Shown here: one piece after another, positions 1-64,000 of the stretch
How the letters are laid out: each line of letters opens with the position of its first letter
Numbering within the stretch: the stretch's first letter is position 1
Assembly: GCA_032433765.1 (NCBI GenBank)
Contig: JAVIAB010000092.1
Coordinates: forward strand, 60,717,126-60,781,125
Direction of reading: 5' to 3'
Length of the DNA stretch: 64,000 nucleotides
DNA from: Megaustenia siamemsis
Taxonomy: Eukaryota; Mollusca; Gastropoda; Stylommatophora; Ariophantidae
Translations under genes and position numbers: made by a program
Notes under the pieces: generated by a model
Database searches by the model: none
What the model was told of the DNA's origin: nothing
Seen by the model: the letters and a program-made list of their open reading frames with translations, nothing else

Positions 1-329
1 AAAATGAATAATCTAGGTACAGTTAAGTCGGTTAGTTAAAGAATAAAACAAAGCGATATTGGTCCAGACAGCAGCCAGAAAATGCGGACAGGATTTTTGG
101 TTTGACATAGGAGTTATATCCTTCTTGTGGGGATGAATGCAGGCCCAGACTGTTCTATCCACCCCGTCGGAGCGTTCACCCATATCTCTTTCTTTTCCCG
201 ATGACAACTGCTGGACAACAGTGTTTTATATTCTGGGGTCTCCTACCCAGTGGATAGCTGACTCCTCGAGCTTGTTACTCCAATGGCATCCCTGGTATTT
301 GGACATTTGGAGCATTTTCTGATAGTGTA

Positions 330-760
330 ATAGTCCTAATTTATATACGTCACCCCGTCCTGGTAGGTGAAGTCTTCTATCTAGTCTTCAGTTGGTGGGA
401 TCAAATGTGAAGTCCCGCCGCCTTGATGAAATTCACTGTTCTTTCCAGGTCGTGGCGAATGCCCCATTGTTTCTGGCTCATTTCAGCACCCTCTGATCAG
501 ACATGGCGCTATAGTTCCTTGTGGGCTGGCCACATATGGAGGATAAGCTCTGGATCCTGGTTACCAGTTTCACGTGAAAATGTTTGTATGTGGACACTTT
601 GAAGCGATAGAGATGACCCAGGAGTCTGCAGTGGCCGGTCTCAGAACATGGTTTACTGGAATCTTTGCAACTGGTTTATGGAGTCATCACAAGCGCTAAT
701 TTTTAGTTTTTCCCACTGCAAGTGGCATTAGTCAGGTATGATGGATCTGGTCTCTCTGTA
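330..760 (-). pseudogene. Relic of a non-LTR retrotransposon C-terminus
   Basis: Minus-strand translation gives LRTGHCRLLGHLYR, matching the RTGHNRLNxHLxR block downstream of the RNase H domain in several non-LTR LINE families, followed by stops and degraded sequence. No complete frame survives. Confidence 0.45.
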
Positions 761-999
761 GATAATATGGTGGAAGAACTGTTACATTTGTTGTGTTTTT
801 AGATAGTGCATCAGCCTTTTTTCCTTAGTTTCCCCAGATGGATGGCAATCACTGGATTATGGTTGTTGCCTTCTTGGCCAGTTTTGTTTATTTCTTTCTT
901 ATGTTTTGAAGTGTCATTTCCCATTTAGTGTTGTGTATTATAACTAGACGTGAATTGCAGTCTGTAAAAAAAAATAATATCACAGCTCGTCTGTGATAC

Positions 1000-2080
1000 C
1001 TTGCACGCTCCTTTGTCTATGTCTTACTCTCACTCGTTTACCTGAAATTATGCCCATCATAATTATTTTCTGTAAGCAATTATTTAACTCAACAGGACCA
1101 AAATATAATCGTTAGCTTCTAAATAACCAATAAAATAAGACATTTTACACAGTAAAATGTTTAAAATTTCGACAACATTCATCTTACAACTAACTGAAAT
1201 ATACAAAAACCGACAATATATAACTTGAATTTGGGTATTTTTCTTTGTCCTCTCGGTCAAATCATTATCCATTCAACTGGTTATTTCCTTCATATTTTAG
1301 TGGATATGGCATCTTTAGAGTTGGAGAATATAGTTGGCATACTGTGGTCAAGGGAAGTGTTAATATCATATTTAAAAAGACAAATTTTCTCTAAGGCAAA
1401 GAAACAAATTTGTCAACTATACCATGATTCGAAACTACATCGATCTGATTTGTAGAACGGTTTTAATGTATTCAGCAACTGTTTCAGTGTGAACACAAAG
1501 TGTAAGCAGTTGATTTTGATGTTTTTCTTACAAATTATAAGAATTAGAATTCGTATTTTATATATAATCAATAAATAAAATTTATAAGCATAAGAATTGC
1601 TTGTGAAATAGAATGCGTTTTATTTATTTGTTGTATTTGTCTCTGATGTTGATGTGAGTTGTTGATTGGATTGATGTTAACTGTAAAATAAAATAAAATG
1701 AGTGCTGTAACGCAAGTTTCACATGAGTGCTGTAACGCAAGTCTCCCGTGGAAAGGCTCTATGTCGAGGAGCACGGGCTCGATACTAATTCGGGCGGTCT
1801 ATTGTTCTTTGTGTTTTCTATTGATTATTTGTAGATTTTTCCTAGTTTTGTCGATCCGTGTTTTCGAGTTTTAACAATTATGGCTCTGAGCATAATAAAG
1901 TTGTAGAGTAGTGGAGTATTACTCTCACCACATTATACATCTTCAGTGGTGAGGGGGTCAGTGTCATTCCTTGCTGGTTGTTGCTGGTAATATATAGTTA
2001 TCAAGTCACGAGTTAGGTACCACTTCTTACCTTAGTTTGGTCAACTGGAGAGTGCCAGTCTACAAAAAAACCCTTGATCA
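1000..2080. other. No recognisable gene
   Basis: AT-rich intergenic DNA. The only visible structure is a short direct duplication of a 25-base sequence, GAGTGCTGTAACGCAAGT plus flank, near 1700-1745. Confidence 0.4.
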
Positions 2081-2099
2081 CATTATCGTCAAGCCAGAG

Positions 2100-2800
2100 T
2101 GCCAGAAAGAATGCTGTCAAAGTATTTAATGGTAATATTTGCTATTTGAAAAGTCAACCTCAATATCATCATCAACAACAAAAAGCTTGAAATTGTGACA
2201 AACTATGAATATCTTTATCTGGGATCTGTAGTAACTAACAGTTGAGACTGCCAGAAAGAGACAGAAAGATTAACAATAGCAACACAAAAGTTAAACGCCA
2301 TGAAGAACATGTGGTCTATACAACAGGACAGTAAGATTAAAATTACTGAGAGTGTATGTAGCCAAATAGCAACAAACGGTTTTGAATTATAGACATTCTC
2401 GCAAACAGCAAGGAAGAAAATTGATTCATTTGAAACAAAAAGCTACCAAAAAATTCTTAATATAACTTAGAAAATGAAAAGCGAGCAGCGCGGATATATT
2501 ACTAATACTTCAACATAAACAAAAAACTGGGCTTATAAAAACTATTCACCACAAGAAATTAAAATGTAAGGGCAACGTGAATAGATAAAGCGGGCTGGAG
2601 AAAACAATAAAGGAAAGCATGGCTCCTTGACGACGCATCACGGGCAGACCAAGAAAAATGTGGTTTCAAGGCACCAAGAAAACCTTGAAAATGACAACTG
2701 AATAAGTGGGAGATCTGGCTGGAGATAAGAGATTCTTTCAGACGGGATGTGGTGAATGCAACGTTCTGTAAAGGACATGTGACCTGGTGATGATTATATG
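2100..2800 (+). pseudogene. RTE-type LINE relic, family E (RT thumb to 3' end)
   Basis: Broken plus-strand frames give VTNYEYLYLGSVVTN and KLNAMKNMW, the RTE block between the YADD motif and the C-terminus, with in-frame stops. Its end (GACAACTGAATAAGTGGGAG to GATTCTTTCAGA) matches 51375-51560, so two copies of this family are present. Confidence 0.6.
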
Positions 2801-2835
2801 CTATTTGTGTACACACGCACGCATATATATATATA

Positions 2836-4125
2836 CAGTAAAGTCTCGATTATCCGGAATGCTCGGGGAAGAACCCATTCTGGATAATTGAATTTTTCTG
2901 GATAATCGAGAGTAAGAAAACCAAACTCAAAATTTATGAAAAAACATGATTGAAAAATTGCAATGCTCAGAAATATTTAAATTCGTGTGACATTCACTAG
3001 CTTTCTCTATCAACATGGGTCCTGATATTGGCATTCCTTTTCTTCTTCTTTCTAAAAACCACACATAAAGGACGTCGTCGAGTTTTTCAAATTTTGGCCG
3101 TTTCATACTTCGTCTCTGGTGTATATTGTTGCTGCTTTCAGACTCAGACGCAAACTTAAACAACTCATCTTTTTGATTTCGTATGTCATATAATGTTGAA
3201 GAGGCTATGCCAAATTCAGTCATCAAAACGTTGCGATTAACGCCTTTTTCAAGTCTACTAGCGATTTCAATCTTCTGGTTCAGTGTCAATACAGTTCGCT
3301 TGCGTTTACCTTTGCGGGAAATTGAGGTGTGGTTTGCACTCGCAGAGGCCATTATTTAACACAAAAATGTATTCCGTTAAAAAGTATGCACACATGCGTT
3401 TATAGCATATCATGTATAATTTATACTGATGGAACGAATTTCAGCTTGCACAAATGTCTGAGACAAACTAACGTCAAACTCTGTATCTTACTCTTTTTGA
3501 ATTTCCAGTCGGTAATTTTTGAACCCCTCCCCCTTTCTTCTCACCATCTCTATGTCACTGCACGCCGGCTGCTCAACCTTTGATTTATAATCATCAAAGT
3601 TATGGGCTCTTCAATTTTCACAAACAATACGTCTGCTTCTAATGTTCGGTCAGACTGTCAAACGCCATATTTTTGACAAATTCATGACCAACTTTAGATC
3701 TAAAGCAGGCTATGAGAAAATTAAGCAAATTTGTAAAATCATGTAGATAAGTGTTTTTGGCACGACTAAGATTTCCCGACAAAAACATTTAGTCGGGGGA
3801 AAAAGTGAAGATATAGACTGTTTGTCGCTTTTACTTGGAATATTTGGAGACACAATGTCTGGATTGAATAAAATATGTTCGCTCCTATTTGAAGTATATT
3901 ACTGTAAATACACTATTGTAAACGCAATATTGTGTAATGATAGAGCCTGTAGAAGTAAGCGCAGCGCACAAACCGTGTTGTAGCGTTTTCGATTTCCGGA
4001 TAAAGGCATTTAATTTAACTGAACAAAACATGATTCAAGCTTTCTCCCTATAATAATTAAAAAAAAAAAAAAGTCCGTTAAATTGAGAATTCCGGATTAT
4101 TGAGTACCGCATAATCGAGACTTTA

Positions 4126-4128
<3 letters not shown>
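2836..4128 (-). mobile_element. Internally deleted Tigger/pogo DNA transposon
   Basis: Inverted ends CAGTAAAGTCTCGATTATCC (left) and the reverse complement of CATAATCGAGACTTTACTG (right) are flanked by TA and resemble Tigger termini. The element sits inside a (TA)n microsatellite, the expected TA target. The minus-strand frame 2927-3352 is the N-terminal transposase part (see next entry). The catalytic DDE domain is absent, so the copy is non-autonomous. The remainder (3600-4080) has no frame. Confidence 0.88.
2927..3352 (-). CDS. Tigger transposase N-terminal DNA-binding fragment
   Basis: 141 codons from ATG. Residues about 18-65 (RTVLTLNQKIEIASRLEKG ... SSTLYDIRNQKDEL) form the CENP-B/pogo-type N-terminal helix-turn-helix. 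Residues about 92-113 (VLYVWFLERRRKGMPISG) begin the second Tc5-type HTH. The frame runs out in unrelated sequence after about residue 120, where the catalytic domain should start. A protein with only the DNA-binding part could in principle bind element ends, but there is no evidence that it is expressed. Confidence 0.8.
   Translation of the reverse strand: MASASANHTSISRKGKRKRTVLTLNQKIEIASRLEKGVNRNVLMTEFGIASSTLYDIRNQKDELFKFASESESSNNIHQRRSMKRPKFEKLDDVLYVWFLERRRKGMPISGPMLIEKASECHTNLNISEHCNFSIMFFHKF

Positions 4129-4130
<2 letters not shown>

Positions 4131-4190
<60 letters not shown>
4131..4190. repeat. (TA)n microsatellite
   Basis: About 30 TA units directly abutting the right end of the Tigger element; a second run (4995-5047) lies in the presumed 3' UTR of the channel gene. 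Confidence 0.95.
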
Positions 4191-4193
<3 letters not shown>

Positions 4194-4977
4194 CGTACTA
4201 TATTTCTTTTACACATCAATTTTGAGAATGTCGTTTTAGCTAAAAACTAAAACCCTTTGGAACTGGCCTTAGTAGGCCTATAATTATGTTCTATTTTCTT
4301 TTACTTCAAGAAATTATGATAAATATTCTTCACTTAATTGTTTACTAAAATGTAAAAGCAACCTTAGAGCATACGTTATCCAAACAGTGTAAAGTATTTT
4401 TAAGCAGCATAATTCTGACTAGGAGCATGGGCCTTCCTACACTATTGTTAACTACAACACAACTCTGTGAACCAGCTACTCATTTTTTTGTTACTGCTGG
4501 CTTCTGTGGCTTGTTCTTAGAAGACAACAAACAAACTCTTTGTTTCTAGGGGCCATGTTGCTAACTAGATTGATGAAACTATTAATTTACTAGCAAAAAA
4601 TATATATACAGCAAGAGATGATTAAACTTTGTACAATATATGAAGTGTAAAAAAAAATTGCAACATGGAAAATTGGGATACAGAACACTGGGATAAATAG
4701 AAAAATTATTCATCGTCTAACTTAGTACACAATTTTAGAAAATAGCAAAATTCAAAATTTGAACATGCAGTAACAGATTAAAGATCCGCCTTTTAAATAC
4801 CCTCAGAATGAGAGTCCCCTCCCCCCTGAGTGAACCGTGGAATTTGTAAACATTTGATGAACATATGCTTTAGACGTGGCCAGACCACAGAAATAGACAT
4901 ACGGCTACCACGGATCCATTCAAGAACAAATTAGGTATCGATATCAATTCTTTGAGCTCATCACTGCTTCCTTGGAA

Positions 4978-4983
4978 TTTATT
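4978..4983 (-). promoter_or_regulatory. Candidate poly(A) signal AATAAA of the channel gene
   Basis: AATAAA reads on the minus strand about 190 bases past the TGA. A (TA)n run (4995-5047) lies between stop and signal. Position is reasonable, but AATAAA is common in AT-rich DNA. Confidence 0.35.
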
Positions 4984-4997
4984 TGTATTGATTTTTT

Positions 4998-5052
<55 letters not shown>

Positions 5053-5173
5053 TGTTAGTGATACAGTATGGCTGACACTAGAGCAAATAAGATAAGTAAA
5101 GTTATTTCAAATATACTACTAGACATAGGCAACCAGAACTTGGAATGATAAAAGTTGCTGCTCCCGGAGCAGA

Positions 5174-5311
5174 TCAGATTCCCGTTGATCCTGGCGATGA
5201 TGCTGTCACATCAGGAGGTGTGTACTTTGCTGGCAGTGAAGTGATTTCTTGAAACAGCTCCTCTAGATTTGCTGATTCTATGTATGAGATCGGTGTCAAG
5301 TCAATCTGAGC
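5174..5311 (-). CDS. DEG/ENaC channel terminal exon (cytoplasmic C-terminus, stop TGA)
   Basis: The acceptor CTCTTTTCTTCAG opens a phase-0 frame of 45 codons ending in TGA (5174-5176). The residues are acidic and Ser/Thr/Pro-rich (ESANLEELFQEI, KYTPPDVTASSPG), plausible for a cytoplasmic tail, and the exon fits the phase of the TM2 exon. It contains SLPAKY and TPPDV; a PY-type (PPxY) ubiquitin-ligase motif like that of vertebrate ENaC is not present. Confidence 0.8.
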   Translation of the reverse strand, partial: AQIDLTPISYIESANLEELFQEITSLPAKYTPPDVTASSPGSTGI

Positions 5312-5334
5312 CTGAAGAAAAGAGTGAATGTGGC

Positions 5335-5810
5335 CATGAGCATTTTATTATCCCACACAACATTTTATTATCCCACACAACATTTTATTATCTCGCACAA
5401 CGTTTTATTATCCAACACACCGTTTTATGATCCCACACAACCTTTTATTATACCACACATCATTCTATTATCCCACACATCATTTTATTATACCTCACAT
5501 TTTATTATCCCACAAACCATTTTTATTACCCCACAAACACACTTTTATTATCCCACACAACATTTTATTATCCCACCCAACATTTTACTATCCCACACAA
5601 CATTTTATTATCCCACACAACATTTTATTATCCAACACAACATTTTATTATCCCACACAACATTTTATGATCTCACACAACATTTTATTATCCCACACAA
5701 CATTTTATTATCCCACACAACATTTTATTATCCCACACAACATTTTATTATCCAACACAACATTTTATTATCTCACACAACGTTTTATTATCCTTCACAG
5801 CACTTTTTTT
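5335..5810. repeat. 20-bp tandem array CATTTTATTATCCCACACAA
   Basis: About 23 imperfect units in the intron just upstream of the terminal channel exon. The frames it opens are by-products of the repeat. Confidence 0.95.
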
Positions 5811-6114
5811 TAACATGAATAAAAATAGCCCTCCACCCACACATACACACTCACAAAACGCAAAACGTTTATGTTAAGGAGCATTTCGTGTGTTGTTCAA
5901 CATACATGTTGTTCAAGACAGTGGGGTTACATGGGCTGTCAGCACCTTGGGTTGGCAAGGCAAATCATCAGTGTGTGGGTTGCTATCTCCAGAATTAAGA
6001 CAAGCAATTCTCCCTCAATCCTGATTTTTAAAAGTTATTGTTATTTATACACTCAGGGCAACCATCCCACTTGTCCCTTCCCCACTGACAGCACGCCACT
6101 GGGGCATCATACTT

Positions 6115-6425
6115 TTCTCCTTCTTCTTCTACCTTTCAGCTCCCTCTGAAGCATAGGTCTTCAATAAACACTTTCCACGTCGTTCTGTTTCTTGCCATTC
6201 TTTTAAGATCATTCCATGTCTTCCCCATCATCTTCATCTATGCATCTATCTGTCTTTTCCAAGAATTCCTTAGTCTTCCTCTTTGTCATTTTCCCTGGCG
6301 ATTCCAAAAAGGGCCTGTTGTGTAATACTCTCAGTTGGCTTACGTTGTGTGTGTCCTATCCAGCGCCACCGTCCTCCCTGTATCTCTTTATCCACTGGTA
6401 TTTGATATCTGTCATGATACTTACC
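6115..6425 (-). pseudogene. RTE-type LINE 3' fragment, family C
   Basis: The minus-strand reading resembles RWRWIGHTQRKPTESIT, then GKDR, WGRH and LLKTYASEGAER, the C-terminal region shared with 23020-23190, 33991-34446, 48790-48979 and 49065-49245. It ends in a (GAA)n-like tail (TTCTTCTTCT on the plus strand). It has several stops and frameshifts. Confidence 0.65.
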
Positions 6426-6724
6426 TAACGTAAAATAGTATTAATTGTAACATAGTAATATTTTTCATTCATTTGACATTATCCACCTTTAATTTGTACA
6501 TATTCTTTTAAATATTTTATTGTGACCACCTTATTGACTGCTGCACTAAGCGGAACATCACTCTACTCTTCCTGTAGTATAGTTAATTACCATATGTTAG
6601 ATTGTACATTCGTTCTTATCTATCTTGTATAGAAATGCTGAGTAATATTGTGGCTATTTATCTATCCTGGGCCATTGTATAATAGATAGCGGCAAATACT
6701 AGCTCAGGGTGTACAACCAGCCAG

Positions 6725-7065
6725 GCAATTAGGGGGCCTCGGAAGCCTAGTTGGGAAAACCACCCGACTGGACTACCGACGTACCGGACAACTCGTGTTC
6801 GATTCCCACTGGGAGCAGTGTGAATTGTACTTGTGGTTGGAAAAAAAAAATACCCCCACGGTCGACTCAGCCGTTGGCAGAAATGGGTACCAGGGTATTA
6901 CCCTGGGAAGGTGAGGAATGTCGTCTTGCATCTGAGTTTCGATGCTTGAAGCGACGCTATGCAGAAATTTCCAAATATTTCTGGATAGGCGGCCGAGCAC
7001 ATATGGGTGTAAAGTCGCGTGATAAGACGCCGGTTCAAGTCTCGTACTTTCCCTTACCTTAAGAT
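6725..7065 (+). mobile_element. tRNA-derived SINE-like element
   Basis: GCCTAGTTGGG resembles an A box and GTTCGATTCCC at about 6808 fits a B box (GWTCRANNC). A second B-box-like GGTTCAAGTC lies near the 3' end (about 7032). Between them is about 200 bases of unrelated body with an A-run. No second copy was seen in this window, so family status is uncertain. Confidence 0.45.
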
Positions 7066-7615
7066 ACTAGCTCGTGTTAGTGTAAGAATACTATTACACA
7101 AACTAATCATTTGATTCTTTTGGTCAGTCTTAGAGCTCTGGATTGGTGGCTGTTGTAAGTACATATTGGTAACTGGTTAATCTCCACTCTCACGAGGAAC
7201 AAATTGTTTCACTCTGATTTTTATAATGTGTTTGCTGCAGAGTTTATTTTCAACATTTTTTTTTTGGCGATGCATTAATTTCACCTTCAACTTTTTTTTT
7301 ATTCAGGTAAAATACCACAACTATAATATAATCTCATAAGCTGGAATCGTTCTTTCTTGTGACTTAGAGAAGGAAAAACGTTTGGCTGGTTTGAATGTTC
7401 ATCTGACGACAGTTGGTTTGCTAATGGCCAATGTTTTGGTCAAACGACAACTAACATTTTGCTTAAATGTTTCCATGAAATTTTCCATTCTCTGTGAACA
7501 TGTTTCTGGGCCATAAAGAAAAACAAGAAACCTCCTACAATTTAGAAAACAAAGTATATGTGAGAAACAAAACAAATAAAAAACTAGAAAATAATACAAA
7601 TGAAGCTGAACTTAC

Positions 7616-7759
7616 AGGGTTGGTTTTTTTGCATGAACGTTTGTGCCACAATGATCTTCCAATACCAAACAGGAAGCTGCAGATTTCTCCAAGTGTAATA
7701 GCTGATAGGCCTAGCCATAATCCTAACTGGCCACCAAAATCACTGATCAGGTTCATGCT
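7616..7759 (-). CDS. DEG/ENaC channel exon (TM2 and selectivity filter)
   Basis: It reads LISDFGGQLGLWLGLSAITL followed by GEICSFLFGIG and a basic cytoplasmic start (WHKRSCKK). GGQLGLWLG followed by G-L-S is the TM2 and G-x-S selectivity-filter block of Na+-selective DEG/ENaC channels. The acceptor is AATTTCAG and the donor CCT|GTAAGT. It is 48 codons in phase 0 at both ends. Confidence 0.95.
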
Positions 7760-7999
7760 CTGAAATTGAGTACATTAACAATATGGCATTTACTGTTGCA
7801 GTTAGGCAAAACGTCGTCTTCATTAGTATCTATCCGGCGAAGTTTTGCTCAGCATCTTCTCTCATGGATAATCGTGTCAATATTGGTATGGTAGATCCGG
7901 CTGCAGAGTGAACAAAAATACTTTTATGTGCAGGGATCGTGTCTTTTTCTCGTCTAACTTTAACTTGATTGCCTGCCCAAATGCTATCATGCAGCGTTT

Positions 8000-8115
8000 T
8001 CTCTCTCTCTCTCTCTGCGGTCAGGACTCAATTAGAGTAGGATTCCAGACTCTCACATGAAGACAGCTGTCTGTTTAAGTGAATTGATCGACCCCACAGA
8101 CAGAACATCATAATT
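8000..8115 (+). repeat. (CT)n-linked dispersed repeat, copy 1
   Basis: A CT run is followed by about 90 bases containing CAGACTCTCACATGAAG. The same unit, with the same CT/AG run attached, lies inverted at 58965-59110. Both keep the microsatellite at the same end, so the run is probably part of a mobile unit. Confidence 0.7.
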
Positions 8116-8363
8116 AGAGTCTGCTAGATCTACTCTGATTGAATACCTGTTAAAACGTTGCACTGTGTTCTGCGCCAGTGGCCCAGTGCATCGATTTCAG
8201 CCAGCATTTTATTCAGGTTTGCTTTCCTTAGCCTTTGATTGTCCCCAATCTTCCTGCAAGGCAGCAGATTGTCTTTTCTGTAGGGGGATTCTGCCCTTAG
8301 ATGGTCGGCCCTCCCAGGTTCACGAGCACCATCTGCCCGAGTCACTAGAGGTGACTAACACAG

Positions 8364-9085
8364 ACATGCACGCACAAAGATATGAGATGTGACTAACACT
8401 AACATGCACACAACGATATGAGGCATGACTAACACTGACACATATCAAAATATGAAATATGACTAACACAGACACATACACACACTAAGATATGAGATGT
8501 GACTAATACAGACACACTCTAAAATAGGAGATATGACTAACACAGACACACACACCAAGATATGAGATATGACTAACATAGACACGCACACAAAGATATG
8601 TTAGATATGACTAACACAGACATGCACGCACAAAGATATGAGATGTGACTAACACTGACATGTACACAACGATATGAGGCATGACTAACACTGACACATA
8701 TCAAAATATGAAATATGACTAACACAGACACACGCACACACACTAAGATATGAGATGTGGCTAACACAGACACACTCTAAAATATGAGATATGACTAACA
8801 CACCAATATGAGATATGACTAAACACAAACACACAAAGATATGAGACATAACTAACATAAACATGAACTCACAAAGATAGGAGATGTGACAACATAGACA
8901 TACACACAAATATATGAGACATGACTAACATAGACATGCACACAAAGATATGAGATATGACTAACATAAACATGCACATAAAGATATGAGATATGACTAA
9001 CACAGACATGCACGCACAAAGATATGACACATGACTAACAGAGATACACATTAAGATATGAGATCTGACTAAACACTGACACACA
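8364..9085. repeat. Minisatellite of GATATGAGAT-GACTAACACAGACA units with higher-order duplication
   Basis: Units of about 30-40 bp built from GATATGA, GACTAACA and (AC)n vary in length. A block of about 250 bp beginning AGACATGCACGCACAAAG at 8364 recurs at 8618 with the same order of variant units, a higher-order duplication. Confidence 0.85.
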
Positions 9086-9166
9086 CAACATATTGTACGA
9101 TTTTCTTGTATTAATGGGATGAGATGATGAAGTTCTGGTTAGCATTTATTAAAATAAAGCACTGCT

Positions 9167-9216
<50 letters not shown>

Positions 9217-9305
9217 GATTAATTTATTGTTGAAATATAGAGTTCATGACGTACAGCGCATGCATAAAGTATGAACGACAGATTTGAAGCAGATACAAGA
9301 ATTAC

Positions 9306-9384
9306 CTCATACGCTTTCTGTTGCTCCACTTGTTCATAAATAAGATCTTGAAAATAGATTTGTAATTTGGTGAACTCCATGTTA
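9306..9384 (-). CDS. DEG/ENaC channel exon (pre-TM2 palm strand IYFQDLIYE)
   Basis: It encodes NMEFTKLQIYFQDLIYEQV and then EQQKAYE, matching the family strand (hydrophobic-x-IYF-x-x-L-x-YE...Q...AYE) that leads into TM2. The acceptor is CACATTGCAG and the donor GAG|GTAATT. One base in, phase 0 out. The hAT-derived element at 9626 begins about 240 bases upstream, inside the preceding intron. Confidence 0.92.
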
Positions 9385-9871
9385 CTGCAATGTGACAATA
9401 GTTAACTTTGCTCAATACGAACGTTTTTACATTTTTACATACATACATATCATACATAGAGGTGGAAATATGTGTTAAAATGACATAGTGTTACATAATC
9501 TGAAAACGTACACAACTTTTGTGTTCATTTCCTTTGCATCCGAGTTTAGGGCTGTCGTTTTTTACTTGTATCTATTCTTTTTGTATTTTCACTTCTCACA
9601 TACCGATAACTTTATCAGTAGCTGGCATAGGCGGATCTAGCCTTAAAATTTTGGGGGGGCACTGCTATAGGCCTACTGTTTTGTTTCAGGTTTGCATAGA
9701 CATCTTCGCGCTATCAGCAATAAGGGTGTGAGTCACTTGTGTATAATCGTCATTAGACCTTTGACGCAATTTGACTTTTCTAATAATAACGGGAATAAGT
9801 ATACAGCATAAAATATGCATTTTATAAAAATTAAAACGGCACAAAAAAAAAAGAAAATCTGTACTCACCAA

Positions 9872-10076
9872 TTACATCAGTTTAATTCGTCTAGGCTTTT
9901 CTGCAAATTTCTGCATAACTTCTTCACTCGTGATGGTGTTTTTAAGCAATGTTTTTACTATGTGAAGCACCGCCAAATTACGAAGTCTATCTTGTGTCAT
10001 TGATGACCTCAGCCAAGTCTTAATCCTGCTCATCGCAGAAAAACTTCTTTCACATGCTGATGAGCTTAAGGCGGGT
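9872..10076 (-). pseudogene. hAT transposase C-terminal dimerisation domain remnant
   Basis: The frame reads LSSSACERSFSAMSRIKTWL, then RLRNLAVLHI and TSEEVM to a TAA at 9872-9874. The SSA-x-ERSFS block is the core of the hAT C-terminal dimerisation domain. It is in a different frame from the N-terminal remnant. Confidence 0.85.
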
Positions 10077-10141
10077 AAGATCTTAAGACTGGCCTTACTG
10101 GTCCAGAATTTAAATCGCCCAAGTCCATCTCACACTGACTA

Positions 10142-10489
10142 TTAATATCCCATACTGGGTCCTGCCACTGGTCCATAATTTAAATTGCCCAAGTCCGTCT
10201 CACACTGATTATTAATATCACTATTGAGTGGACCAGCTTCACTTTTTATAAATGTAATTGTACGAGTATTAGGCAGACTAGCGTTGGAAACGAGATCACT
10301 TTCAGAAACTGGCTCACTGTTAACTGTATTAGTAGTTGTTGATGTAATAGTAATTTTTTTATCCTTCGTTTCACTAGGACTAATATCGACCCTAGATGTA
10401 GGTGTAAAATCAGGAAGCATAAAAGCAGATCGAGTTTCAGTTTCGTGTGATTTTGAAACTTTTTGAAAGAAATTTGTAATTCGTTTCAT
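10142..10489 (-). CDS. hAT transposase N-terminal remnant
   Basis: 115 codons from ATG. It starts MKRITNFFQK, the basic/aromatic start common in ZMYM/BED-less hAT proteins, followed by a Ser/Thr-rich linker without a visible zinc finger. The frame ends shortly before the internal deletion. It is probably not functional. Confidence 0.6.
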   Translation of the reverse strand: MKRITNFFQKVSKSHETETRSAFMLPDFTPTSRVDISPSETKDKKITITSTTTNTVNSEPVSESDLVSNASLPNTRTITFIKSEAGPLNSDINNQCETDLGNLNYGPVAGPSMGY

Positions 10490-10999
10490 TTTTAAAATAT
10501 ATTAAAAACCTTTAGACATTAATAACAACTAAAATAAAACAGGTAGTCCGCAACTAAATGAAGTCCTTTTTACAGCATATATAACAAATATATGTACACC
10601 GGCAAACAACTCATTAAACATATCTACTCCCTTGTCCCTTGTGCTGTCATAAAATCAAATCAGCACGGCAATTTTGGCACCGCCAGAGCGATAAATAATT
10701 AACATTTTCTTCACAGAAGAACAATCGTACACAAAAAATATCGTATTTTTTTAGTTGTTTTTCCGTGGACATGATTTCAATATCAAAAGATTGAATAAAT
10801 AGACCTATATATTTGTGAATTTTTTTTTTTTTATATTACCTCTTTTCTTCTTTAAAAATAATAATAATAAGTAAACAAACGTTGCTCTCACTTTATTAAT
10901 GAATGTACTAAGAAGTACGTTTTTTTTTTTTGGGGGGGGGGGGCAATGCCCCCCCATGACCCCCCCTAGATCCGCCCATGGTAGCTGGTACGTCTTGCA

Positions 11000-12200
11000 G
11001 CGTCTTCTAAAGCAACACAAAGTTCTTGTACTTCGTCTAATCTGACTTTTACCGTTGTAAAAACAAAGTAAATATTATTTACATCTAAAACGTGTCGTAA
11101 AGTTTCATGTCTCAGATCAAGTCACAGACAACTGGATGATGGCAGCTACATCTTCTAGTCGATTTCAAATCAGAGAAGAGCAACGATTTCACCCGAAACC
11201 CAGGACTATCATTACATTTGACTATACTTTCAAAGGGTTTGCGAATGCATACAGCACTATTAACATAATTAATTTACCCATTTTACTCGTTAACGATCTT
11301 CAATAAATCATTGTTAACGGAGTTGGCCTTTAAGTAGTAGAATGGTAGACGTTTTAATGTGTTTTTTTTCAAACAAGAATCAACTAAAAATATGATGTCG
11401 ATGACAATGCGATTTTGTGGATGATAACAAGCACATGTGCTCCACGGAGCTCATTACTGTACATATTATATAAATACATATAAGTATACATAAGAGCAAA
11501 GTCATATGTGGACTCATGGACACTCAATAACTCTCAATAAATTTGGCAAAGTTTGCAGTTTCATCGGTCCCTCCTTTACGTTGCTTTAATCATCAGGTGC
11601 CATGTCCATTGCAGAACGTTGCATTCACAAAAGTTCGTCTGGAAAATAATCTCCATATCTTGCCAGGTCTCTCAATTCTTTAGCTGTCATGTTCTGTTCA
11701 TGGTTTCCTTGATTAACCAGGCCTTCTATAATTGTTCTTTCCAGACCGCTCAGCTGTGTCTTTTAACGTTGCCATAATATTTTAATTGCCTCTGTAGAAC
11801 AGTGTTTATAAGCCAGTTCCATTTAATGTTGAAATCTTTTAATTTATCTTCATTGCTCTTGTTCATTACCCAGTGTACCTCACCTTGCTTTAAACACAAA
11901 TAAAATGTAATATAATTACACTACCTCAATTCGTTATGCTTTCACATTTGGTTGTTGCACTCCAGCATCTAATTCTTACACTTCCTCCACTGGTTGTCAC
12001 ACTCACAATGCTTTAAATATTCTCTCAACTCTCAACGCTTCCTCAACTGTTTGTTACACTACCTCAGTTCGCCAAAGTTCCTAAACTAGTTGTTACATTT
12101 TGTCAGCTCGTTCTGTATGAGAGCTCAACTGATTGTTACTTTCTCTGATTTCGATGCCACATGTCCTCAATTGATATGTATACTTACTAGCTGTGTGTTA
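11000..12200. other. Intronic, no gene recognised
   Basis: A minus-strand stretch at about 10990-11120 is open (RHVLDVNNIYFVFTT ...) but lacks a motif and usable splice phase. The rest is AT-rich, with a Pro/Ser-type low-complexity run leading into the 39-bp array. Confidence 0.35.
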
Positions 12201-12229
12201 TTCACCATCAACTCGTTGTCAATTTTATC

Positions 12230-12990
12230 AAGTGATCATTCACACTTCCTCAACTGGTGGTTACACTGTCTCATCTCGTCACACTTCCTCAACTGGTGGT
12301 TACACTGTCTCATCTCGTCACACTTCCTCAACTGATCGTTACACTGTCTCATCTCGTCACACTTCCTCAACTGATCGTTACACTGTCTCATCTCGTCGCA
12401 CTTTCTCAACTGATCGTTACACTGTCTCATCTCGTCACACTTCCTCAAATGGTCGTTACACTGTCTCATCTCGTCACACTTCCTCAACTGGTTGTAACCC
12501 TATCTCCTTTCGTCATATTTCCTCAATTAGTTGTTACCCTGCCTCCTCTCGTTACACTTCCTCAACTGGTTGTTACCCTGCCTCCTCTCGTTACACTTCC
12601 TCAACTGGTTGTTACCCTGCCTCCTCTCGTTACACTTCCTCAACTGGTTGTTACCCTGCCTCCTCTCGTTACACTTCCTTAACTGGTTGTTACCCTGCCT
12701 CCTCTCGTTACACTTCCTCAACTGGTTGTTACCCTGCCTCCTCTCGTCACACTTCCTCAACTGGTTGTTACACTGCCTCATCTCGTCACACTTCCTCAAC
12801 TGGTTGTTACCCTGCCTCCTCTCGTCACACTTCCTCAACTGGTGGTTACACTGTCTCATCTCGTCACACTTCCTCAACTGGTTGTTACCCTGCCTCCTAT
12901 CGTTACACTTCCTCAACTGGTTGTTACCCTGCCTCCTCTTGTCACACTTCCTCAACTGGTTGTTACCCTGCCTCCTCTCGTCACACTCCC
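12230..12990. repeat. 39-bp tandem array
   Basis: About 19 units of CACTTCCTCAACTGGTTGTT plus ACCCTGCCTCCTCTCGT. As 39 is divisible by three, it opens long repetitive frames on both strands. Two variants (ACACTGTCTCAT and ACCCTGCCTCCT halves) occur in blocks, suggesting local amplification. Confidence 0.95.
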
Positions 12991-13829
12991 TGAACTGGTT
13001 GTTACATTTCTTTAATGTGTTTTCTCTCATTCTCAGCTATTACACTCACTCAATTCAATATCATACTTGCTGATTTCGTAGCCACTCTTCGTCATTGCCT
13101 AGTCTCGCTTTATCATCCACATTACCACACTTACTAATTCCGTAGCCAAGCTTCGTCATTTCGTGGCCTCATTTATGTACCTCATTGTACACTCCTTCAG
13201 ATGGTTGTTATACTTTCTCAATTAGTTGTTACTCTCTTTCGGCTGATTGTTAAACTCTCATAACTCACTAACACACTTAGCCTTCTTACACTTACTTATT
13301 TCTATTTTGCAAACTCAGTTCGACATTCCCACACACATTTACAGATTATGGCATTTTATGGTTTTGAAACTCAGAAATGATCTTTTTTCATTTGCTCTGT
13401 TCTAACAAAAAGCTATAGGCAGCCATTCAAAACATCCTTGCAATTAGGTTATGATATCACTATAGAAGCCGCAGAAGCAAATATCAGCTCATTTATTGTC
13501 ATGGATCTTTGAGTTATCAAGAAGTAGATCAACAACATTTCATGAATTCTCTAAGGCTACAAAAATGTTCTATTCAACATGACGAAATTACTGATTTGTG
13601 GATTTTTCGAACCAACACACGTTTTACATATATATATATATATATATATACATAAGCAAAATACAACATTAACATGAAAAAAATGAAACTTTAACCAAAT
13701 AGTTCGGTGTTCATAAAGAGAATACATTTTTTACTGCACAGTAAAAAACAACCTATTTCAAAAGTATATATGTTGTGCTTCTAGGTTTTACAAGACATAC
13801 TTCTCGTATATGAAAAAAGAGAAAGAGGG

Positions 13830-13970
13830 AGATAGACAGACAGACAGGTAGGCAGGCAGGCAGACATACAGACAGGCAGGCAGCAAACAGACAGGTAGAC
13901 AGATAGGCAGAGATGGATGGATGGATGGATGGATGGATGGATGGATGGATGGATGGATGGATGGATGGAA
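13830..13970. repeat. (CAGA/CAGG)n and (ATGG)n microsatellites
   Basis: A degenerate tetranucleotide run passes directly into 14 perfect ATGG units. Confidence 0.95.
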
Positions 13971-14867
13971 TACAACAGTGTTAAAATATGCATCTGTTTT
14001 CACGTGTTTTTTTGGTCCTTCCCTATTTGGACTTTAGCATGAAGAAAAAGAATACAATTTCTTACTTTGTTTTTTTTTCTCTTTGATTTCCTCTATTTCG
14101 ACGTTATTGACAAAATATTCCCAGCATCCCATCAATGTCTACGTGTAATTGTGTCTCTTATGACATACCATTTATGTAGTATTTGATTTACTGTTTATTC
14201 TAGAGCTAGTTCCAGGTCTTCATAGATGGCACAACTTGGATAAGAAGGTTGTGTTGAAGAGCACTGATTTTGCCTACATCATTTATTTTTTTTATATTGA
14301 CATATGTCGTAATAATGTATTCTCGATCATATTAAAAGGTTTTATTGAATAAAGTTGCAATTCCATACGACCCTGCAAGTTATGTATCAATGCATTAATG
14401 TGCTATTTGACCCCTAAATTTACTATTACCTCTTGTTTATTCATGACTTATATAAACAGAATACGATATGATAGGTTTGCTCAACTATTTCATAAAAGTG
14501 TGTCCCGTGATTGTTGTGAATGTCCCTTTCTATATAATAAAATCAGCTTTTATTTCAACTATACATCATGTGTAATACGTGTGACTGTGTTGTGACGTTT
14601 TAAGCCACACATCGAAAAGCGAAGAAAAATATGGTGCTTCAAAATTAATGAGGACAAATACTCACGTGTCATTTATATTGATGTACAATGAATTGGTTAT
14701 ATTTAGCCTTTCCTTTAGACGATCCTGTAAATTACATTTTAAAGTATAATTTATATAACTTGCATAACGTATGAAATATTTTTTTGCATGAAAGAGGTGA
14801 GTTGTGATTCAAAGAAAGAAGTCGCATCCGGGCCCACGTCATTACGGCGTACACACTACTATATACT

Positions 14868-16372
14868 TAGTAGCAAGTGGTGGTGTGTAGCGTACACTCC
14901 TACAAGGTATTGTGACAGCTTTACCAAAACGTAACTAAACAAAAAACTGATTTTTCGGCTTCATGCGGCCTTCTTCAGAAAAGAGGACCAGCACAAACGG
15001 ACAACGAAATAAGGATAAATTATACGACATCTAGAATAAGCGTGCAAGTAAGCCAAAGAAAGATAAGAAGAAGGATAAGAAATGAGATGATAAAATAAAA
15101 GGGAGATGCTCTACGTATTAAGATAATAAAAATGGATAATACATAAAAATTAGTAAGCTACAAAATTATTAAAATATTGTTAAATTAATTGTGAGATTTA
15201 TTGCAGACGATCAGAAGTACACTATGCGGTAAATGCGCATGTGATGAGAACAGGGGGTGGGGGATGGGGGGGGTGTGTGTGTGTGATCTAGTCACGTGAC
15301 TAGACGAAAGGTCTGATAGGAGTCACAGGTAATAACAAGGTGTAAATGGTGGTCAAGAATTAGCCTTATTTCACTGTTTGGTTGGTTTGATCTCGTTTTC
15401 TGAGGAAGGCCACATCTAGGCCGAAACGTCGGTACTTTTATGTGTTACTCTTTTGTAACAAACATTGAACCACAGAGATGCCAGGCCTACAAATTAATGG
15501 AAAGATTATCAATAACCTAAGATATGCAGACGATACTGTACTACTAGCAAAAAATCCTTAAGACCTTCAACAATTACTTAATGAAATAAACAAGATAAGC
15601 AAGAAATATGGACTAGTTTTGAATATAAAAAAGACTAAAACTATGATCATAAACAAAGAAAATACTCAAAACCCACAAGTGGATATCAAAATTGATGGAA
15701 TACACCTGGAGACAGTTCCGAACTACAACTACCTTGGGCATACTATAACCAGTGATGGAAAATGTACAACTGAAATAAACAAAAGAATAGGGGTGGCAAA
15801 AAGTAATTTTAATGTCATGAAGAACATAATGACATCAAAACAAATAACACCAGAGCTAAAACTAAGAATAGCAAAATGTTATGTCTTCTCAACATTCCTA
15901 TATGGTGCAGAAACATGAACATTAGACAAGAAAACAGAACAGAGAATTGAAGCCGTTAAAATGTGGATATATAGAAAAATAGGTAGAATTTGATGGAAAG
16001 AAAAGAAAACAAACGATGAAGTCTTAAAACAACTAAAAATTAAAAGAGAAATACTAAACACAATTTAAACAAGACAAATGCGATTTTTGGGCCATGTTAA
16101 AAGACACAACATTTTACTAAAAGTAAAGGGGAAAATACAAGGTAAAAAAGGCAGACCAAGACTAACATGGACGAGTAACATTAAAACATGGACAAATCTG
16201 TCTATGACAAGCTGCACCATCAAAGCAAGATACAGAGCAGAATGGCGCTTCATGATAGCCAACCTTCGTTGCGGAGATGGCACTCGATGATGATGACTCT
16301 TTTGTAAAGCTGTCACCATACCTTGTAGGAGTGTATGTTACACCCCACCACTTACTCACTGCTACCAGTTTA
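14868..16372. mobile_element. Long-inverted-repeat non-autonomous DNA element interrupted by an RTE
   Basis: The left end (AAGTGGTGGTGTG ... ACACTCCTACAAGGTAT ... GTGACAGCTTTACC ... CGGCTTCATGCGGCCTTCTTCAG) is repeated inverted at the right. Counting the RTE insertion as foreign, the right arm is split across 15385-15458 and 16296-16372. The arms are about 130 bases and imperfect. The interior (15000-15380) is AT-rich with a G-run and (TG)n near 15255-15285 and has no transposase. Exact outer borders and TSD are unclear. Confidence 0.65.
15459..16295 (+). mobile_element. 5'-truncated RTE LINE, family A, with 12-bp TSD
   Basis: It is flanked by ACTCTTTTGTAA at 15447-15458 and 16296-16307. It reads the RT palm from YADD-like sequence through NYNYLGHTITSDGKCTTEIN and the GHVKRH...RLTW C-terminus to a stop in a (GATGAT) tail. 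In-frame stops (for example after GAET, and W to TGA changes) make it inactive. It is closely related to the intact copy at 41236-44238. Confidence 0.92.
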
Positions 16373-16860
16373 CCGCAACGCTGTAGTTATTTGCATGTTC
16401 CCTACTATACGTTTTCATGTTAGTCACGGGAAATAGTTTTTCTTGTCTAGATTAGGTTTACCAAATCTTTATGATCTCATTAACTTGCCACTAAACTTCC
16501 AGTAATTATGTTCTAGTCACATCATGAAATGTAAGGTAGAAGTAGGTAAATATAATTCTCTTTGCAAAATAAAGACAGAAAACAAATAGTACAAAGTAAG
16601 AGATCTAATCAAGTTTTCAAATACATTGCAATTGCAGAAAGGAGACAACCCTGAGAAACAATGTTTGAAAAGGTAATTATTGTCATAATAGGGCTCCTTT
16701 TGTCCAGCCACTGTGGTGTGGAAACATTGAAGTAGAAAAGTCGTCGTGCAAGAACTAAGTAACAACAATGACAGCGTAAGATCATACCGGAGAAGTTCAA
16801 GAAAGATGATTTGATGAAGTAACAGAGGTAAATGAACAAAGACACTTGGTTGCATCTTAC

Positions 16861-16916
16861 TTCAAAGTGTTATCAAGTAAATCGATGAGTGAAGTCTTGC
16901 GCCCTTCGTAAATCAA
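16861..16916 (-). CDS. DEG/ENaC channel exon (short palm linker)
   Basis: A 56-base exon reading LIYEGRKTSLIDLLDNTL. The acceptor is CATTGTTACCAG (weak pyrimidine tract) and the donor TTGAA|GTAAGA. Phase 0 in and two bases out fit both neighbours exactly, and the length suits the segment between WPS and the pre-TM2 strand. No family motif is visible here, so it rests on phase, splice sites and position. Confidence 0.78.
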
Positions 16917-17331
16917 CTGGTAACAATGATACACTATAAACCTTTAGCAAATACATCTCCAAATGGGATGGCGAGTTGTGTTCAGTCATTATATAAACTA
17001 CAACGTGTACTCGTAAAATATGGCTTACATTATGTATATGTTATCAGTTATAATTAGGGATTGCTTCTTTATTCTACGACTATTTCCTTATCTTACAAGT
17101 GTCCACGAACAGACATTTTATTTTAATTTTAACGGCACAAAACGCGAGTGATCTGATAATAAGTTTATGAAACCAAGGAGACAGTGAGACATGTAAACTT
17201 CATGTGTTTGGTAAGACGAATAAACTACATCCGGGCTATACAAATTTTATGGAAGTTGAAAGATCTATAGAAACAAAGTATTGGAAAGCAATGATTTACG
17301 TTTATATTTAACAACAATCACTCTAACTTAC

Positions 17332-17389
17332 TTTGTAATTCTCTGATGGCCATATAGCTGTGGAGATGGAAAATTCGTACTTGGTTTCC
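17332..17389 (-). CDS. DEG/ENaC channel exon (KYEFSISTAIWPS)
   Basis: A 58-base exon encoding ETKYEFSISTAIWPSENYK. The Tyr, S-x-S and WPS pattern is the family signature between the cysteine-rich thumb and the wrist. The acceptor CCCTCTATTCACAG has a good pyrimidine tract, and the donor AAA|GTAAGT matches consensus. One base in, phase 0 out. Confidence 0.92.
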
Positions 17390-17879
17390 CTGTGAATAGA
17401 GGGTAAGTTACAATTCGTCACTGTGGCATTCACAATAGTGTGAAAACATTTATCAACAAAATAATTATCTACGTTGCCAGACGTTTGACTACCATTAATT
17501 CAATCAAAATATCGCACACATATTTCAAATATACTCATGATAAGCTACACATCTAAGGTCGATAGTAATGTATTGCAAAAATATGCACAAATCTTAAAGA
17601 CACAGTCATACATAGTGTAACCTATGCATTCAGATCTACATGTCCTAGACTTTAGCATTATGAAAAGAAAATCCAAGAAAAACAGAAAGTGTACACATTC
17701 GGTAATGCAGCGATATCCAGAATTTGCCAATTGTTTTCGGTTGCATTTGTTCACTTTGTGAAGCGGCATAACTTTGTGTGTGTATCAATCCCGTCACTGT
17801 ATCATTGGCATGAAACAAAGAATAACCACAAGTAGCTAAACAGATAAATAAGAAAGGCAGAAAATAAAGACTGGATAAT

Positions 17880-18075
17880 AGTATTAAGAAGACTAAAACT
17901 ATGATAACAAACAGAGTAAAGCACAAAAATACACAAAGAAACTAACAGGTCAATATCAAGGTAAATAAAATTAAATTGAAGAGAGTTCATGCAAAAAGCT
18001 AGTATATGTTATAATAAGTGATGGAAATGCAAGATAAACATAAACAAAAGAATAGTAATGATATTAAAGTATTTT
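17880..18075 (+). pseudogene. Degraded RTE family A fragment
   Basis: TTAAGAAGACTAAAACTATGATAACAAACA and GTGATGGAAATGCAAGATAA align by eye with the KKTKTMIINK and SDGKC region of family A, with many changes. Confidence 0.6.
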
Positions 18076-18684
18076 AACATTGCCATTACATCCGTCATCA
18101 AACTACCTTGTAATCAAGACAAACGCACCCCTGCCAATCTTGACAGTTCTTCCCATTTGATATGATCCGTGAAGCAATCCGCCTAAGCCGAATAACAGAC
18201 CTATCTGTGTATATGACTATTTCACCCTCAGAAGAATTTTTAAAAATACATACTTCTGTATCCACGTCATCTAGGTTTTATTTTTTGTATTCTCTTTTCG
18301 GTTTGATGCATACTGAGAAGGATGTACGACACTCCGCTGGCACTCGTACCATTCTTCAGCAGATTATCTGACCTCAAGTTAACAAATCTGTTGAACAAAG
18401 TCCTCGGTATGACACATCCAGGATTTCGCTCTGCTTAACCTGCTGACTTTCTGACTCCTGATCTCACCTTGCAGTGGATGTTGTGTGTCAGAGCTGACTC
18501 AAAAGTTACCACGGGCTCAACATGTTTGTGTCCTGTCTCTCATTATGGTTAAAAAAAAGTAGCACTCTACCTGATGTGTGTTTTGTTCAGCCAAGAACTA
18601 TTTACAAATCTGTGTTCGTCTCAATCTTTCTGTCTGCGCATGAGTCCGTAAAACTAGAATATATTTCAATGCAATGAAAGATCC

Positions 18685-19165
18685 ATTCTTGGTATGTGTG
18701 ACGCTGTTCTTGGTATGTATGACGCTGTTCTTGGTGTGTGTGACGCTGTTCTTGGTATGTGTGACGCTGTTCGTGATATGTGTGACGCTGTTCTTGGTAT
18801 GTGTAACGGTGTTCTTGGTATGTGTGACGCTGTTCGTGGTATGTGTTACGGTGACCTTGGTATGTGTGACGCTGTTCTTGGTATGTGTGACGGTGTTCTT
18901 GGTATGTGTGACACTGTTCTTGGTATGCGTGACGCTGTTCTTGGTATGTGTGACGCTGTTCTTGGTATGTGTGACAGTGTTCTTGGTATGTGTGACGCTG
19001 TTCTTGGTATGTGTGACGGTGTTCGTGGTATATGTGACGCTGTTCTTGGTATGTGTGACGGTGTTCTTGGCATGTGTGACGCTGTTCTTGGTATGTGTGA
19101 CGGTGTTCGTGGTATATGTGACGCTGTTCTTGGTATGTGTTACGCTGTTCTTGGTACGTGTTACC
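18685..19165. repeat. 21-bp tandem array TTGGTATGTGTGACGCTGTTC
   Basis: About 23 units; 21 is divisible by three, so frames of up to 222 codons on both strands are artefacts of the array. Confidence 0.95.
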
Positions 19166-19844
19166 ATGCTCACAATTTCACGCAGTAGAGAGAAATGACA
19201 TCTTAACATTGTGACAATTAATTGAAACAACAACATGAACTCTGACAATGTGATAACAATTGTCAAAACTTGATAACTGTAAGGAGTGACAGTGGAAGTT
19301 CGGCACGTTGTTTACCCCAGCAAAGAGACAGAAAGGACTCGCCACCTAAACAGCAGTTTAGCAGAGCACAACTTATGCTGGACTTCGTAATTTGCTTCAA
19401 TTCATGTTCTTTTGGAGCATCAAAGAGCCATTAAAATCAATTGTACGTAACTGAATCATTCTTTAAAGAAACCTTATATATTTCAATTCATTATGCTTCA
19501 AATCACCGTCGCTAGTATCGGATGATACAATCATCGTCTTCGACATAACACGTTCTGGTTTTACTTGTTGAAGGAGAAAGTTAATGTGTGGTGTTTACCT
19601 TTAGAGTATCGAACATTATGAAAATTATGTTCTTCACAGGATAGAAATAAAAATACGAAGAATGAAAGAACATACATGACGTATACTTAATAAAGATGGA
19701 ATTTATTGGTCTAGATCGAAGATGGATTGGGTGGTCTAGAGTTAAGATGACAGGCTCTTGACAGGAAGGTTCTGGCAATGGAAATTTTCCACTTCGAATA
19801 CTTGGTTTCCTCGTGGCTTCCCCAAAGTCTCTAGGAAGTGAAAG

Positions 19845-19990
19845 ATGATGTCTTGCCCTCTTTTTTTTTGTTAAATCTGATGTCTTGCCCTCTTTGGGTT
19901 GTGAAGTCTGATGTCTTGCCCTCTATGGGTTATGAAATCTGGTGTCTTGCCCTCTCTGGGTAGTGGAATCTGATGTCTTGCCCTCTGGCA
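19845..19990. repeat. 31-bp tandem repeat, about 5 copies
   Basis: Units of TCTGATGTCTTGCCCTCT plus TTGGGTTGTGAAG, diverged. Confidence 0.85.
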
Positions 19991-19999
19991 AAAAAGGTT

Positions 20000-21110
20000 A
20001 AAAACAGAAAGTCTCATGTGCACTCGTGCACGTTAAAGAACTCTGGCAGTTAACAAATCAATACGAGTGGATCAAAAAAACGGTTAAGCCATTGTTAAGC
20101 AAATCTGCACTTGTTGATAACAGATGTGTCGGGCCTAAAAGTGCACATAGAGTGGCTTTGACGTGAACTATCGACAAAACGCACTCACGTCTAATTAATG
20201 AGTGAATACTATGAAGGAAAAGAAGAAAGATGAAATTGACATTTTCAAAAATGTTAATAATTTTTATTTCCGGTTTGGTGCAGCAGGCTAAGATGGCCGC
20301 TTTCTGTTTTCGACTTCAGTTTGTCATCAGCTGGACTGCGGTTGGAACGAGTGTATCACCGAAGTGGAGGCCGGACTTTATTTGTTGGAACAGCAATTGC
20401 TGTTGTGGCATGCTCACTGATCATGAAGTCCACCTGGATTTAGCGCTGGAGCATCGAAATTATGCTGCCCGTTAAACCGGAAGTGTTGATTTTTGAGTGA
20501 CATTTATTTCAGAACGCCCCATGCCATTTATCCAGAACGGTGCACGTTCATTAGAATAGTATGAACGGAAAAAAACGTGCTATTTTTACAGAACGCAACA
20601 AGTTCAGTGGAACAGTGTGAACGATCGGGATGGACACTATGTTAGACGCTGGAACGGGAGCTGAACATATATGGAAGTTTCGCGCCTGCACTGAAACCAT
20701 TCCGTTCTAAAGGCTAAAGTCTACGTCATTTCGCCAACGCCCATTTTAAAGCCGAATAATTCTGATTGCAGATAAAACGCGAAACAAACTCTGAAGTCAG
20801 GAGACTCGTTCTGATTCGAGCGTAAAACACAGAAAATGAAATGAAACATACTATGAAATCGTCATAGTATAACTTTCTGACGTATATTAGGATTGTTATA
20901 TAAGTTTCTACTGGTTTCTAAACCGAACATTAATTCATCATGCATTTAACGATTAAAAATAAACACGGTAGCTGTCAGTATTTAACTTACGTCGCTGAAC
21001 GTCGATGCTTTGGATGGTCTAGACTCACGTGCACTTGCTCAGTCGCACGGCCCAGAACCCGTTCCACGTTATAAACTGGCCAACTCTAGTAACTTGCTCA
21101 ACAGCACGCG
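20000..21110. other. Intronic, no gene recognised
   Basis: It contains repeated GAACG motifs near 20510-20640 (AGAACGGTGCACGTTCA and related), perhaps an old repeat, and no supported frame. Confidence 0.35.
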
Positions 21111-21119
21111 GAAACACGT

Positions 21120-21540
21120 AAGTGGAGGCGGGATTTGTACGCATGCAATGGGTTGAGTCGTTGCAGAAATCCAAAATACGTAAGGTCACCTTTGTCTATG
21201 TCCCTGGACATGCGGTAGTACTGGGAAATGAGAGAGCTGACAGGTTGGCTACCTGCGCTGTCGTTGAGGACGGGCAACCGATAGATCGGGCGGACATCAT
21301 CAATGCCCTCCGAGATGTGGGAAGAGCACAGGACTTCGACAAACACAGATCAACGTCACTTCTTCGTATGATGGAAATGGGAGTTAGATGGGCACAGCCA
21401 GAAATGAGAAACATGGTGGCCGTGTAAGAAGACTTATCAACCAACATAGAACTGGAGTCGTCAGTCGCTGGACACTGAGGGAATTGCTGAGGAGGAGATC
21501 TGAGCACCTATGGACATGTTCGGGGTGCAATGATGATGAC
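21120..21540 (+). pseudogene. RNase H-domain fragment of a LINE-like element
   Basis: The plus-strand frame (21122-21427) reads VTFVYVPGHAVVLGNERADR, then LA; VPGHxxxxGNExAD is the conserved C-terminal RNase HI block carrying an active-site Asp. The frame breaks at 21427, and the continuation in another frame ends in a Cys-containing tail (CSGCND). A diverged copy lies at 24390-24600 on the other strand. Confidence 0.7.
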
Positions 21541-21573
21541 CCGCAAATAACTCAATAACTCAATTTAACTTAC

Positions 21574-21652
21574 GTGCAAGGTGCAGGACACAGTTTGTCA
21601 CAAACCTCGTAGTCTCTAGAATAATTTTGGGGCAGGTAGGCTACGCATTCGT
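21574..21652 (-). CDS. DEG/ENaC channel exon (CDKLCPAPC)
   Basis: A 79-base exon. Incoming G plus AC gives Asp, followed by ECVAYLPQ and CDKLCPAPC. The acceptor is GACATTTTCAG and the donor CAC|GTAAGT. The closing C-x(2-3)-C-P-x-P-C block is conserved before the Y...S-x-S...WPS segment, and the outgoing AC plus G makes Thr. A relic RNase H-type LINE fragment on the opposite strand ends only about 20-30 bases away. Confidence 0.9.
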
Positions 21653-21966
21653 CTGAAAATGTCAATGATATAATAGATGAACAGCTTTGACTCACATAAA
21701 TGTTAATGGAAAGGCAATATGAAATACTTTATATGTATGTATGTATAACATACGGGGTAACCTTACACGCCGACCTGATTTATATATATATATATATATA
21801 TATCAGATTAGGGGGTTGGGGTATCTCGTATCAGAGGTTGAGTAGGGCGTTTACTTCTTCTCAAACAAAAGGAATCAGACTGGTCTCAATCTTCTATTGC
21901 AGCAGTTGAAAAAAGGTCTCTTAATAATTTAGAAAACTATTTAATGATAGGTATGGACAAATAAAG

Positions 21967-22222
21967 GAAGCCGCAATAGCTCAGTGGTTAGTGAACTGGA
22001 CTACAAAGGACAAGAGGTAGGGTTCGATCTCAATCGACGGCTTCCAGGTTCACCCAGCCTTAAATGAGAACCGAATTTTTTTATGGGAAAGTAAAGCGGC
22101 ACGGGCATAATACCGGACCACATTACCCCAAAAATCATATGTTGAAGGTCTGTAAAATTTATGGTCACTAACACCATATTCCCTATGCGCCACTTGGCGT
22201 GACGGGGGCTCTTTACTTTTTT
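21967..22222 (+). mobile_element. tRNA-derived SINE, family 1, copy 1
   Basis: It has A box TAGCTCAGTGGTTAG and B box GGTTCGATCTC, the common body with ATTACCCCAAAAATCAT, and the 3' hairpin CGCCACTTGGCG before TTTACTTTTT. About 255 bases, full length. Confidence 0.92.
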
Positions 22223-22540
22223 TATGGTCAAATATAAGAACATACGAATCAAGAAGATGATTATTAACTTCTGGCATTTTGCAGCTTGCAATAAAGTAAA
22301 TCACTTTATACCGTTTGTTTTAATTGTACAGTTTTATGTAGAAATATTTTCTTAACGTTTTAGTCCCGTTGTTATTTAGATTTTTAAAGAACATTTTGTG
22401 ACAAAAATAATGTGTCCAAATCGCTTCAAGCTAAAAAAAACAACATCATTATTTATCTGCATCTTCGTTCGTTAAAACGGTGTACTAATAGCTGTTCAGC
22501 ACTGTGTTGTTATAGTGTATTTCTCCTCGTTACATCTATG

Positions 22541-22543
<3 letters not shown>

Positions 22544-22598
<55 letters not shown>
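22544..22598. repeat. (TA)n microsatellite
   Basis: A perfect TA run. Other runs of the same type are at 9175-9206, 13627-13651, 21780-21803, 31108-31149 and 38382-38428. Confidence 0.95.
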
Positions 22599-22600
<2 letters not shown>

Positions 22601-23019
22601 CCTAAGACCTTCTTATAAGCGGGTAGTGGCAGGCCGTCATGATTTGTCATTTGTTTGATAATATATTCGTGTCTTATGTTAGATGCTGTTTTACTGAATA
22701 GCTTCTCTTGTGACTGAATCTGCCAACATTTGTTGAACTAATTCGACAGTATCGTGAACAAAAAGATTTGTTCATGACATGTTTTTATAACCTTTGATCT
22801 GCCTTGGACTTCTTGCAAGGCAGTCTCGAGGTAAGGGCTGCTTCTCATTACAGAGGAGTTTATAATCAGCGTTATGATTATTTTGTTACCCAGGTTTATA
22901 TCAAGCTTTCCGTCTCTTACATGAATTGTAACTTGATCAAACAGGGATTAATTTGTAAAACGTTTACTCAACGGCATTTACGTCATTATGTATGATTATG
23001 TATCCTATCTTGATGTACA

Positions 23020-23190
23020 AAGAGGAAGGCCAAGAAATTCTTGGAGAAGACAGACAGAAACAGAGATGAAGATGGTGGGGAAAACATGGAATGATCTTAA
23101 AAGAATGGCAAGAAACAGAACGACTTGGAAAGTGTTTGTTGAAGACCTATGCTCTACAGGGAGCTGAAAGGTAGAAGAGGAAGAAGATAT
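23020..23190 (+). mobile_element. RTE LINE 3' end, family C
   Basis: It reads RGRPRNSWRRQTETEMKMVG, then TWNDLKRMARNRTTWKVFVE to a stop in a GAAGAGGAAGAAG tail. It is 5'-truncated and nearly open. Confidence 0.8.
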
Positions 23191-23294
23191 TGATGTTGTT
23201 CTGATGCAAAACTTGATTTTCCGCTGATGATTTTCTCGAAGTTAATGGAGCTTATGCTTAGAACCAGATCACACATTTTCAGAGAATAACTTTC

Positions 23295-24040
23295 TTGGCT
23301 CATGTTTGACACTTTCTTGGGTCATGTTTAACACTTTCTTGGCTCATGTTTGACACTTTCTTGGGTCATGTTTGACACTTTCTTGGGTCATGTTTAACAC
23401 TTTCTTGGGTCATGTTTGACACTTTCTTGGGTCATGTTTAACACTTTCTTGGCTCATGTTTGACACTTTCTTGGCTCATGTTTGACACTTTCTTGGGTCA
23501 TGTTTGACACTTTCTTGGGTCATGTTTAACACTTTCTTGGGTCATGTTTGACACTTTCTTGGGTCATGTTTGACACTTTCTTGGGTCATGTTTAACACTT
23601 TCTTGGCTCATGTTTGACACTTTCTTGGGTCATGTTTGACACTTTCTTGGGTCATGTTTAACACTTTCTTGGCTCATGTTTGACACTTTCTTGGGTCATG
23701 TTTGACACATTCTTGGGTCATGTTTGACACTTTCTTGGGTCATGTTTGACACTTTCTTGGGTCATGTTTGACACTTTCTTGGGTCATGTTTGACACATTC
23801 TTGGGTCATGTTTGACACTTTCTTGGGTCATGTTTGACACTTTCTTGGGTCATGTTTGACACTTTCTTGAGTCATATTTGACACTTTCTTGGGTCATGTT
23901 TGACACTTTCTTGGGTCATGTTTGACACTTTCTTGGGTCATGTTTGACACTTTCTTGGGTCATGTTTGACACTTTCTTGAGTCATATTTGACACTTTCTT
24001 GGGTCATGTTTGACACTTTCTTGGGTAATGTTTGATAAAC
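23295..24040. repeat. 22-bp tandem array ACACTTTCTTGGGTCATGTTTG
   Basis: About 33 units alternating a few variants (GGGTC or GGCTC; TTTG or TTTA). As 22 is not divisible by three, no long frame results. Confidence 0.97.
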
Positions 24041-24389
24041 ACTCCTGCCACAGTCGTAAGTGTCTAAGGTCGCCATTTACTTCATATTTTCAGAGAAGTG
24101 ATTGCATAAAGAAAAACCATGATCAATCAGTCTTATCCGCTGGTAAAAAAGTAAACCATGGAGCTGACGACGGTTGTTTACCATGATCTCGATATGTACT
24201 ATTATAGTAGTATTTCTCCGTGTTACGTTGTACTATATTGTGTTAGGATCATAATCATATCCATAAATATTGCTATCGTCTCCTCAAAATGTTCACCAGC
24301 ACACAGCGAAAGGTACCTGATAGATATTGGTTGGCCATTTATTTAATTCATCCTGAATATTGTAGAAAGCCAAACTTCCCCCCTTTTCC

Positions 24390-24600
24390 AACTTTTTATA
24401 TAGTGATGTCATCCTCTATTTCCTTCATTCTACCCATATATCTGAGGTTAATGATATCCTTTCTCTGTCGTCCTTCTGATATGATCGCCGAAACTCCTAT
24501 TTTATCTACTCTCTCGTTGCCTTCAATAACAGCATGATCCAGGACGAAGAAGAAGATAACTTTGCACATCGTTGGCCACTTTACAGACTCCACTCACTGG
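24390..24600 (-). pseudogene. RNase H-domain LINE fragment, inverted copy
   Basis: It reads LDHAVIEGNERVDK and a following IINLRYMGRM, aligning with the fragment at 21120-21540 (GHAVVLGNERADR ... IINALRDVGR). Confidence 0.6.
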
Positions 24601-24609
24601 CTACAGATG

Positions 24610-25745
24610 GATTCTGTCTTGACTTAACGAATCAAGCTCATCGAGTAGACATCAGTGTAGTCTGTTGACTCAGAAAATAAACAAAATAAACGGTTTTTGT
24701 CATGAACATAATCTCCATCATAGTACTATTGGTTGCCATTGTGTGGGCGCTACTTTATTCCCGAAAATAGTTTTGCCACTAGAACGCGCACTGAAGCACT
24801 CCGATGACGGCAAACTATGTAACCATCTGTATAGATCAGAGAGTCTGTGGCATTTACATTTTTGCAGATGAGGGTGTTAATCTATGTATTACCAACATTC
24901 GGAGTCTGTTCTCTGCATACTCTGTTGAGAGTGGCAGACGGAATAGATATAACAGATTCCTGGATGCTCTGGTATCCATTCAGCCTGAGTATTAATGTTA
25001 AACAGTCCACATATCAATTTAGGATGAACCTCAGCCTGACCTATCCATGATTTATCCATCCTTAATCTATTTCACTATCTTCAGTCAGCTTCTCATAAAG
25101 CGGATGTTTCTGGTCAGCTCTTATATCTTATCTATGCGCTTGCTCTTCAGATGAATCTGTCCTCTGTACCATGTGTTTAAAAACAGCGTGAACCAATTTT
25201 AATGTCAACATTTCCACTCACCTTAAGTAAGGCAGAAAACAACGCTTGAATATTCCAATAAAACATAAATTGGAAAAAAATAGTATTAAAGCATTATTTA
25301 CACATGAAGGGTTTCTTTGAACTAATGAATAGCAACAGTCTCTGACTGTCTTGATTTGTCTACAAGAAGCCGAAGAATTTATGTACAAGGATATATTTAT
25401 AAGAGCCTCTCGTTGCCCTACCTTGTTAAACTAACACTTCAATAAAGTCACAGTTGATTTTTAATGTTGCTATTTGTATAAAGACGAGTAACTCAATTTT
25501 TCTCTTCCACATCTGGAATCACTTAGTAAGAAGATCAGTATAAAACTGTTTGACTAATGTTTGTTTAGTATGTTAGTTATGTCATCCAAATCTGTTCTAA
25601 GATGGCGGAAATAGAATACTCAAGCATTCTCAGATATCCATGCAGTAGACAGTTTTGGTAGACACGTTTTGCTGTACACTTCGCTAAAACGATGTGATGC
25701 AATACATGAGAGGCCGATGTTTACCGATTATATTTTCTTAAACAT
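24610..25745. other. Intronic, no gene recognised
   Basis: No motif, repeat or phase-compatible exon was found between the RNase H relic and the channel exon at 25753. Confidence 0.4.
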
Positions 25746-25752
25746 GGATTAC

Positions 25753-25969
25753 CAGTTGTTGTGTCTGTCATGTTACAAACTGTGACGTTGTCTAGAACGT
25801 AGTAGAAGGGGACAGCACACTCGCAGTATTTGATAGCCATGTCCTGGTAGCAGGACTTGAGACAGGCCAGCTTGCTGTAATCTGTACCCAGAAATGTTCT
25901 GTAGTAATCTGTGGTCTCGCCGGTGTCACCACACGATCCGTGAGGAGGGGGCAGTCTGGAGAAGGAGAT
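25753..25969 (-). CDS. DEG/ENaC channel exon (cysteine-rich thumb domain)
   Basis: It reads from a RLPPPHGSCGD segment through ACLKSCYQDMAIKYCEC to VTVCNMTDTT. The C-x(3)-C...C-x-C spacing and the LPxPxGxC start are typical of the disulfide-rich thumb of DEG/ENaC channels. The acceptor is CTGTTTTTCAG and the donor ACTG|GTAATC. Phase 0 in, one base out. NVT and NMT are glycosylation sequons. Confidence 0.95.
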
Positions 25970-26519
25970 CTGAAAAACAGCGGTTACGCTTACGTTAAAA
26001 ACCGTGGTGGATGCTTTAGAACAGTGGGGTTATTTGTTTGGGTGGCCCGCGGGCCTCTTCAGCTATTTTCAATAATAGAGGATAGATCAATGCCTTAATT
26101 TTAAAATTGTGAGTGTTTGGAAAATAAGTCAACCTTTTCTACTAGTTCCATGGAATCTGCGGTAGAAAACATTCTGTTTTCGAGTAACAATGTAGCTCCT
26201 GCGTTAAGAAATGTAACAGGTGATAATACTTTCGAATAGACTAGAGGTTCAACATGCTTTGACCAACACTTCTTCGAGAAAATCGATCGTTGGATCTTTC
26301 CACTAAAGCTATTCTCATGGGCGCTTGAATTTTAGATTTTGGCGAATGACCGTCTATTTAGGGTTAAAGGTGTGAACTTCCCGTCTTGTTGCGAAGCACA
26401 CTCTAGACTATTGAATACCCTCCTCGCAGGTGGGTAGGTGGGACGGAATTTCACCCTATCAGCCACACTGACTCTTTGGGATCTTCATCCCAACGTTGTG
26501 TTACCAATGCCAGTTTTAA

Positions 26520-26940
26520 ACCCTAGATGCATGAACGATAAGAAAAATAACCTCTACTCAGATGAAATGTGTTAGACGAATGATAGGAAACTGCCTGAGA
26601 GACAATATCAGAATTGAAGAACTGAGAAAACAGCTAGGAATAACCCCCACCATAGAACATATATATATATATAGAAACAACAGATAAAATGGTTTGGCCA
26701 TCTGACAAGGCAGAGTGATCAAAACACAACACAACGAGCCCTCATTAGACGTTGCGAGAACACCAGGCCTATTGGACGACCACGAACAAGATGGATTGAC
26801 GGAATATTAGAAGCACTAGGAAACATAACAGCAGCAGAGGCGAACAGAAGAGTAAAAAAAAACGAAAATTATATCTCGCCTCGACGCTGAAAGACAAATG
26901 AGGAAGGAAAGAAGAAGAAGAAGAAGAAGAAGGCCACACT
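26520..26940 (+). pseudogene. RTE-type LINE 3' fragment, family D
   Basis: The frame reads CVRRMIGNCLRDNIRIEEL, RQLGITP, then IKWFGHLTRQ and RPIGRPRTRWIDGI, and ends in an (AAG)n tail. A TA run interrupts the middle. Related copies: 35985-36390 (minus) and 50020-50610 (plus). Confidence 0.7.
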
Positions 26941-27409
26941 CGCCGCTGAATCTTAACCACCTTTAAGACAACGAGAAAAGGTTGATTGACGGGTTTTAAT
27001 AGAATGCCCGACTCTGGACCACAGGTATAAAGTTTCTGGGAGGGGCTATGGCTATCTGAAATTGCACATACAATGGTCCAATAATGCTGATCATCATCAC
27101 GTTTTATCCATGAACATAGGTGGCACCAGATAAAAATTATCTATAAAAGCAAAGTTTTTGTGAGTTTTCAGACTGTTCTTAAATTAGTCTTCCAGCACGC
27201 AATTTTCAGTTGGAGTCAGCGGAGTGAGTTAAGGATCACAATGAGTAAATTGTTTAACGTTCTCCATTTTTAAAATTAATATTTACTCGTTTGCTTGTAA
27301 TTTTTGTTTTTTACTTACCTATATGTTTGTATTTATCTGTACACACGAATATATATTATGTGTGTGTGTGTGTGTAAGTGTGTGTATGTGTGCGCGTGTA
27401 AGTGTGATG

Positions 27410-27690
27410 GCCCGTGACTCATCGCAGGTCGATTTGTTGGCAAAGAAACACGTAGCAGGCAAACAAGTTACATACCGACAGAAGATACATATAACCAAAG
27501 TAATCAAACGATCCAAAGTCCCATATCAAGACAACTACCTTAATAAGAATAAATGGGAACAAGTTATCATTATACGCCTAAGTACAGGACACAATAAACT
27601 CCATAGTCACATTTATACCAAATTCAATATTGGCACCTCATCGACACAAGCATTTGTCACGAATTTCAAGACTGTACAGAATAAAGTAGA
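27410..27690 (+). pseudogene. Non-LTR LINE C-terminal fragment (post-RNase H)
   Basis: The plus-strand frame reads DLLAKKHVAGKQ (RNase H end, ADxLAK-like) and, further on, IIRLSTGHNKLHSHIY, the RLRTGHNRLNxHL block. It is preceded by a (TG)n run. Confidence 0.6.
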
Positions 27691-27699
27691 TTGAAGAAA

Positions 27700-28930
27700 A
27701 CCCACTGGCCCATGGATACAACACTATAGGCAAAACTATATAGGTCACAGTAATCACAATTGCGAAAAACAGGCAAAATGTAAACAAGAAAAGAGATAGC
27801 AGTGGGTAAGGTTCTCTTAGTTCTTTATCTCTTTGCATTTACCTCATTTTATTTATAACTTAATTACAGTTCTATACTCCATAGATAATGTGTGAATTGT
27901 CAGAATACTCACCATTGAAAAATGTATCAATTTATTACTTGCTACGAATATGTATAATATGCATCAATGCGGTTTACGTACTCATTCCAAAGCTGCTGAA
28001 ATTTATTATTCATTTGTTATTTGTTGTTAAATCTAACGTAGAATTGTTATTTATTACATTGTTTTTTTTTTCATTGAATTAGTAGCACTGCAGTCAGGAA
28101 TTCCCCATATCCGCTCCACTCATGTCACATCTCCCGTCAAAGCGAGTTGCAATGTTTGTTGACAAGGTCGACTACTGTGCAGCGCTAAAAAGGCGACGAT
28201 TACAAACGACTTCCATCAAATATAGAGGGCATATCGAGGTCATATATAGGGCATATAGAGGGCATAGTCATTTAATTACTAACGTTTCTTCGAAAACAAA
28301 CACTTTAACGAAACAAAGCAACCGAAACGGTTGAAGCGACTACATTAGTTTTAAAAGCAGGACGAAATGCAGCGATTTTGATTTCGTCTGTTGGCGTTAG
28401 TAAGTTCGAACTCCAGTGCCAAGTCGGCTGTGTTGGTGACAATGTCAAAAGACATCGCCGAAAGGAGAGTGTCGACATTCACTTTCATATCCAATTCACT
28501 CGAATAAATAGAAAAAATACACATAATATTCTGTCAAAAGTCAAATAAAAAAAAAACAATTTTAATGTTGACACTCTAAAGAGACGGCCAGTAGTGGCCG
28601 TCATTTGTCCCTGAAGTCTCTTTTATTATCGATTACATGATTTTGCGTAATCAGTATCATTATTTCCTTATCTTTGTGTCTTCTCTATCTTTTGACACAC
28701 ATACACTTATTTATGCGTGTTTGCTTAGTGTTTTGTCTTAGTGAGCCTTGAGATAACACATATATCAGAGTTTCCTTGTGCAGCATGGTTTATTGATATT
28801 GCATGAATTCTAGACGTGTAATCTAAATAGAGAGACTAACGTCTTAGCTTATGATATCTAAAGTTATTTTATAAGTTTTGAACAAAAATATATTTATGAA
28901 GGGCAGCATTAAAAAAGAAAAACGTAATGC
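27700..28930. other. Intronic, no gene recognised
   Basis: AT-rich, with no supported frame, repeat family or splice-compatible exon. Confidence 0.35.
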
Positions 28931-28935
28931 TCAAC

Positions 28936-29099
28936 CTGTCTGATTCCAACAGAAGTAGACCGACCAGGCATGACCGAGATGCCCTCATCTTCAGGAAACG
29001 GCATCGAACCTTTCTTGTGGACCAGAACTCTCACGCCGGCGTCTGGGGCCAAAGTTTTCATGTAATTTTTCTGATCCAGGAACAGTTCTAGCCTCAGTC
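28936..29099 (-). CDS. DEG/ENaC channel exon (GLRLELFLD ... GVRVLVH ... PG)
   Basis: It reads GLRLELFLDQKNY, then GVRVLVHKKG and a PGRSTSVGI segment, the beta-ball and palm block conserved through the DEG/ENaC family. The acceptor is TTCTTTTTCACGAG and the donor CAG|GTTGAG. It starts with two bases of a split codon and ends in phase 0, 54 full codons. No stop or missing conserved residue is seen. Confidence 0.93.
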
Positions 29100-29609
29100 C
29101 TCGTGAAAAAGAAATGTAAACTTTGTTTAAACACTGATTTGTATCAACATTCATTTGAAAATCTAAGGTATGACTATATGGAGTCTAGAAGGAGAAGGCA
29201 ATCTTGGTATACAAGTGCCTTTCGAAACGCAGTGACGTGGACAATAATTATCTTATTTGTACATGTCATGAGAATACTGGAGCAAGGTAAACACAATTTC
29301 AATAATACGGCATATAGAAGAGAATGGGAGAAAGAAAGAGAGATAGAGGAAAACAATAAGCATAATAGCTTGACATGAAAGAAAAAATTAATTGTTGAAC
29401 TGATAATAATCAGAGACAAACGTAACGAGACAAAAGTACAGGACATGCCCATGAACAACGTTATCTTGTGATTACAGATGTACAACAGAGTTAATGTGCA
29501 AAACACCTAATTCAAAGAAGGCTTCATTCCACGAAAAAGACAGAAATATTATGTAATCCAATTTTTTTGTTAGTGTAAATAAGAAAAATAATTCTTCACA
29601 GCTATTTGG

Positions 29610-29790
29610 AGCAAATCTTGATGTAAGTGGTTAGTGTTTGTACTTCTGATCAGAAGGGTTCGGATTCATTCCAATATGTGACGAATTTTTGCAACCGAAA
29701 AGGTTTCATAGTTCACAAAGCCTCTACTAAATAGTACCATGTGGTTTACTGGAAGTAATGGCTCTCTTGTGTAATACCGCCCACATCACT
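29610..29790 (+). mobile_element. Possible degenerate tRNA-derived SINE
   Basis: AAGTGGTTAGTGTTTG followed by GAAGGGTTCGGATTC has A- and B-box-like spacing. No TSD or second copy was identified. Confidence 0.3.
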
Positions 29791-30683
29791 CAAGCAATTG
29801 TGCAGTTAATCATATGATCAGTAACATCATATTCTCTAATCACGGTTTGGAGGAAACTTCTACTACTGACTCCTCGATATCTCACATAAAGACCACGTCC
29901 CAGACGCGAAGCAAAGGATGGAGTGGAAAAGAGGGGGAACTCAGTAAAAAAATGAAATATATGAAAGAGAAGAAGAATGATAATCCTGACAGACAATCCA
30001 TTTAAGCAAGGGTGTGCAGTATATGGTCGACAGGTCACATCCGTATACCAACAATTATCGAACAACATTTCAAAATAAACAATGATTTACAGTGGTGTTA
30101 CAAGTAAAATGATTTTGTTACATCTTTGATCGTGAAACGCGGCGAAGGTCACTCTTTGATAAAGAGACACTTAAGCGACTGTAGCCTTTTCTACCTTTGA
30201 CCATTCCACGAGATAAAATGGGTGATGTCATTTTGTCTTTAGTGCTGGATCGATGGGTGAAAGTGAGTGATATGTACATTTACATATACAAGGCATTGGG
30301 TGTTAGATGATGAGACTCTCAGGCAACAGAAGTATTTTGTAGTATTCTTGTCATTCCTACTAAACTTAAAGAATTATATAGTTCTGTCTTTAGTATCTGT
30401 GTAGATAAGGTATCGTGGTGGTGGGTGATAATTAAATTTTAATGAGAACGGTAAGTTAATTAGCAAATTTTCACGATTTAGTTGCACAAAACATGGCACT
30501 ATTGGGCCAAGACATATGGAATTTCTTACATTCCAGTAAACATGGAGTTTGGATTATATATTTATTCTGTTCCGCAATAGCTCAGTGTAATTAATCTGCA
30601 GTGAAAGCCCAACTCTGGGAAACTAACTATTCATTTAATAGCCCTAATATATTTGTTAGATTTTCTATTTTCCTCCTTTGTTC

Positions 30684-30684
30684 A

Positions 30685-30760
<76 letters not shown>
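30684..30760. repeat. (CT)n(GT)n compound microsatellite
   Basis: A CT run passes directly into a GT run. Confidence 0.97.
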
Positions 30761-30762
<2 letters not shown>

Positions 30763-31094
30763 TATTCCAACCCCCTCCAAATCTTTAACTTTACCAAAAA
30801 AACTGAATTTTTACACTACAGTTGCTTGTGCATGCAAATTATGTAATTGATAAAATGATTTCAATAAGTGAAAGTATCCAGCCCTCGTCATCTTCATATT
30901 TTAATGACCTGGCAATTAGTTTAAGTAAAGCTGCTCACAACCACACCAAAGAAAAGGAAAACTGACTCTTCACTAGAAAAGACTCGTCGGTCTGGTTATG
31001 CTGTCTTTCTCAGACCGACAGGTCTGATTATAAACAATTGCAGCTTAGCAGTAAAGCCAAGGAAAGCACAAAAGCTAATAACGGATATAATAAT

Positions 31095-31151
<57 letters not shown>

Positions 31152-31329
31152 TCAAGTACCGGGATCACGACAGTTATTTATCATTTCTGTTGTTGACCTT
31201 CTGCCAAGCCATTCTCTTAAGCTGTCTGGTATTTTTTTCTCTTTGCTTCCATCTATCTCTTCGTCCCTCAATTTTTCCAGTTGTTACAATATATTCCATT
31301 TTTTCTCTTGTCATTCTATCTATCTATTG

Positions 31330-31760
31330 ACCTTTCGAGCCGTAACCGGCCCATAGGGCGTAGACCAAGATACACCTTCTCCTATATGAATTTTTGTTCT
31401 AGCAGTTTTCTTTTAAAGATATTTTATTAAATCTCGCCATCTGTCTCTGTTCTGTGCAAGCAGTTCTATCTCATTGAGGGAGCCGATTCCTGCTGCTCTT
31501 GCCTCTCTCATCAATGTTCTTCTCAGTGTCTCCCCTCAGTGCCTCTTGTCATTACATGGCCAAAAAATGATGATTTTTTTTCCTAATATTGGAAATTAGC
31601 TCTCTTTTTGCTTTGACCTCATTCAGAACAGTTTCATTACTCTTCTTAGTTGTCCATGGTACTCTCAACATTCTTCTGTAAAACCACATTTCTACAGACT
31701 CCAGTGATTATCTTGTCTGTTGTCCTATTGTCCATGATTCACATCCATATGTTAAGACTG
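31330..31760 (-). pseudogene. RTE-type LINE fragment, family F
   Basis: Minus-strand pieces read YGCESWTI, a Trp-containing EYHGQLRRV block and FGHVMTRG, the RT thumb and C-terminal region of RTE-like elements, with many stops. Confidence 0.55.
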
Positions 31761-31803
31761 ATATATATATATATATATATCAAAAGTAGTGCATGTAACT
31801 GAC

Positions 31804-31910
31804 CATTTTCAGGACCAGGAAACCTTGAGGTAAGGGTTGGGCTGTTATCAAATTTCGAGTTGAAGGTGTAACAGTTACCGTACTTGTGGTTATGGAAGTA
31901 AGTGAAGTTC
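31804..31910 (-). CDS. DEG/ENaC channel exon (NFTYFHNHKYGNCYTFN)
   Basis: It encodes NFTYFHNHKYGNCYTFN, one of the most diagnostic blocks of the family, then runs to GPEN. The acceptor is TTTATTGCAG and the donor AATG|GTCAGT. The single outgoing G joins GA of the next exon to give the Gly of the conserved GP-x-NGL motif, an internal check on both splice sites. NFT is a glycosylation sequon. A (TA)n run and an RTE relic lie directly downstream in the intron. Confidence 0.92.
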
Positions 31911-31999
31911 CTGCAATAAAAATGATACGAGCACATATTTCATACAAACAACGCAATGGAGTTAACAATAATACATTATGAAAATTATGAGGAAAAAAA

Positions 32000-32990
32000 A
32001 TGTGGGAAATGAAAGTCCGTTTAAATTGCTGACCGCAGTTTTTATAACCTGCTGTCGGATTTAGTGCAAACAGCCATCAGGTTGCATTTATCTGAAGTCG
32101 CAATGACACATCCTCCACCCCCCCCCCCCCACCGCTCCCCACCCCTCGAAATGTCTTTGTACTTTCTCTTCGTTTTTTGTCTGCCCTTTGAAATTTCCTT
32201 ACAGTAGTAAGATAATCATTATGGTGTTGAAATACTTGCTAAATTATATTATTATCTTTAGGGTGCTGTCAATGATAACATAGTGTAAATATGAGACGCA
32301 CAGAACATATCTTTTGTATTTCATTTAGTTGTCTTACTTCAAAATGTATTATTAAACATTGTAATTATAATGTAATGAATGAATGATACAAATTGACCAC
32401 TATTACAATTTACATTATGACATTCTACGCGAAACCAATTGGAGATGCGCTTATACATTTGAGATTGCTAATGACGCTTTAAGCAGTTTGAAAAGAATAG
32501 TGATAGTATTCTAGAGGAATACAATACAGCACATTGTTAATATAAGAATTGAAATGAACCAATCACAGTTTGTATGCACCAAATATACAATGATAAATGA
32601 TATTTCTCACAAGACGACTAATACTATTCATCGATGCAATTAAAAGTGCGTTAAGATGTTTTGTTTTCTAAGTTCCGTAAACTGCACTTTTCGGTCCAAC
32701 ACAAGGCAATTTTGTCCTGGTTCTACCGTTGGATGTTTCTGGTTCACCGATCCTAGCGCCTAGTCGTCAGGTTAGAACCGCTCACTTCTCTCTCTCAGGG
32801 CTGGTGCTGGTTGCAGTTTAACCCACCAAGTATACATTTCTTTGTGAGAACGTGAGAATTAAAGAAAAGAGACGAAGTAGAATAAGTTGTAACTTTGTTG
32901 CAAAGAAACAACACATAAAGGGGAATTAACGGTAACTACAGGAGCAGGAAACCAAGAGGATTGATTATGACTGAGAGTTAATGAAAGCAT
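32000..32990. other. Intronic, no gene recognised
   Basis: It holds a C-run (about 32110-32130) and AT-rich DNA, with no supported frame. Confidence 0.35.
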
Positions 32991-32996
32991 TGACAT

Positions 32997-33232
32997 ATCA
33001 TCATCATCATCATTGAGGGCCGTCTCCGCATCGAGGGTTGGCTACCATGGAGCGCCATTCCACGCTGTCTCTTGTTTTGATGGTGCAGATTGTCATAGGC
33101 TGACCTGTCCATCTTTTGATGTTATTCGTCCATGTTAATTTCTCTCCATGGCTTTCTTTAGAATGTTACGTGATGAGGCTCCAATATCTTTCACGCTGGT
33201 CATATTCGTCTTTCGTGTCCTGAATATGCCTC
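32997..33232 (-). mobile_element. Internally deleted RTE family A (5' end fused to 3' end)
   Basis: On the minus strand the first 90 or so bases match the 5' end of the intact element (GGCATATTCAGGACACGAAAG ... GAAGCCATGGAGAG), and the next 140 match its 3' end (TTAACATGGACGAATAACATC ... GGAGACGGCCCTCAATGATG). Nearly the whole EN-RT frame is missing, with the junction near 33140. The (ATG)n tail is intact. Confidence 0.85.
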
Positions 33233-33369
33233 ATGTGTAACACATACTTTGCTGTTTTCGCTTTCTTGGCCGTTGATAATTTCTGATTCTTCCGCTACAT
33301 CCACCGTCATAGACTTTTTACATTCGGGTTGGACATAACCGCCCATCACCATTGTTGTCGAACTATGTG

Positions 33370-34600
33370 TTTGCCTGTCGTACCGCGACAGCAGCTCCTG
33401 GAGGAGCTTGGACGCCGATAATCTGAATGACAAGTTTTGAATTTGGGTTTTGTCGATTAAACTGGAAGCCAAGATGTCTTCATTGAACGAGCATGAAGGA
33501 GGTCGTCCAAAAATGTAAGAGGAAATGGTCCATATTGTGCAGGGCCGGCTAATGGCGACTCCCAAGAAGTTACTGCGCAGACTTTTACATGAATCAGGGT
33601 TACACAATCTTTTCAAAATTACTGCAACAAAAACGAAGCTTCACATGTATCGCATGTCCGTGATCGACTAATTAAAAGAGTCTGGCCAGGTAAAAGGAGT
33701 AGCATACCGTCGATAATTTCAGACATTTCTTCAGGACAATTCTCCGCCACACTTGGTTCTCGGACAATGCGTGGTTTCACCTGTCCAGATGTGTTAATTC
33801 TCATAATTCAGGTGTTCAGGCTAGTCAAAATCCCAGCCCGATAGCGTAATTGGGCCCGTATTCGATACATCCATCCCAATAGCCGTCAAAAGTGGAAACT
33901 CCGACACCTTTGTAAATCAATTACACGATGAGGAAGTTTCCATTGGATACCTCCAGCAGGATGGAACGACATCCCACACTTCTCATGTATCTTCTTCTTC
34001 TTCTTCTTCTTCTTCTACCTTTTTAGCTCCCAGTGGAGCAAAGGTCTTCAACAAACACTTTCCAAGTCGTTCTGTTTTTTTGCCATTCTTTTACGATCGT
34101 TCCATGTCTTCCCCATCATCTTCATCTCTGCTTCTATCTATCTTCTCCAAGAATTCCTTGGTCTTCCTCTTTGTCTTCTCACCTGGGGATTCCAAAATAG
34201 GGCCTGTTATGTAATGCTCTCAGTTGGCTTCCGTAGTGTATGTCCTATCTAGCGCCATCGTCTTCGCTGTATCTCTTTATCCACTGGTGTTTGACTGGTA
34301 CATTTCCATAAATCTATGTTAGTGATTTTGTCCTGCCATTTCCATCCTTTTATTCTGCGTAAGCATCCATTAATGAAAGTCTGTATCTTCGCGATTGTTA
34401 ATTTTGTTGTTCTCCATGTTTCACAGCCATATAATAGGACCGTAAAACTTCTCATGTATACGTCACCGAAATTCAGACCTTTTTTTCTAATAGTGTTAGA
34501 TTAATTGAGGAATCTTCGGTTTCCGCAGTGAGTCTCCTACAGATCTAACAGTTACAAGCTCGCCCCATATTTGACCATAAATTGCTCAATATTTATAAAT
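33370..34600 (+). pseudogene. Relic DDE-type transposase, split by an RTE insertion
   Basis: Broken plus-strand frames give GRPKM, LRRLLHESGLHN, SVIGPVFDTSI and VSIGYLQQDGTTSHTSHVS. The last two match the I-GP-x-F and Y-QQDG-x-x-H segments of the mariner-superfamily-like transposases widespread in invertebrates. It has many stops and shifts. The RTE at 33991-34446 separates the last block from SPKFRPFF after 34459. The minus-strand frames at 33200-33804 are shadows. Confidence 0.55.
33991..34446 (-). mobile_element. 5'-truncated RTE LINE, family C, with 13-bp TSD
   Basis: ACTTCTCATGTAT flanks it at 33978-33990 and 34447-34459. It reads VLLYGCETWRTT, GCLRRIKGWKWQDKITN and DKEIQRRRWR, then the family C tail to (CTT)n on the plus strand. 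It has a few frameshifts. Confidence 0.92.
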
Positions 34601-34659
34601 GTGAGGAACTTGATGCACACGTTTGTTATCTAAACGTGTACTGGATGTTACTGATCCTT

Positions 34660-34970
34660 CGATGACTTCCCTCCTATCTCCTTCCTTCTTTCCCTCCCAC
34701 CCTCCCTTTCCTTCTTCCCTCCCACCCTCCCTTTCTTTCCTTCTTCCCTCCCTCCCACCCTCCCTTTCTTTCTTTCTTCCCACCCACCCTCCCTCTTCTT
34801 CTTTCCTTCCCTCCCATCCTCCCTTTCTTTCTTTCTTCCCACCCACCCTCCCATTTCTTCTTTCCTTCCCTCCCACCCTCCCTTTCCTTCCTTCCTTCCT
34901 TCCTTCCTTCCTTCCATCCTCCTTCCGTCCCACCCTCTCTTTCCTTTCTTCCTTCAATCCCTTCCTAACT
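34660..34970. repeat. Polypyrimidine (CCCTCC/TTTC)n tract
   Basis: Strand-asymmetric C/T repeats of about 60-70-bp higher-order units (CCTTTC..CTTCCCTCCCACC). The Gly/Glu/Arg and Ser/Pro/Phe frames it opens are not genes. Confidence 0.95.
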
Positions 34971-35287
34971 TTTTTCAAGCCTATAATGCATATAGGATGC
35001 ACTGAAATGTTAAATGTTTATGTTTGTGGAGGAGAAGGTTAATTATATACTATAACTTCTTAATAAAATTGTCTCAGACGAAATTTTAGATTGTGGACGA
35101 TGCCTGAGAACGAATAGAATTCATGAAACATCATAGAAAAGGAAGAAACTCGCCATTAGTGCCAAATGTTCATTCTTCATTTATAGGTTTGTTCACATTC
35201 TAGCGAATTCAAATGTTGAAATAAAAAACATATCCGCTACAAGTTATAATATTAAACGTCTTTAGCAAGTGTAACAGAAATTCTTAC

Positions 35288-35443
35288 ATCGGCGAGCACT
35301 GATACCCTCCAAATTTGCAGGCAGCTATCATGTCCATCTTTTTATGTCCCGACTCCTCCACGAAACTGGAGTTTAGTTTGGCCGTGATGTAGGCGTACGT
35401 CATAGCGTCCAAGTATTCAACGTCTCTTCTGACAAAGAAGTCA
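35288..35443 (-). CDS. DEG/ENaC channel exon (DFF motif to CKFGGYQC)
   Basis: It begins NDFF across the splice and ends with MIAACKFGGYQCSP, which matches the family pattern in which a cysteine-containing FGG-x-x-C block precedes the YGNCYTFN motif. The acceptor is ACTTTCAG and the donor GAT|GTAAGA. One base in and two bases out fit both neighbours; the outgoing AT joins G to make Met. The exon carries an NSS sequon. In known structures this region forms part of the finger and knuckle. Confidence 0.9.
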
Positions 35444-35689
35444 CTGAAAGTTGATGTTAGGAGTTATAGGTGATTAGTTTGCTCTAGAATGTGCCTTCAT
35501 TAAATTAAAATTGTAGACTGCAGACGTTCCAATTGATCATTGGACTGAGTACAGTCCATTGACCACGACATTGATAATAAAGGAGGGTTGGGTTGGTTGA
35601 AATATTTTAGGTAGATTCTTAAATCTCTTAACGTTATTTTTTAGCTCGTAAGGCGGTCATTTTTGTTTACATTTTAAAACCTTTTAAAT

Positions 35690-35915
35690 GCAGGGGCTCG
35701 GCGCAGTGTATACGAGACCCAACCCCCGTACACTGCCAATAGGGAGAGCTAGACAATGGATTTTCACTACCCAGAGATTGGAGAAGTGTAAAGTCATGAA
35801 GAAGTAATGGATTCGAAAAGAAAAAATTCTCACCACCTGTAGAGGGATCAAACTCAGGACCTTCTTATCCGGAAGTAGACGTCGACAATCACAGAGCCAG
35901 ACAACTTTGCAAACA
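35690..35915 (-). mobile_element. tRNA-derived SINE, family 2
   Basis: The minus strand starts with GTTGTCTGGCTCTGTGATTG (A box TGGCTCTGTGATTG) and has B box GAGTTTGATCCC, then an unrelated body. It is a single copy in the window. Confidence 0.5.
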
Positions 35916-35984
35916 TCGAGAACATTCTGATTGGCGCTACAGTTACAAGAATGTCATCTGTGACTGGTCAAGCAAATTGATCTT

Positions 35985-36390
35985 CTTAATCTTTCCTTCC
36001 TAATTTTTCTTTCAGCGTCGACAGGAGATATAATTTGTGGTCTTGTGCTGTTCTGTTTGCCTCTGCTGCTGTCATGCTCTAGTGTCTCAAACAATCAACA
36101 ATCCTTCTTGAGTCCAGCCTTGAGTCTGGTGTTTCCGTAAATTTTATTAAAAACGTGTGTTGTGTTTTAGTCTTTCTGTCAATCACGTGGCCTATAACCA
36201 TTTTTATGTTATTACTCTGTTTTCTTTGGCGGAAATTATTGCAAGCTTTTTTTTTACAGCTCTTCAATTCTGATCTTATTGCTCATGCTATTTTTCCTGT
36301 CATTCGTCTAACATATTTCATCTCACTAGTGATTATTTTTCTTATTGTTCTTGAGTCTAGCATCCAAATCTGGCATTCCAGCTAACTGAT
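35985..36390 (-). pseudogene. RTE-type LINE 3' fragment, family D, copy 2
   Basis: Plus-strand TTTCAGCGTCGACAGGAGATATAATT and CTCTGCTGCTGTCATG align with the reverse complement of the 26850-26930 end. Upstream pieces read RYVRRMTGK on the minus strand. Confidence 0.6.
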
Positions 36391-36749
36391 GATGGTGATT
36401 TATCAGTGTAGAAATAATAACGTAACACGCCGAATATTAAAATGAAGTGGTTTTATATTTACATACACTCAACAGAAAAAAACACAAAGAAGAAATGTAT
36501 ATTATTGTCAAGTATTTTGTTCTTTGCGTCCTTGAAATTGTTTAAAGCTTAATCTTGGCCAAAATTAATAAATAAATTTAAAGAAATCACCAAATATGTT
36601 TATGTGACATTTGTGACATAATTGTTTCCTCGATCTAGCCCATCTGAAGTTGGTCTTTTTATACATTAAATATGGTCACTGATACCATATTCTTCATATT
36701 CCTTGTATATACATTAAATATCATTAAAAAAACATGTACTGGCAACAAT

Positions 36750-37700
36750 CAGCAGCTATACGAATTAGCAACCAAACAGGACAATTCCAATATATAAAAC
36801 AAGGAGTCAGACAAGGCTGTTTTCTGTCGCCGATTTTTTTTCACTTTACAGCGAGCATATTATGAGATCAATAGTAGACAGAAAAGGAATTTAAGTCAAC
36901 GGTCACAACATTAATATTTTGCAACATGCGGATGATACAATCTTAATAGCAGAGACAGAGAATGAATTACAAGAAATGATAGATATAATTGTAAAATATA
37001 GCAACAAAAAAGGTATCAGTCTGAATAGTAAGAAAACAGAAGTAATGGTCATATCGAAGAAACAATCACCACCATCATGCAGCATAAAAATAAACAGGAC
37101 AAATCTGAAACAAGTGCAACGTTTCAAATAGTTGGGCACAATAATAACATCAGATGGGAGATGCACCACAGAAATAAAAAGCAGATTAGCTCAGGCCAAA
37201 ATAGCATTTCAGGAAATGAAAAATATCTTATGCAATATATCTATGTCAATAGAAGTGAGAAAGAGAGTCCATCGGTGCTATATAGAGCCAATTTTGACCT
37301 ATAGAAGAAAATCATGGACAGTGGACAAACAAATTAATAGACGATTAGAGGCCACAGAGATGGGATTTCTCAGAAGAATGTTCAAAGTATCCTGGATGGC
37401 TAAAAAGACCAATGAAGAAATTCAAAGAGGCCAACACAAAAATGGAACTCCTAAAAACATCAGAAAGAAACAATCAACATTTTTTCGGGCACATCATGAG
37501 AAGAGGAAAGTTGGAATACTTGATTACAACTGGCAAAATAAAAGGAAAGAGAAATCGCGGACGGCAAAGAGAGAAAATACTGGATGGCTTGGTGTCATGG
37601 CATGGAAAACAGTCAACAACAGAACTAACACGATGCACTGTAGATAGAAGATTGTGGAAGGACATGATCACCTACGCCAACCTGTATGGCACATGATGAT
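36750..37700 (+). pseudogene. RTE-type LINE 3' half, family B
   Basis: GVRQGCFLSPIFF (frame-shifted), LQHADDTILIAETENE with an ADD catalytic pair, LGTIITSDGRCTTEIKSR, and a FFGHIMRRGKLEYLITTGKI C-terminus to a stop within ATGATGATGATG. It has one stop (FK*LG) and about two frameshifts, so it is inactive but less decayed than most. The BovB-like GHxMRxxxLE...GK block supports RTE assignment. Confidence 0.85.
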
Positions 37701-38376
37701 GATGATACATTAAATATGGTCACTTATACAATATTCTCTAAACGATTAATAAGACTTTTCCTTTATATGCATTGAACCGGTCTGCTTTCTAAAGGAGTGT
37801 CCCAATTTCCTGAGATGTTCTTATCTTCCTCGTACCACTCTTCTTCAGACAGAACAGATTTCCATAAATTTGTTGTGCTCAGTATGTCAAGATGGCATTT
37901 ATTCATTCTGTGCTCCAACCAAACTGCTCTTCTTCTGATTCTTTTTTTGACTGGTTTGAAACGTGTGCTAGTAATATTTCACTATTTTGTTGATTCAGAG
38001 TCGTCAGCGCGTTTTATGATTCAACGAAACATGCAACACAAGCACACCAAAAGAAAAGGACTAGCTACAAGGCGATAACTATCAGGTAAACTGAATCATT
38101 TGCTACACATCAAGATGGCAATAAATTAAGCTGTACAACTTGCACTAGGAACAGCCATGAAAACACCATGCGTGCAGAACTAGCATTGTCCAGAAAGTTT
38201 ACATGCCTCCTCTCTGAAACATCTCACGAAATGAGCAGTAAAACAAAAGAAGAGAAAGAATGAAGTTCTCTCATTTATCTTTAGCACTACAATCTCGTGT
38301 CTGAACAGTCAGAAAGGTATCACCTGTGCACGAACTCTGCAGTACGTCTGTATTATAAGTTATTTATAATGTATAA

Positions 38377-38380
<4 letters not shown>
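37700..38380. other. Intronic, no gene recognised
   Basis: AT-rich DNA up to the (TA)n run at 38382-38428, which abuts the channel exon. Confidence 0.35.
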
Positions 38381-38429
<49 letters not shown>

Positions 38430-38458
38430 TATGGTAACGAGGTAAAAACAGAACATAC

Positions 38459-38642
38459 TTGAACGTGGAACTATTTGCTAACACACTCCATATGTTAAAT
38501 GAGGCGTTTTGAATTATCTGGTCCGATTTGGTGTTGTTTGGTGACTTTGTTTCTGTTTTATCAGCTCTTTTCACTCTGCGAAGTGCTGAAGGAATAACAC
38601 TTTCAAGTATTACCATGTTACTAAGCACTATAGATGATGCTA
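38459..38642 (-). CDS. DEG/ENaC channel exon (finger-domain insert, part 2, furin-like site)
   Basis: The acceptor is GCTTGGTATTACAG and the donor AA|GTATGT. Two bases complete the previous codon and two remain for the next exon, where AA plus T gives Asn just before DFF. The exon contains RRVKR (RVKR at 38566-38577), a furin consensus, followed by a Lys/Asn/Thr-rich linker and two N-glycosylation sequons (NAS and NSS). A (TA)n microsatellite begins about 30 bases past the donor. The phase match on both sides strongly supports it as part of the gene, although the residues themselves are not family-typical. Confidence 0.72.
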
Positions 38643-39082
38643 CTGTAATACCAAGCAAATTTACTTGTTATTTTTATTTATTAACTTTAATCGCAAACTG
38701 CAAAATCGTGGATGCATGTTTTCTTTCATTTCTCAAAGCATGGGAACTTTTAACAAATTAAGCAGGTGATTGAAAAGTTTTCTTTCAAGATTGATTCTAC
38801 TTAGCCGATTTTTGTAATTGTTACGAAATGTTCTGGAGTAAGATAATAAGATGACTACTTTTTCTTCAATCATTTTTTCTTTTGTCTCCACACCACCTTT
38901 ATTTTCATATATTATTATCCTCAGCTTTAGTATTTGCCTCAACTTCTGATGTATGTATGTTTCTTTGTAAAATCATAATTTTGTACTTAGTATAATTATT
39001 CATATATATTATTTATACTACAATAAATAATATTGTATTTTCTACAATATTAAACATTAATATTGTAGAAAACTGAAGCTAC

Positions 39083-39287
39083 CTTCTTTATTGTCTCTGT
39101 TTATTTGGTAGCTAGACTTTGTGTTCTGATAATCTTTAGAGATCCACATCTTCTCAAAAGGCAGACTGTAGTCAATGAATGTTTCTTGACTAACGGAAGT
39201 AGCTCCAGGAAGTCTTTTGTCGACAACAAGAATTGTATCTTTTTCTAAACGATTAGTAACTTCAGAGCTTCTTTTCTCTTGATTTCC
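39083..39287 (-). CDS. DEG/ENaC channel exon (finger-domain insert, part 1)
   Basis: The acceptor is strong (TTCCTCTTACAG) and the donor is AAG|GTAGCT. The exon starts in phase 0 and ends with one base, which the next exon completes to a valine codon. It reads 68 residues of charged, polar sequence without cysteines. The segment has no obvious counterpart in standard family members and would sit between the post-TM1 strand and the DFF motif, within or next to the finger domain. It makes up most of the tract between the two furin-like sites. Coding status is inferred from phase and splice sites rather than conserved motifs. Confidence 0.68.
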
Positions 39288-40016
39288 CTGTAAGAGGAAA
39301 ACCAATAGATTGTGTGTCGGTCTTTAGTCTCCTTATCGCATAATAAATTCAAGTACATATAGTATATTTTATATAATAAATAGAGAGAGATTTTTTATTA
39401 AGATAGAAAGTACAACAAAACACTTAACACAACACAGAAAGTGGCTGATCCGATACTAATTTGATTTGCCATGAATTACTTCAAGGCTTTCACTTTCCAA
39501 TGTCCCCGGTCCCATTCAACACGTTCCTTGTTGCAATTGCAACTCAAAAATTGGAAGGAACTGGAGGAGCACTATCTTTTGCTGATGATGTTTTATTGTA
39601 TCGGCAGGGCTAGGCAGAAATGAGATCAGCAACTCATGAAAAGCAAATTTGATAGCACTGCGTCCTGTAACAGTTCACAATTTCAAGTCAATTCAAGACA
39701 AACAGCAGAGACATGGTCCTGTTCCAATAATTGTAATTTTAGTACAGAACTGGCAGTTGTGAACACGTAATGAGGTGTGATTTAGACCTACGTGAGCTTT
39801 AAAGGACATGTGTAATAGTATAGTACAAGGATAAAGGAGAAAGAAGAATACACAATTCAACTGATGAACGAAACTTCTAAAAGGTCAATGACCTCACCGA
39901 CTAATAACTTTTGCTTCGAAGTCGAATTGTTTTTTTTTTTTTTTTTTTTTTAGAGATTTTTTAAAGGGTCCGAACATTTAAAAGTCACACGGTGGCAGAT
40001 CAGAAGTATAGGCTGG

Positions 40017-40333
40017 TAACAAAGTAAAAAGTAAAGTACCCCCGTCACGCCAAGTGGCGTATAGGGAATATTGTGTTTTTTTAAGTAAGTACCCCCGTCA
40101 CGCCAAGTGGCGTATAGGGAAATATGGTGTTAGTGACCCTATATTTTACAGACCTTCAGCACATGATTTTTGGGGTAATGTGGTCAGTATTACGCCCGTG
40201 CTGCTTTACTTTCCCAGACAAAAATCCTGTACCCATTTAAGACTGGGTGAACCCGGAAGCCGTCGGTTGGGATCGAACCCTACCCCTTGTCCTTTGTAGT
40301 CCAGTTCACTAACCACTGAGCTATCGCGGCTCC
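40017..40333 (-). mobile_element. tRNA-derived SINE, family 1, copy 2, with 13-bp TSD
   Basis: AAGTATAGGCTGG flanks it at 40004-40016 and 40334-40346. Its 3' end (GTACCCCCGTCACGCCAAGTGGCG) is present twice in tandem, about 57 bases apart. The head is intact (A box, B box). Confidence 0.92.
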
Positions 40334-41235
40334 AAGTATAGGCTGGGTGTTGCAGAAATTTCAACCGTTACCTTGCTAACGCTTCCTGCACAATCACACA
40401 AAAGCATGCCGGTTCTTATATTCTTGATGGCTGTGTGCAGGTTGTCTAGTGTGTCTTTGTAGCGGATAGGACTGGTGTTCACACCAGGCTCTCTAAAGTC
40501 TGCCAAAGAAGCCATTCAAGGTAAAATAAAATCATCATCATCGAGTGCCGTCTCCGCAACGAAGGTTGGCTACCATGGAGCGCCATTCTACTCTGTCTCT
40601 TGCTTTGATGGTGCAGGTTGTCATAGGCTGATTTGTCCATCTTTTGATGTTACTCGTCCATGTTAGTCTGCCTCTGCCTCTTTTACCTTGTATTTTCCCC
40701 TCCAGGATTACTTTTAGTAGGCTGTTGTGTCTTTTAACATGGCCCAACAAACGCATTTGTCTTGTTTGAATTGTGCTTAGTAGTTTTCTTTTCATTTTTA
40801 GTTGTTTTAAGATTTCATCGTTTGTTTTCTTTTCCTTCCATCTAATTCTGCCTATTCTTCTATATATACACATTTCAAAGACTTCAATTCTCTGTTCTAT
40901 TTTCTTGTCTAATGTTCATGTTTCTGCGCCATATATGAATATTGAGAAGATGTAACTTTTGCTATTCTTAGTTTTAGCCCTGGTGTTATTTGTTTTGATG
41001 TTAGTATGTTCTTCATGACATTAAAATTACTTTTTGCCATTCCTATTCTTTTGTTTATTTCAATTGTACATTTTCCATCACTGGTTATAGTATGCCCAAG
41101 GTAGTTGTAGTTCTGAACTATCTCCAGGTCTATTCCTTCAATTCTGATACCCATTTGTGGGTTTTGGTTATTTTCTTTGTTTATGATCACAGTTTTAGTA
41201 TTTTTGATATTCATATCTAGTCCATATTTTTTACT

Positions 41236-44200
41236 CATCATCATCATTGAGTGCCGTCTCCGCAACGAAGGTTGGCTACCATGGAGCGCCATTTTGCTCT
41301 ATCTCTTGCTTTGATGGTGCAGGCTGTCATCGGTTGACTTGTCCATCTTTTGATGTTACTCGTCCATGTTAATCTTGGTCTGCCTCTGCCTCTTTTGCCT
41401 TGTATTTTCCCCTCCAGGATCACTTTCAGTAGGCTGTTGTGTCTTTTAACATGGCCTAAGAATCGCATTTGTCTTGTTCTAATTGTGTTCAGAAGTTCTC
41501 TTTTCATTTTTAGTTGTTTTAAGACTTCGTCGTTTGTTTTCTTTTCCTTCCATCCAATTCTACATATTCTTCTATATATCCACATTTCAAAGGCTTCAAT
41601 TCTCTGTTCTGTTTTCTTGTCTAATGTCCATGTTTCAGCACCATATGGGAATATTGAGAAGATGTAACATTTTGCTATTCTTAGTTTTAGCTCTGGTGTT
41701 ATTTGTTTTGATGTTAGTATGTCCATCATGACATTAAAATTACTTTTTGCCATTCCTATTCTTTTGTTTATTTCAGTTGTACATTTTCCATCACTGGTTA
41801 TAGTATGTACAAGGTAGTTATAGTTCTGAACTGTCTCAAGGTCTATTCCTTCAATTTTGATATCCACTTGTGGGTTTTGAGTATTTTCTTTGTTTATGAT
41901 CATAGTTTTAGTCTTTTTTATATTCATATCTAGTCCATATTTTTTGCTTGTCGTGTTTATTTCATTAAGTAATTGTTGTAGGTCTTTAGGATTTTCTGCT
42001 AGTAGTACAGTATCGTCAGCATATCTTAGGTTATTGATTATCTTTCCATTAATTTGTAGGCCTGGCATCTCTATGATGTTTTTAAAGATTTGCTCAGTGT
42101 ATAGATTGAACAAGCTTGGTGATAGGATGCATCCTTGTCTTACTCCTCTTTTTATATCAATGGGTGTAGAGAACTCTTTGTTATATTTTATTATTGCTGT
42201 TTGCTCCCAGTATAGATTGCATATTAGTCGTATATCCATGTCATCTAGATGTATCTCTTTTAGGCATTCTCTAAGTTGTTTGTGGTGTACTCTATCAAAA
42301 GCTTTGGTGTAGTCTATGAAGCAGGCATATATTGGTTTGTTTACTTCTGTGTATTTTTCGATTAATGTTCTCATGCAGAATATGGCTTCTTTTGTCCCGC
42401 TATTTTTCCTAAATCCAAATTGCTGCTCATCTAATTCAGTATTGATTTTATTCTGAATCCTTCCTTGTATAACTTTTAGCAAGATTTTTGTAACATGGCT
42501 CATTAGGCTTATTGTTCTAAAGTCACTGCATTCAACTGCACCATTCTTTTTAGGCAATGCAATGAAAGTTGATGTTTTTAGTTCATTTGGTATGTATCCT
42601 GTGTGGTATATGTCGTTGCATATGTCTGTAATCACTTCAATGCCAAAATCTTCAAGTGCCTGTATCATCTCTATCTGTATGCTTTCAGGTCCTGCTGCTT
42701 TTCCCCTTTTCATTGTTTTTATAGCTTTTTCCACCTCAGATTTTAAGATTTTATAGCCTGACGTACATTTTATAACTGGTTTCTTGTCCCTTTGATCATG
42801 AAATAGTTCTGTTATATATTCCTGCCATCTATCTATGATATCCTTATTGTCTGTTAGCATTTTTCCTTTTTTGTCTACAATGCATCCACCTTCTGTGGCT
42901 TTTTTATTTTTATTAGTCATTCTCTTTATTTCTGTGTGCATTCCTCTTAGGTCTTGTTTGCTTTCCATAGTTTCTTTTTCTATACATTTTTGGCTGAGCC
43001 AGTCTTCTTTTGCCTTTTTGCACATTTTGCGTATCTCATTATCTATTTTATTGTATTGGGCAGTGTTCTTCGCTTGTCTCCTTTCTTCCATTTTTTCTAA
43101 GATGGTGTTAGTTATCCATTTTTGTTTTTTGTTCTTTTCTCTTTTGGGTAAGGTGTCGCAGGCTTTTTGTATGCTTTTCTTTATGCATTGCCATTTGGTT
43201 GTTACTTTTTCATCAGGATTTTCTCTTCTGTATTGTTCAATTCCTTCCTCTAGCAGCTTCTGGTATGTGTTCTTTACTTGTATTGTATAGGTATCTTTAA
43301 TATCTTTTTGATTTAAAGCTGTTATGTCGAGTGGGTTTGTTGATGAATTAGATTTTTGCTTGTTTCTCTTTAGTTTGATTTTCATTTTAATCATTACAGG
43401 ATTGTGATCAGAATTAATATCTGCTCCTGGGTAGGTTTTGGCTTTCTTTACGCTGTTACGGAACCTTTCTTTTATCATTATGTAATCTATTTGATTCCTC
43501 TTCCTATCTCCAGGGCTTTTCCATGTGTATAGTTTCTTTTTCTCTTGCTCAAAGTAGGTGTTACATATTATCAGCCTGTTTTCTTCACAGAATTGTATTA
43601 ATCTTTCTCCTCTGTCATTTCTTTTTCCTAAACCATGATTTCCTATAATTGTCTTGTATCTACCTTTTCCTACTTTAGCGTTCATGTCACCCATTACAAT
43701 CAAGATGTCTGAAGATTTCACTTGCTTCATAACTTTATTTAGGTCTTCATAGTATGCCTCTATTTGTTCATCTGTGTAGTCTTGTGTAGGTGCATATGTC
43801 TGTATTATTGCTATGTCGAATGGTTTTGCTTTCAACTTGAGTAGTATAATCCTATCACTGTATGTCCAGTGGGTACTTATATATTTTTGTAGCTCTCTTT
43901 TTATCAGTATTCCTACCCCCCTTTGATGTTCTGTTGTGTTTCCTGAGTATATAAATGTATATTTTTCGTCTTCAATGTACCCACATTCTTTCCATCTAGT
44001 CTCTGATATGCCTAAAATATCTATATTTATTCGTTCTGCTTCTTGAATTAGATTTTCCAATTTCCCTTGTTGATATAGAGTCCTAACATTCCAAGTACTT
44101 ATTTTAAGATCTTTCCTCCGACATAAGTTCGAATTTCTCCGACTCTCCATGGCTTCCTCTGGACTGGTACGTGATGAGGCTCCAATCTCTTTCACGGTGG

Positions 44201-44238
44201 TCAGCCATGTTCGTCTTTCGTGTTCTGAACATGCCTCT
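41236..44238 (-). mobile_element. Full-length RTE LINE, family A, with 11-bp TSD
   Basis: A perfect TSD (TATTTTTTACT on the plus strand) lies at 41225-41235 and 44239-44249. The element is about 3.0 kb, normal for RTE, starts AAGAGGCATGTTCAGAACACG and ends in (ATG)n directly after the stop codon. It carries one uninterrupted frame (next entry) and lies inside an older copy of the same family. Confidence 0.95.
41244..44150 (-). CDS. RTE endonuclease-reverse transcriptase, intact
   Basis: 968 codons from the first ATG (the frame is open a further 15 codons upstream). The protein would nick target DNA and reverse-transcribe its own RNA there. N-terminal apurinic-type endonuclease: ISTWNVRTL (about 20-28), ISETRW, GDMNAKVG, NQIDYI and SDHNPV, carrying the expected catalytic Asn, Glu, Asp and His. 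RT domain: LPKKNG, FGFRKNSGTKEAI, CFIDYTKAFD, GVRQGCILSPSLF and YADD with both catalytic aspartates. The C-terminal region has GWKEKKTNDEVLKQL, FLGHVKRHNSLLKV and GRGRPRLTW, as in BovB/RTE elements. Single-frame organisation and about 3 kb length suit RTE. No missing motif was seen, so it may be competent, although expression is unknown. Proteins of this kind are often labelled craniofacial development protein 2-like by homology. Confidence 0.95.
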   Translation of the reverse strand: MESRRNSNLCRRKDLKISTWNVRTLYQQGKLENLIQEAERINIDILGISETRWKECGYIEDEKYTFIYSGNTTEHQRGVGILIKRELQKYISTHWTYSDRIILLKLKAKPFDIAIIQTYAPTQDYTDEQIEAYYEDLNKVMKQVKSSDILIVMGDMNAKVGKGRYKTIIGNHGLGKRNDRGERLIQFCEENRLIICNTYFEQEKKKLYTWKSPGDRKRNQIDYIMIKERFRNSVKKAKTYPGADINSDHNPVMIKMKIKLKRNKQKSNSSTNPLDITALNQKDIKDTYTIQVKNTYQKLLEEGIEQYRRENPDEKVTTKWQCIKKSIQKACDTLPKREKNKKQKWITNTILEKMEERRQAKNTAQYNKIDNEIRKMCKKAKEDWLSQKCIEKETMESKQDLRGMHTEIKRMTNKNKKATEGGCIVDKKGKMLTDNKDIIDRWQEYITELFHDQRDKKPVIKCTSGYKILKSEVEKAIKTMKRGKAAGPESIQIEMIQALEDFGIEVITDICNDIYHTGYIPNELKTSTFIALPKKNGAVECSDFRTISLMSHVTKILLKVIQGRIQNKINTELDEQQFGFRKNSGTKEAIFCMRTLIEKYTEVNKPIYACFIDYTKAFDRVHHKQLRECLKEIHLDDMDIRLICNLYWEQTAIIKYNKEFSTPIDIKRGVRQGCILSPSLFNLYTEQIFKNIIEMPGLQINGKIINNLRYADDTVLLAENPKDLQQLLNEINTTSKKYGLDMNIKKTKTMIINKENTQNPQVDIKIEGIDLETVQNYNYLVHTITSDGKCTTEINKRIGMAKSNFNVMMDILTSKQITPELKLRIAKCYIFSIFPYGAETWTLDKKTEQRIEAFEMWIYRRICRIGWKEKKTNDEVLKQLKMKRELLNTIRTRQMRFLGHVKRHNSLLKVILEGKIQGKRGRGRPRLTWTSNIKRWTSQPMTACTIKARDRAKWRSMVANLRCGDGTQ

Positions 44239-44735
44239 TATTTTTTACTAGTCATGTTTATTTCATTAAGTAATTGTTGTAGATCTTTAAGTTTTTCTGC
44301 TAGTAGTACAGTATCGTCAGCATATCTTTGGTTATTGATTATCTTCCATTAATTTGTAGGCCTGTCATCTCTATGATGTTTTTAAAGATTTGCTCAGTGT
44401 ATAGATTGAACAAGCTTGGTGATAGGATGCATTTCTGTCTTACTCCTCTTTTTATATCAATAGGTGTAGAGTTCTCTTTGTTATATTTTATTATTACTGT
44501 TTGCTCCCTATATAGATTACATATTAGTCGTATGTCCATGTCATTTAGATGTATCTCTTTTAGGCATTCTATAATTTGTTTGTGGTGTATTCTAAAAAGC
44601 TTTGGTGTAGTCTATGAAGCAGGCATATATTGGTTTGTTTACTTCTGTGTATTTTTTCGATTAATGTTCTAATGCAGAATACGGCTTCTTTTGTATCGCA
44701 ATCAAAAATAAAATACAGTCAGCATAACCTTACCA

Positions 44736-44994
44736 AGGGAGCCGCGATAACTCAATGGTTAGTGAACTGGACTACAAAGGACAAGGGGTAGGGTTCGATC
44801 CCAACCGACGGCTTCCGGGTTCGCCCAGCCTTTAATGGGTACCGGATTTTTTTCAGGGAAAGTGAAGCGGCACGGGCGTAATCCCGACCACATTACCCCA
44901 AAAATCATGTGCCGAAGGTGTGTAAAATTTATGGTCACTTACACCATATTCCCTATACGCCACTTGGCGTGACGGGGTACTTAACTTTTTTTTT
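44736..44994 (+). mobile_element. tRNA-derived SINE, family 1, copy 3, with 12-bp TSD
   Basis: ATAACCTTACCA flanks it at 44724-44735 and 44995-45006. The A box is TAACTCAATGGTTAG, B box GGTTCGATCCC, and it has the 3' hairpin and T-run. It sits in the mariner relic. Confidence 0.93.
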
Positions 44995-45443
44995 ATAACC
45001 TTACCAGTTGTGACTTGTATTTGGTTGGGTCATGGTGATCCGGGATGTTTCCATTGCATGCTTCCTTGTTTTGCTGCAAGTCTCGAGGTGATGGCACCAC
45101 GACTCATCGTCAGCAGGAAAGAAATGCATCACCTTTATCTTTGTAAAGCAGCAGGTTGTTCAAGCTCTACCCCATGCGTTCTTATTTATGGTAGTTGGTC
45201 AGCATCCTTAGGATCCACTGTGAACACACCCTCCGATAATTCAGTTTACTGCTAATCATTATTTCAACTGTCCCAAGCTACACAGCGAATTACTCAGCTA
45301 GAAAACACAAGCTCGTACGACGGTTCATCCATATTGCTGCATAAATCTCGGCTATGGCTTCTTCTGTCACAACAATATGAACCTGACCTGACCGCGGATG
45401 ATTTTTCGTTAACTCACGTCCTACTAGAATCATTCGAGCTCAC

Positions 45444-46550
45444 TCCTTCATGGTAATCTTAGATACACTGTTGTCATCATACACAGCTAGCACAACCATG
45501 TCCTTCACTGTGGTCTTAGATACACTGTTGTCAACATACACAGCTAGCACAGCCATGTCCTTCACTGTAGTCTTAGATACACTGTTGTCATCATACACAG
45601 CTAGCACAACCATGTCCTTCACTGTGGTCTTAGATACACTGTTGTCAACATACACAGCTAGCACAGCCATGTCCTTCACTGTAGTCTTAGATACATTGTT
45701 GTCTTCATACACAGCTAGCACAGCCATGTCCTTCACTGTAGTCTTAGATACACTGTTGTCATCATACACAGCTAGCACAGCCATGTCCTTCACTGTAGTC
45801 TTAGATACACTGTTGTCATCATACACAGCTAGCACAGCCATGTCCTTCACTGTAATCTAGATACACTGTTGTCATCATACACAGCTAGCACAGCCATGTC
45901 CTTCACTGTGGACTTAGATACACTGTTGTCATCAAACACAGCTAGCACAGCCATGTCCTTCACTGTAGTCTTAGATACACTGTTGTCAACATACACAGCT
46001 AGCACAGCCATGTCCTTCAATGTAATATTAGATACACTGTTGTCATCATACACAGCTAGCACAGCCATGTCCTTCACTGTAGTCTTAGATACATTGTTGT
46101 CTTCATACACAGCTAGCACAGCCATGTCCTTCACTGTAGTCTTAGATACACTGTTGTCATCATACACAGCTAGCACAGCCATGTCCTTCACTGTAGTCTT
46201 AGATACATTGTTGTCTTCATACACAGCTAACACAGCCATGTCCTTCACTGTAGTCTTAGATACACTGTTGTCATCATACACAGCTAGCACAGCCATGTCC
46301 TTCACTGTAGTCTTAGATACATTGTTGTCTTCATACACAGCTAGCACAGCCATGTCCTTCACTGTAGTCTTAGATACACTGTTGTCAACATACACAGCTA
46401 GCACAGCCATGTCCTTCACTGTAATCTTAGATACACTGTTGTCATCATACACAGCTAGCACAGCCATGTCCTTCACTGTAATCTTAGATACACTGTTGTC
46501 ATCATATACAGCTAGCACAGCAATGTCCTTCACTGTAATCTTAGAAACAC
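45444..46550. repeat. 57-bp minisatellite
   Basis: About 19 units of TAGATACACTGTTGTCATCA plus TACACAGCTAGCACAGCCAT plus GTCCTTCACTGTAGTCT. Variants ATCAT, TTCAT, AACAT in the centre and TAGTC, TGGTC, TAATC at the border are arranged in repeating patterns. A 2-base loss near 45857 shifts the phase. It opens frames on both strands (57 is divisible by three). Confidence 0.97.
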
Positions 46551-46559
46551 TGTTTTCTA

Positions 46560-47910
46560 CACAATAAATAGCTGGTAAAGAACGTTCTATTAACTGTATG
46601 CTTTTGATACCCTGTTGCAAAGATCAGATCTAGAGTGGAGAAAGTATGCCACCTTCTGGAATAGAAACTCTTTTTGTCATCTCACCTGTTAATCAAGTGG
46701 AGATTTGTATCAATCTCATAGTTTTCTGCTTTTTCTCACCTGCTGTATGCATCTTGGATTTTCTCAATCTTTGAGACCGGCTGTTCAAATCGCCAGTGAC
46801 TAAAGAGTTGAGGTTTGTTGTTGCTATACTTGACAGAGACAGGTCCTTGTTTCGTGGACCATAACAGATGAAAATATGGATATTGGTTTTCTTTATTAAT
46901 GTGACAAATCCTATGATTTCTGAATTACTTGTTTGTATTTATTGATTCTTCATTACTTGGTATATTGTTGCGTGTTGGTAGTAGTACCCCTCGGAATGTC
47001 TGATGTCCTCTGATTGTGAATCTATGCTTGTTATTGAGGTGATTTTTTCATTTACATGCAACAGCGATTTGTTCTTGTACAAATGATGCTTTTGGGGGAC
47101 TTCGTCTTTTATCACTCTTTCTACATTTCACTGTTGTATGTTGGGTGTTAGTGTTTGGTCAATAACTTTTGCCATTTCTCTCTGTGTCTTGACTCCACAA
47201 GTATACGCTTTGTTATAAATAACTTCCAATTTGCGTTTCCGTAAAGGATGTCCAGTAGCGTCCAATTAAGTGTTGCTTTCATTATGGAGCCTGAAGTGTA
47301 GATTAGTTGAACAGATAATATGAATATCGATTATGCACTTACGATGCCACAGTCTTATACTACAAGACGGCTATCACAACTTATTTCTGTGTGTTGAGAG
47401 GTTTTAAGATGTGGCAAAGAAAACAGGCCGACAATTTTAATTCTGCTCGTGTAACTGGAGATCTAAACAATACACGTTTTAATTTGTCTTTAATTTTTCT
47501 CCCGTTGTGGACTTTTAAATGTCATAGTTTAGCTCTGATTGATGATTCTATGTTGAGATAATCGACATCTGCTTTTTTTTTTTTTTTTGGCACGCATTTA
47601 GCAGAACGCAACAGAGGATATGAAAACGAACGAAATTTCATACATACTGATACATATTGATTGATTTAACGGTTGTCGGAGAAAAACCAAAGAAGACGAA
47701 CTTTTAATACTACGAGTTTCACATAATATATGGCGGGAATCAAGATACTCAATTTAATGAGATAGACAAAGCGTTTTATCGACAATTCTGGAAGACAATC
47801 TTTCAACATGTGCTGTTAGTACGGAGTATATGAAATGCAGCATCAATCAGAATCGTGTTTTAAGTTGCTTTATAGTTGTAATTTATTAATTCAAAAAAAA
47901 GAATCGAACA
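46560..47910. other. Intronic, no gene recognised
   Basis: The minus strand of about 46640-47200 has some coding-like pieces with stops, perhaps an old LINE, but no motif could be assigned. A T-run lies at 47573-47588. Confidence 0.3.
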
Positions 47911-47919
47911 CTGACAAAC

Positions 47920-48076
47920 CTTCGAGCGAAAAACTGTACCCGTGGTGAATCTACTATCCTGGGCTTCTCGTTTACGTCTAGCAATTTCAGTAGTGGGCTC
48001 TTGCGACGTGGTTAGTGACTCTGTTAATGCGTCAATACATGTTACATTCATAGACTCAGATGTCGATATAATGATG
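47920..48076 (-). CDS. DEG/ENaC channel, tentative upstream exon (post-TM1 region, furin-like site)
   Basis: The minus-strand segment has an acceptor after TTAG and a donor AAG|GTTTGT. It begins with one base completing a split codon and ends in phase 0, which fits the next exon at 39287. It reads about 52 residues, including an NVTC that may correspond to the conserved VTIC found just after TM1 in this family, an N-glycosylation sequon (NVT), a Ser/Thr-rich stretch, and RRKR at codons 33-36 (47968-47979), a furin consensus. Similarity to family members is weak here, so assignment rests on splice phase, open frame and position. The upstream partner exon, which should end with two bases of a codon, was not identified. 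Confidence 0.55.
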
Positions 48077-48099
48077 CTAACATGAAAATATACTCATTT

Positions 48100-48770
48100 A
48101 TTATTGACTTGAGATTGCGTACTTACATTTCAACTGAATTATAAATTGTTATTAATATCAACCCGTGCGTTATTGCCTACGCTGGTGATCGAACTTTATA
48201 ATAAACAAAAAGATGGTTGAACTTTACTCGACTTTATTGGAACTGAGTTGTACCGATTGCAAGACTAGAGAATGTGTTTATGATTTTAAATAGAAAAAAT
48301 TATTACATGAATTTAAATAAATGTTTCTAAGACTGAATTTGTGAAACATATATTGTCAAAGTCTATTGTGTACAAATCTACGTCTAAATACAACAATTTG
48401 ACCTTAGTTTGCAGGTTTGATAATGACATCATATCTCAAATAATTGTGATGAGAAAACTACCAGTTCTCTGCAGAAGTGTTCCTGATAAAGCTTGTCGTT
48501 TCTTTAAAAGACACTGGATTATATATCTGTTTTTGATACATTCCAGACTTTGTAAGAATTTCAGCGTCTTTTCTTTACATGAGATATCTGAATACAGTTT
48601 GATCCACTACATGACTGGGAAGTTTATTAAAAGATGCGCGAGGTGGCGGAAGATCAACATAACAATTGTGTTTCTTTTTTTAACGATAAATGCTATATTG
48701 ATTGTCAGCGCAACAAACTGTTGTCACATCTACCCAGATTGTTGTAGGTTCTGAGTGGTTATCCTTACGT
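48100..48770. other. No supported gene
   Basis: It holds an unsupported plus-strand frame (48341-48754) and no recognised repeat. Confidence 0.35.
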
Positions 48771-48789
48771 GTACTTGTTCACAAGGGCC

Positions 48790-48979
48790 CTTTTTTTGGA
48801 ATCCCCAGGGAAAAATAAAAAAAGAGGAAGACCAAGGAATTTTTGGAGAAGACAGATAGAAGCAGAGATGAAGTTGATGGGCAAGACATGGAATGATATT
48901 AAAAGAATGGCAAAAAACAGAACGGCTTGGAAAGTGTTTGTTGAAGACCTATGCTCCACAGGGAGCTGAAAGGTAGAAG
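48790..48979 (+). mobile_element. 5'-truncated RTE LINE, family C, with 17-bp TSD
   Basis: ACTTGTTCACAAGGGCC flanks it at 48773-48789 and 48980-48996. It reads RGRPRNFWRRQIEAEMKLMG, then TWNDIKRMAKNRTAWKVFVE and LCSTGS to a stop. The frame is open, so it is fairly young. Confidence 0.95.
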
Positions 48980-49064
48980 ACTTGTTCACAAGGGCCAACT
49001 CAAAGATCCTTCACTATGACAATAAGATGTTCTGCTCTGCATTTAAACATGATTGTGTGTTCTA

Positions 49065-49245
49065 TACATTTCTTCTTCTTCTAACTTTTTAGTTCTCAGT
49101 GGAGCATAGGTCTTCAACAAACACTTTCCTAGTCGTTCTGTTTTTTGTCATTCTTTTAAGATCATTCCATGTCGTCCCCATCATCTTCATCTCTGCTTCT
49201 ATCTGTCTTTTCCAAGAATTCCTTGGTCTTCCTCTTTGTCTTTTA
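49065..49245 (-). mobile_element. RTE LINE 3' end, family C, inverted relative to 48790
   Basis: The reverse complement of the family C tail, with a (CTT)n-type run at its plus-strand left. With the copy 90 bases away it forms an inverted pair. Confidence 0.8.
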
Positions 49246-50019
49246 TTTTCTGGTAGACAAAGGGTGAGTCGGCAACCCGAACTCCTTACGGCTTTATCCG
49301 GCTTGCGTCATACGTCTCTTAGATAGAGGGCCCTTATCTATACATATAATAGAAGTAAAATGACATTATAAGGCGAACATTTAGAACGTTTATGTAACTC
49401 CTCTATCCACTGTGAAAGGCATTTCTGCCAGGTTCACAGATGAATAAAACAGTAATGTGGAAAGTAAAGGTTTTTATTGTGACAGGAGTCAAGTTAGGAT
49501 TCGGACAAAGTAAATGGATATTCAGACAGCCTTATAAAATCATTAAGGATGATGCCTGAACAAACATTAAACATCTCCTCAGAAAATGATGAAATTAATT
49601 TAACGCGCGTGTTTACTTCGGTTTTAGATCTTTAATTATTTCCTCCAAGTTCTTGTATCGTTGTGTACTTATCTCTTCTACCTTTTAGCGTCGAGGAAAA
49701 ACGAATCGCTTTTGATCGTGAACTTTGGTGCCCATCTCACAATGCGATTTGTGTGACCTCAGATCTTGGATGGCTGGGGTGGGTTGTTGTTCTATGTGGT
49801 TGTTTATGTCTCTTGTGGAATGATCTTTGCTGGTAATCATGTTACATGTTCAGATCATTTAATTTGTTGTCACTTTCAATGAAGCACTAAACTAATGCTA
49901 CTTCTCTTTTTTCTCGATATTTTTCATTTCTTAGTTGGCTTCGTATTGTCATATTAAATAGTCTTTTAAGACACTTCAGTACAGAAATTGTGGTCTTTCT
50001 TTCTGTTTTTGCTATGGAT

Positions 50020-50610
50020 GTTCACAGATGAGATTAACGAGCTTCTTTTTGCAGACGATCAGGCACTAATAAATGGAAAAATAGACCTACACCAACACTT
50101 AAATAGACTTAACAGCTTCCACCACTATTGTCCAAAAAGAAATAACATTAGATGCAAAACGAGCAGTTTACATTCGACATCCCAAAGTTGTGCTACTAAT
50201 GCCAGACCTGAACTCTAGACTTTAAGAACAATGACAAAAATAACTACTACCTAGATGAAATATGTTAGACGAATGACAGGAAACAGTTTAATAGATAAGA
50301 TCAGAAAAAAAGAACTGAGAAAAAGCTCTAGGAATAAATGCTGCCAAAGAATACATGAAGAAACAACAGATAAAATGGTTTGACCACGTGATAAGGTAGA
50401 AAGATCACAACACAAAATAACGAGCCTTTAATAAACATTATGAGAACACCGGACTGAATGACCGACCACGAAAAAGATGGAGTGCTGGAATATTATAAAC
50501 ACTAAGAAACATAACAGCAGCAGAGGTCAACAGAAGAGCAAAAGGCCGCAAAATTATAACTCCTTTCAACGCTGAAAGGCAAATGAGGAAGGAAAGAAAT
50601 AAAAGATTAT
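50020..50610 (+). pseudogene. RTE-type LINE 3' fragment, family D, copy 3
   Basis: DEINELLFADDQALING contains the RT FADD catalytic box. From 50240 the sequence aligns with 26530-26930 (VRRMTGN, QQIKWF, then the AEVNRRAK region) to CAAATGAGGAAGGAAAG. The section between FADD and the tail is mostly deleted. Confidence 0.75.
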
Positions 50611-50619
50611 TTTTTTGTT

Positions 50620-51370
50620 TTTTTGTTGAGTTTTCTGTTTGTAATTATTGATCGTATTTGTCATTTAATTTATTTGCTTAATTGAATGTTTTCAATTTTT
50701 TTCTTGATTCTCCCATTTTCTGCTAAAATACTTTCGGGGTTTTTAAAAATTGGTGTTTTCATCTGATTCTCCTGCAAATTTCCTTTAATCAGTATATTAA
50801 ACAGAGATTATTTACTTCCATCGATGAGCAGTTGTGTGTGCGTTCACTTAAGACGTGCTAGTCACAAACACGCTAAATATTTGAATTTAACAGTTGAACC
50901 GTACCTTTTATATTTGAGTGGACCAACGTTTTAAATATTGGGGATTGATCTGTCTGAACAACTGAGATAATCAAGGTCAAATTTGTTGAGTTTTTCAGTG
51001 ATATGACGTCTATAACACACATTACATTTCAAATGGGAGCTCGGAAGACACTGTCTATATGTGAACATTTGACTGGATATTCATAAATTAGATGGTTTGT
51101 TAAGAAGGCAATCATCATGCAACAATCGCTTACAAATCAGCCAAATTACTTGAACTCACTTTCCCCTAGTTCTTAAGACCCAAGTTATTTGTTTTTACCA
51201 AATGATGCGGTCAAAGAGAAGACTAAGTAAGCCGTTGGAGAGAAAACCAAGTCGTTAAAACTGAATATTGCTGTATTAACACAGTGTCGTGTTTGCTGGG
51301 AATTACCGTGACTGGCAGTTCATGACATTCCGGTTAAGAGATAATAATAGCTGCTTTATCTAGAAATAAC
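50620..51370. other. No gene recognised
   Basis: AT-rich DNA with no supported feature. Confidence 0.35.
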
Positions 51371-51374
51371 AATA

Positions 51375-51560
51375 ATGGAAGTAATGGTTCCAGAAAGATG
51401 CCACAGGGGCAGACCTAAAAAGAAGTCTTGTCAAGACATCAAAGCGGCCCTTAACATGACAACAGAAAAAGTTGGTGACCTGACTAGAGACAGAGATTCT
51501 TTCAGAAGAGCTGAGGTGTCGCATCTGATGAGATTCCATTTAACACCAATGTTTTAGAAG
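51375..51560 (+). pseudogene. RTE-type LINE 3' end, family E, copy 2
   Basis: It reads RCHRGRPKKKSCQDIKAALN, then TEKVGDLTRDRDSFRRAEV, a GRPKKxW..DI...LTRDRxxxR pattern of RTE-like C-termini. It matches the end of 2100-2800. Confidence 0.7.
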
Positions 51561-51750
51561 CACCATACTATTTTTTAAGAGAAGAAATGAAACTGTTGTT
51601 GGTTTAGATGAGTCTTCTGGCAGAAAATGGCACATTGTGCTCGGTGTCCTCATTGTGTGGAGATTTCGTATTTTGAAGATGCAGACAGTTTTTGTAACCC
51701 TACCTTTGTCCCCAGCTGAGTCAAAACTTTGTTTTACTTATACCGCCACA

Positions 51751-52049
51751 ATGAAAAGAGAACTACTAAGCACAATTCAAACAAGACAAATGCGATTTTT
51801 GGCCCATGTTAAAAGACACAACAGCCTACTAAAAGTAATCCTGGAGGGGAAAATACACGGTAAAAGAGGCAGAGGCAGGCCAAGACTAACATGGACGAGT
51901 AACATCAAAAGATGGACAAATCAGCCTATGACAGGGAAAATGGAAAAACAAAATAGAAAAAATTGTTTGGTCAAAGCAAGAGACAAAGCAGAAAGGCGCT
52001 CCATGGTAGCCAACCTTCGTTGCGGAGACGGCACTCAATGATGATGATG
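51751..52049 (+). mobile_element. 5'-truncated RTE LINE, family A, with 11-bp TSD
   Basis: ATACCGCCACA (51740-51750) and ATACCGACACA (52050-52060) form a TSD with one mismatch. It reads MKRELLSTIQTRQMRFLAHV to GRGRPRLTW and a (GATGAT) tail. A 33-base insertion (GAAAATGGAAAAACAAAATA onward) replaces the usual TACTIKAR region. Confidence 0.88.
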
Positions 52050-52059
52050 ATACCGACAC

Positions 52060-53700
52060 ATTTCCGCGAAGCTACACCTTCTACATAGTTAAAATTGAAC
52101 ACCAAATTTACATTTTATATTGTTATGTTTATTTATGACTACTCTGATTCTTTCCCCTCAACTTTAATATAATGAATGACGTCCTATAGATACTTATATT
52201 TTACAATTTACGTCTCGTAACATTATCAGGGAAGGAAAACAACATAATTGTGTAGTAGTTTAGTTTTAGTGCGAGTTAGATTTTATACTAGTATGGGAGA
52301 GATCGATCTTGACGTACATTGCACTATTGTACCAGCGTTTGTATATTAATGCTTGTCAGCTGGACTTGTAAACTGTAGACTGGTTCAACATATTTCAATT
52401 ACACCGTTACTGAGACAAGTCGTTGTTGACTTCTATCAGTCATTGTAGGTGACTTTGTCATCTCGTTGATTTAGATTGACTGACCTAAAAATAAGACTTG
52501 ACATAACATGGAGACAGCAAAACACATTCGCTGGTTAGTTTCAAAATGTCAGGATCCTTAAACCGTGAATATCTCCATCTTTTTAATAGCATGGCATCTT
52601 AACTCTTTCATTACGGAAGGTTATTATCAATTTTGCGGTAGAGATTTCTGAGACAACATTTTTTCATGTTTATAAATATTAATCTACATGTTTATATTTA
52701 TTTAACACTTTACATATTATATATGAATTTTTAGATAATTAAACAAGAAATTAGATTTCACAAATACCAAGATGATACAAGACCTATAAAAAAGAATATG
52801 GTTTGATGACATTTTACAATAATGAAATTGAGAGTGACGCACTGTGCGGTTAAATGTACATGACCGAAATCGGCATGGCACATGATATATCGAAACGCAG
52901 GGAAAGAGTTTGTAATTATCAGCTTCAATACTGTGTCCCCAAAAGCACAACTTACGTAGTCAGCATGTCCTCCTAATAAAATTTATATTACTACAAACTG
53001 CTATTTAGTTTCAACGGATTACCTAGCAAACCTCTAGGCTTTTTAAGACTGTCTTTGATGGATCAATAATCTCTACTTTTATATTGTATCCTAACTGTAT
53101 CGTTCTCTGTATCTTGACTGATATACATATCTGAGTCTATTTAACTAATACTATGTGGACCTAGATGTTGTCTGACTATAAAGATGTTACCCTATTCTCG
53201 TCAGATTAATTGTGATGTTTCTCTAAACTAGTATGTCACGATATCAGGCGAGCTTCTCTCCATATTTAACAAAGAAACTGGTTTTCGACATAATCATTTC
53301 GACCAAACTTTGACCGTGACTTCCACAAGATGACCTGCAGCTAACCACATAAAGCAATCCGCACGTCTTACAATCTACAAGATAATTAGCCCCTTACAGT
53401 ATAAAATACTCTTGTACATTCGCATTAGTTTAAAACATTTTCAGTTGTTTACAAAATATTTAATTAGACCAATGGAACATGTATTTTATTTATATATTTA
53501 CCTCATCAAAATCCGGGGAAAATTAGTACCAAATATTGCATTTCTGTCTTAAAATGGATGAAACTCATCAATCATTCAAAGTCAAACAGTCGTAGCTTCT
53601 GAATCACACGACCGTCGTTAGGAATAATAGCAAGTGCTATCTTTCATAAGAAATGGGCTCTAGTCGGTTATACAGTAATTTAAATTAAAAGTTATGCGTG
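52060..53700. other. No supported gene
   Basis: A minus-strand open stretch at 52717-52950 is Cys-rich but has no motif. The rest is AT-rich. Confidence 0.35.
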
Positions 53701-53709
53701 CTCTCTTAC

Positions 53710-53843
53710 CTGTGCAGTTCTGCTCATCCTCACCGCCAGCACAATCTGCAACATTTTTATACAGAGGACGGATAAATACAATTGCCTTTTTGCACTGGGA
53801 GTTGTATTCAGGACACGTGAATAGTATATTATTCACATATGTC
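53710..53843 (-). CDS. Exon encoding an LDL-receptor class A module
   Basis: The minus-strand segment has acceptor CGGTTTCAG and donor ACAG|GTAAGA. It reads FTCPEYNSQCKK and then NVADCAGGEDEQNC. The F-x-C...C...DC-x-G-x-DE-x-x-C arrangement is the LDLa consensus, including the acidic calcium-binding D...DE. The first cysteine would be on an upstream exon, and the position of the fourth cysteine (C-D-G-V-A-D-C) holds Tyr (YKNVADC), so one disulfide is probably lost or rearranged. It lies 5.6 kb upstream of the tentative channel exon on the same strand, but the phases (one base out here, two needed there) need at least one exon between them. It may belong to another receptor gene. Confidence 0.72.
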
Positions 53844-54003
53844 CTGAAACCGAATCCAACGGATATCTATGTCGGATCTGTCCCGTGGCGTTATGGGAAG
53901 GGTGGTGGATGTGTCCAAAGTAGTCACATATATATTTATACATACATACATGTAATTATATATACAAACATATAAATGTAATGTAAGAACCATAGCTGAC
54001 CGA

Positions 54004-55354
54004 TACGAGGTTTGTTCAAATGAAAAGGGGACTTGTTACACCATACGTGCTAGAGTGTACTGATATTGATGACATGTTGCACTAGTAATGAGTATCCAAT
54101 AATTAACATACGGTCACGTGTTCATCTTCCCAGCATGCATATGTGCTGCAGAAGACTGTTAACAATATGGCGGGTGTGATTCCGAACCCGTCCAAAGTGA
54201 ATCAGCGTGCTGTGATCCAGTTTCTTCCATTTGAAGGATGTCATGCAGTAGACATTCATCGGGGAATGGAGGCAGCATATGGTGACAAATGTTTGTCGAG
54301 GACCAGAGTGAGGGAATGGGTGCGTATGTTTAAAGACGGACGTGAGTTAACGGCAGATCTTGCACGGCCAGGTCAGGCGCATATTGTTGCAACAGAAGAA
54401 GCCATAGCCGTGCTTGATAAAGCAGTACTGACTGACCGTCGTCGGAGCATTCGTTCGCTTGCAGAAGAATTCCATATGTCAATTGGGACAGTCCACATGG
54501 TTGTTCGGAAGAAATTGAACTATCGGAAGGTGTGTTCACAGTGGGTCCCACGGATGTTGACTGACCACCATAAGGAAGAACGGATGGGGTGGAGTTTGAA
54601 CCACTTGATGCGTTACAGGGCAGAGGGTGATGCATTTCTGTTGAGCATTGTGGCAGGTGATGAATCGTGGTGCCACCACTATGAACCGAGCAGCAAAATT
54701 GACAGCATGCAATGGAAACATCCAGGTTCACCAAAACCCAAAAAATTCAAGACACATGTTTCTGCTGGGAAGGTTATGATGACTGCATTTTTTTACCTTG
54801 AAGGGTTTTTGTTGGCTGATTTTAAGGAACCTGGTGTCAACATCAGTGCCGCCCATTATAAAGACACTTTAGACAAGCTGCATAAGGCCATCAAGGCTAA
54901 GCGACCAGGCAAGCTTTCTCAAGGTGTGATTCTTTTCCACGACAACGCTCGTCCGCACGTCGCAAAAATTGTGCAGAAAACATTGGCAAAGAAGAATTGG
55001 GAAGTTCTTCATCACCCAGCCTATAGTCCCGATTTGTCCCCCGTGTGATTTCCATTTGTTCTGACCGTTGAAGAGAGCACTAAAGGGACAGCGATTCAAC
55101 AGCGACGCAGACGTGAAGACAGCTGTGACCACATGGTTCAGAGAGCAGCAACGCACCTTTTTTTCGGACGGCATTCGACGTCTACCTAAACAGTGGGATG
55201 CTTGCCTAAATGCATACGGAAATTTTTTCTGATGAACCCAGGTGCATTCTTATTCAACAGTGGTTGTTTTATTTAATTCCGTTGAAACTATTAAATTGCG
55301 TATGATACTTTTTAAATAAATCCACACGTCCCGTTTTCAGTTGAACACGCCGTA
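54004..55354 (+). mobile_element. Mariner transposon, nearly complete
   Basis: The coordinates include the TA duplication at each end (54004-54005, 55353-55354). Inverted ends CGAGGTTTGTTCAAATGAAAA and (inverted) CGGCGTGTTCAACTGAAAACG match with a small gap. About 1.35 kb, usual for mariner. It contains one transposase frame broken once near its end. Confidence 0.93.
54167..55200 (+). pseudogene. Mariner transposase (D,D34D) with one frameshift
   Basis: The frame from ATG 54167 is open to 55048. The N-terminal paired HTH region is VIQFLPFEGCHAVDIHRG ... REWVRMFKDGR, with the second HTH about residues 75-125. The first catalytic Asp is in VAGDESWCHHYEP and the second in ILFHDNARPH. The frame then runs YSPDLSP and hits TGA after one extra base at about 55042. 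In the +1 frame CDFHLF follows, placing the third Asp 34 residues after the second, as in D34D mariners. A further TGA (TTCTGA) lies right after it; the frame otherwise continues to TGA near 55232. The copy is therefore inactive. Confidence 0.92.
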
Positions 55355-55359
55355 TATTT

Positions 55360-56220
55360 AAAAAAATGTATTTTAACTAATTTTAATGCAGTATTAAGGG
55401 GTAGAAGGGGCGGGTTGGTAGGAGTTGTCGGGTGTTAGGGTTGGGATGGGTGGCTTGCTGGATGTGGCAACAGGTGATAGCCGAATCATAGTTGATCGAT
55501 GGATTTTATTTAAAATTCTATTTTAATTAACTCTAATGGGATAATAAGGGGCGGAAGGGTTGGTTTGGCGGTAAAGTGTGATAGCCGTACAAATGCTGAT
55601 CGACAGATTCACTTTTAATTACATTTAATGAGACATTAAGGGGCAATGGAATGGTAGGGGCAAAATGGTAAGTGTGGTGTGTCGACAATGTGATATAGAT
55701 TGATAATACATTAATAAGGAGAGCCAAACCACAACTGACCAATTTATTGCATTTTAATTAAATTAAATAGGTTTGGCGAATTTAATTATTACTTGGGTGA
55801 CTTGAAATAGATTTTGATTGATATTGGCAGGATTTTATATGAATTTTGGAGAATTTTGGTGGGATTTTGGTGGATGTTAGCGGAATTGTGATGGATTTTG
55901 GGTGATTTTAATAGATTTTAATGGATTTTCAGTAATTTGGTGAGTTTTCGCTGATTTTTGTGAGCCTGTGGGTGATATTGGGAGGGGATGATTTATGTTT
56001 TTTTTTTAAATTCTTAGTGCTTTTAGGTGGCGGAATAGTATCACATGTGTGGGTATGAGAGGTAAAGAAGAAAGTGAACCAAAGTTGATCGGTACAAATA
56101 TGGGGTTGAGGTAGGTATTGTAGTTGTATCGAAATAGGTGTTCTGCAAAGGCATACAGGAAAAATATATTTCCGTTGATTATATAGTATATCTACGTTTA
56201 TGTTTTTAACAATTGTGATT
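55360..56220. other. No gene recognised; G/T-rich degenerate repeats
   Basis: At 55370-56000 phrases such as ATTTTAATTAA..TTAATG, AAGGGGC and GATTTTGGTGGATTTT recur at irregular intervals of about 110-120 bases, a decayed tandem repeat. Confidence 0.5.
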
Positions 56221-56224
56221 ATCT

Positions 56225-56600
56225 CTTAGTGCTTAACTTTGTCTAATTCTTTGGTATAATCTATGAACAATAGGTATAGATATATTTTCTCCTTCATCGC
56301 TCTTTCTACTAAAGATCTTATGATGTATATGGCATTGCTTGTTCCTTTATCTCTAACAAAACTACGCTGTTCATCACAAATTTCTGAATGATTTTATTTC
56401 GTATGATGATTCATAGTGATATCTTAACCATGTTACTCATAAGGCTTATTGTGCGATTATCATCGCATTCAATCGACCAGATTTCTTTGGTAGGGCTATG
56501 AATATTGATTTGAGTAGGCGTCTGGTATATATCGGCTGTTGTAGATATCATTCAATATTTTTGCTATTATTTCTATTCCAAAATCACCCATGGCTGTAAA
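56225..56600 (-). pseudogene. RTE-type LINE RT fragment
   Basis: The minus strand gives ECDDNRTISLMSNMVKISL, aligning with the CSDFRTISLMSHVTKILLK block of family A; heavily mutated. Confidence 0.6.
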
Positions 56601-56644
56601 AGAGTTGTAATTATTTTATCTTATTTTTTTGGTTGATATTATTG

Positions 56645-57400
56645 TTCACTGACAGCACGTCACATTGATCACAACGTTAATCATGACATACTTTTTTTCA
56701 GAATACATAAATCATAATCATGCTTTATTGACTGTTATGTTCCTCTTGGCACGTGATACAATATAGTCTATGCACTTCTTGAATTATAGTTCTTAATTCT
56801 GGACATCTCGGAGGCAATCGCCGGTTGGATATGATTTGTCCACAAATGCTTACCTTTGTGCAACATGTAACATTCAATCTCTCTATAAACGTACTTACGA
56901 TTATAAGAAATATATGCAGCACAGCTTGAAATCTCTCAAAACACTTCCACAACTAAAGTTCATATGTTCTAATTTCACCTGTTCTGTCTACTGTCTACTG
57001 CTCAACTAATGTGCATAGGTCTCTGCTATCTTACTACTCTCTAGTCTGTTGCTTAATACTTCTCAACTGACTTAAGACTACAAATTGAAGATTCTTAATT
57101 TCCTAACTAATTTCTCTTCTACTTTCCTAATTCCTGACTTAACTTCCTAACTAACTTTCTATCCTGGTTCTAACTTTCTCTGACTAAACTTCTTCTAGTC
57201 CTTGAACTTCAAATCTTCCGAGTCACACTTACTTAAACCTATCGTGTCGAAGTTTAAATACCTTAACCTCACTTCTGCGCGTGGAATTTCTTCAGCCAAT
57301 GAAATTGTCGCAAAGTGACAACTTGCAACCTTTCTGATCACTCCAAAATTTGACCTATATCTCAAAATTGTCAAAATAATAAATCTGGTGATGATGATGA
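56645..57400 (-). mobile_element. Solo LTR-like sequence, inverted relative to its neighbour
   Basis: The minus strand carries a TATTTAAA box (about 57255), a purine-rich leader, TATTGTATCACGTGCCAAGAG, CAATAAAG and GATTAACGTTGTGATCAATG, in the same order as related phrases in 57409-58308. Ends are not clearly defined. Confidence 0.5.
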
Positions 57401-57408
57401 TGATGATA

Positions 57409-58308
57409 TGTAACAGTAAGCTAGTGAAAGCATCAGGCAGGCTGACTTGGTGTTACCCGCTTCGCAGTAGACTATAGCAATGACAAATGCTAGCGACCAG
57501 CCTAATCACCGGGAAAAATAAGGCCGGTCACAGAACAGGAGTTCGGCAGACGCTCGTACTTAGTGTCGCCCGCTTCCCTAGGGGGGGGGGGGGGGGCATC
57601 AGCAATAACATGAATACGTTCGGCAGACACTCGAGGTGGAGAGAGTATATAAACGTCAGCGGGGGAAGGTTTAGGAACAGCGATAGTCATAGACAGAGCA
57701 GAGATAGAGCTAGAGAAGATCAGGCAGGAAGTTAGTTCCAGTTAGATTAAGATCAGTTAGAATGGAGAATTAGATACTCAAAGTTAGAACACACAGAACA
57801 AGTAGAAGTTTAGATTAAGAAGTGAAGCCAGTTTATTAAGAAGTTAGAATCGTCAAGTTGTAGTTCAAGTCCACAGTTGAAGTTATTAAACAAGTTGATA
57901 GAAGTTTTAGGAACGTAAGCTGTGAACGTGTTTTAGAAGATTCCAAGAGTTCTGTATTCCATTCCATCCAGTCTCGTAAGTTGAACAAAGTTGATAACAA
58001 TTGCCTGATGTTTAATAAATGTATACATTGCACTTATGGACTGTTCAATAAACACCGGTGGTAAACCGATGAACGTCCAAGAGTTAACGAAGTTAATTAT
58101 AAGAGAAGTGCGTCATATTATATCACGTGCCACGAGAATTATTAGAAGTCAATAAACTTGATTACGATATATATATATATATGAGAGAACAGAGTCTGTT
58201 ATGATTGACGTTGTGATCAATGTAATGTGATTGAGTGTATACAAGCCAATAACGTCAAGGTAGCACAACAATAAAGATGCACAACAGAACGCTAAGAACG
58301 CTATAACA
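57409..58308 (+). mobile_element. Solo LTR-like sequence, about 900 bp, with 4-bp TSD
   Basis: It starts TGTAACA and ends TATAACA (TG...CA), with GATA on both sides (57405-57408, 58309-58312). It has TATATAAA near 57647 and several AATAAA (58050, 58153, 58271). A G-run lies at 57581-57597. No coding region is adjacent. The 4-bp TSD is short, and GATA could match by chance. Confidence 0.55.
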
Positions 58309-58606
58309 GATATAGTACATATATACATAGAAGTTTGAATAGCGGTCTAGTTTTGCTTTCCGCAAAAGTATTATATTGGAAAAAATGTTTTTTTTTAATC
58401 GATAGACTGCCGTAGAGACATAATAGGACAAAAATGTTAATCTTTCGTTTTTATAGAGGACATATAGAAACTATGTGAAAAGTGGTTTAAGGTTTTCAAG
58501 TTATATTTGCACTCCCAATGGTATGTTTTGGAAAATATGAAGAAAAAAAAATGTATAGAGTGCTCGAAACACATGTAGAAAAAATATTAACTTTCCTTGA
58601 TTAATA

Positions 58607-58856
58607 GGCCGCGATAGCTCAGTGGTTTGTGAACTTGACTACTAAAGACAAGAACGGGTTCGATCTTGATCGACGGCGTCCAGGTTCACCCAGCCTTAAT
58701 GGGTACCGGATTTTTTTCTGGGAAAGTAAAGCGGTATGGGTGTAAAACTACCCACATTACCCCAAAATCATTTGCCGAAGATCTGTAAAAATTGTAGTCT
58801 CTAACACAATATTCCCTATACGCCACTTAGCATGAAGGGGCTCTATTTTTTTTTTC
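58607..58856 (+). mobile_element. tRNA-derived SINE, family 1, copy 4
   Basis: A box TAGCTCAGTGGTTTG and a shortened B-box region (GGGTTCGATCTTG), common body, with hairpin CGCCACTTAGCA decayed, then a T-run. Confidence 0.88.
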
Positions 58857-58964
58857 CACTTTTATGTAGGATAAGTAACGATAATATGAAAAGGGGTCGT
58901 GTTTTTTTTTTTTTTATAGCAGTAGGAAGTTTTCATACTTAATTAATTTATTTATATATTTCTT

Positions 58965-59052
58965 AATCTGTCTGTGGGGGTGATCAACTTACTTAACCTG
59001 ACAGCTGACTTCATGTGAGAGTCTGGGATCCTGCTCTGATTGAGTCCTGATC

Positions 59053-59110
<58 letters not shown>
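58965..59110 (-). repeat. (CT)n-linked dispersed repeat, copy 2
   Basis: An (AG)n run of about 27 units plus the 90-base unit of 8000-8115 in inverse orientation. Confidence 0.75.
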
Positions 59111-59115
<5 letters not shown>

Positions 59116-59148
59116 TACTTAATGTGCCCACCGCAAAGGTTTTATATA

Positions 59149-59514
59149 AAAGTAAAAGTAAAGTACCCCCCGTCACGCCAAGTGGCGTATAGGGAAATAT
59201 GGTGTTAGTGACCCTATATTTTACAGACCTTCAGCACATGATTTTTGGGGTAATGTGGTCGGTATTACGCCCGTGCTGTTTTACTTTCCCAGAAAAAATC
59301 CGGTACCCATTTAAGGCTGGGTGAACCCGGAGCCGTCGGTTGGGATCGAACCCTACCCCTTGTCCGTAGTAGTCCAGTTCACTAACCACTGAGCTATCGC
59401 GGCTCCTACTAATTTTTAGGGAATTAGTAAAACCCAGGTGTCCTCGCCAGGGAACGAACCCCGGCTGTTGCCGTGGTAAGCCAACCGCCTATCGATTGCG
59501 CTAACCGGACACCC
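59149..59514 (-). mobile_element. Composite SINE with two tRNA-like heads, 13-bp TSD
   Basis: AAGGTTTTATATA flanks it at 59136-59148 and 59515-59527. On the minus strand a first tRNA-like unit (GGGTGTCCGGTTAGCGCAAT ... GGGGTTCGTTCCC ... GGACACC, with pairing acceptor arms) is followed by a short linker and then a full family 1 SINE (59152-59406). One TSD around both shows that they inserted as a unit. Confidence 0.85.
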
Positions 59515-59529
59515 AAGGTTTTATATAGG

Positions 59530-60180
59530 AAAACATTAAATCGTAAACATCTGAAATGACATAAAAATACTTCCTTTGATTATATACTATACAGTGAAAT
59601 ATTACAAGTGATCAGAGACAGCTGTTCTTGTCTACTAAATATAGGGGTCATAATGGGTAGTTATGTCCATCGGGAGGTATTGAATCGACGTCTTATTCTG
59701 ATTCTGCCAGAGATTGATGCATTGAATCAGTAGGTACAAAATGCATGGTAAATCAACTCACAATGTGAACGAATACAAAGTGGAAAAAATTGAAAAATAA
59801 CTGAGAAATACGCGTTTTAACATGTGGTTCCGTCAACTTACTAAGTTAAATTAAATGCCACCAAGTTTATTTAAAAATCAGAGAGTAATTAGCCATCAAA
59901 AAGAGCAAAATACAAATGTGAAGACAATATAAATGAAAGCTTTAAATAAACAATTATGAGACTATCGGACGCAATTTAGCAAGAGTGACAAAAAAAATGT
60001 GAACTGATATTGTGGTTTGTTCACCATTTAAGCAAATATGTAAACGTGACATTAGAAACATAAATAAAAAGAAGACAGTATGCGAGTAAATAATAATTTT
60101 GTATTTTTAAAAAGTATATTAGTTCATTAAATACTATGTTAATATACGGCAAGGTAATTAATTTTTTCTTCATCATAATG
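59530..60180. other. No gene recognised
   Basis: AT-rich DNA with no supported feature. Confidence 0.35.
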
Positions 60181-60184
60181 TCTT

Positions 60185-61410
60185 TCGTCATCATCATCAT
60201 CGAGTGCCGTCTCCGCAACGAAGGTTGGCTACCATGGAGCGCCATTCTACTCTATCTCTTGCTTTGAAGGTGCAAGTTGTCGTCATAGGCTGGTTTGTCC
60301 ATTTTTTTATGTAACCCGTCCATGTTAGTCTTGGTCTGCCTCTGCCTCTTTTACCTTGTATTTGCCCCTCCAGGATTACTTTTAGTAGGCTGTTGTGTCC
60401 TTTAACATGGCCCAAAAATCGCATTTGCCTTGTTTGAATTGTGCTTAGTAGTTCCCTTTTCATTTTCAGTTGTTTTAAGACTTCATCTTTTGTTTTCTTT
60501 TCCTTCCATCCAATTATACCTTTTCTTCTATATATCCATATTTCAAAGGCTTCAATTCTCTGTTCTGTTTTCTTGTCTAATGTATATGTTTCTGCACGAT
60601 ATAGGAATATTGAGAAGATGCAACAATTTGCTATTCTTAGTTTTAGCCCTGGTGTTATTTGTTTTGAAGTTAATATGTTCTTCATGACATTAAAATTACT
60701 TTTTGCCATTCCTATTCTTTTGTTTATTTCTTTTGTACATTTTCCATCACTGGTTATAGTATGCCCAAGGTAGTTATAGTTCTTTATTATATTTTATTAT
60801 TGCTGTTTGCTCCCAGTATAGAGTACATATTAGTCGTATGTCTATGTCATCTAGATGTATCTCTTTTAGGCGTTCTGTAAGTTGTTTGTGGTGTACTCTA
60901 TCAAAAGCTTTGGTGTAGTCTATAATGCAGGCATATATTGGTTTGTTTACTTCTGTGTACTTTTCTATTAATGTTCTCATGCAGAATATGGCTTATTTTG
61001 TCCCGTTATTTTTACTAAATCCAAATTGCTGCTCATCTAATTCAGTATTGATTTTATTCTGAATCCTTCCTCGTATAACTTTTAGCAAGATTTTTGTAAC
61101 ATGGCTCATTAGGCTTATTGTTCTAAAGTCACTGCATTCAACTGCACCATTCTTTTTAGGGAATGAAAGTTGATGGTTTTAGATAATTTGGTATGTATCC
61201 TGTGTCGTATATGTCATTGCATATGTATGTAATCACTTCAATGCAAAAATCTTCTAGTTCCTGTATAGTCTCCATCTTTTTATGCTGTCGGGTCCTGTTG
61301 CTTTACCCTTTTTCATTGTTTTTATTGCTTTTTCCGCTTCATATTTTAAGATTTTATAGCCTGATGTACATTTTATAATTGGCTTCTTTTCACTTTGATC
61401 AATGTCTATA
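60185..61410 (-). pseudogene. RTE LINE family A copy with internal deletions
   Basis: The (ATG)n tail and C-terminus (60185-60780, FLGHVKGHNSLLKV, GRGRPRLTW) are open for 170 codons. At about 60780 the sequence jumps to a part lying about 350 bases further upstream in the intact copy (YNKEL, DYTKAFDRVHH), deleting the YADD region. Further frameshifts lie near 61170. Confidence 0.9.
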
Positions 61411-61616
61411 CTATTTAGATAATGTTTAAGGTGAATTCTCAAAAGTTTATCATGACCAATCAAAATTAAAGAATAATTATTTAATATATGTAAATAACTA
61501 CTTTTGATGTAGCTACAAATACGGAAACCAAGCACATTATATGTTATATTATATTTAATAAATTTTACTGCACTAATAAAACCAAGATTTTTCTCGACAT
61601 ACTAGGTACAGCTATA

Positions 61617-61870
61617 AAAAGTAAAGTACCCCCGTCACGCCAAGTGGCGTATAGGGAAATATGGTGTTAGTGACCCTATATTTTACAGACCTTCAGCACA
61701 TGATTTTTGGGGTAATGTGGTCAGTATTACGCCCGTGCTGCTTTACTTTCCCAGAAAAAAATCCGGTACCCATTTAAGGCTGGGTGAACCCGGAAGCCGT
61801 CGGTTGGGATCGAACCCTACCCCTTGTCCGTGGTAGTCCAGTTCACTAACCACTGAGCTATCGCGGCTCC
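61617..61870 (-). mobile_element. tRNA-derived SINE, family 1, copy 6, with 15-bp TSD
   Basis: CTAGGTACAGCTATA flanks it at 61602-61616 and 61871-61885, perfect. Full head, body and 3' hairpin; the youngest-looking copy in the window. Confidence 0.96.
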
Positions 61871-62004
61871 CTAGGTACAGCTATAGTTATCACAAATGTT
61901 TTCTAAATATGACTGTTCATATTGTGATGTGGCTAAGAGCAACGCAATTATTTCAGCAGTCAGATTGATAAAGGACTATAAACGCTTACACAGGCTTTCA
62001 GACA

Positions 62005-62006
<2 letters not shown>

Positions 62007-62037
<31 letters not shown>

Positions 62038-62057
62038 GCGCGCGCGCACGCGCGCGA
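62007..62057. repeat. (CA)n(CG)n alternating purine-pyrimidine tract
   Basis: CA units pass into CGCGCG, a composition known to favour Z-DNA. Confidence 0.95.
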
Positions 62058-62375
62058 CATATTTTCCATTGTTCACCCATGACCACAAATACAGTCCACA
62101 CACAGTCACGTGACATATTTTCCAATGTCCACCCATGACCACACATACAGTCCACACACACAGTCACGTGACATATTTTCCAATGTCCACCCATGACCAC
62201 ACATACAGTCCACACACACAGTCACGTGACATATTTTCCAATGTCCACCCATGACCACACATACAGTCCACACACACAGTCACGTGACATATTTTCCAAT
62301 GTTCAACCATGACCACACATACAGTCCACACACACAGTCACGTGACATATTTTCCAATGTCCACCCATGACCAGC
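62056..62375. repeat. 58-bp tandem array with a GTCACGTGAC palindrome in each unit
   Basis: About 5.5 units. GTCACGTGAC starts at 62105, 62163, 62221, 62279 and 62337, exactly 58 bases apart. Each unit also has TTTTCCAATGTCCACCCATG and (CA)n. Confidence 0.95.
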
Positions 62376-62379
62376 CGGA

Positions 62380-63710
62380 AGGAAACAAACACATCAACCT
62401 AAGAAAATATCCAAAACAACATGTCCATTCTATTCATCTAACTTGTATGTAGTATCTCCAGGGGCTATTGTAATCCACCACCTGAAGTCACATGTCTGCA
62501 CCAAAATAAAGTCATTAATGTATTTCTGTCAGGGGCCTTACTACTCCGACCTTGTATTAAAATACTTCTATTAAAATTATAAGCATACTGACAGTTACGT
62601 GTTAAGCATATACTATAACATTGTAAAATCGACGTGTGGACGTAATAACAAGAATATAAACTTAATCTGTTGTCTAACTCTTGCTATAGCTCGTTTCAAA
62701 TCACTTGCCCAACTTCAAAACGCTATTGCTCAGAAACCATTTGTTAAATACTGTTGAACTTTTCCAAATGTTATTAGAATGCAAAAGACCCTTTAAATGT
62801 ATATTTAACAAATATCTTGCAGCTGCAGTTTTCTTAAAGCGGCGAATTTCTTTGATGTTTGTCAAAATTGTAAATTGTGAAGCCCTGAAGAATAGAAATT
62901 ACCGTAGTTGCTGGTCTATGATTAATTTTCACTAGGTAAAGGCGTGGCCGTAATGGGGAAATAACCTAATAAGACAAAACACCAGGAGAATTATTGTCTT
63001 TTCAATTCGAGGACGGCGAGCCGCTGAATGAACGGAAATGGAACACACAATGCCTCGTGTTTTCTATAAGTGTCTAATTGTGTCAGAAAACCCACGTGGA
63101 AAACGTGCAAAATCGTCAATTTGACCGTGTATGGATTTGTAATCGCTATTTTTAACTTAAATACTGTAAACATTAAGTTTTGACTACATCAATGGGTCGT
63201 TATAAATTTATATAAATCAAATAAGCAACACTAATAACCAAATGTTGTTTTTTTATTAAATTAATTCCCTGTTGGGTTCTAATCATTATAACTTTACATG
63301 CAAATTTTGAAAAGCTTATAAAAAGCGGTTTTAAAGATATTGATTTTAAAAGTTGGGCACGACTTATGAAACAAGCTATAGTTTAGCACAAAATTGTACC
63401 CCAACTAAAAGTTAAACGGCCACCAACAAATGTTTTAGAGGAAATGACGAAACGCGGGCGTGTGCATTATACCCCAAGTGATAGGAAATGACAGTTACGT
63501 GCATGTTGTGATCCACGAGCGCGTGCAAATAATACCTCACGTGATATGTACGAGTTGCGATATGTACATAGTTGTGGTTATATGTAGCTACTGAGCTAGA
63601 TATAAAGATATTGAGTTCTCTTAAGAGCCCAGAAATATTCTAAATAAACTGTGTCCTGTGTTTGGTGCTGTATTGCCGTGAATAAAACATATATTTGTTT
63701 TCTAAAAAAA
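62380..63710. other. No gene recognised
   Basis: AT-rich; a plus-strand frame at 62705-62935 and a minus-strand one at 62991-63173 have no motif. Confidence 0.35.
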
Positions 63711-63714
63711 AAAA

Positions 63715-64000
63715 ATATATGGTCCTCATTTGTCTTTTTGCACATTTTGCTGTATTTTATTACCACACTTCTATTTTTTCCAAGATAGCGTCAGTCATCC
63801 TTTTTTTTTTTTTGTTTTCTGTTTTTGTTTTTATTTTTAGGTAAGATGACGCAAGTTTAGTGTATATTTATTTATTTATGCATTGCCATTTGGCTGTAAT
63901 TTTTTCATTTGGATTTTCTCTTTTGTACTGCCCAATCTCCTTCTTCTAGCAGCTTTCAATATTTGTTTTTTACTTGTGCTGAATAAGTATCTTAACATCT
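63715..64000 (-). pseudogene. RTE LINE family A fragment running off the window
   Basis: The plus strand aligns with 43005-43300 of the intact copy (CTTTTTGCACATTTTGC, GCATTGCCATTTGG, CTTCTAGCAGCTT), the region between endonuclease and RT, with many changes. Confidence 0.75.

Follow-up and report, generated by a model that had tools for sequence, protein, structure and literature searches.

In vertebrate ENaC, a double cleavage in the finger region frees inhibitory tracts and activates the channel, and the available part of PMC8791634 ties the paired sites to terrestrial life, treating double-cleavage activation as a trait of vertebrate ENaC that coevolved with the terrestrial habit. A gene of the land snail Megaustenia siamemsis, lying partly in a 64,000-nucleotide stretch of contig JAVIAB010000092.1 (the window), was compared with this system. 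Its fold family is that of the vertebrate alpha and gamma GRIP domains and, as in these, two basic cleavage motifs follow palm strand 1 and precede the finger helices, in the interval of the chain where the vertebrate ENaC sites are also found; at the sequence level the finger linker carries the two convertase-type motifs of a GRIP-type ENaC. Vertebrate ENaC and the snail gene cluster are also alike in that only some subunits have the paired sites. An earlier sequence-only reading had taken the tract between the motifs to be longer than in vertebrates, and this was the case, the snail tract having 106 residues, most vertebrate alpha matches about 20, and gamma matches 35-40. Unlike in vertebrate ENaC, LDLa repeats precede the tract in the snail family, the orthologue tracts were modelled as two helices, and the origin was probably separate. 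A MAFFT alignment of the whole slot, which is not specific to the tract, gave no clear similarity to the vertebrate inhibitory tract.

The gene is encoded on the minus strand, as are all the exons given here. Its product matched the Pfam ASC domain that defines DEG/ENaC proteins (E 1.5e-67, model residues 157-494, to the end of the profile). The N-terminal half lies beyond the window and includes the TM1 exon and two LDLa exons. TM1 and the FPSVTxCNxNP strand that follows it, both also typical of DEG/ENaC, were found upstream, at extended positions 98085-97891 and about 95080-94900; their exons (E as low as 6e-25) were ascribed to this gene from their order and strand. The LDLa-like exons, with tblastn E values as low as 6e-5 and 9e-4, are at extended positions 72708-72577 and 68032-67913. 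Within the window, a probable upstream exon with a degenerate LDLa-like sequence was read by eye at 53710..53843 (CPEYNSQCKK...ADCAGGEDEQNC), and no Pfam family was reported for it. Since it leaves in phase 1, another exon is needed between it and exon A; a pattern search between 53.7 and 48.1 kb did not find LDLa-2.

Exon A (47920..48076, phase 2 in and 0 out) comprises a variable S/T-rich linker, the proximal site, and the first 16 residues of the tract. The 68 residues of exon B (39083..39287) all belong to the tract, and exon C (38459..38642) holds its final 22 residues, the distal site, and the finger segment NASFNIW. The finger continues in exon D (35288..35443; DFFVRRDVEYLDAMTYAYITAKLN...GHKKMDMIAACKFGGYQCSP), followed by exons E (31804..31910; NFTYFHNHKYGNCYTFNS...), F (28936..29099; GLRLELFLDQ...VLVHKKGSMPFPEDEGI), G (25753..25969; RLPPPHGSCGD...CLKSCYQDMAIKYC), H (21574..21652; DECVAYLPQ...CDKLCPAPCT), and I (17332..17389; ETKYEFSISTAIWPSENYK). 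Exon J (9306..9374; FTKLQIYFQDLIYEQVEQQKAYE) was located by pattern, fits at phase 0, and has a strong match in the neighbour gene. TM2 and the selectivity-filter region are encoded by exon K (7616..7759; SMNLISDFGGQLGLWLGLS...), and the likely last exon (5174..5311; AQIDLTPISYIESANLEELFQEITSLPAKYTPP...stop), with boundaries read by eye, has a matching C-terminal exon in neighbour genes. Predicted exons are bordered by AG/GT, and their phases are consistent from A to I and for K. The spliced translation of A-B-C-D-E reads ...TTEIARRKREAQDS...SALRRVKRADK....

The proximal furin-like site, RRKR/EAQ, is at 47968..47979 in exon A, and the distal one, RVKR/ADK, at 38566..38577 in exon C, 22 residues ahead of the F in FNIW; this offset was the one used, the alternative window offsets (144 and 34) referring to a later FNDF match. 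Both motifs had been claimed by the sequence-only reading, and we found them where it put them and in one joined frame, A-B-C-D being open and phase-consistent in the genomic sequence. Some of its details had to be corrected. The 110 residues given for the separation are obtained only when RVKR itself is counted, strictly 106 lying between the motifs, and the tract does not have two exons of its own but spans three (A, B, and C). Of its landmarks, the NVTC block belongs to the variable S/T-rich linker, is no conserved channel motif, and is missing from exon A' of the neighbour; DFF does start exon D, but most relatives have FYxxRDxEx there.

AlphaFold models of two orthologues (P0122 and P0005) have a helix-loop-helix between disordered sites, as read from secondary structure strings and not from coordinates. 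The proximal site was disordered in both models (pLDDT about 33) and the distal site was in a low-confidence stretch (pLDDT 46-58), while the tract with its two helices reached mostly 85-92 in P0122 and 68-89 in P0005. The ectodomain has the trimeric channel fold of DEG/ENaC, and the best solved-structure matches were human ENaC chains.

The best database matches to the window protein were molluscan. With its LDLa repeats placed after TM1 and before the finger, and a position inside the corresponding clade (100/100), it belongs to the heterobranch LDLa+ASC family; in the tree, which contained no vertebrate ENaC, it groups with Bradybaena and Candidula (100/94). Proteins of this family (Bradybaena P0122, Elysia P0003/P0004, Plakobranchus P0002/P0009, Biomphalaria P0007) share its layout and mostly its paired sites; the window gene differs from them in its diverged tract sequence and its degenerate last LDLa-like exon. 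Leaving out P0012 and P0020, fragments without the linker, 13 heterobranch sequences were compared. A strict proximal site was present in 10/13, the exceptions being P0008 (KQKR), P0006, and the short P0001, and 11/13 had a strict distal site, 22-27 residues ahead of the conserved FxxW, with weaker forms in P0007 (RKIR) and P0008 (RKVR). Chiton, vetigastropod, and caenogastropod relatives have mostly a single distal site: in Haliotis, Nucella, Babylonia, Gigantopelta P0016, and the chiton Liolophura P0156 a distal-type furin motif stands shortly before an FNKW-like finger segment, as in the window gene, but the slot has no proximal site and there is no LDLa. Batillaria P0060 is an exception among these relatives, with two sites but likewise no LDLa. 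It had been allowed that orthologues might lack both dibasic sites; paired sites instead recur in heterobranch orthologues and in cluster paralogues. Because limpets (0/3) and nearly all bivalves (1/16 with sites) are without them, an origin separate from that of vertebrates, as proposed earlier, is likely.

The reading we prefer, at about an even balance for and against, is that this is an independently evolved GRIP-like tract, whose excision by proprotein convertases would lift inhibition. The gene would encode a gastropod DEG/ENaC subunit from the LDLa-bearing heterobranch family of sodium channels, with two putative proprotein-convertase sites in the finger linker around the tract. The sites, the frame, the exon module, the recurrence in orthologues and paralogues, and the fold class are the observed part of this explanation; cleavage at both sites, release of the tract, relief of inhibition, and any physiological trigger are what we infer. 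The paired sites retained in related snails and sea slugs suggest that molluscs evolved a similar cut-to-activate design separately.

Among the alternatives, the one that survives best, though we consider it rather unlikely, is that the sites are cut with no relief of inhibition: the cut would mature or loosen the N-terminal half with its LDLa ligand-binding module, or the freed tract would act as a separate peptide. LDLa repeats and the proximal site co-occur in the heterobranch sequences, the LDLa array is highly variable (eight LDLa exon matches in the neighbour par2), and the tract sequences diverge fast, all of which would fit; however, Batillaria (two sites) and Haliotis (one) lack LDLa, so LDLa is not required. 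A detectable core is also common to 7/9 orthologue tracts, which a plain spacer would not need. This core was not recognised in the window tract by an orthologue-tract profile (66/300 shuffles as good), nor in the neighbour tract (221/300), and pairwise comparisons of the window tract with orthologue tracts were mostly no better than shuffles. An inhibitory core conserved family-wide is, for that reason, unsupported for the window gene. The equation of QETFIDY in the window with Q[DE]SFxNY of the relatives was likewise not borne out statistically. As judged from the sequences, the tract is evolving fast: differences were near-equal across codon positions (0.44, 0.37, and 0.55, against 0.08, 0.13, and 0.25 in the core). 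Purifying selection on the tract was sought by dN/dS and not demonstrated, the value of 0.28 coming with a dS too large for the ratio to be trusted. The unrecognised core and the rapid change of the tract count against the preferred reading.

It is improbable, in our estimate, that the linker is simply a recurrent, loosely selected polybasic one, a disordered slot that often gains and loses furin motifs, so that the mollusc pair would be cut incidentally or never, or would serve trafficking or charge. At least one slot motif was present in 29/67 other DEG/ENaC matches having both anchors, and at least two in 8; from this set 27/94 had been dropped for want of anchors and P0127, a VPS10 protein, was left out. 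These linkers had 37 furin motifs against 3.4 in shuffles, and the excess outside the heterobranchs means that the slot gains furin sites repeatedly. Such motifs, sometimes two, are found in the same slot of C. elegans UNC-105 (P0149), a Lottia paralogue (P0089), and others, but these are of different subfamilies, with spacing and linker not comparable to the window gene. Human delta ENaC provides a precedent, as far as the available part of the source goes, and site content differs among paralogues. In the tandem cluster of at least nine genes that includes the window gene, exon C was located in eight, with the distal site in 7/8 (par1 is without it), and the proximal site in 4/6 genes with the upstream stretch covered; the proximal exon was not found in par1 or par2. 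These frequencies favour the preferred reading, and the gaps in par1 and par2 weigh against it. Against the polybasic-linker alternative, the distal position is fixed to 22-27 residues in those 11/13 heterobranchs, a placement with a chance of 0.2-1.8% per sequence by shuffling, and RX[KR]R occurred 24 times in heterobranch linkers against 1.4 expected and at most 5 in any of 400 shuffles, an excess that counts related, non-independent sequences. Between palm and TM2 the heterobranchs had 0 motifs against 0.3 expected, which is no evidence of depletion. The analogous, independently expanded segment of the sequence-only reading stands at the sequence level, by site pair, position, and recurrence, but slot motifs are not peculiar to this channel.

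An error of the gene model, with B and C as intronic open frames that real transcripts skip or replace, is very improbable. The exon chain does rest on genomic sequence, and the intron between A and B contains a long reverse-transcriptase reading frame. Yet with 205 nt in exon B and 184 nt in exon C, skipping B, C, or both would shift the frame, which only the full A-B-C-D chain preserves. A neighbour gene retains both sites and has exons A, B, and C in unchanged phases, its tract similarity to the window being equalled by 0/2000 shuffles; a further exon B paralogue was found (L035 2735-2842, E 5e-7), and predicted orthologue proteins contain the tract with both sites. That the two basic motifs are there by chance is hardly credible, for although RX[KR]R is short and has 44 matches listed in six-frame open frames of at least 20 residues across the window, at least two occurred in 0.6% of 5000 shuffles of its own 155-residue linker, and the conservation of the motifs in orthologues and paralogues makes chance implausible.

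A broader scenario is offered tentatively, as plausible but somewhat short of an even balance. Furin-excised, gating-relevant tracts would have arisen in invertebrate DEG/ENaC apart from vertebrates: a distal cut site would already have been present in molluscs as far as chitons, and the heterobranch proximal site and LDLa ligand-binding repeats would then have given a protease-armed family, with a structured two-helix tract and a tandem expansion in the land snail. Terrestrial life would not be needed for such a design, because marine sea slugs carry both sites. If the cut-to-activate reading is true, the sea slug pair runs against the correlation of the vertebrate pair with land life described in the available part of PMC8791634. 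Another lineage that acquired such a pair separately in the corresponding stretch of the protein, with aquatic species among its members, would then allow the reasons for the evolution of these tracts to be tested independently, and also whether any removable insert in the slot can keep the channel closed. Since furin motifs are in broad excess in this slot throughout DEG/ENaC proteins, control by proteolysis may be more widespread among them than has been assumed.

Two furin-like motifs of the DEG/ENaC gene lie on the minus strand, RRKR (proximal site) at 47968-47979 and RVKR (distal site) at 38566-38577, as the sequence-only reading had placed them. The frame is open across the joined exons A (48076-47920), B (39287-39083, 205 nt), C (38642-38459, 184 nt), D (35443-35288) and E (31910-31804). 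The claim that both sites share one joined frame held, whereas the spacing needed correction, with 106 residues separating the motifs instead of 110. Given the lengths of B and C, omission of one or of both would put the exons that follow out of frame. The open frame runs on, with fitting phases and AG/GT borders, through exons F (29099-28936), G (25969-25753), H (21652-21574), I (17389-17332) and K (7759-7616), and exon J (9374-9306) was located by pattern; exons A to K are all on the minus strand. The 513-residue gene model matched Pfam ASC (E 1.5e-67). The A-B intron carries a LINE-like open frame of 997 codons (41244-44237, minus) with endonuclease and reverse transcriptase domains, and at 61.96-62.34 kb of the window there is a 58-base tandem repeat with frames that translate as LCVWTVCVVM/ENMSRDCVCGLYVWSW.

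In a genome of 2.59 Gb the window covers C91:60717126-60781125, and the N-terminal exons absent from it sit upstream on the same (minus) strand: the TM1 exon (extended coordinates 98085-97891), the FPSVTICNLNP exon (about 95080-94900) and two LDLa exons (72708-72577 and 68032-67913). An LDLa-like exon was read by eye inside the window (53843-53710, minus), for which the Pfam search reported no family; it exits in phase 1 and A is entered in phase 2, therefore at least one further exon lies between them. Nine copies of exon G, the window's own counted, mark a tandem cluster at 60.61-61.37 Mb of C91. Of the genome's 62 ASC matches, 30 fall in another cluster (G000:C137, 92.3-95.3 Mb), which consists of more distant DEG/ENaC genes.

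In the upstream neighbour par3, exons A' (RRKR|E), B' and C' (RMKR|Q) share the phases of their counterparts in the window gene, and 88 residues separate its sites. The two tracts aligned with a score of 76, against 56 for the best of 2000 shuffles; differences over exons A-C were near-even across codon positions, and dS was too high to be trusted. The donor of exon A' in par3 is apparently GC (AAG|GCAAGT). Exon C was located in eight cluster genes, with RXKR in seven and none in the neighbour par1. The proximal exon was found in four: the window gene, par3 and, as candidate exons with putative splice sites, L034+L037 (RQKR) and L036+L038 (RRKR). It was sought and not found in par1 and par2, nor was it seen in the short upstream stretch of L033 and L035. 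Predicted site content is thus different among cluster paralogues. In par2 (L021-L032, C91:60597126-60717125) eight consecutive LDLa exon matches, one lacking a cysteine, lie between TM1 and finger.

The first protein search gave heterobranch proteins, mostly LDLa + ASC; P0121 and P0122 (Bradybaena) were added by a further search, and a later one brought no new heterobranch. The tree places the window gene in one group with land-snail sequences from Bradybaena and Candidula (100/94). Among 13 heterobranch sequences, the window included and fragments P0012 and P0020 excluded, 10 carried a strict proximal RX[KR]R and 11 a strict distal RX[KR]R, the distal one 22-27 residues N-terminal to the F of the conserved FxxW; for each of these 11, a motif fell within that six-residue range in 0.2-1.8% of shuffles. 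The exceptions were P0007 (Biomphalaria), with RKIR in place of the strict distal site, P0008, with non-strict KQKR (proximal) and RKVR (distal), P0006, with the distal site only, and P0001, a short model.

RX[KR]R was counted by group against 400 shuffles in the slot, the linker between palm strand 1 and the finger helices, where vertebrate ENaC sites also fall. Observed and expected counts were 24 and 1.4 in heterobranchs (n=13), 10 and 0.7 in other gastropods (n=9), 1 and 0.4 in limpets and bivalves (n=18), 17 and 1.2 in vertebrate ENaC matches (n=15), and 37 and 3.4 in other DEG/ENaC (n=67). From palm to TM2 they were 0 and 0.3 in heterobranchs and 3 and 2.7 in the others. On these counts the motif excess is limited to the slot, in sequences that are related and hence not independent. 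At least one slot motif occurred in 29/67 of the other DEG/ENaC and at least two in 8/67, so that, by sequence, enrichment of the slot is a feature of many lineages and not of heterobranchs alone. The eight are P0149 (C. elegans UNC-105), P0150, P0089, P0126, P0147, P0073, P0105 and P0110.

A single distal-type site was found in Haliotis (3/3), Nucella, Babylonia, Gigantopelta P0016 and the chiton Liolophura P0156; Gigantopelta P0015 had no distal-type site, and Batillaria P0060 had two sites without LDLa. With the count taken as far as the GNCY anchor, a motif was present in 8/9 gastropods outside heterobranchs and limpets, 0/3 limpets and 1/16 bivalves. The simplest of several conceivable histories would have an old distal site that bivalves and limpets have lost or lack, with the proximal site gained in heterobranchs; at least four label changes on the tree are needed for the distribution. 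The S/T/P-rich linker of P0156 ends in RRRR directly ahead of its NSSYNQW segment.

Orthologue tracts were scored against 300 shuffles with a profile built from such tracts, near relatives omitted. Seven of nine scored above all shuffles and P0008 above 297; the profile did not recognise the tracts of P0121 (110/300 shuffles as good), the window (66/300) or par3 (221/300). Since seven of nine were recognised and the window and par3 were not, a conserved core is present in part of the family and the window's cluster has diverged. In the AlphaFold2 model of P0122 (mean pLDDT 75.6), site RRRR 354-357 is in disorder, helices span 398-412 and 418-446 (blocks 401-440, pLDDT 85-92), RQKR 440-443 lies at a helix end and RMKR 462-465 has pLDDT of about 46; its top solved-structure matches were human ENaC chains. 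The model of the orthologue P0005 (mean pLDDT 76.2) has helices 342-354 and 361-388 (pLDDT 68-89), and the pLDDT of its sites is about 33-35 and 58.

According to passages of PMC8791634, a text with no hit for "invertebrate" or "mollus", a double cut frees a tract and relieves inhibition in alpha and gamma ENaC of vertebrates. Among open PMC texts, judged by titles and abstract starts, no paper on furin-type tracts in DEG/ENaC channels of molluscs or other invertebrates was found, and furin is unmentioned in passages of PMC10148893 and PMC9822975. A general link to terrestrial life would not fit the marine sea slugs that have both predicted sites. In the proposed snail mechanism, two convertase cuts would excise the tract and, given a trigger, its release would relieve channel inhibition; it would resemble the vertebrate case in the two cuts and the relief, and differ in its separate origin. 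The analysis shows the sites and their position, the shared frame, the recurrence and the class of fold; cutting, release, inhibition and trigger are inferred. The best reading, to which we give an even chance of being right, is that such GRIP-like excision and relief of inhibition may have evolved separately from vertebrates.
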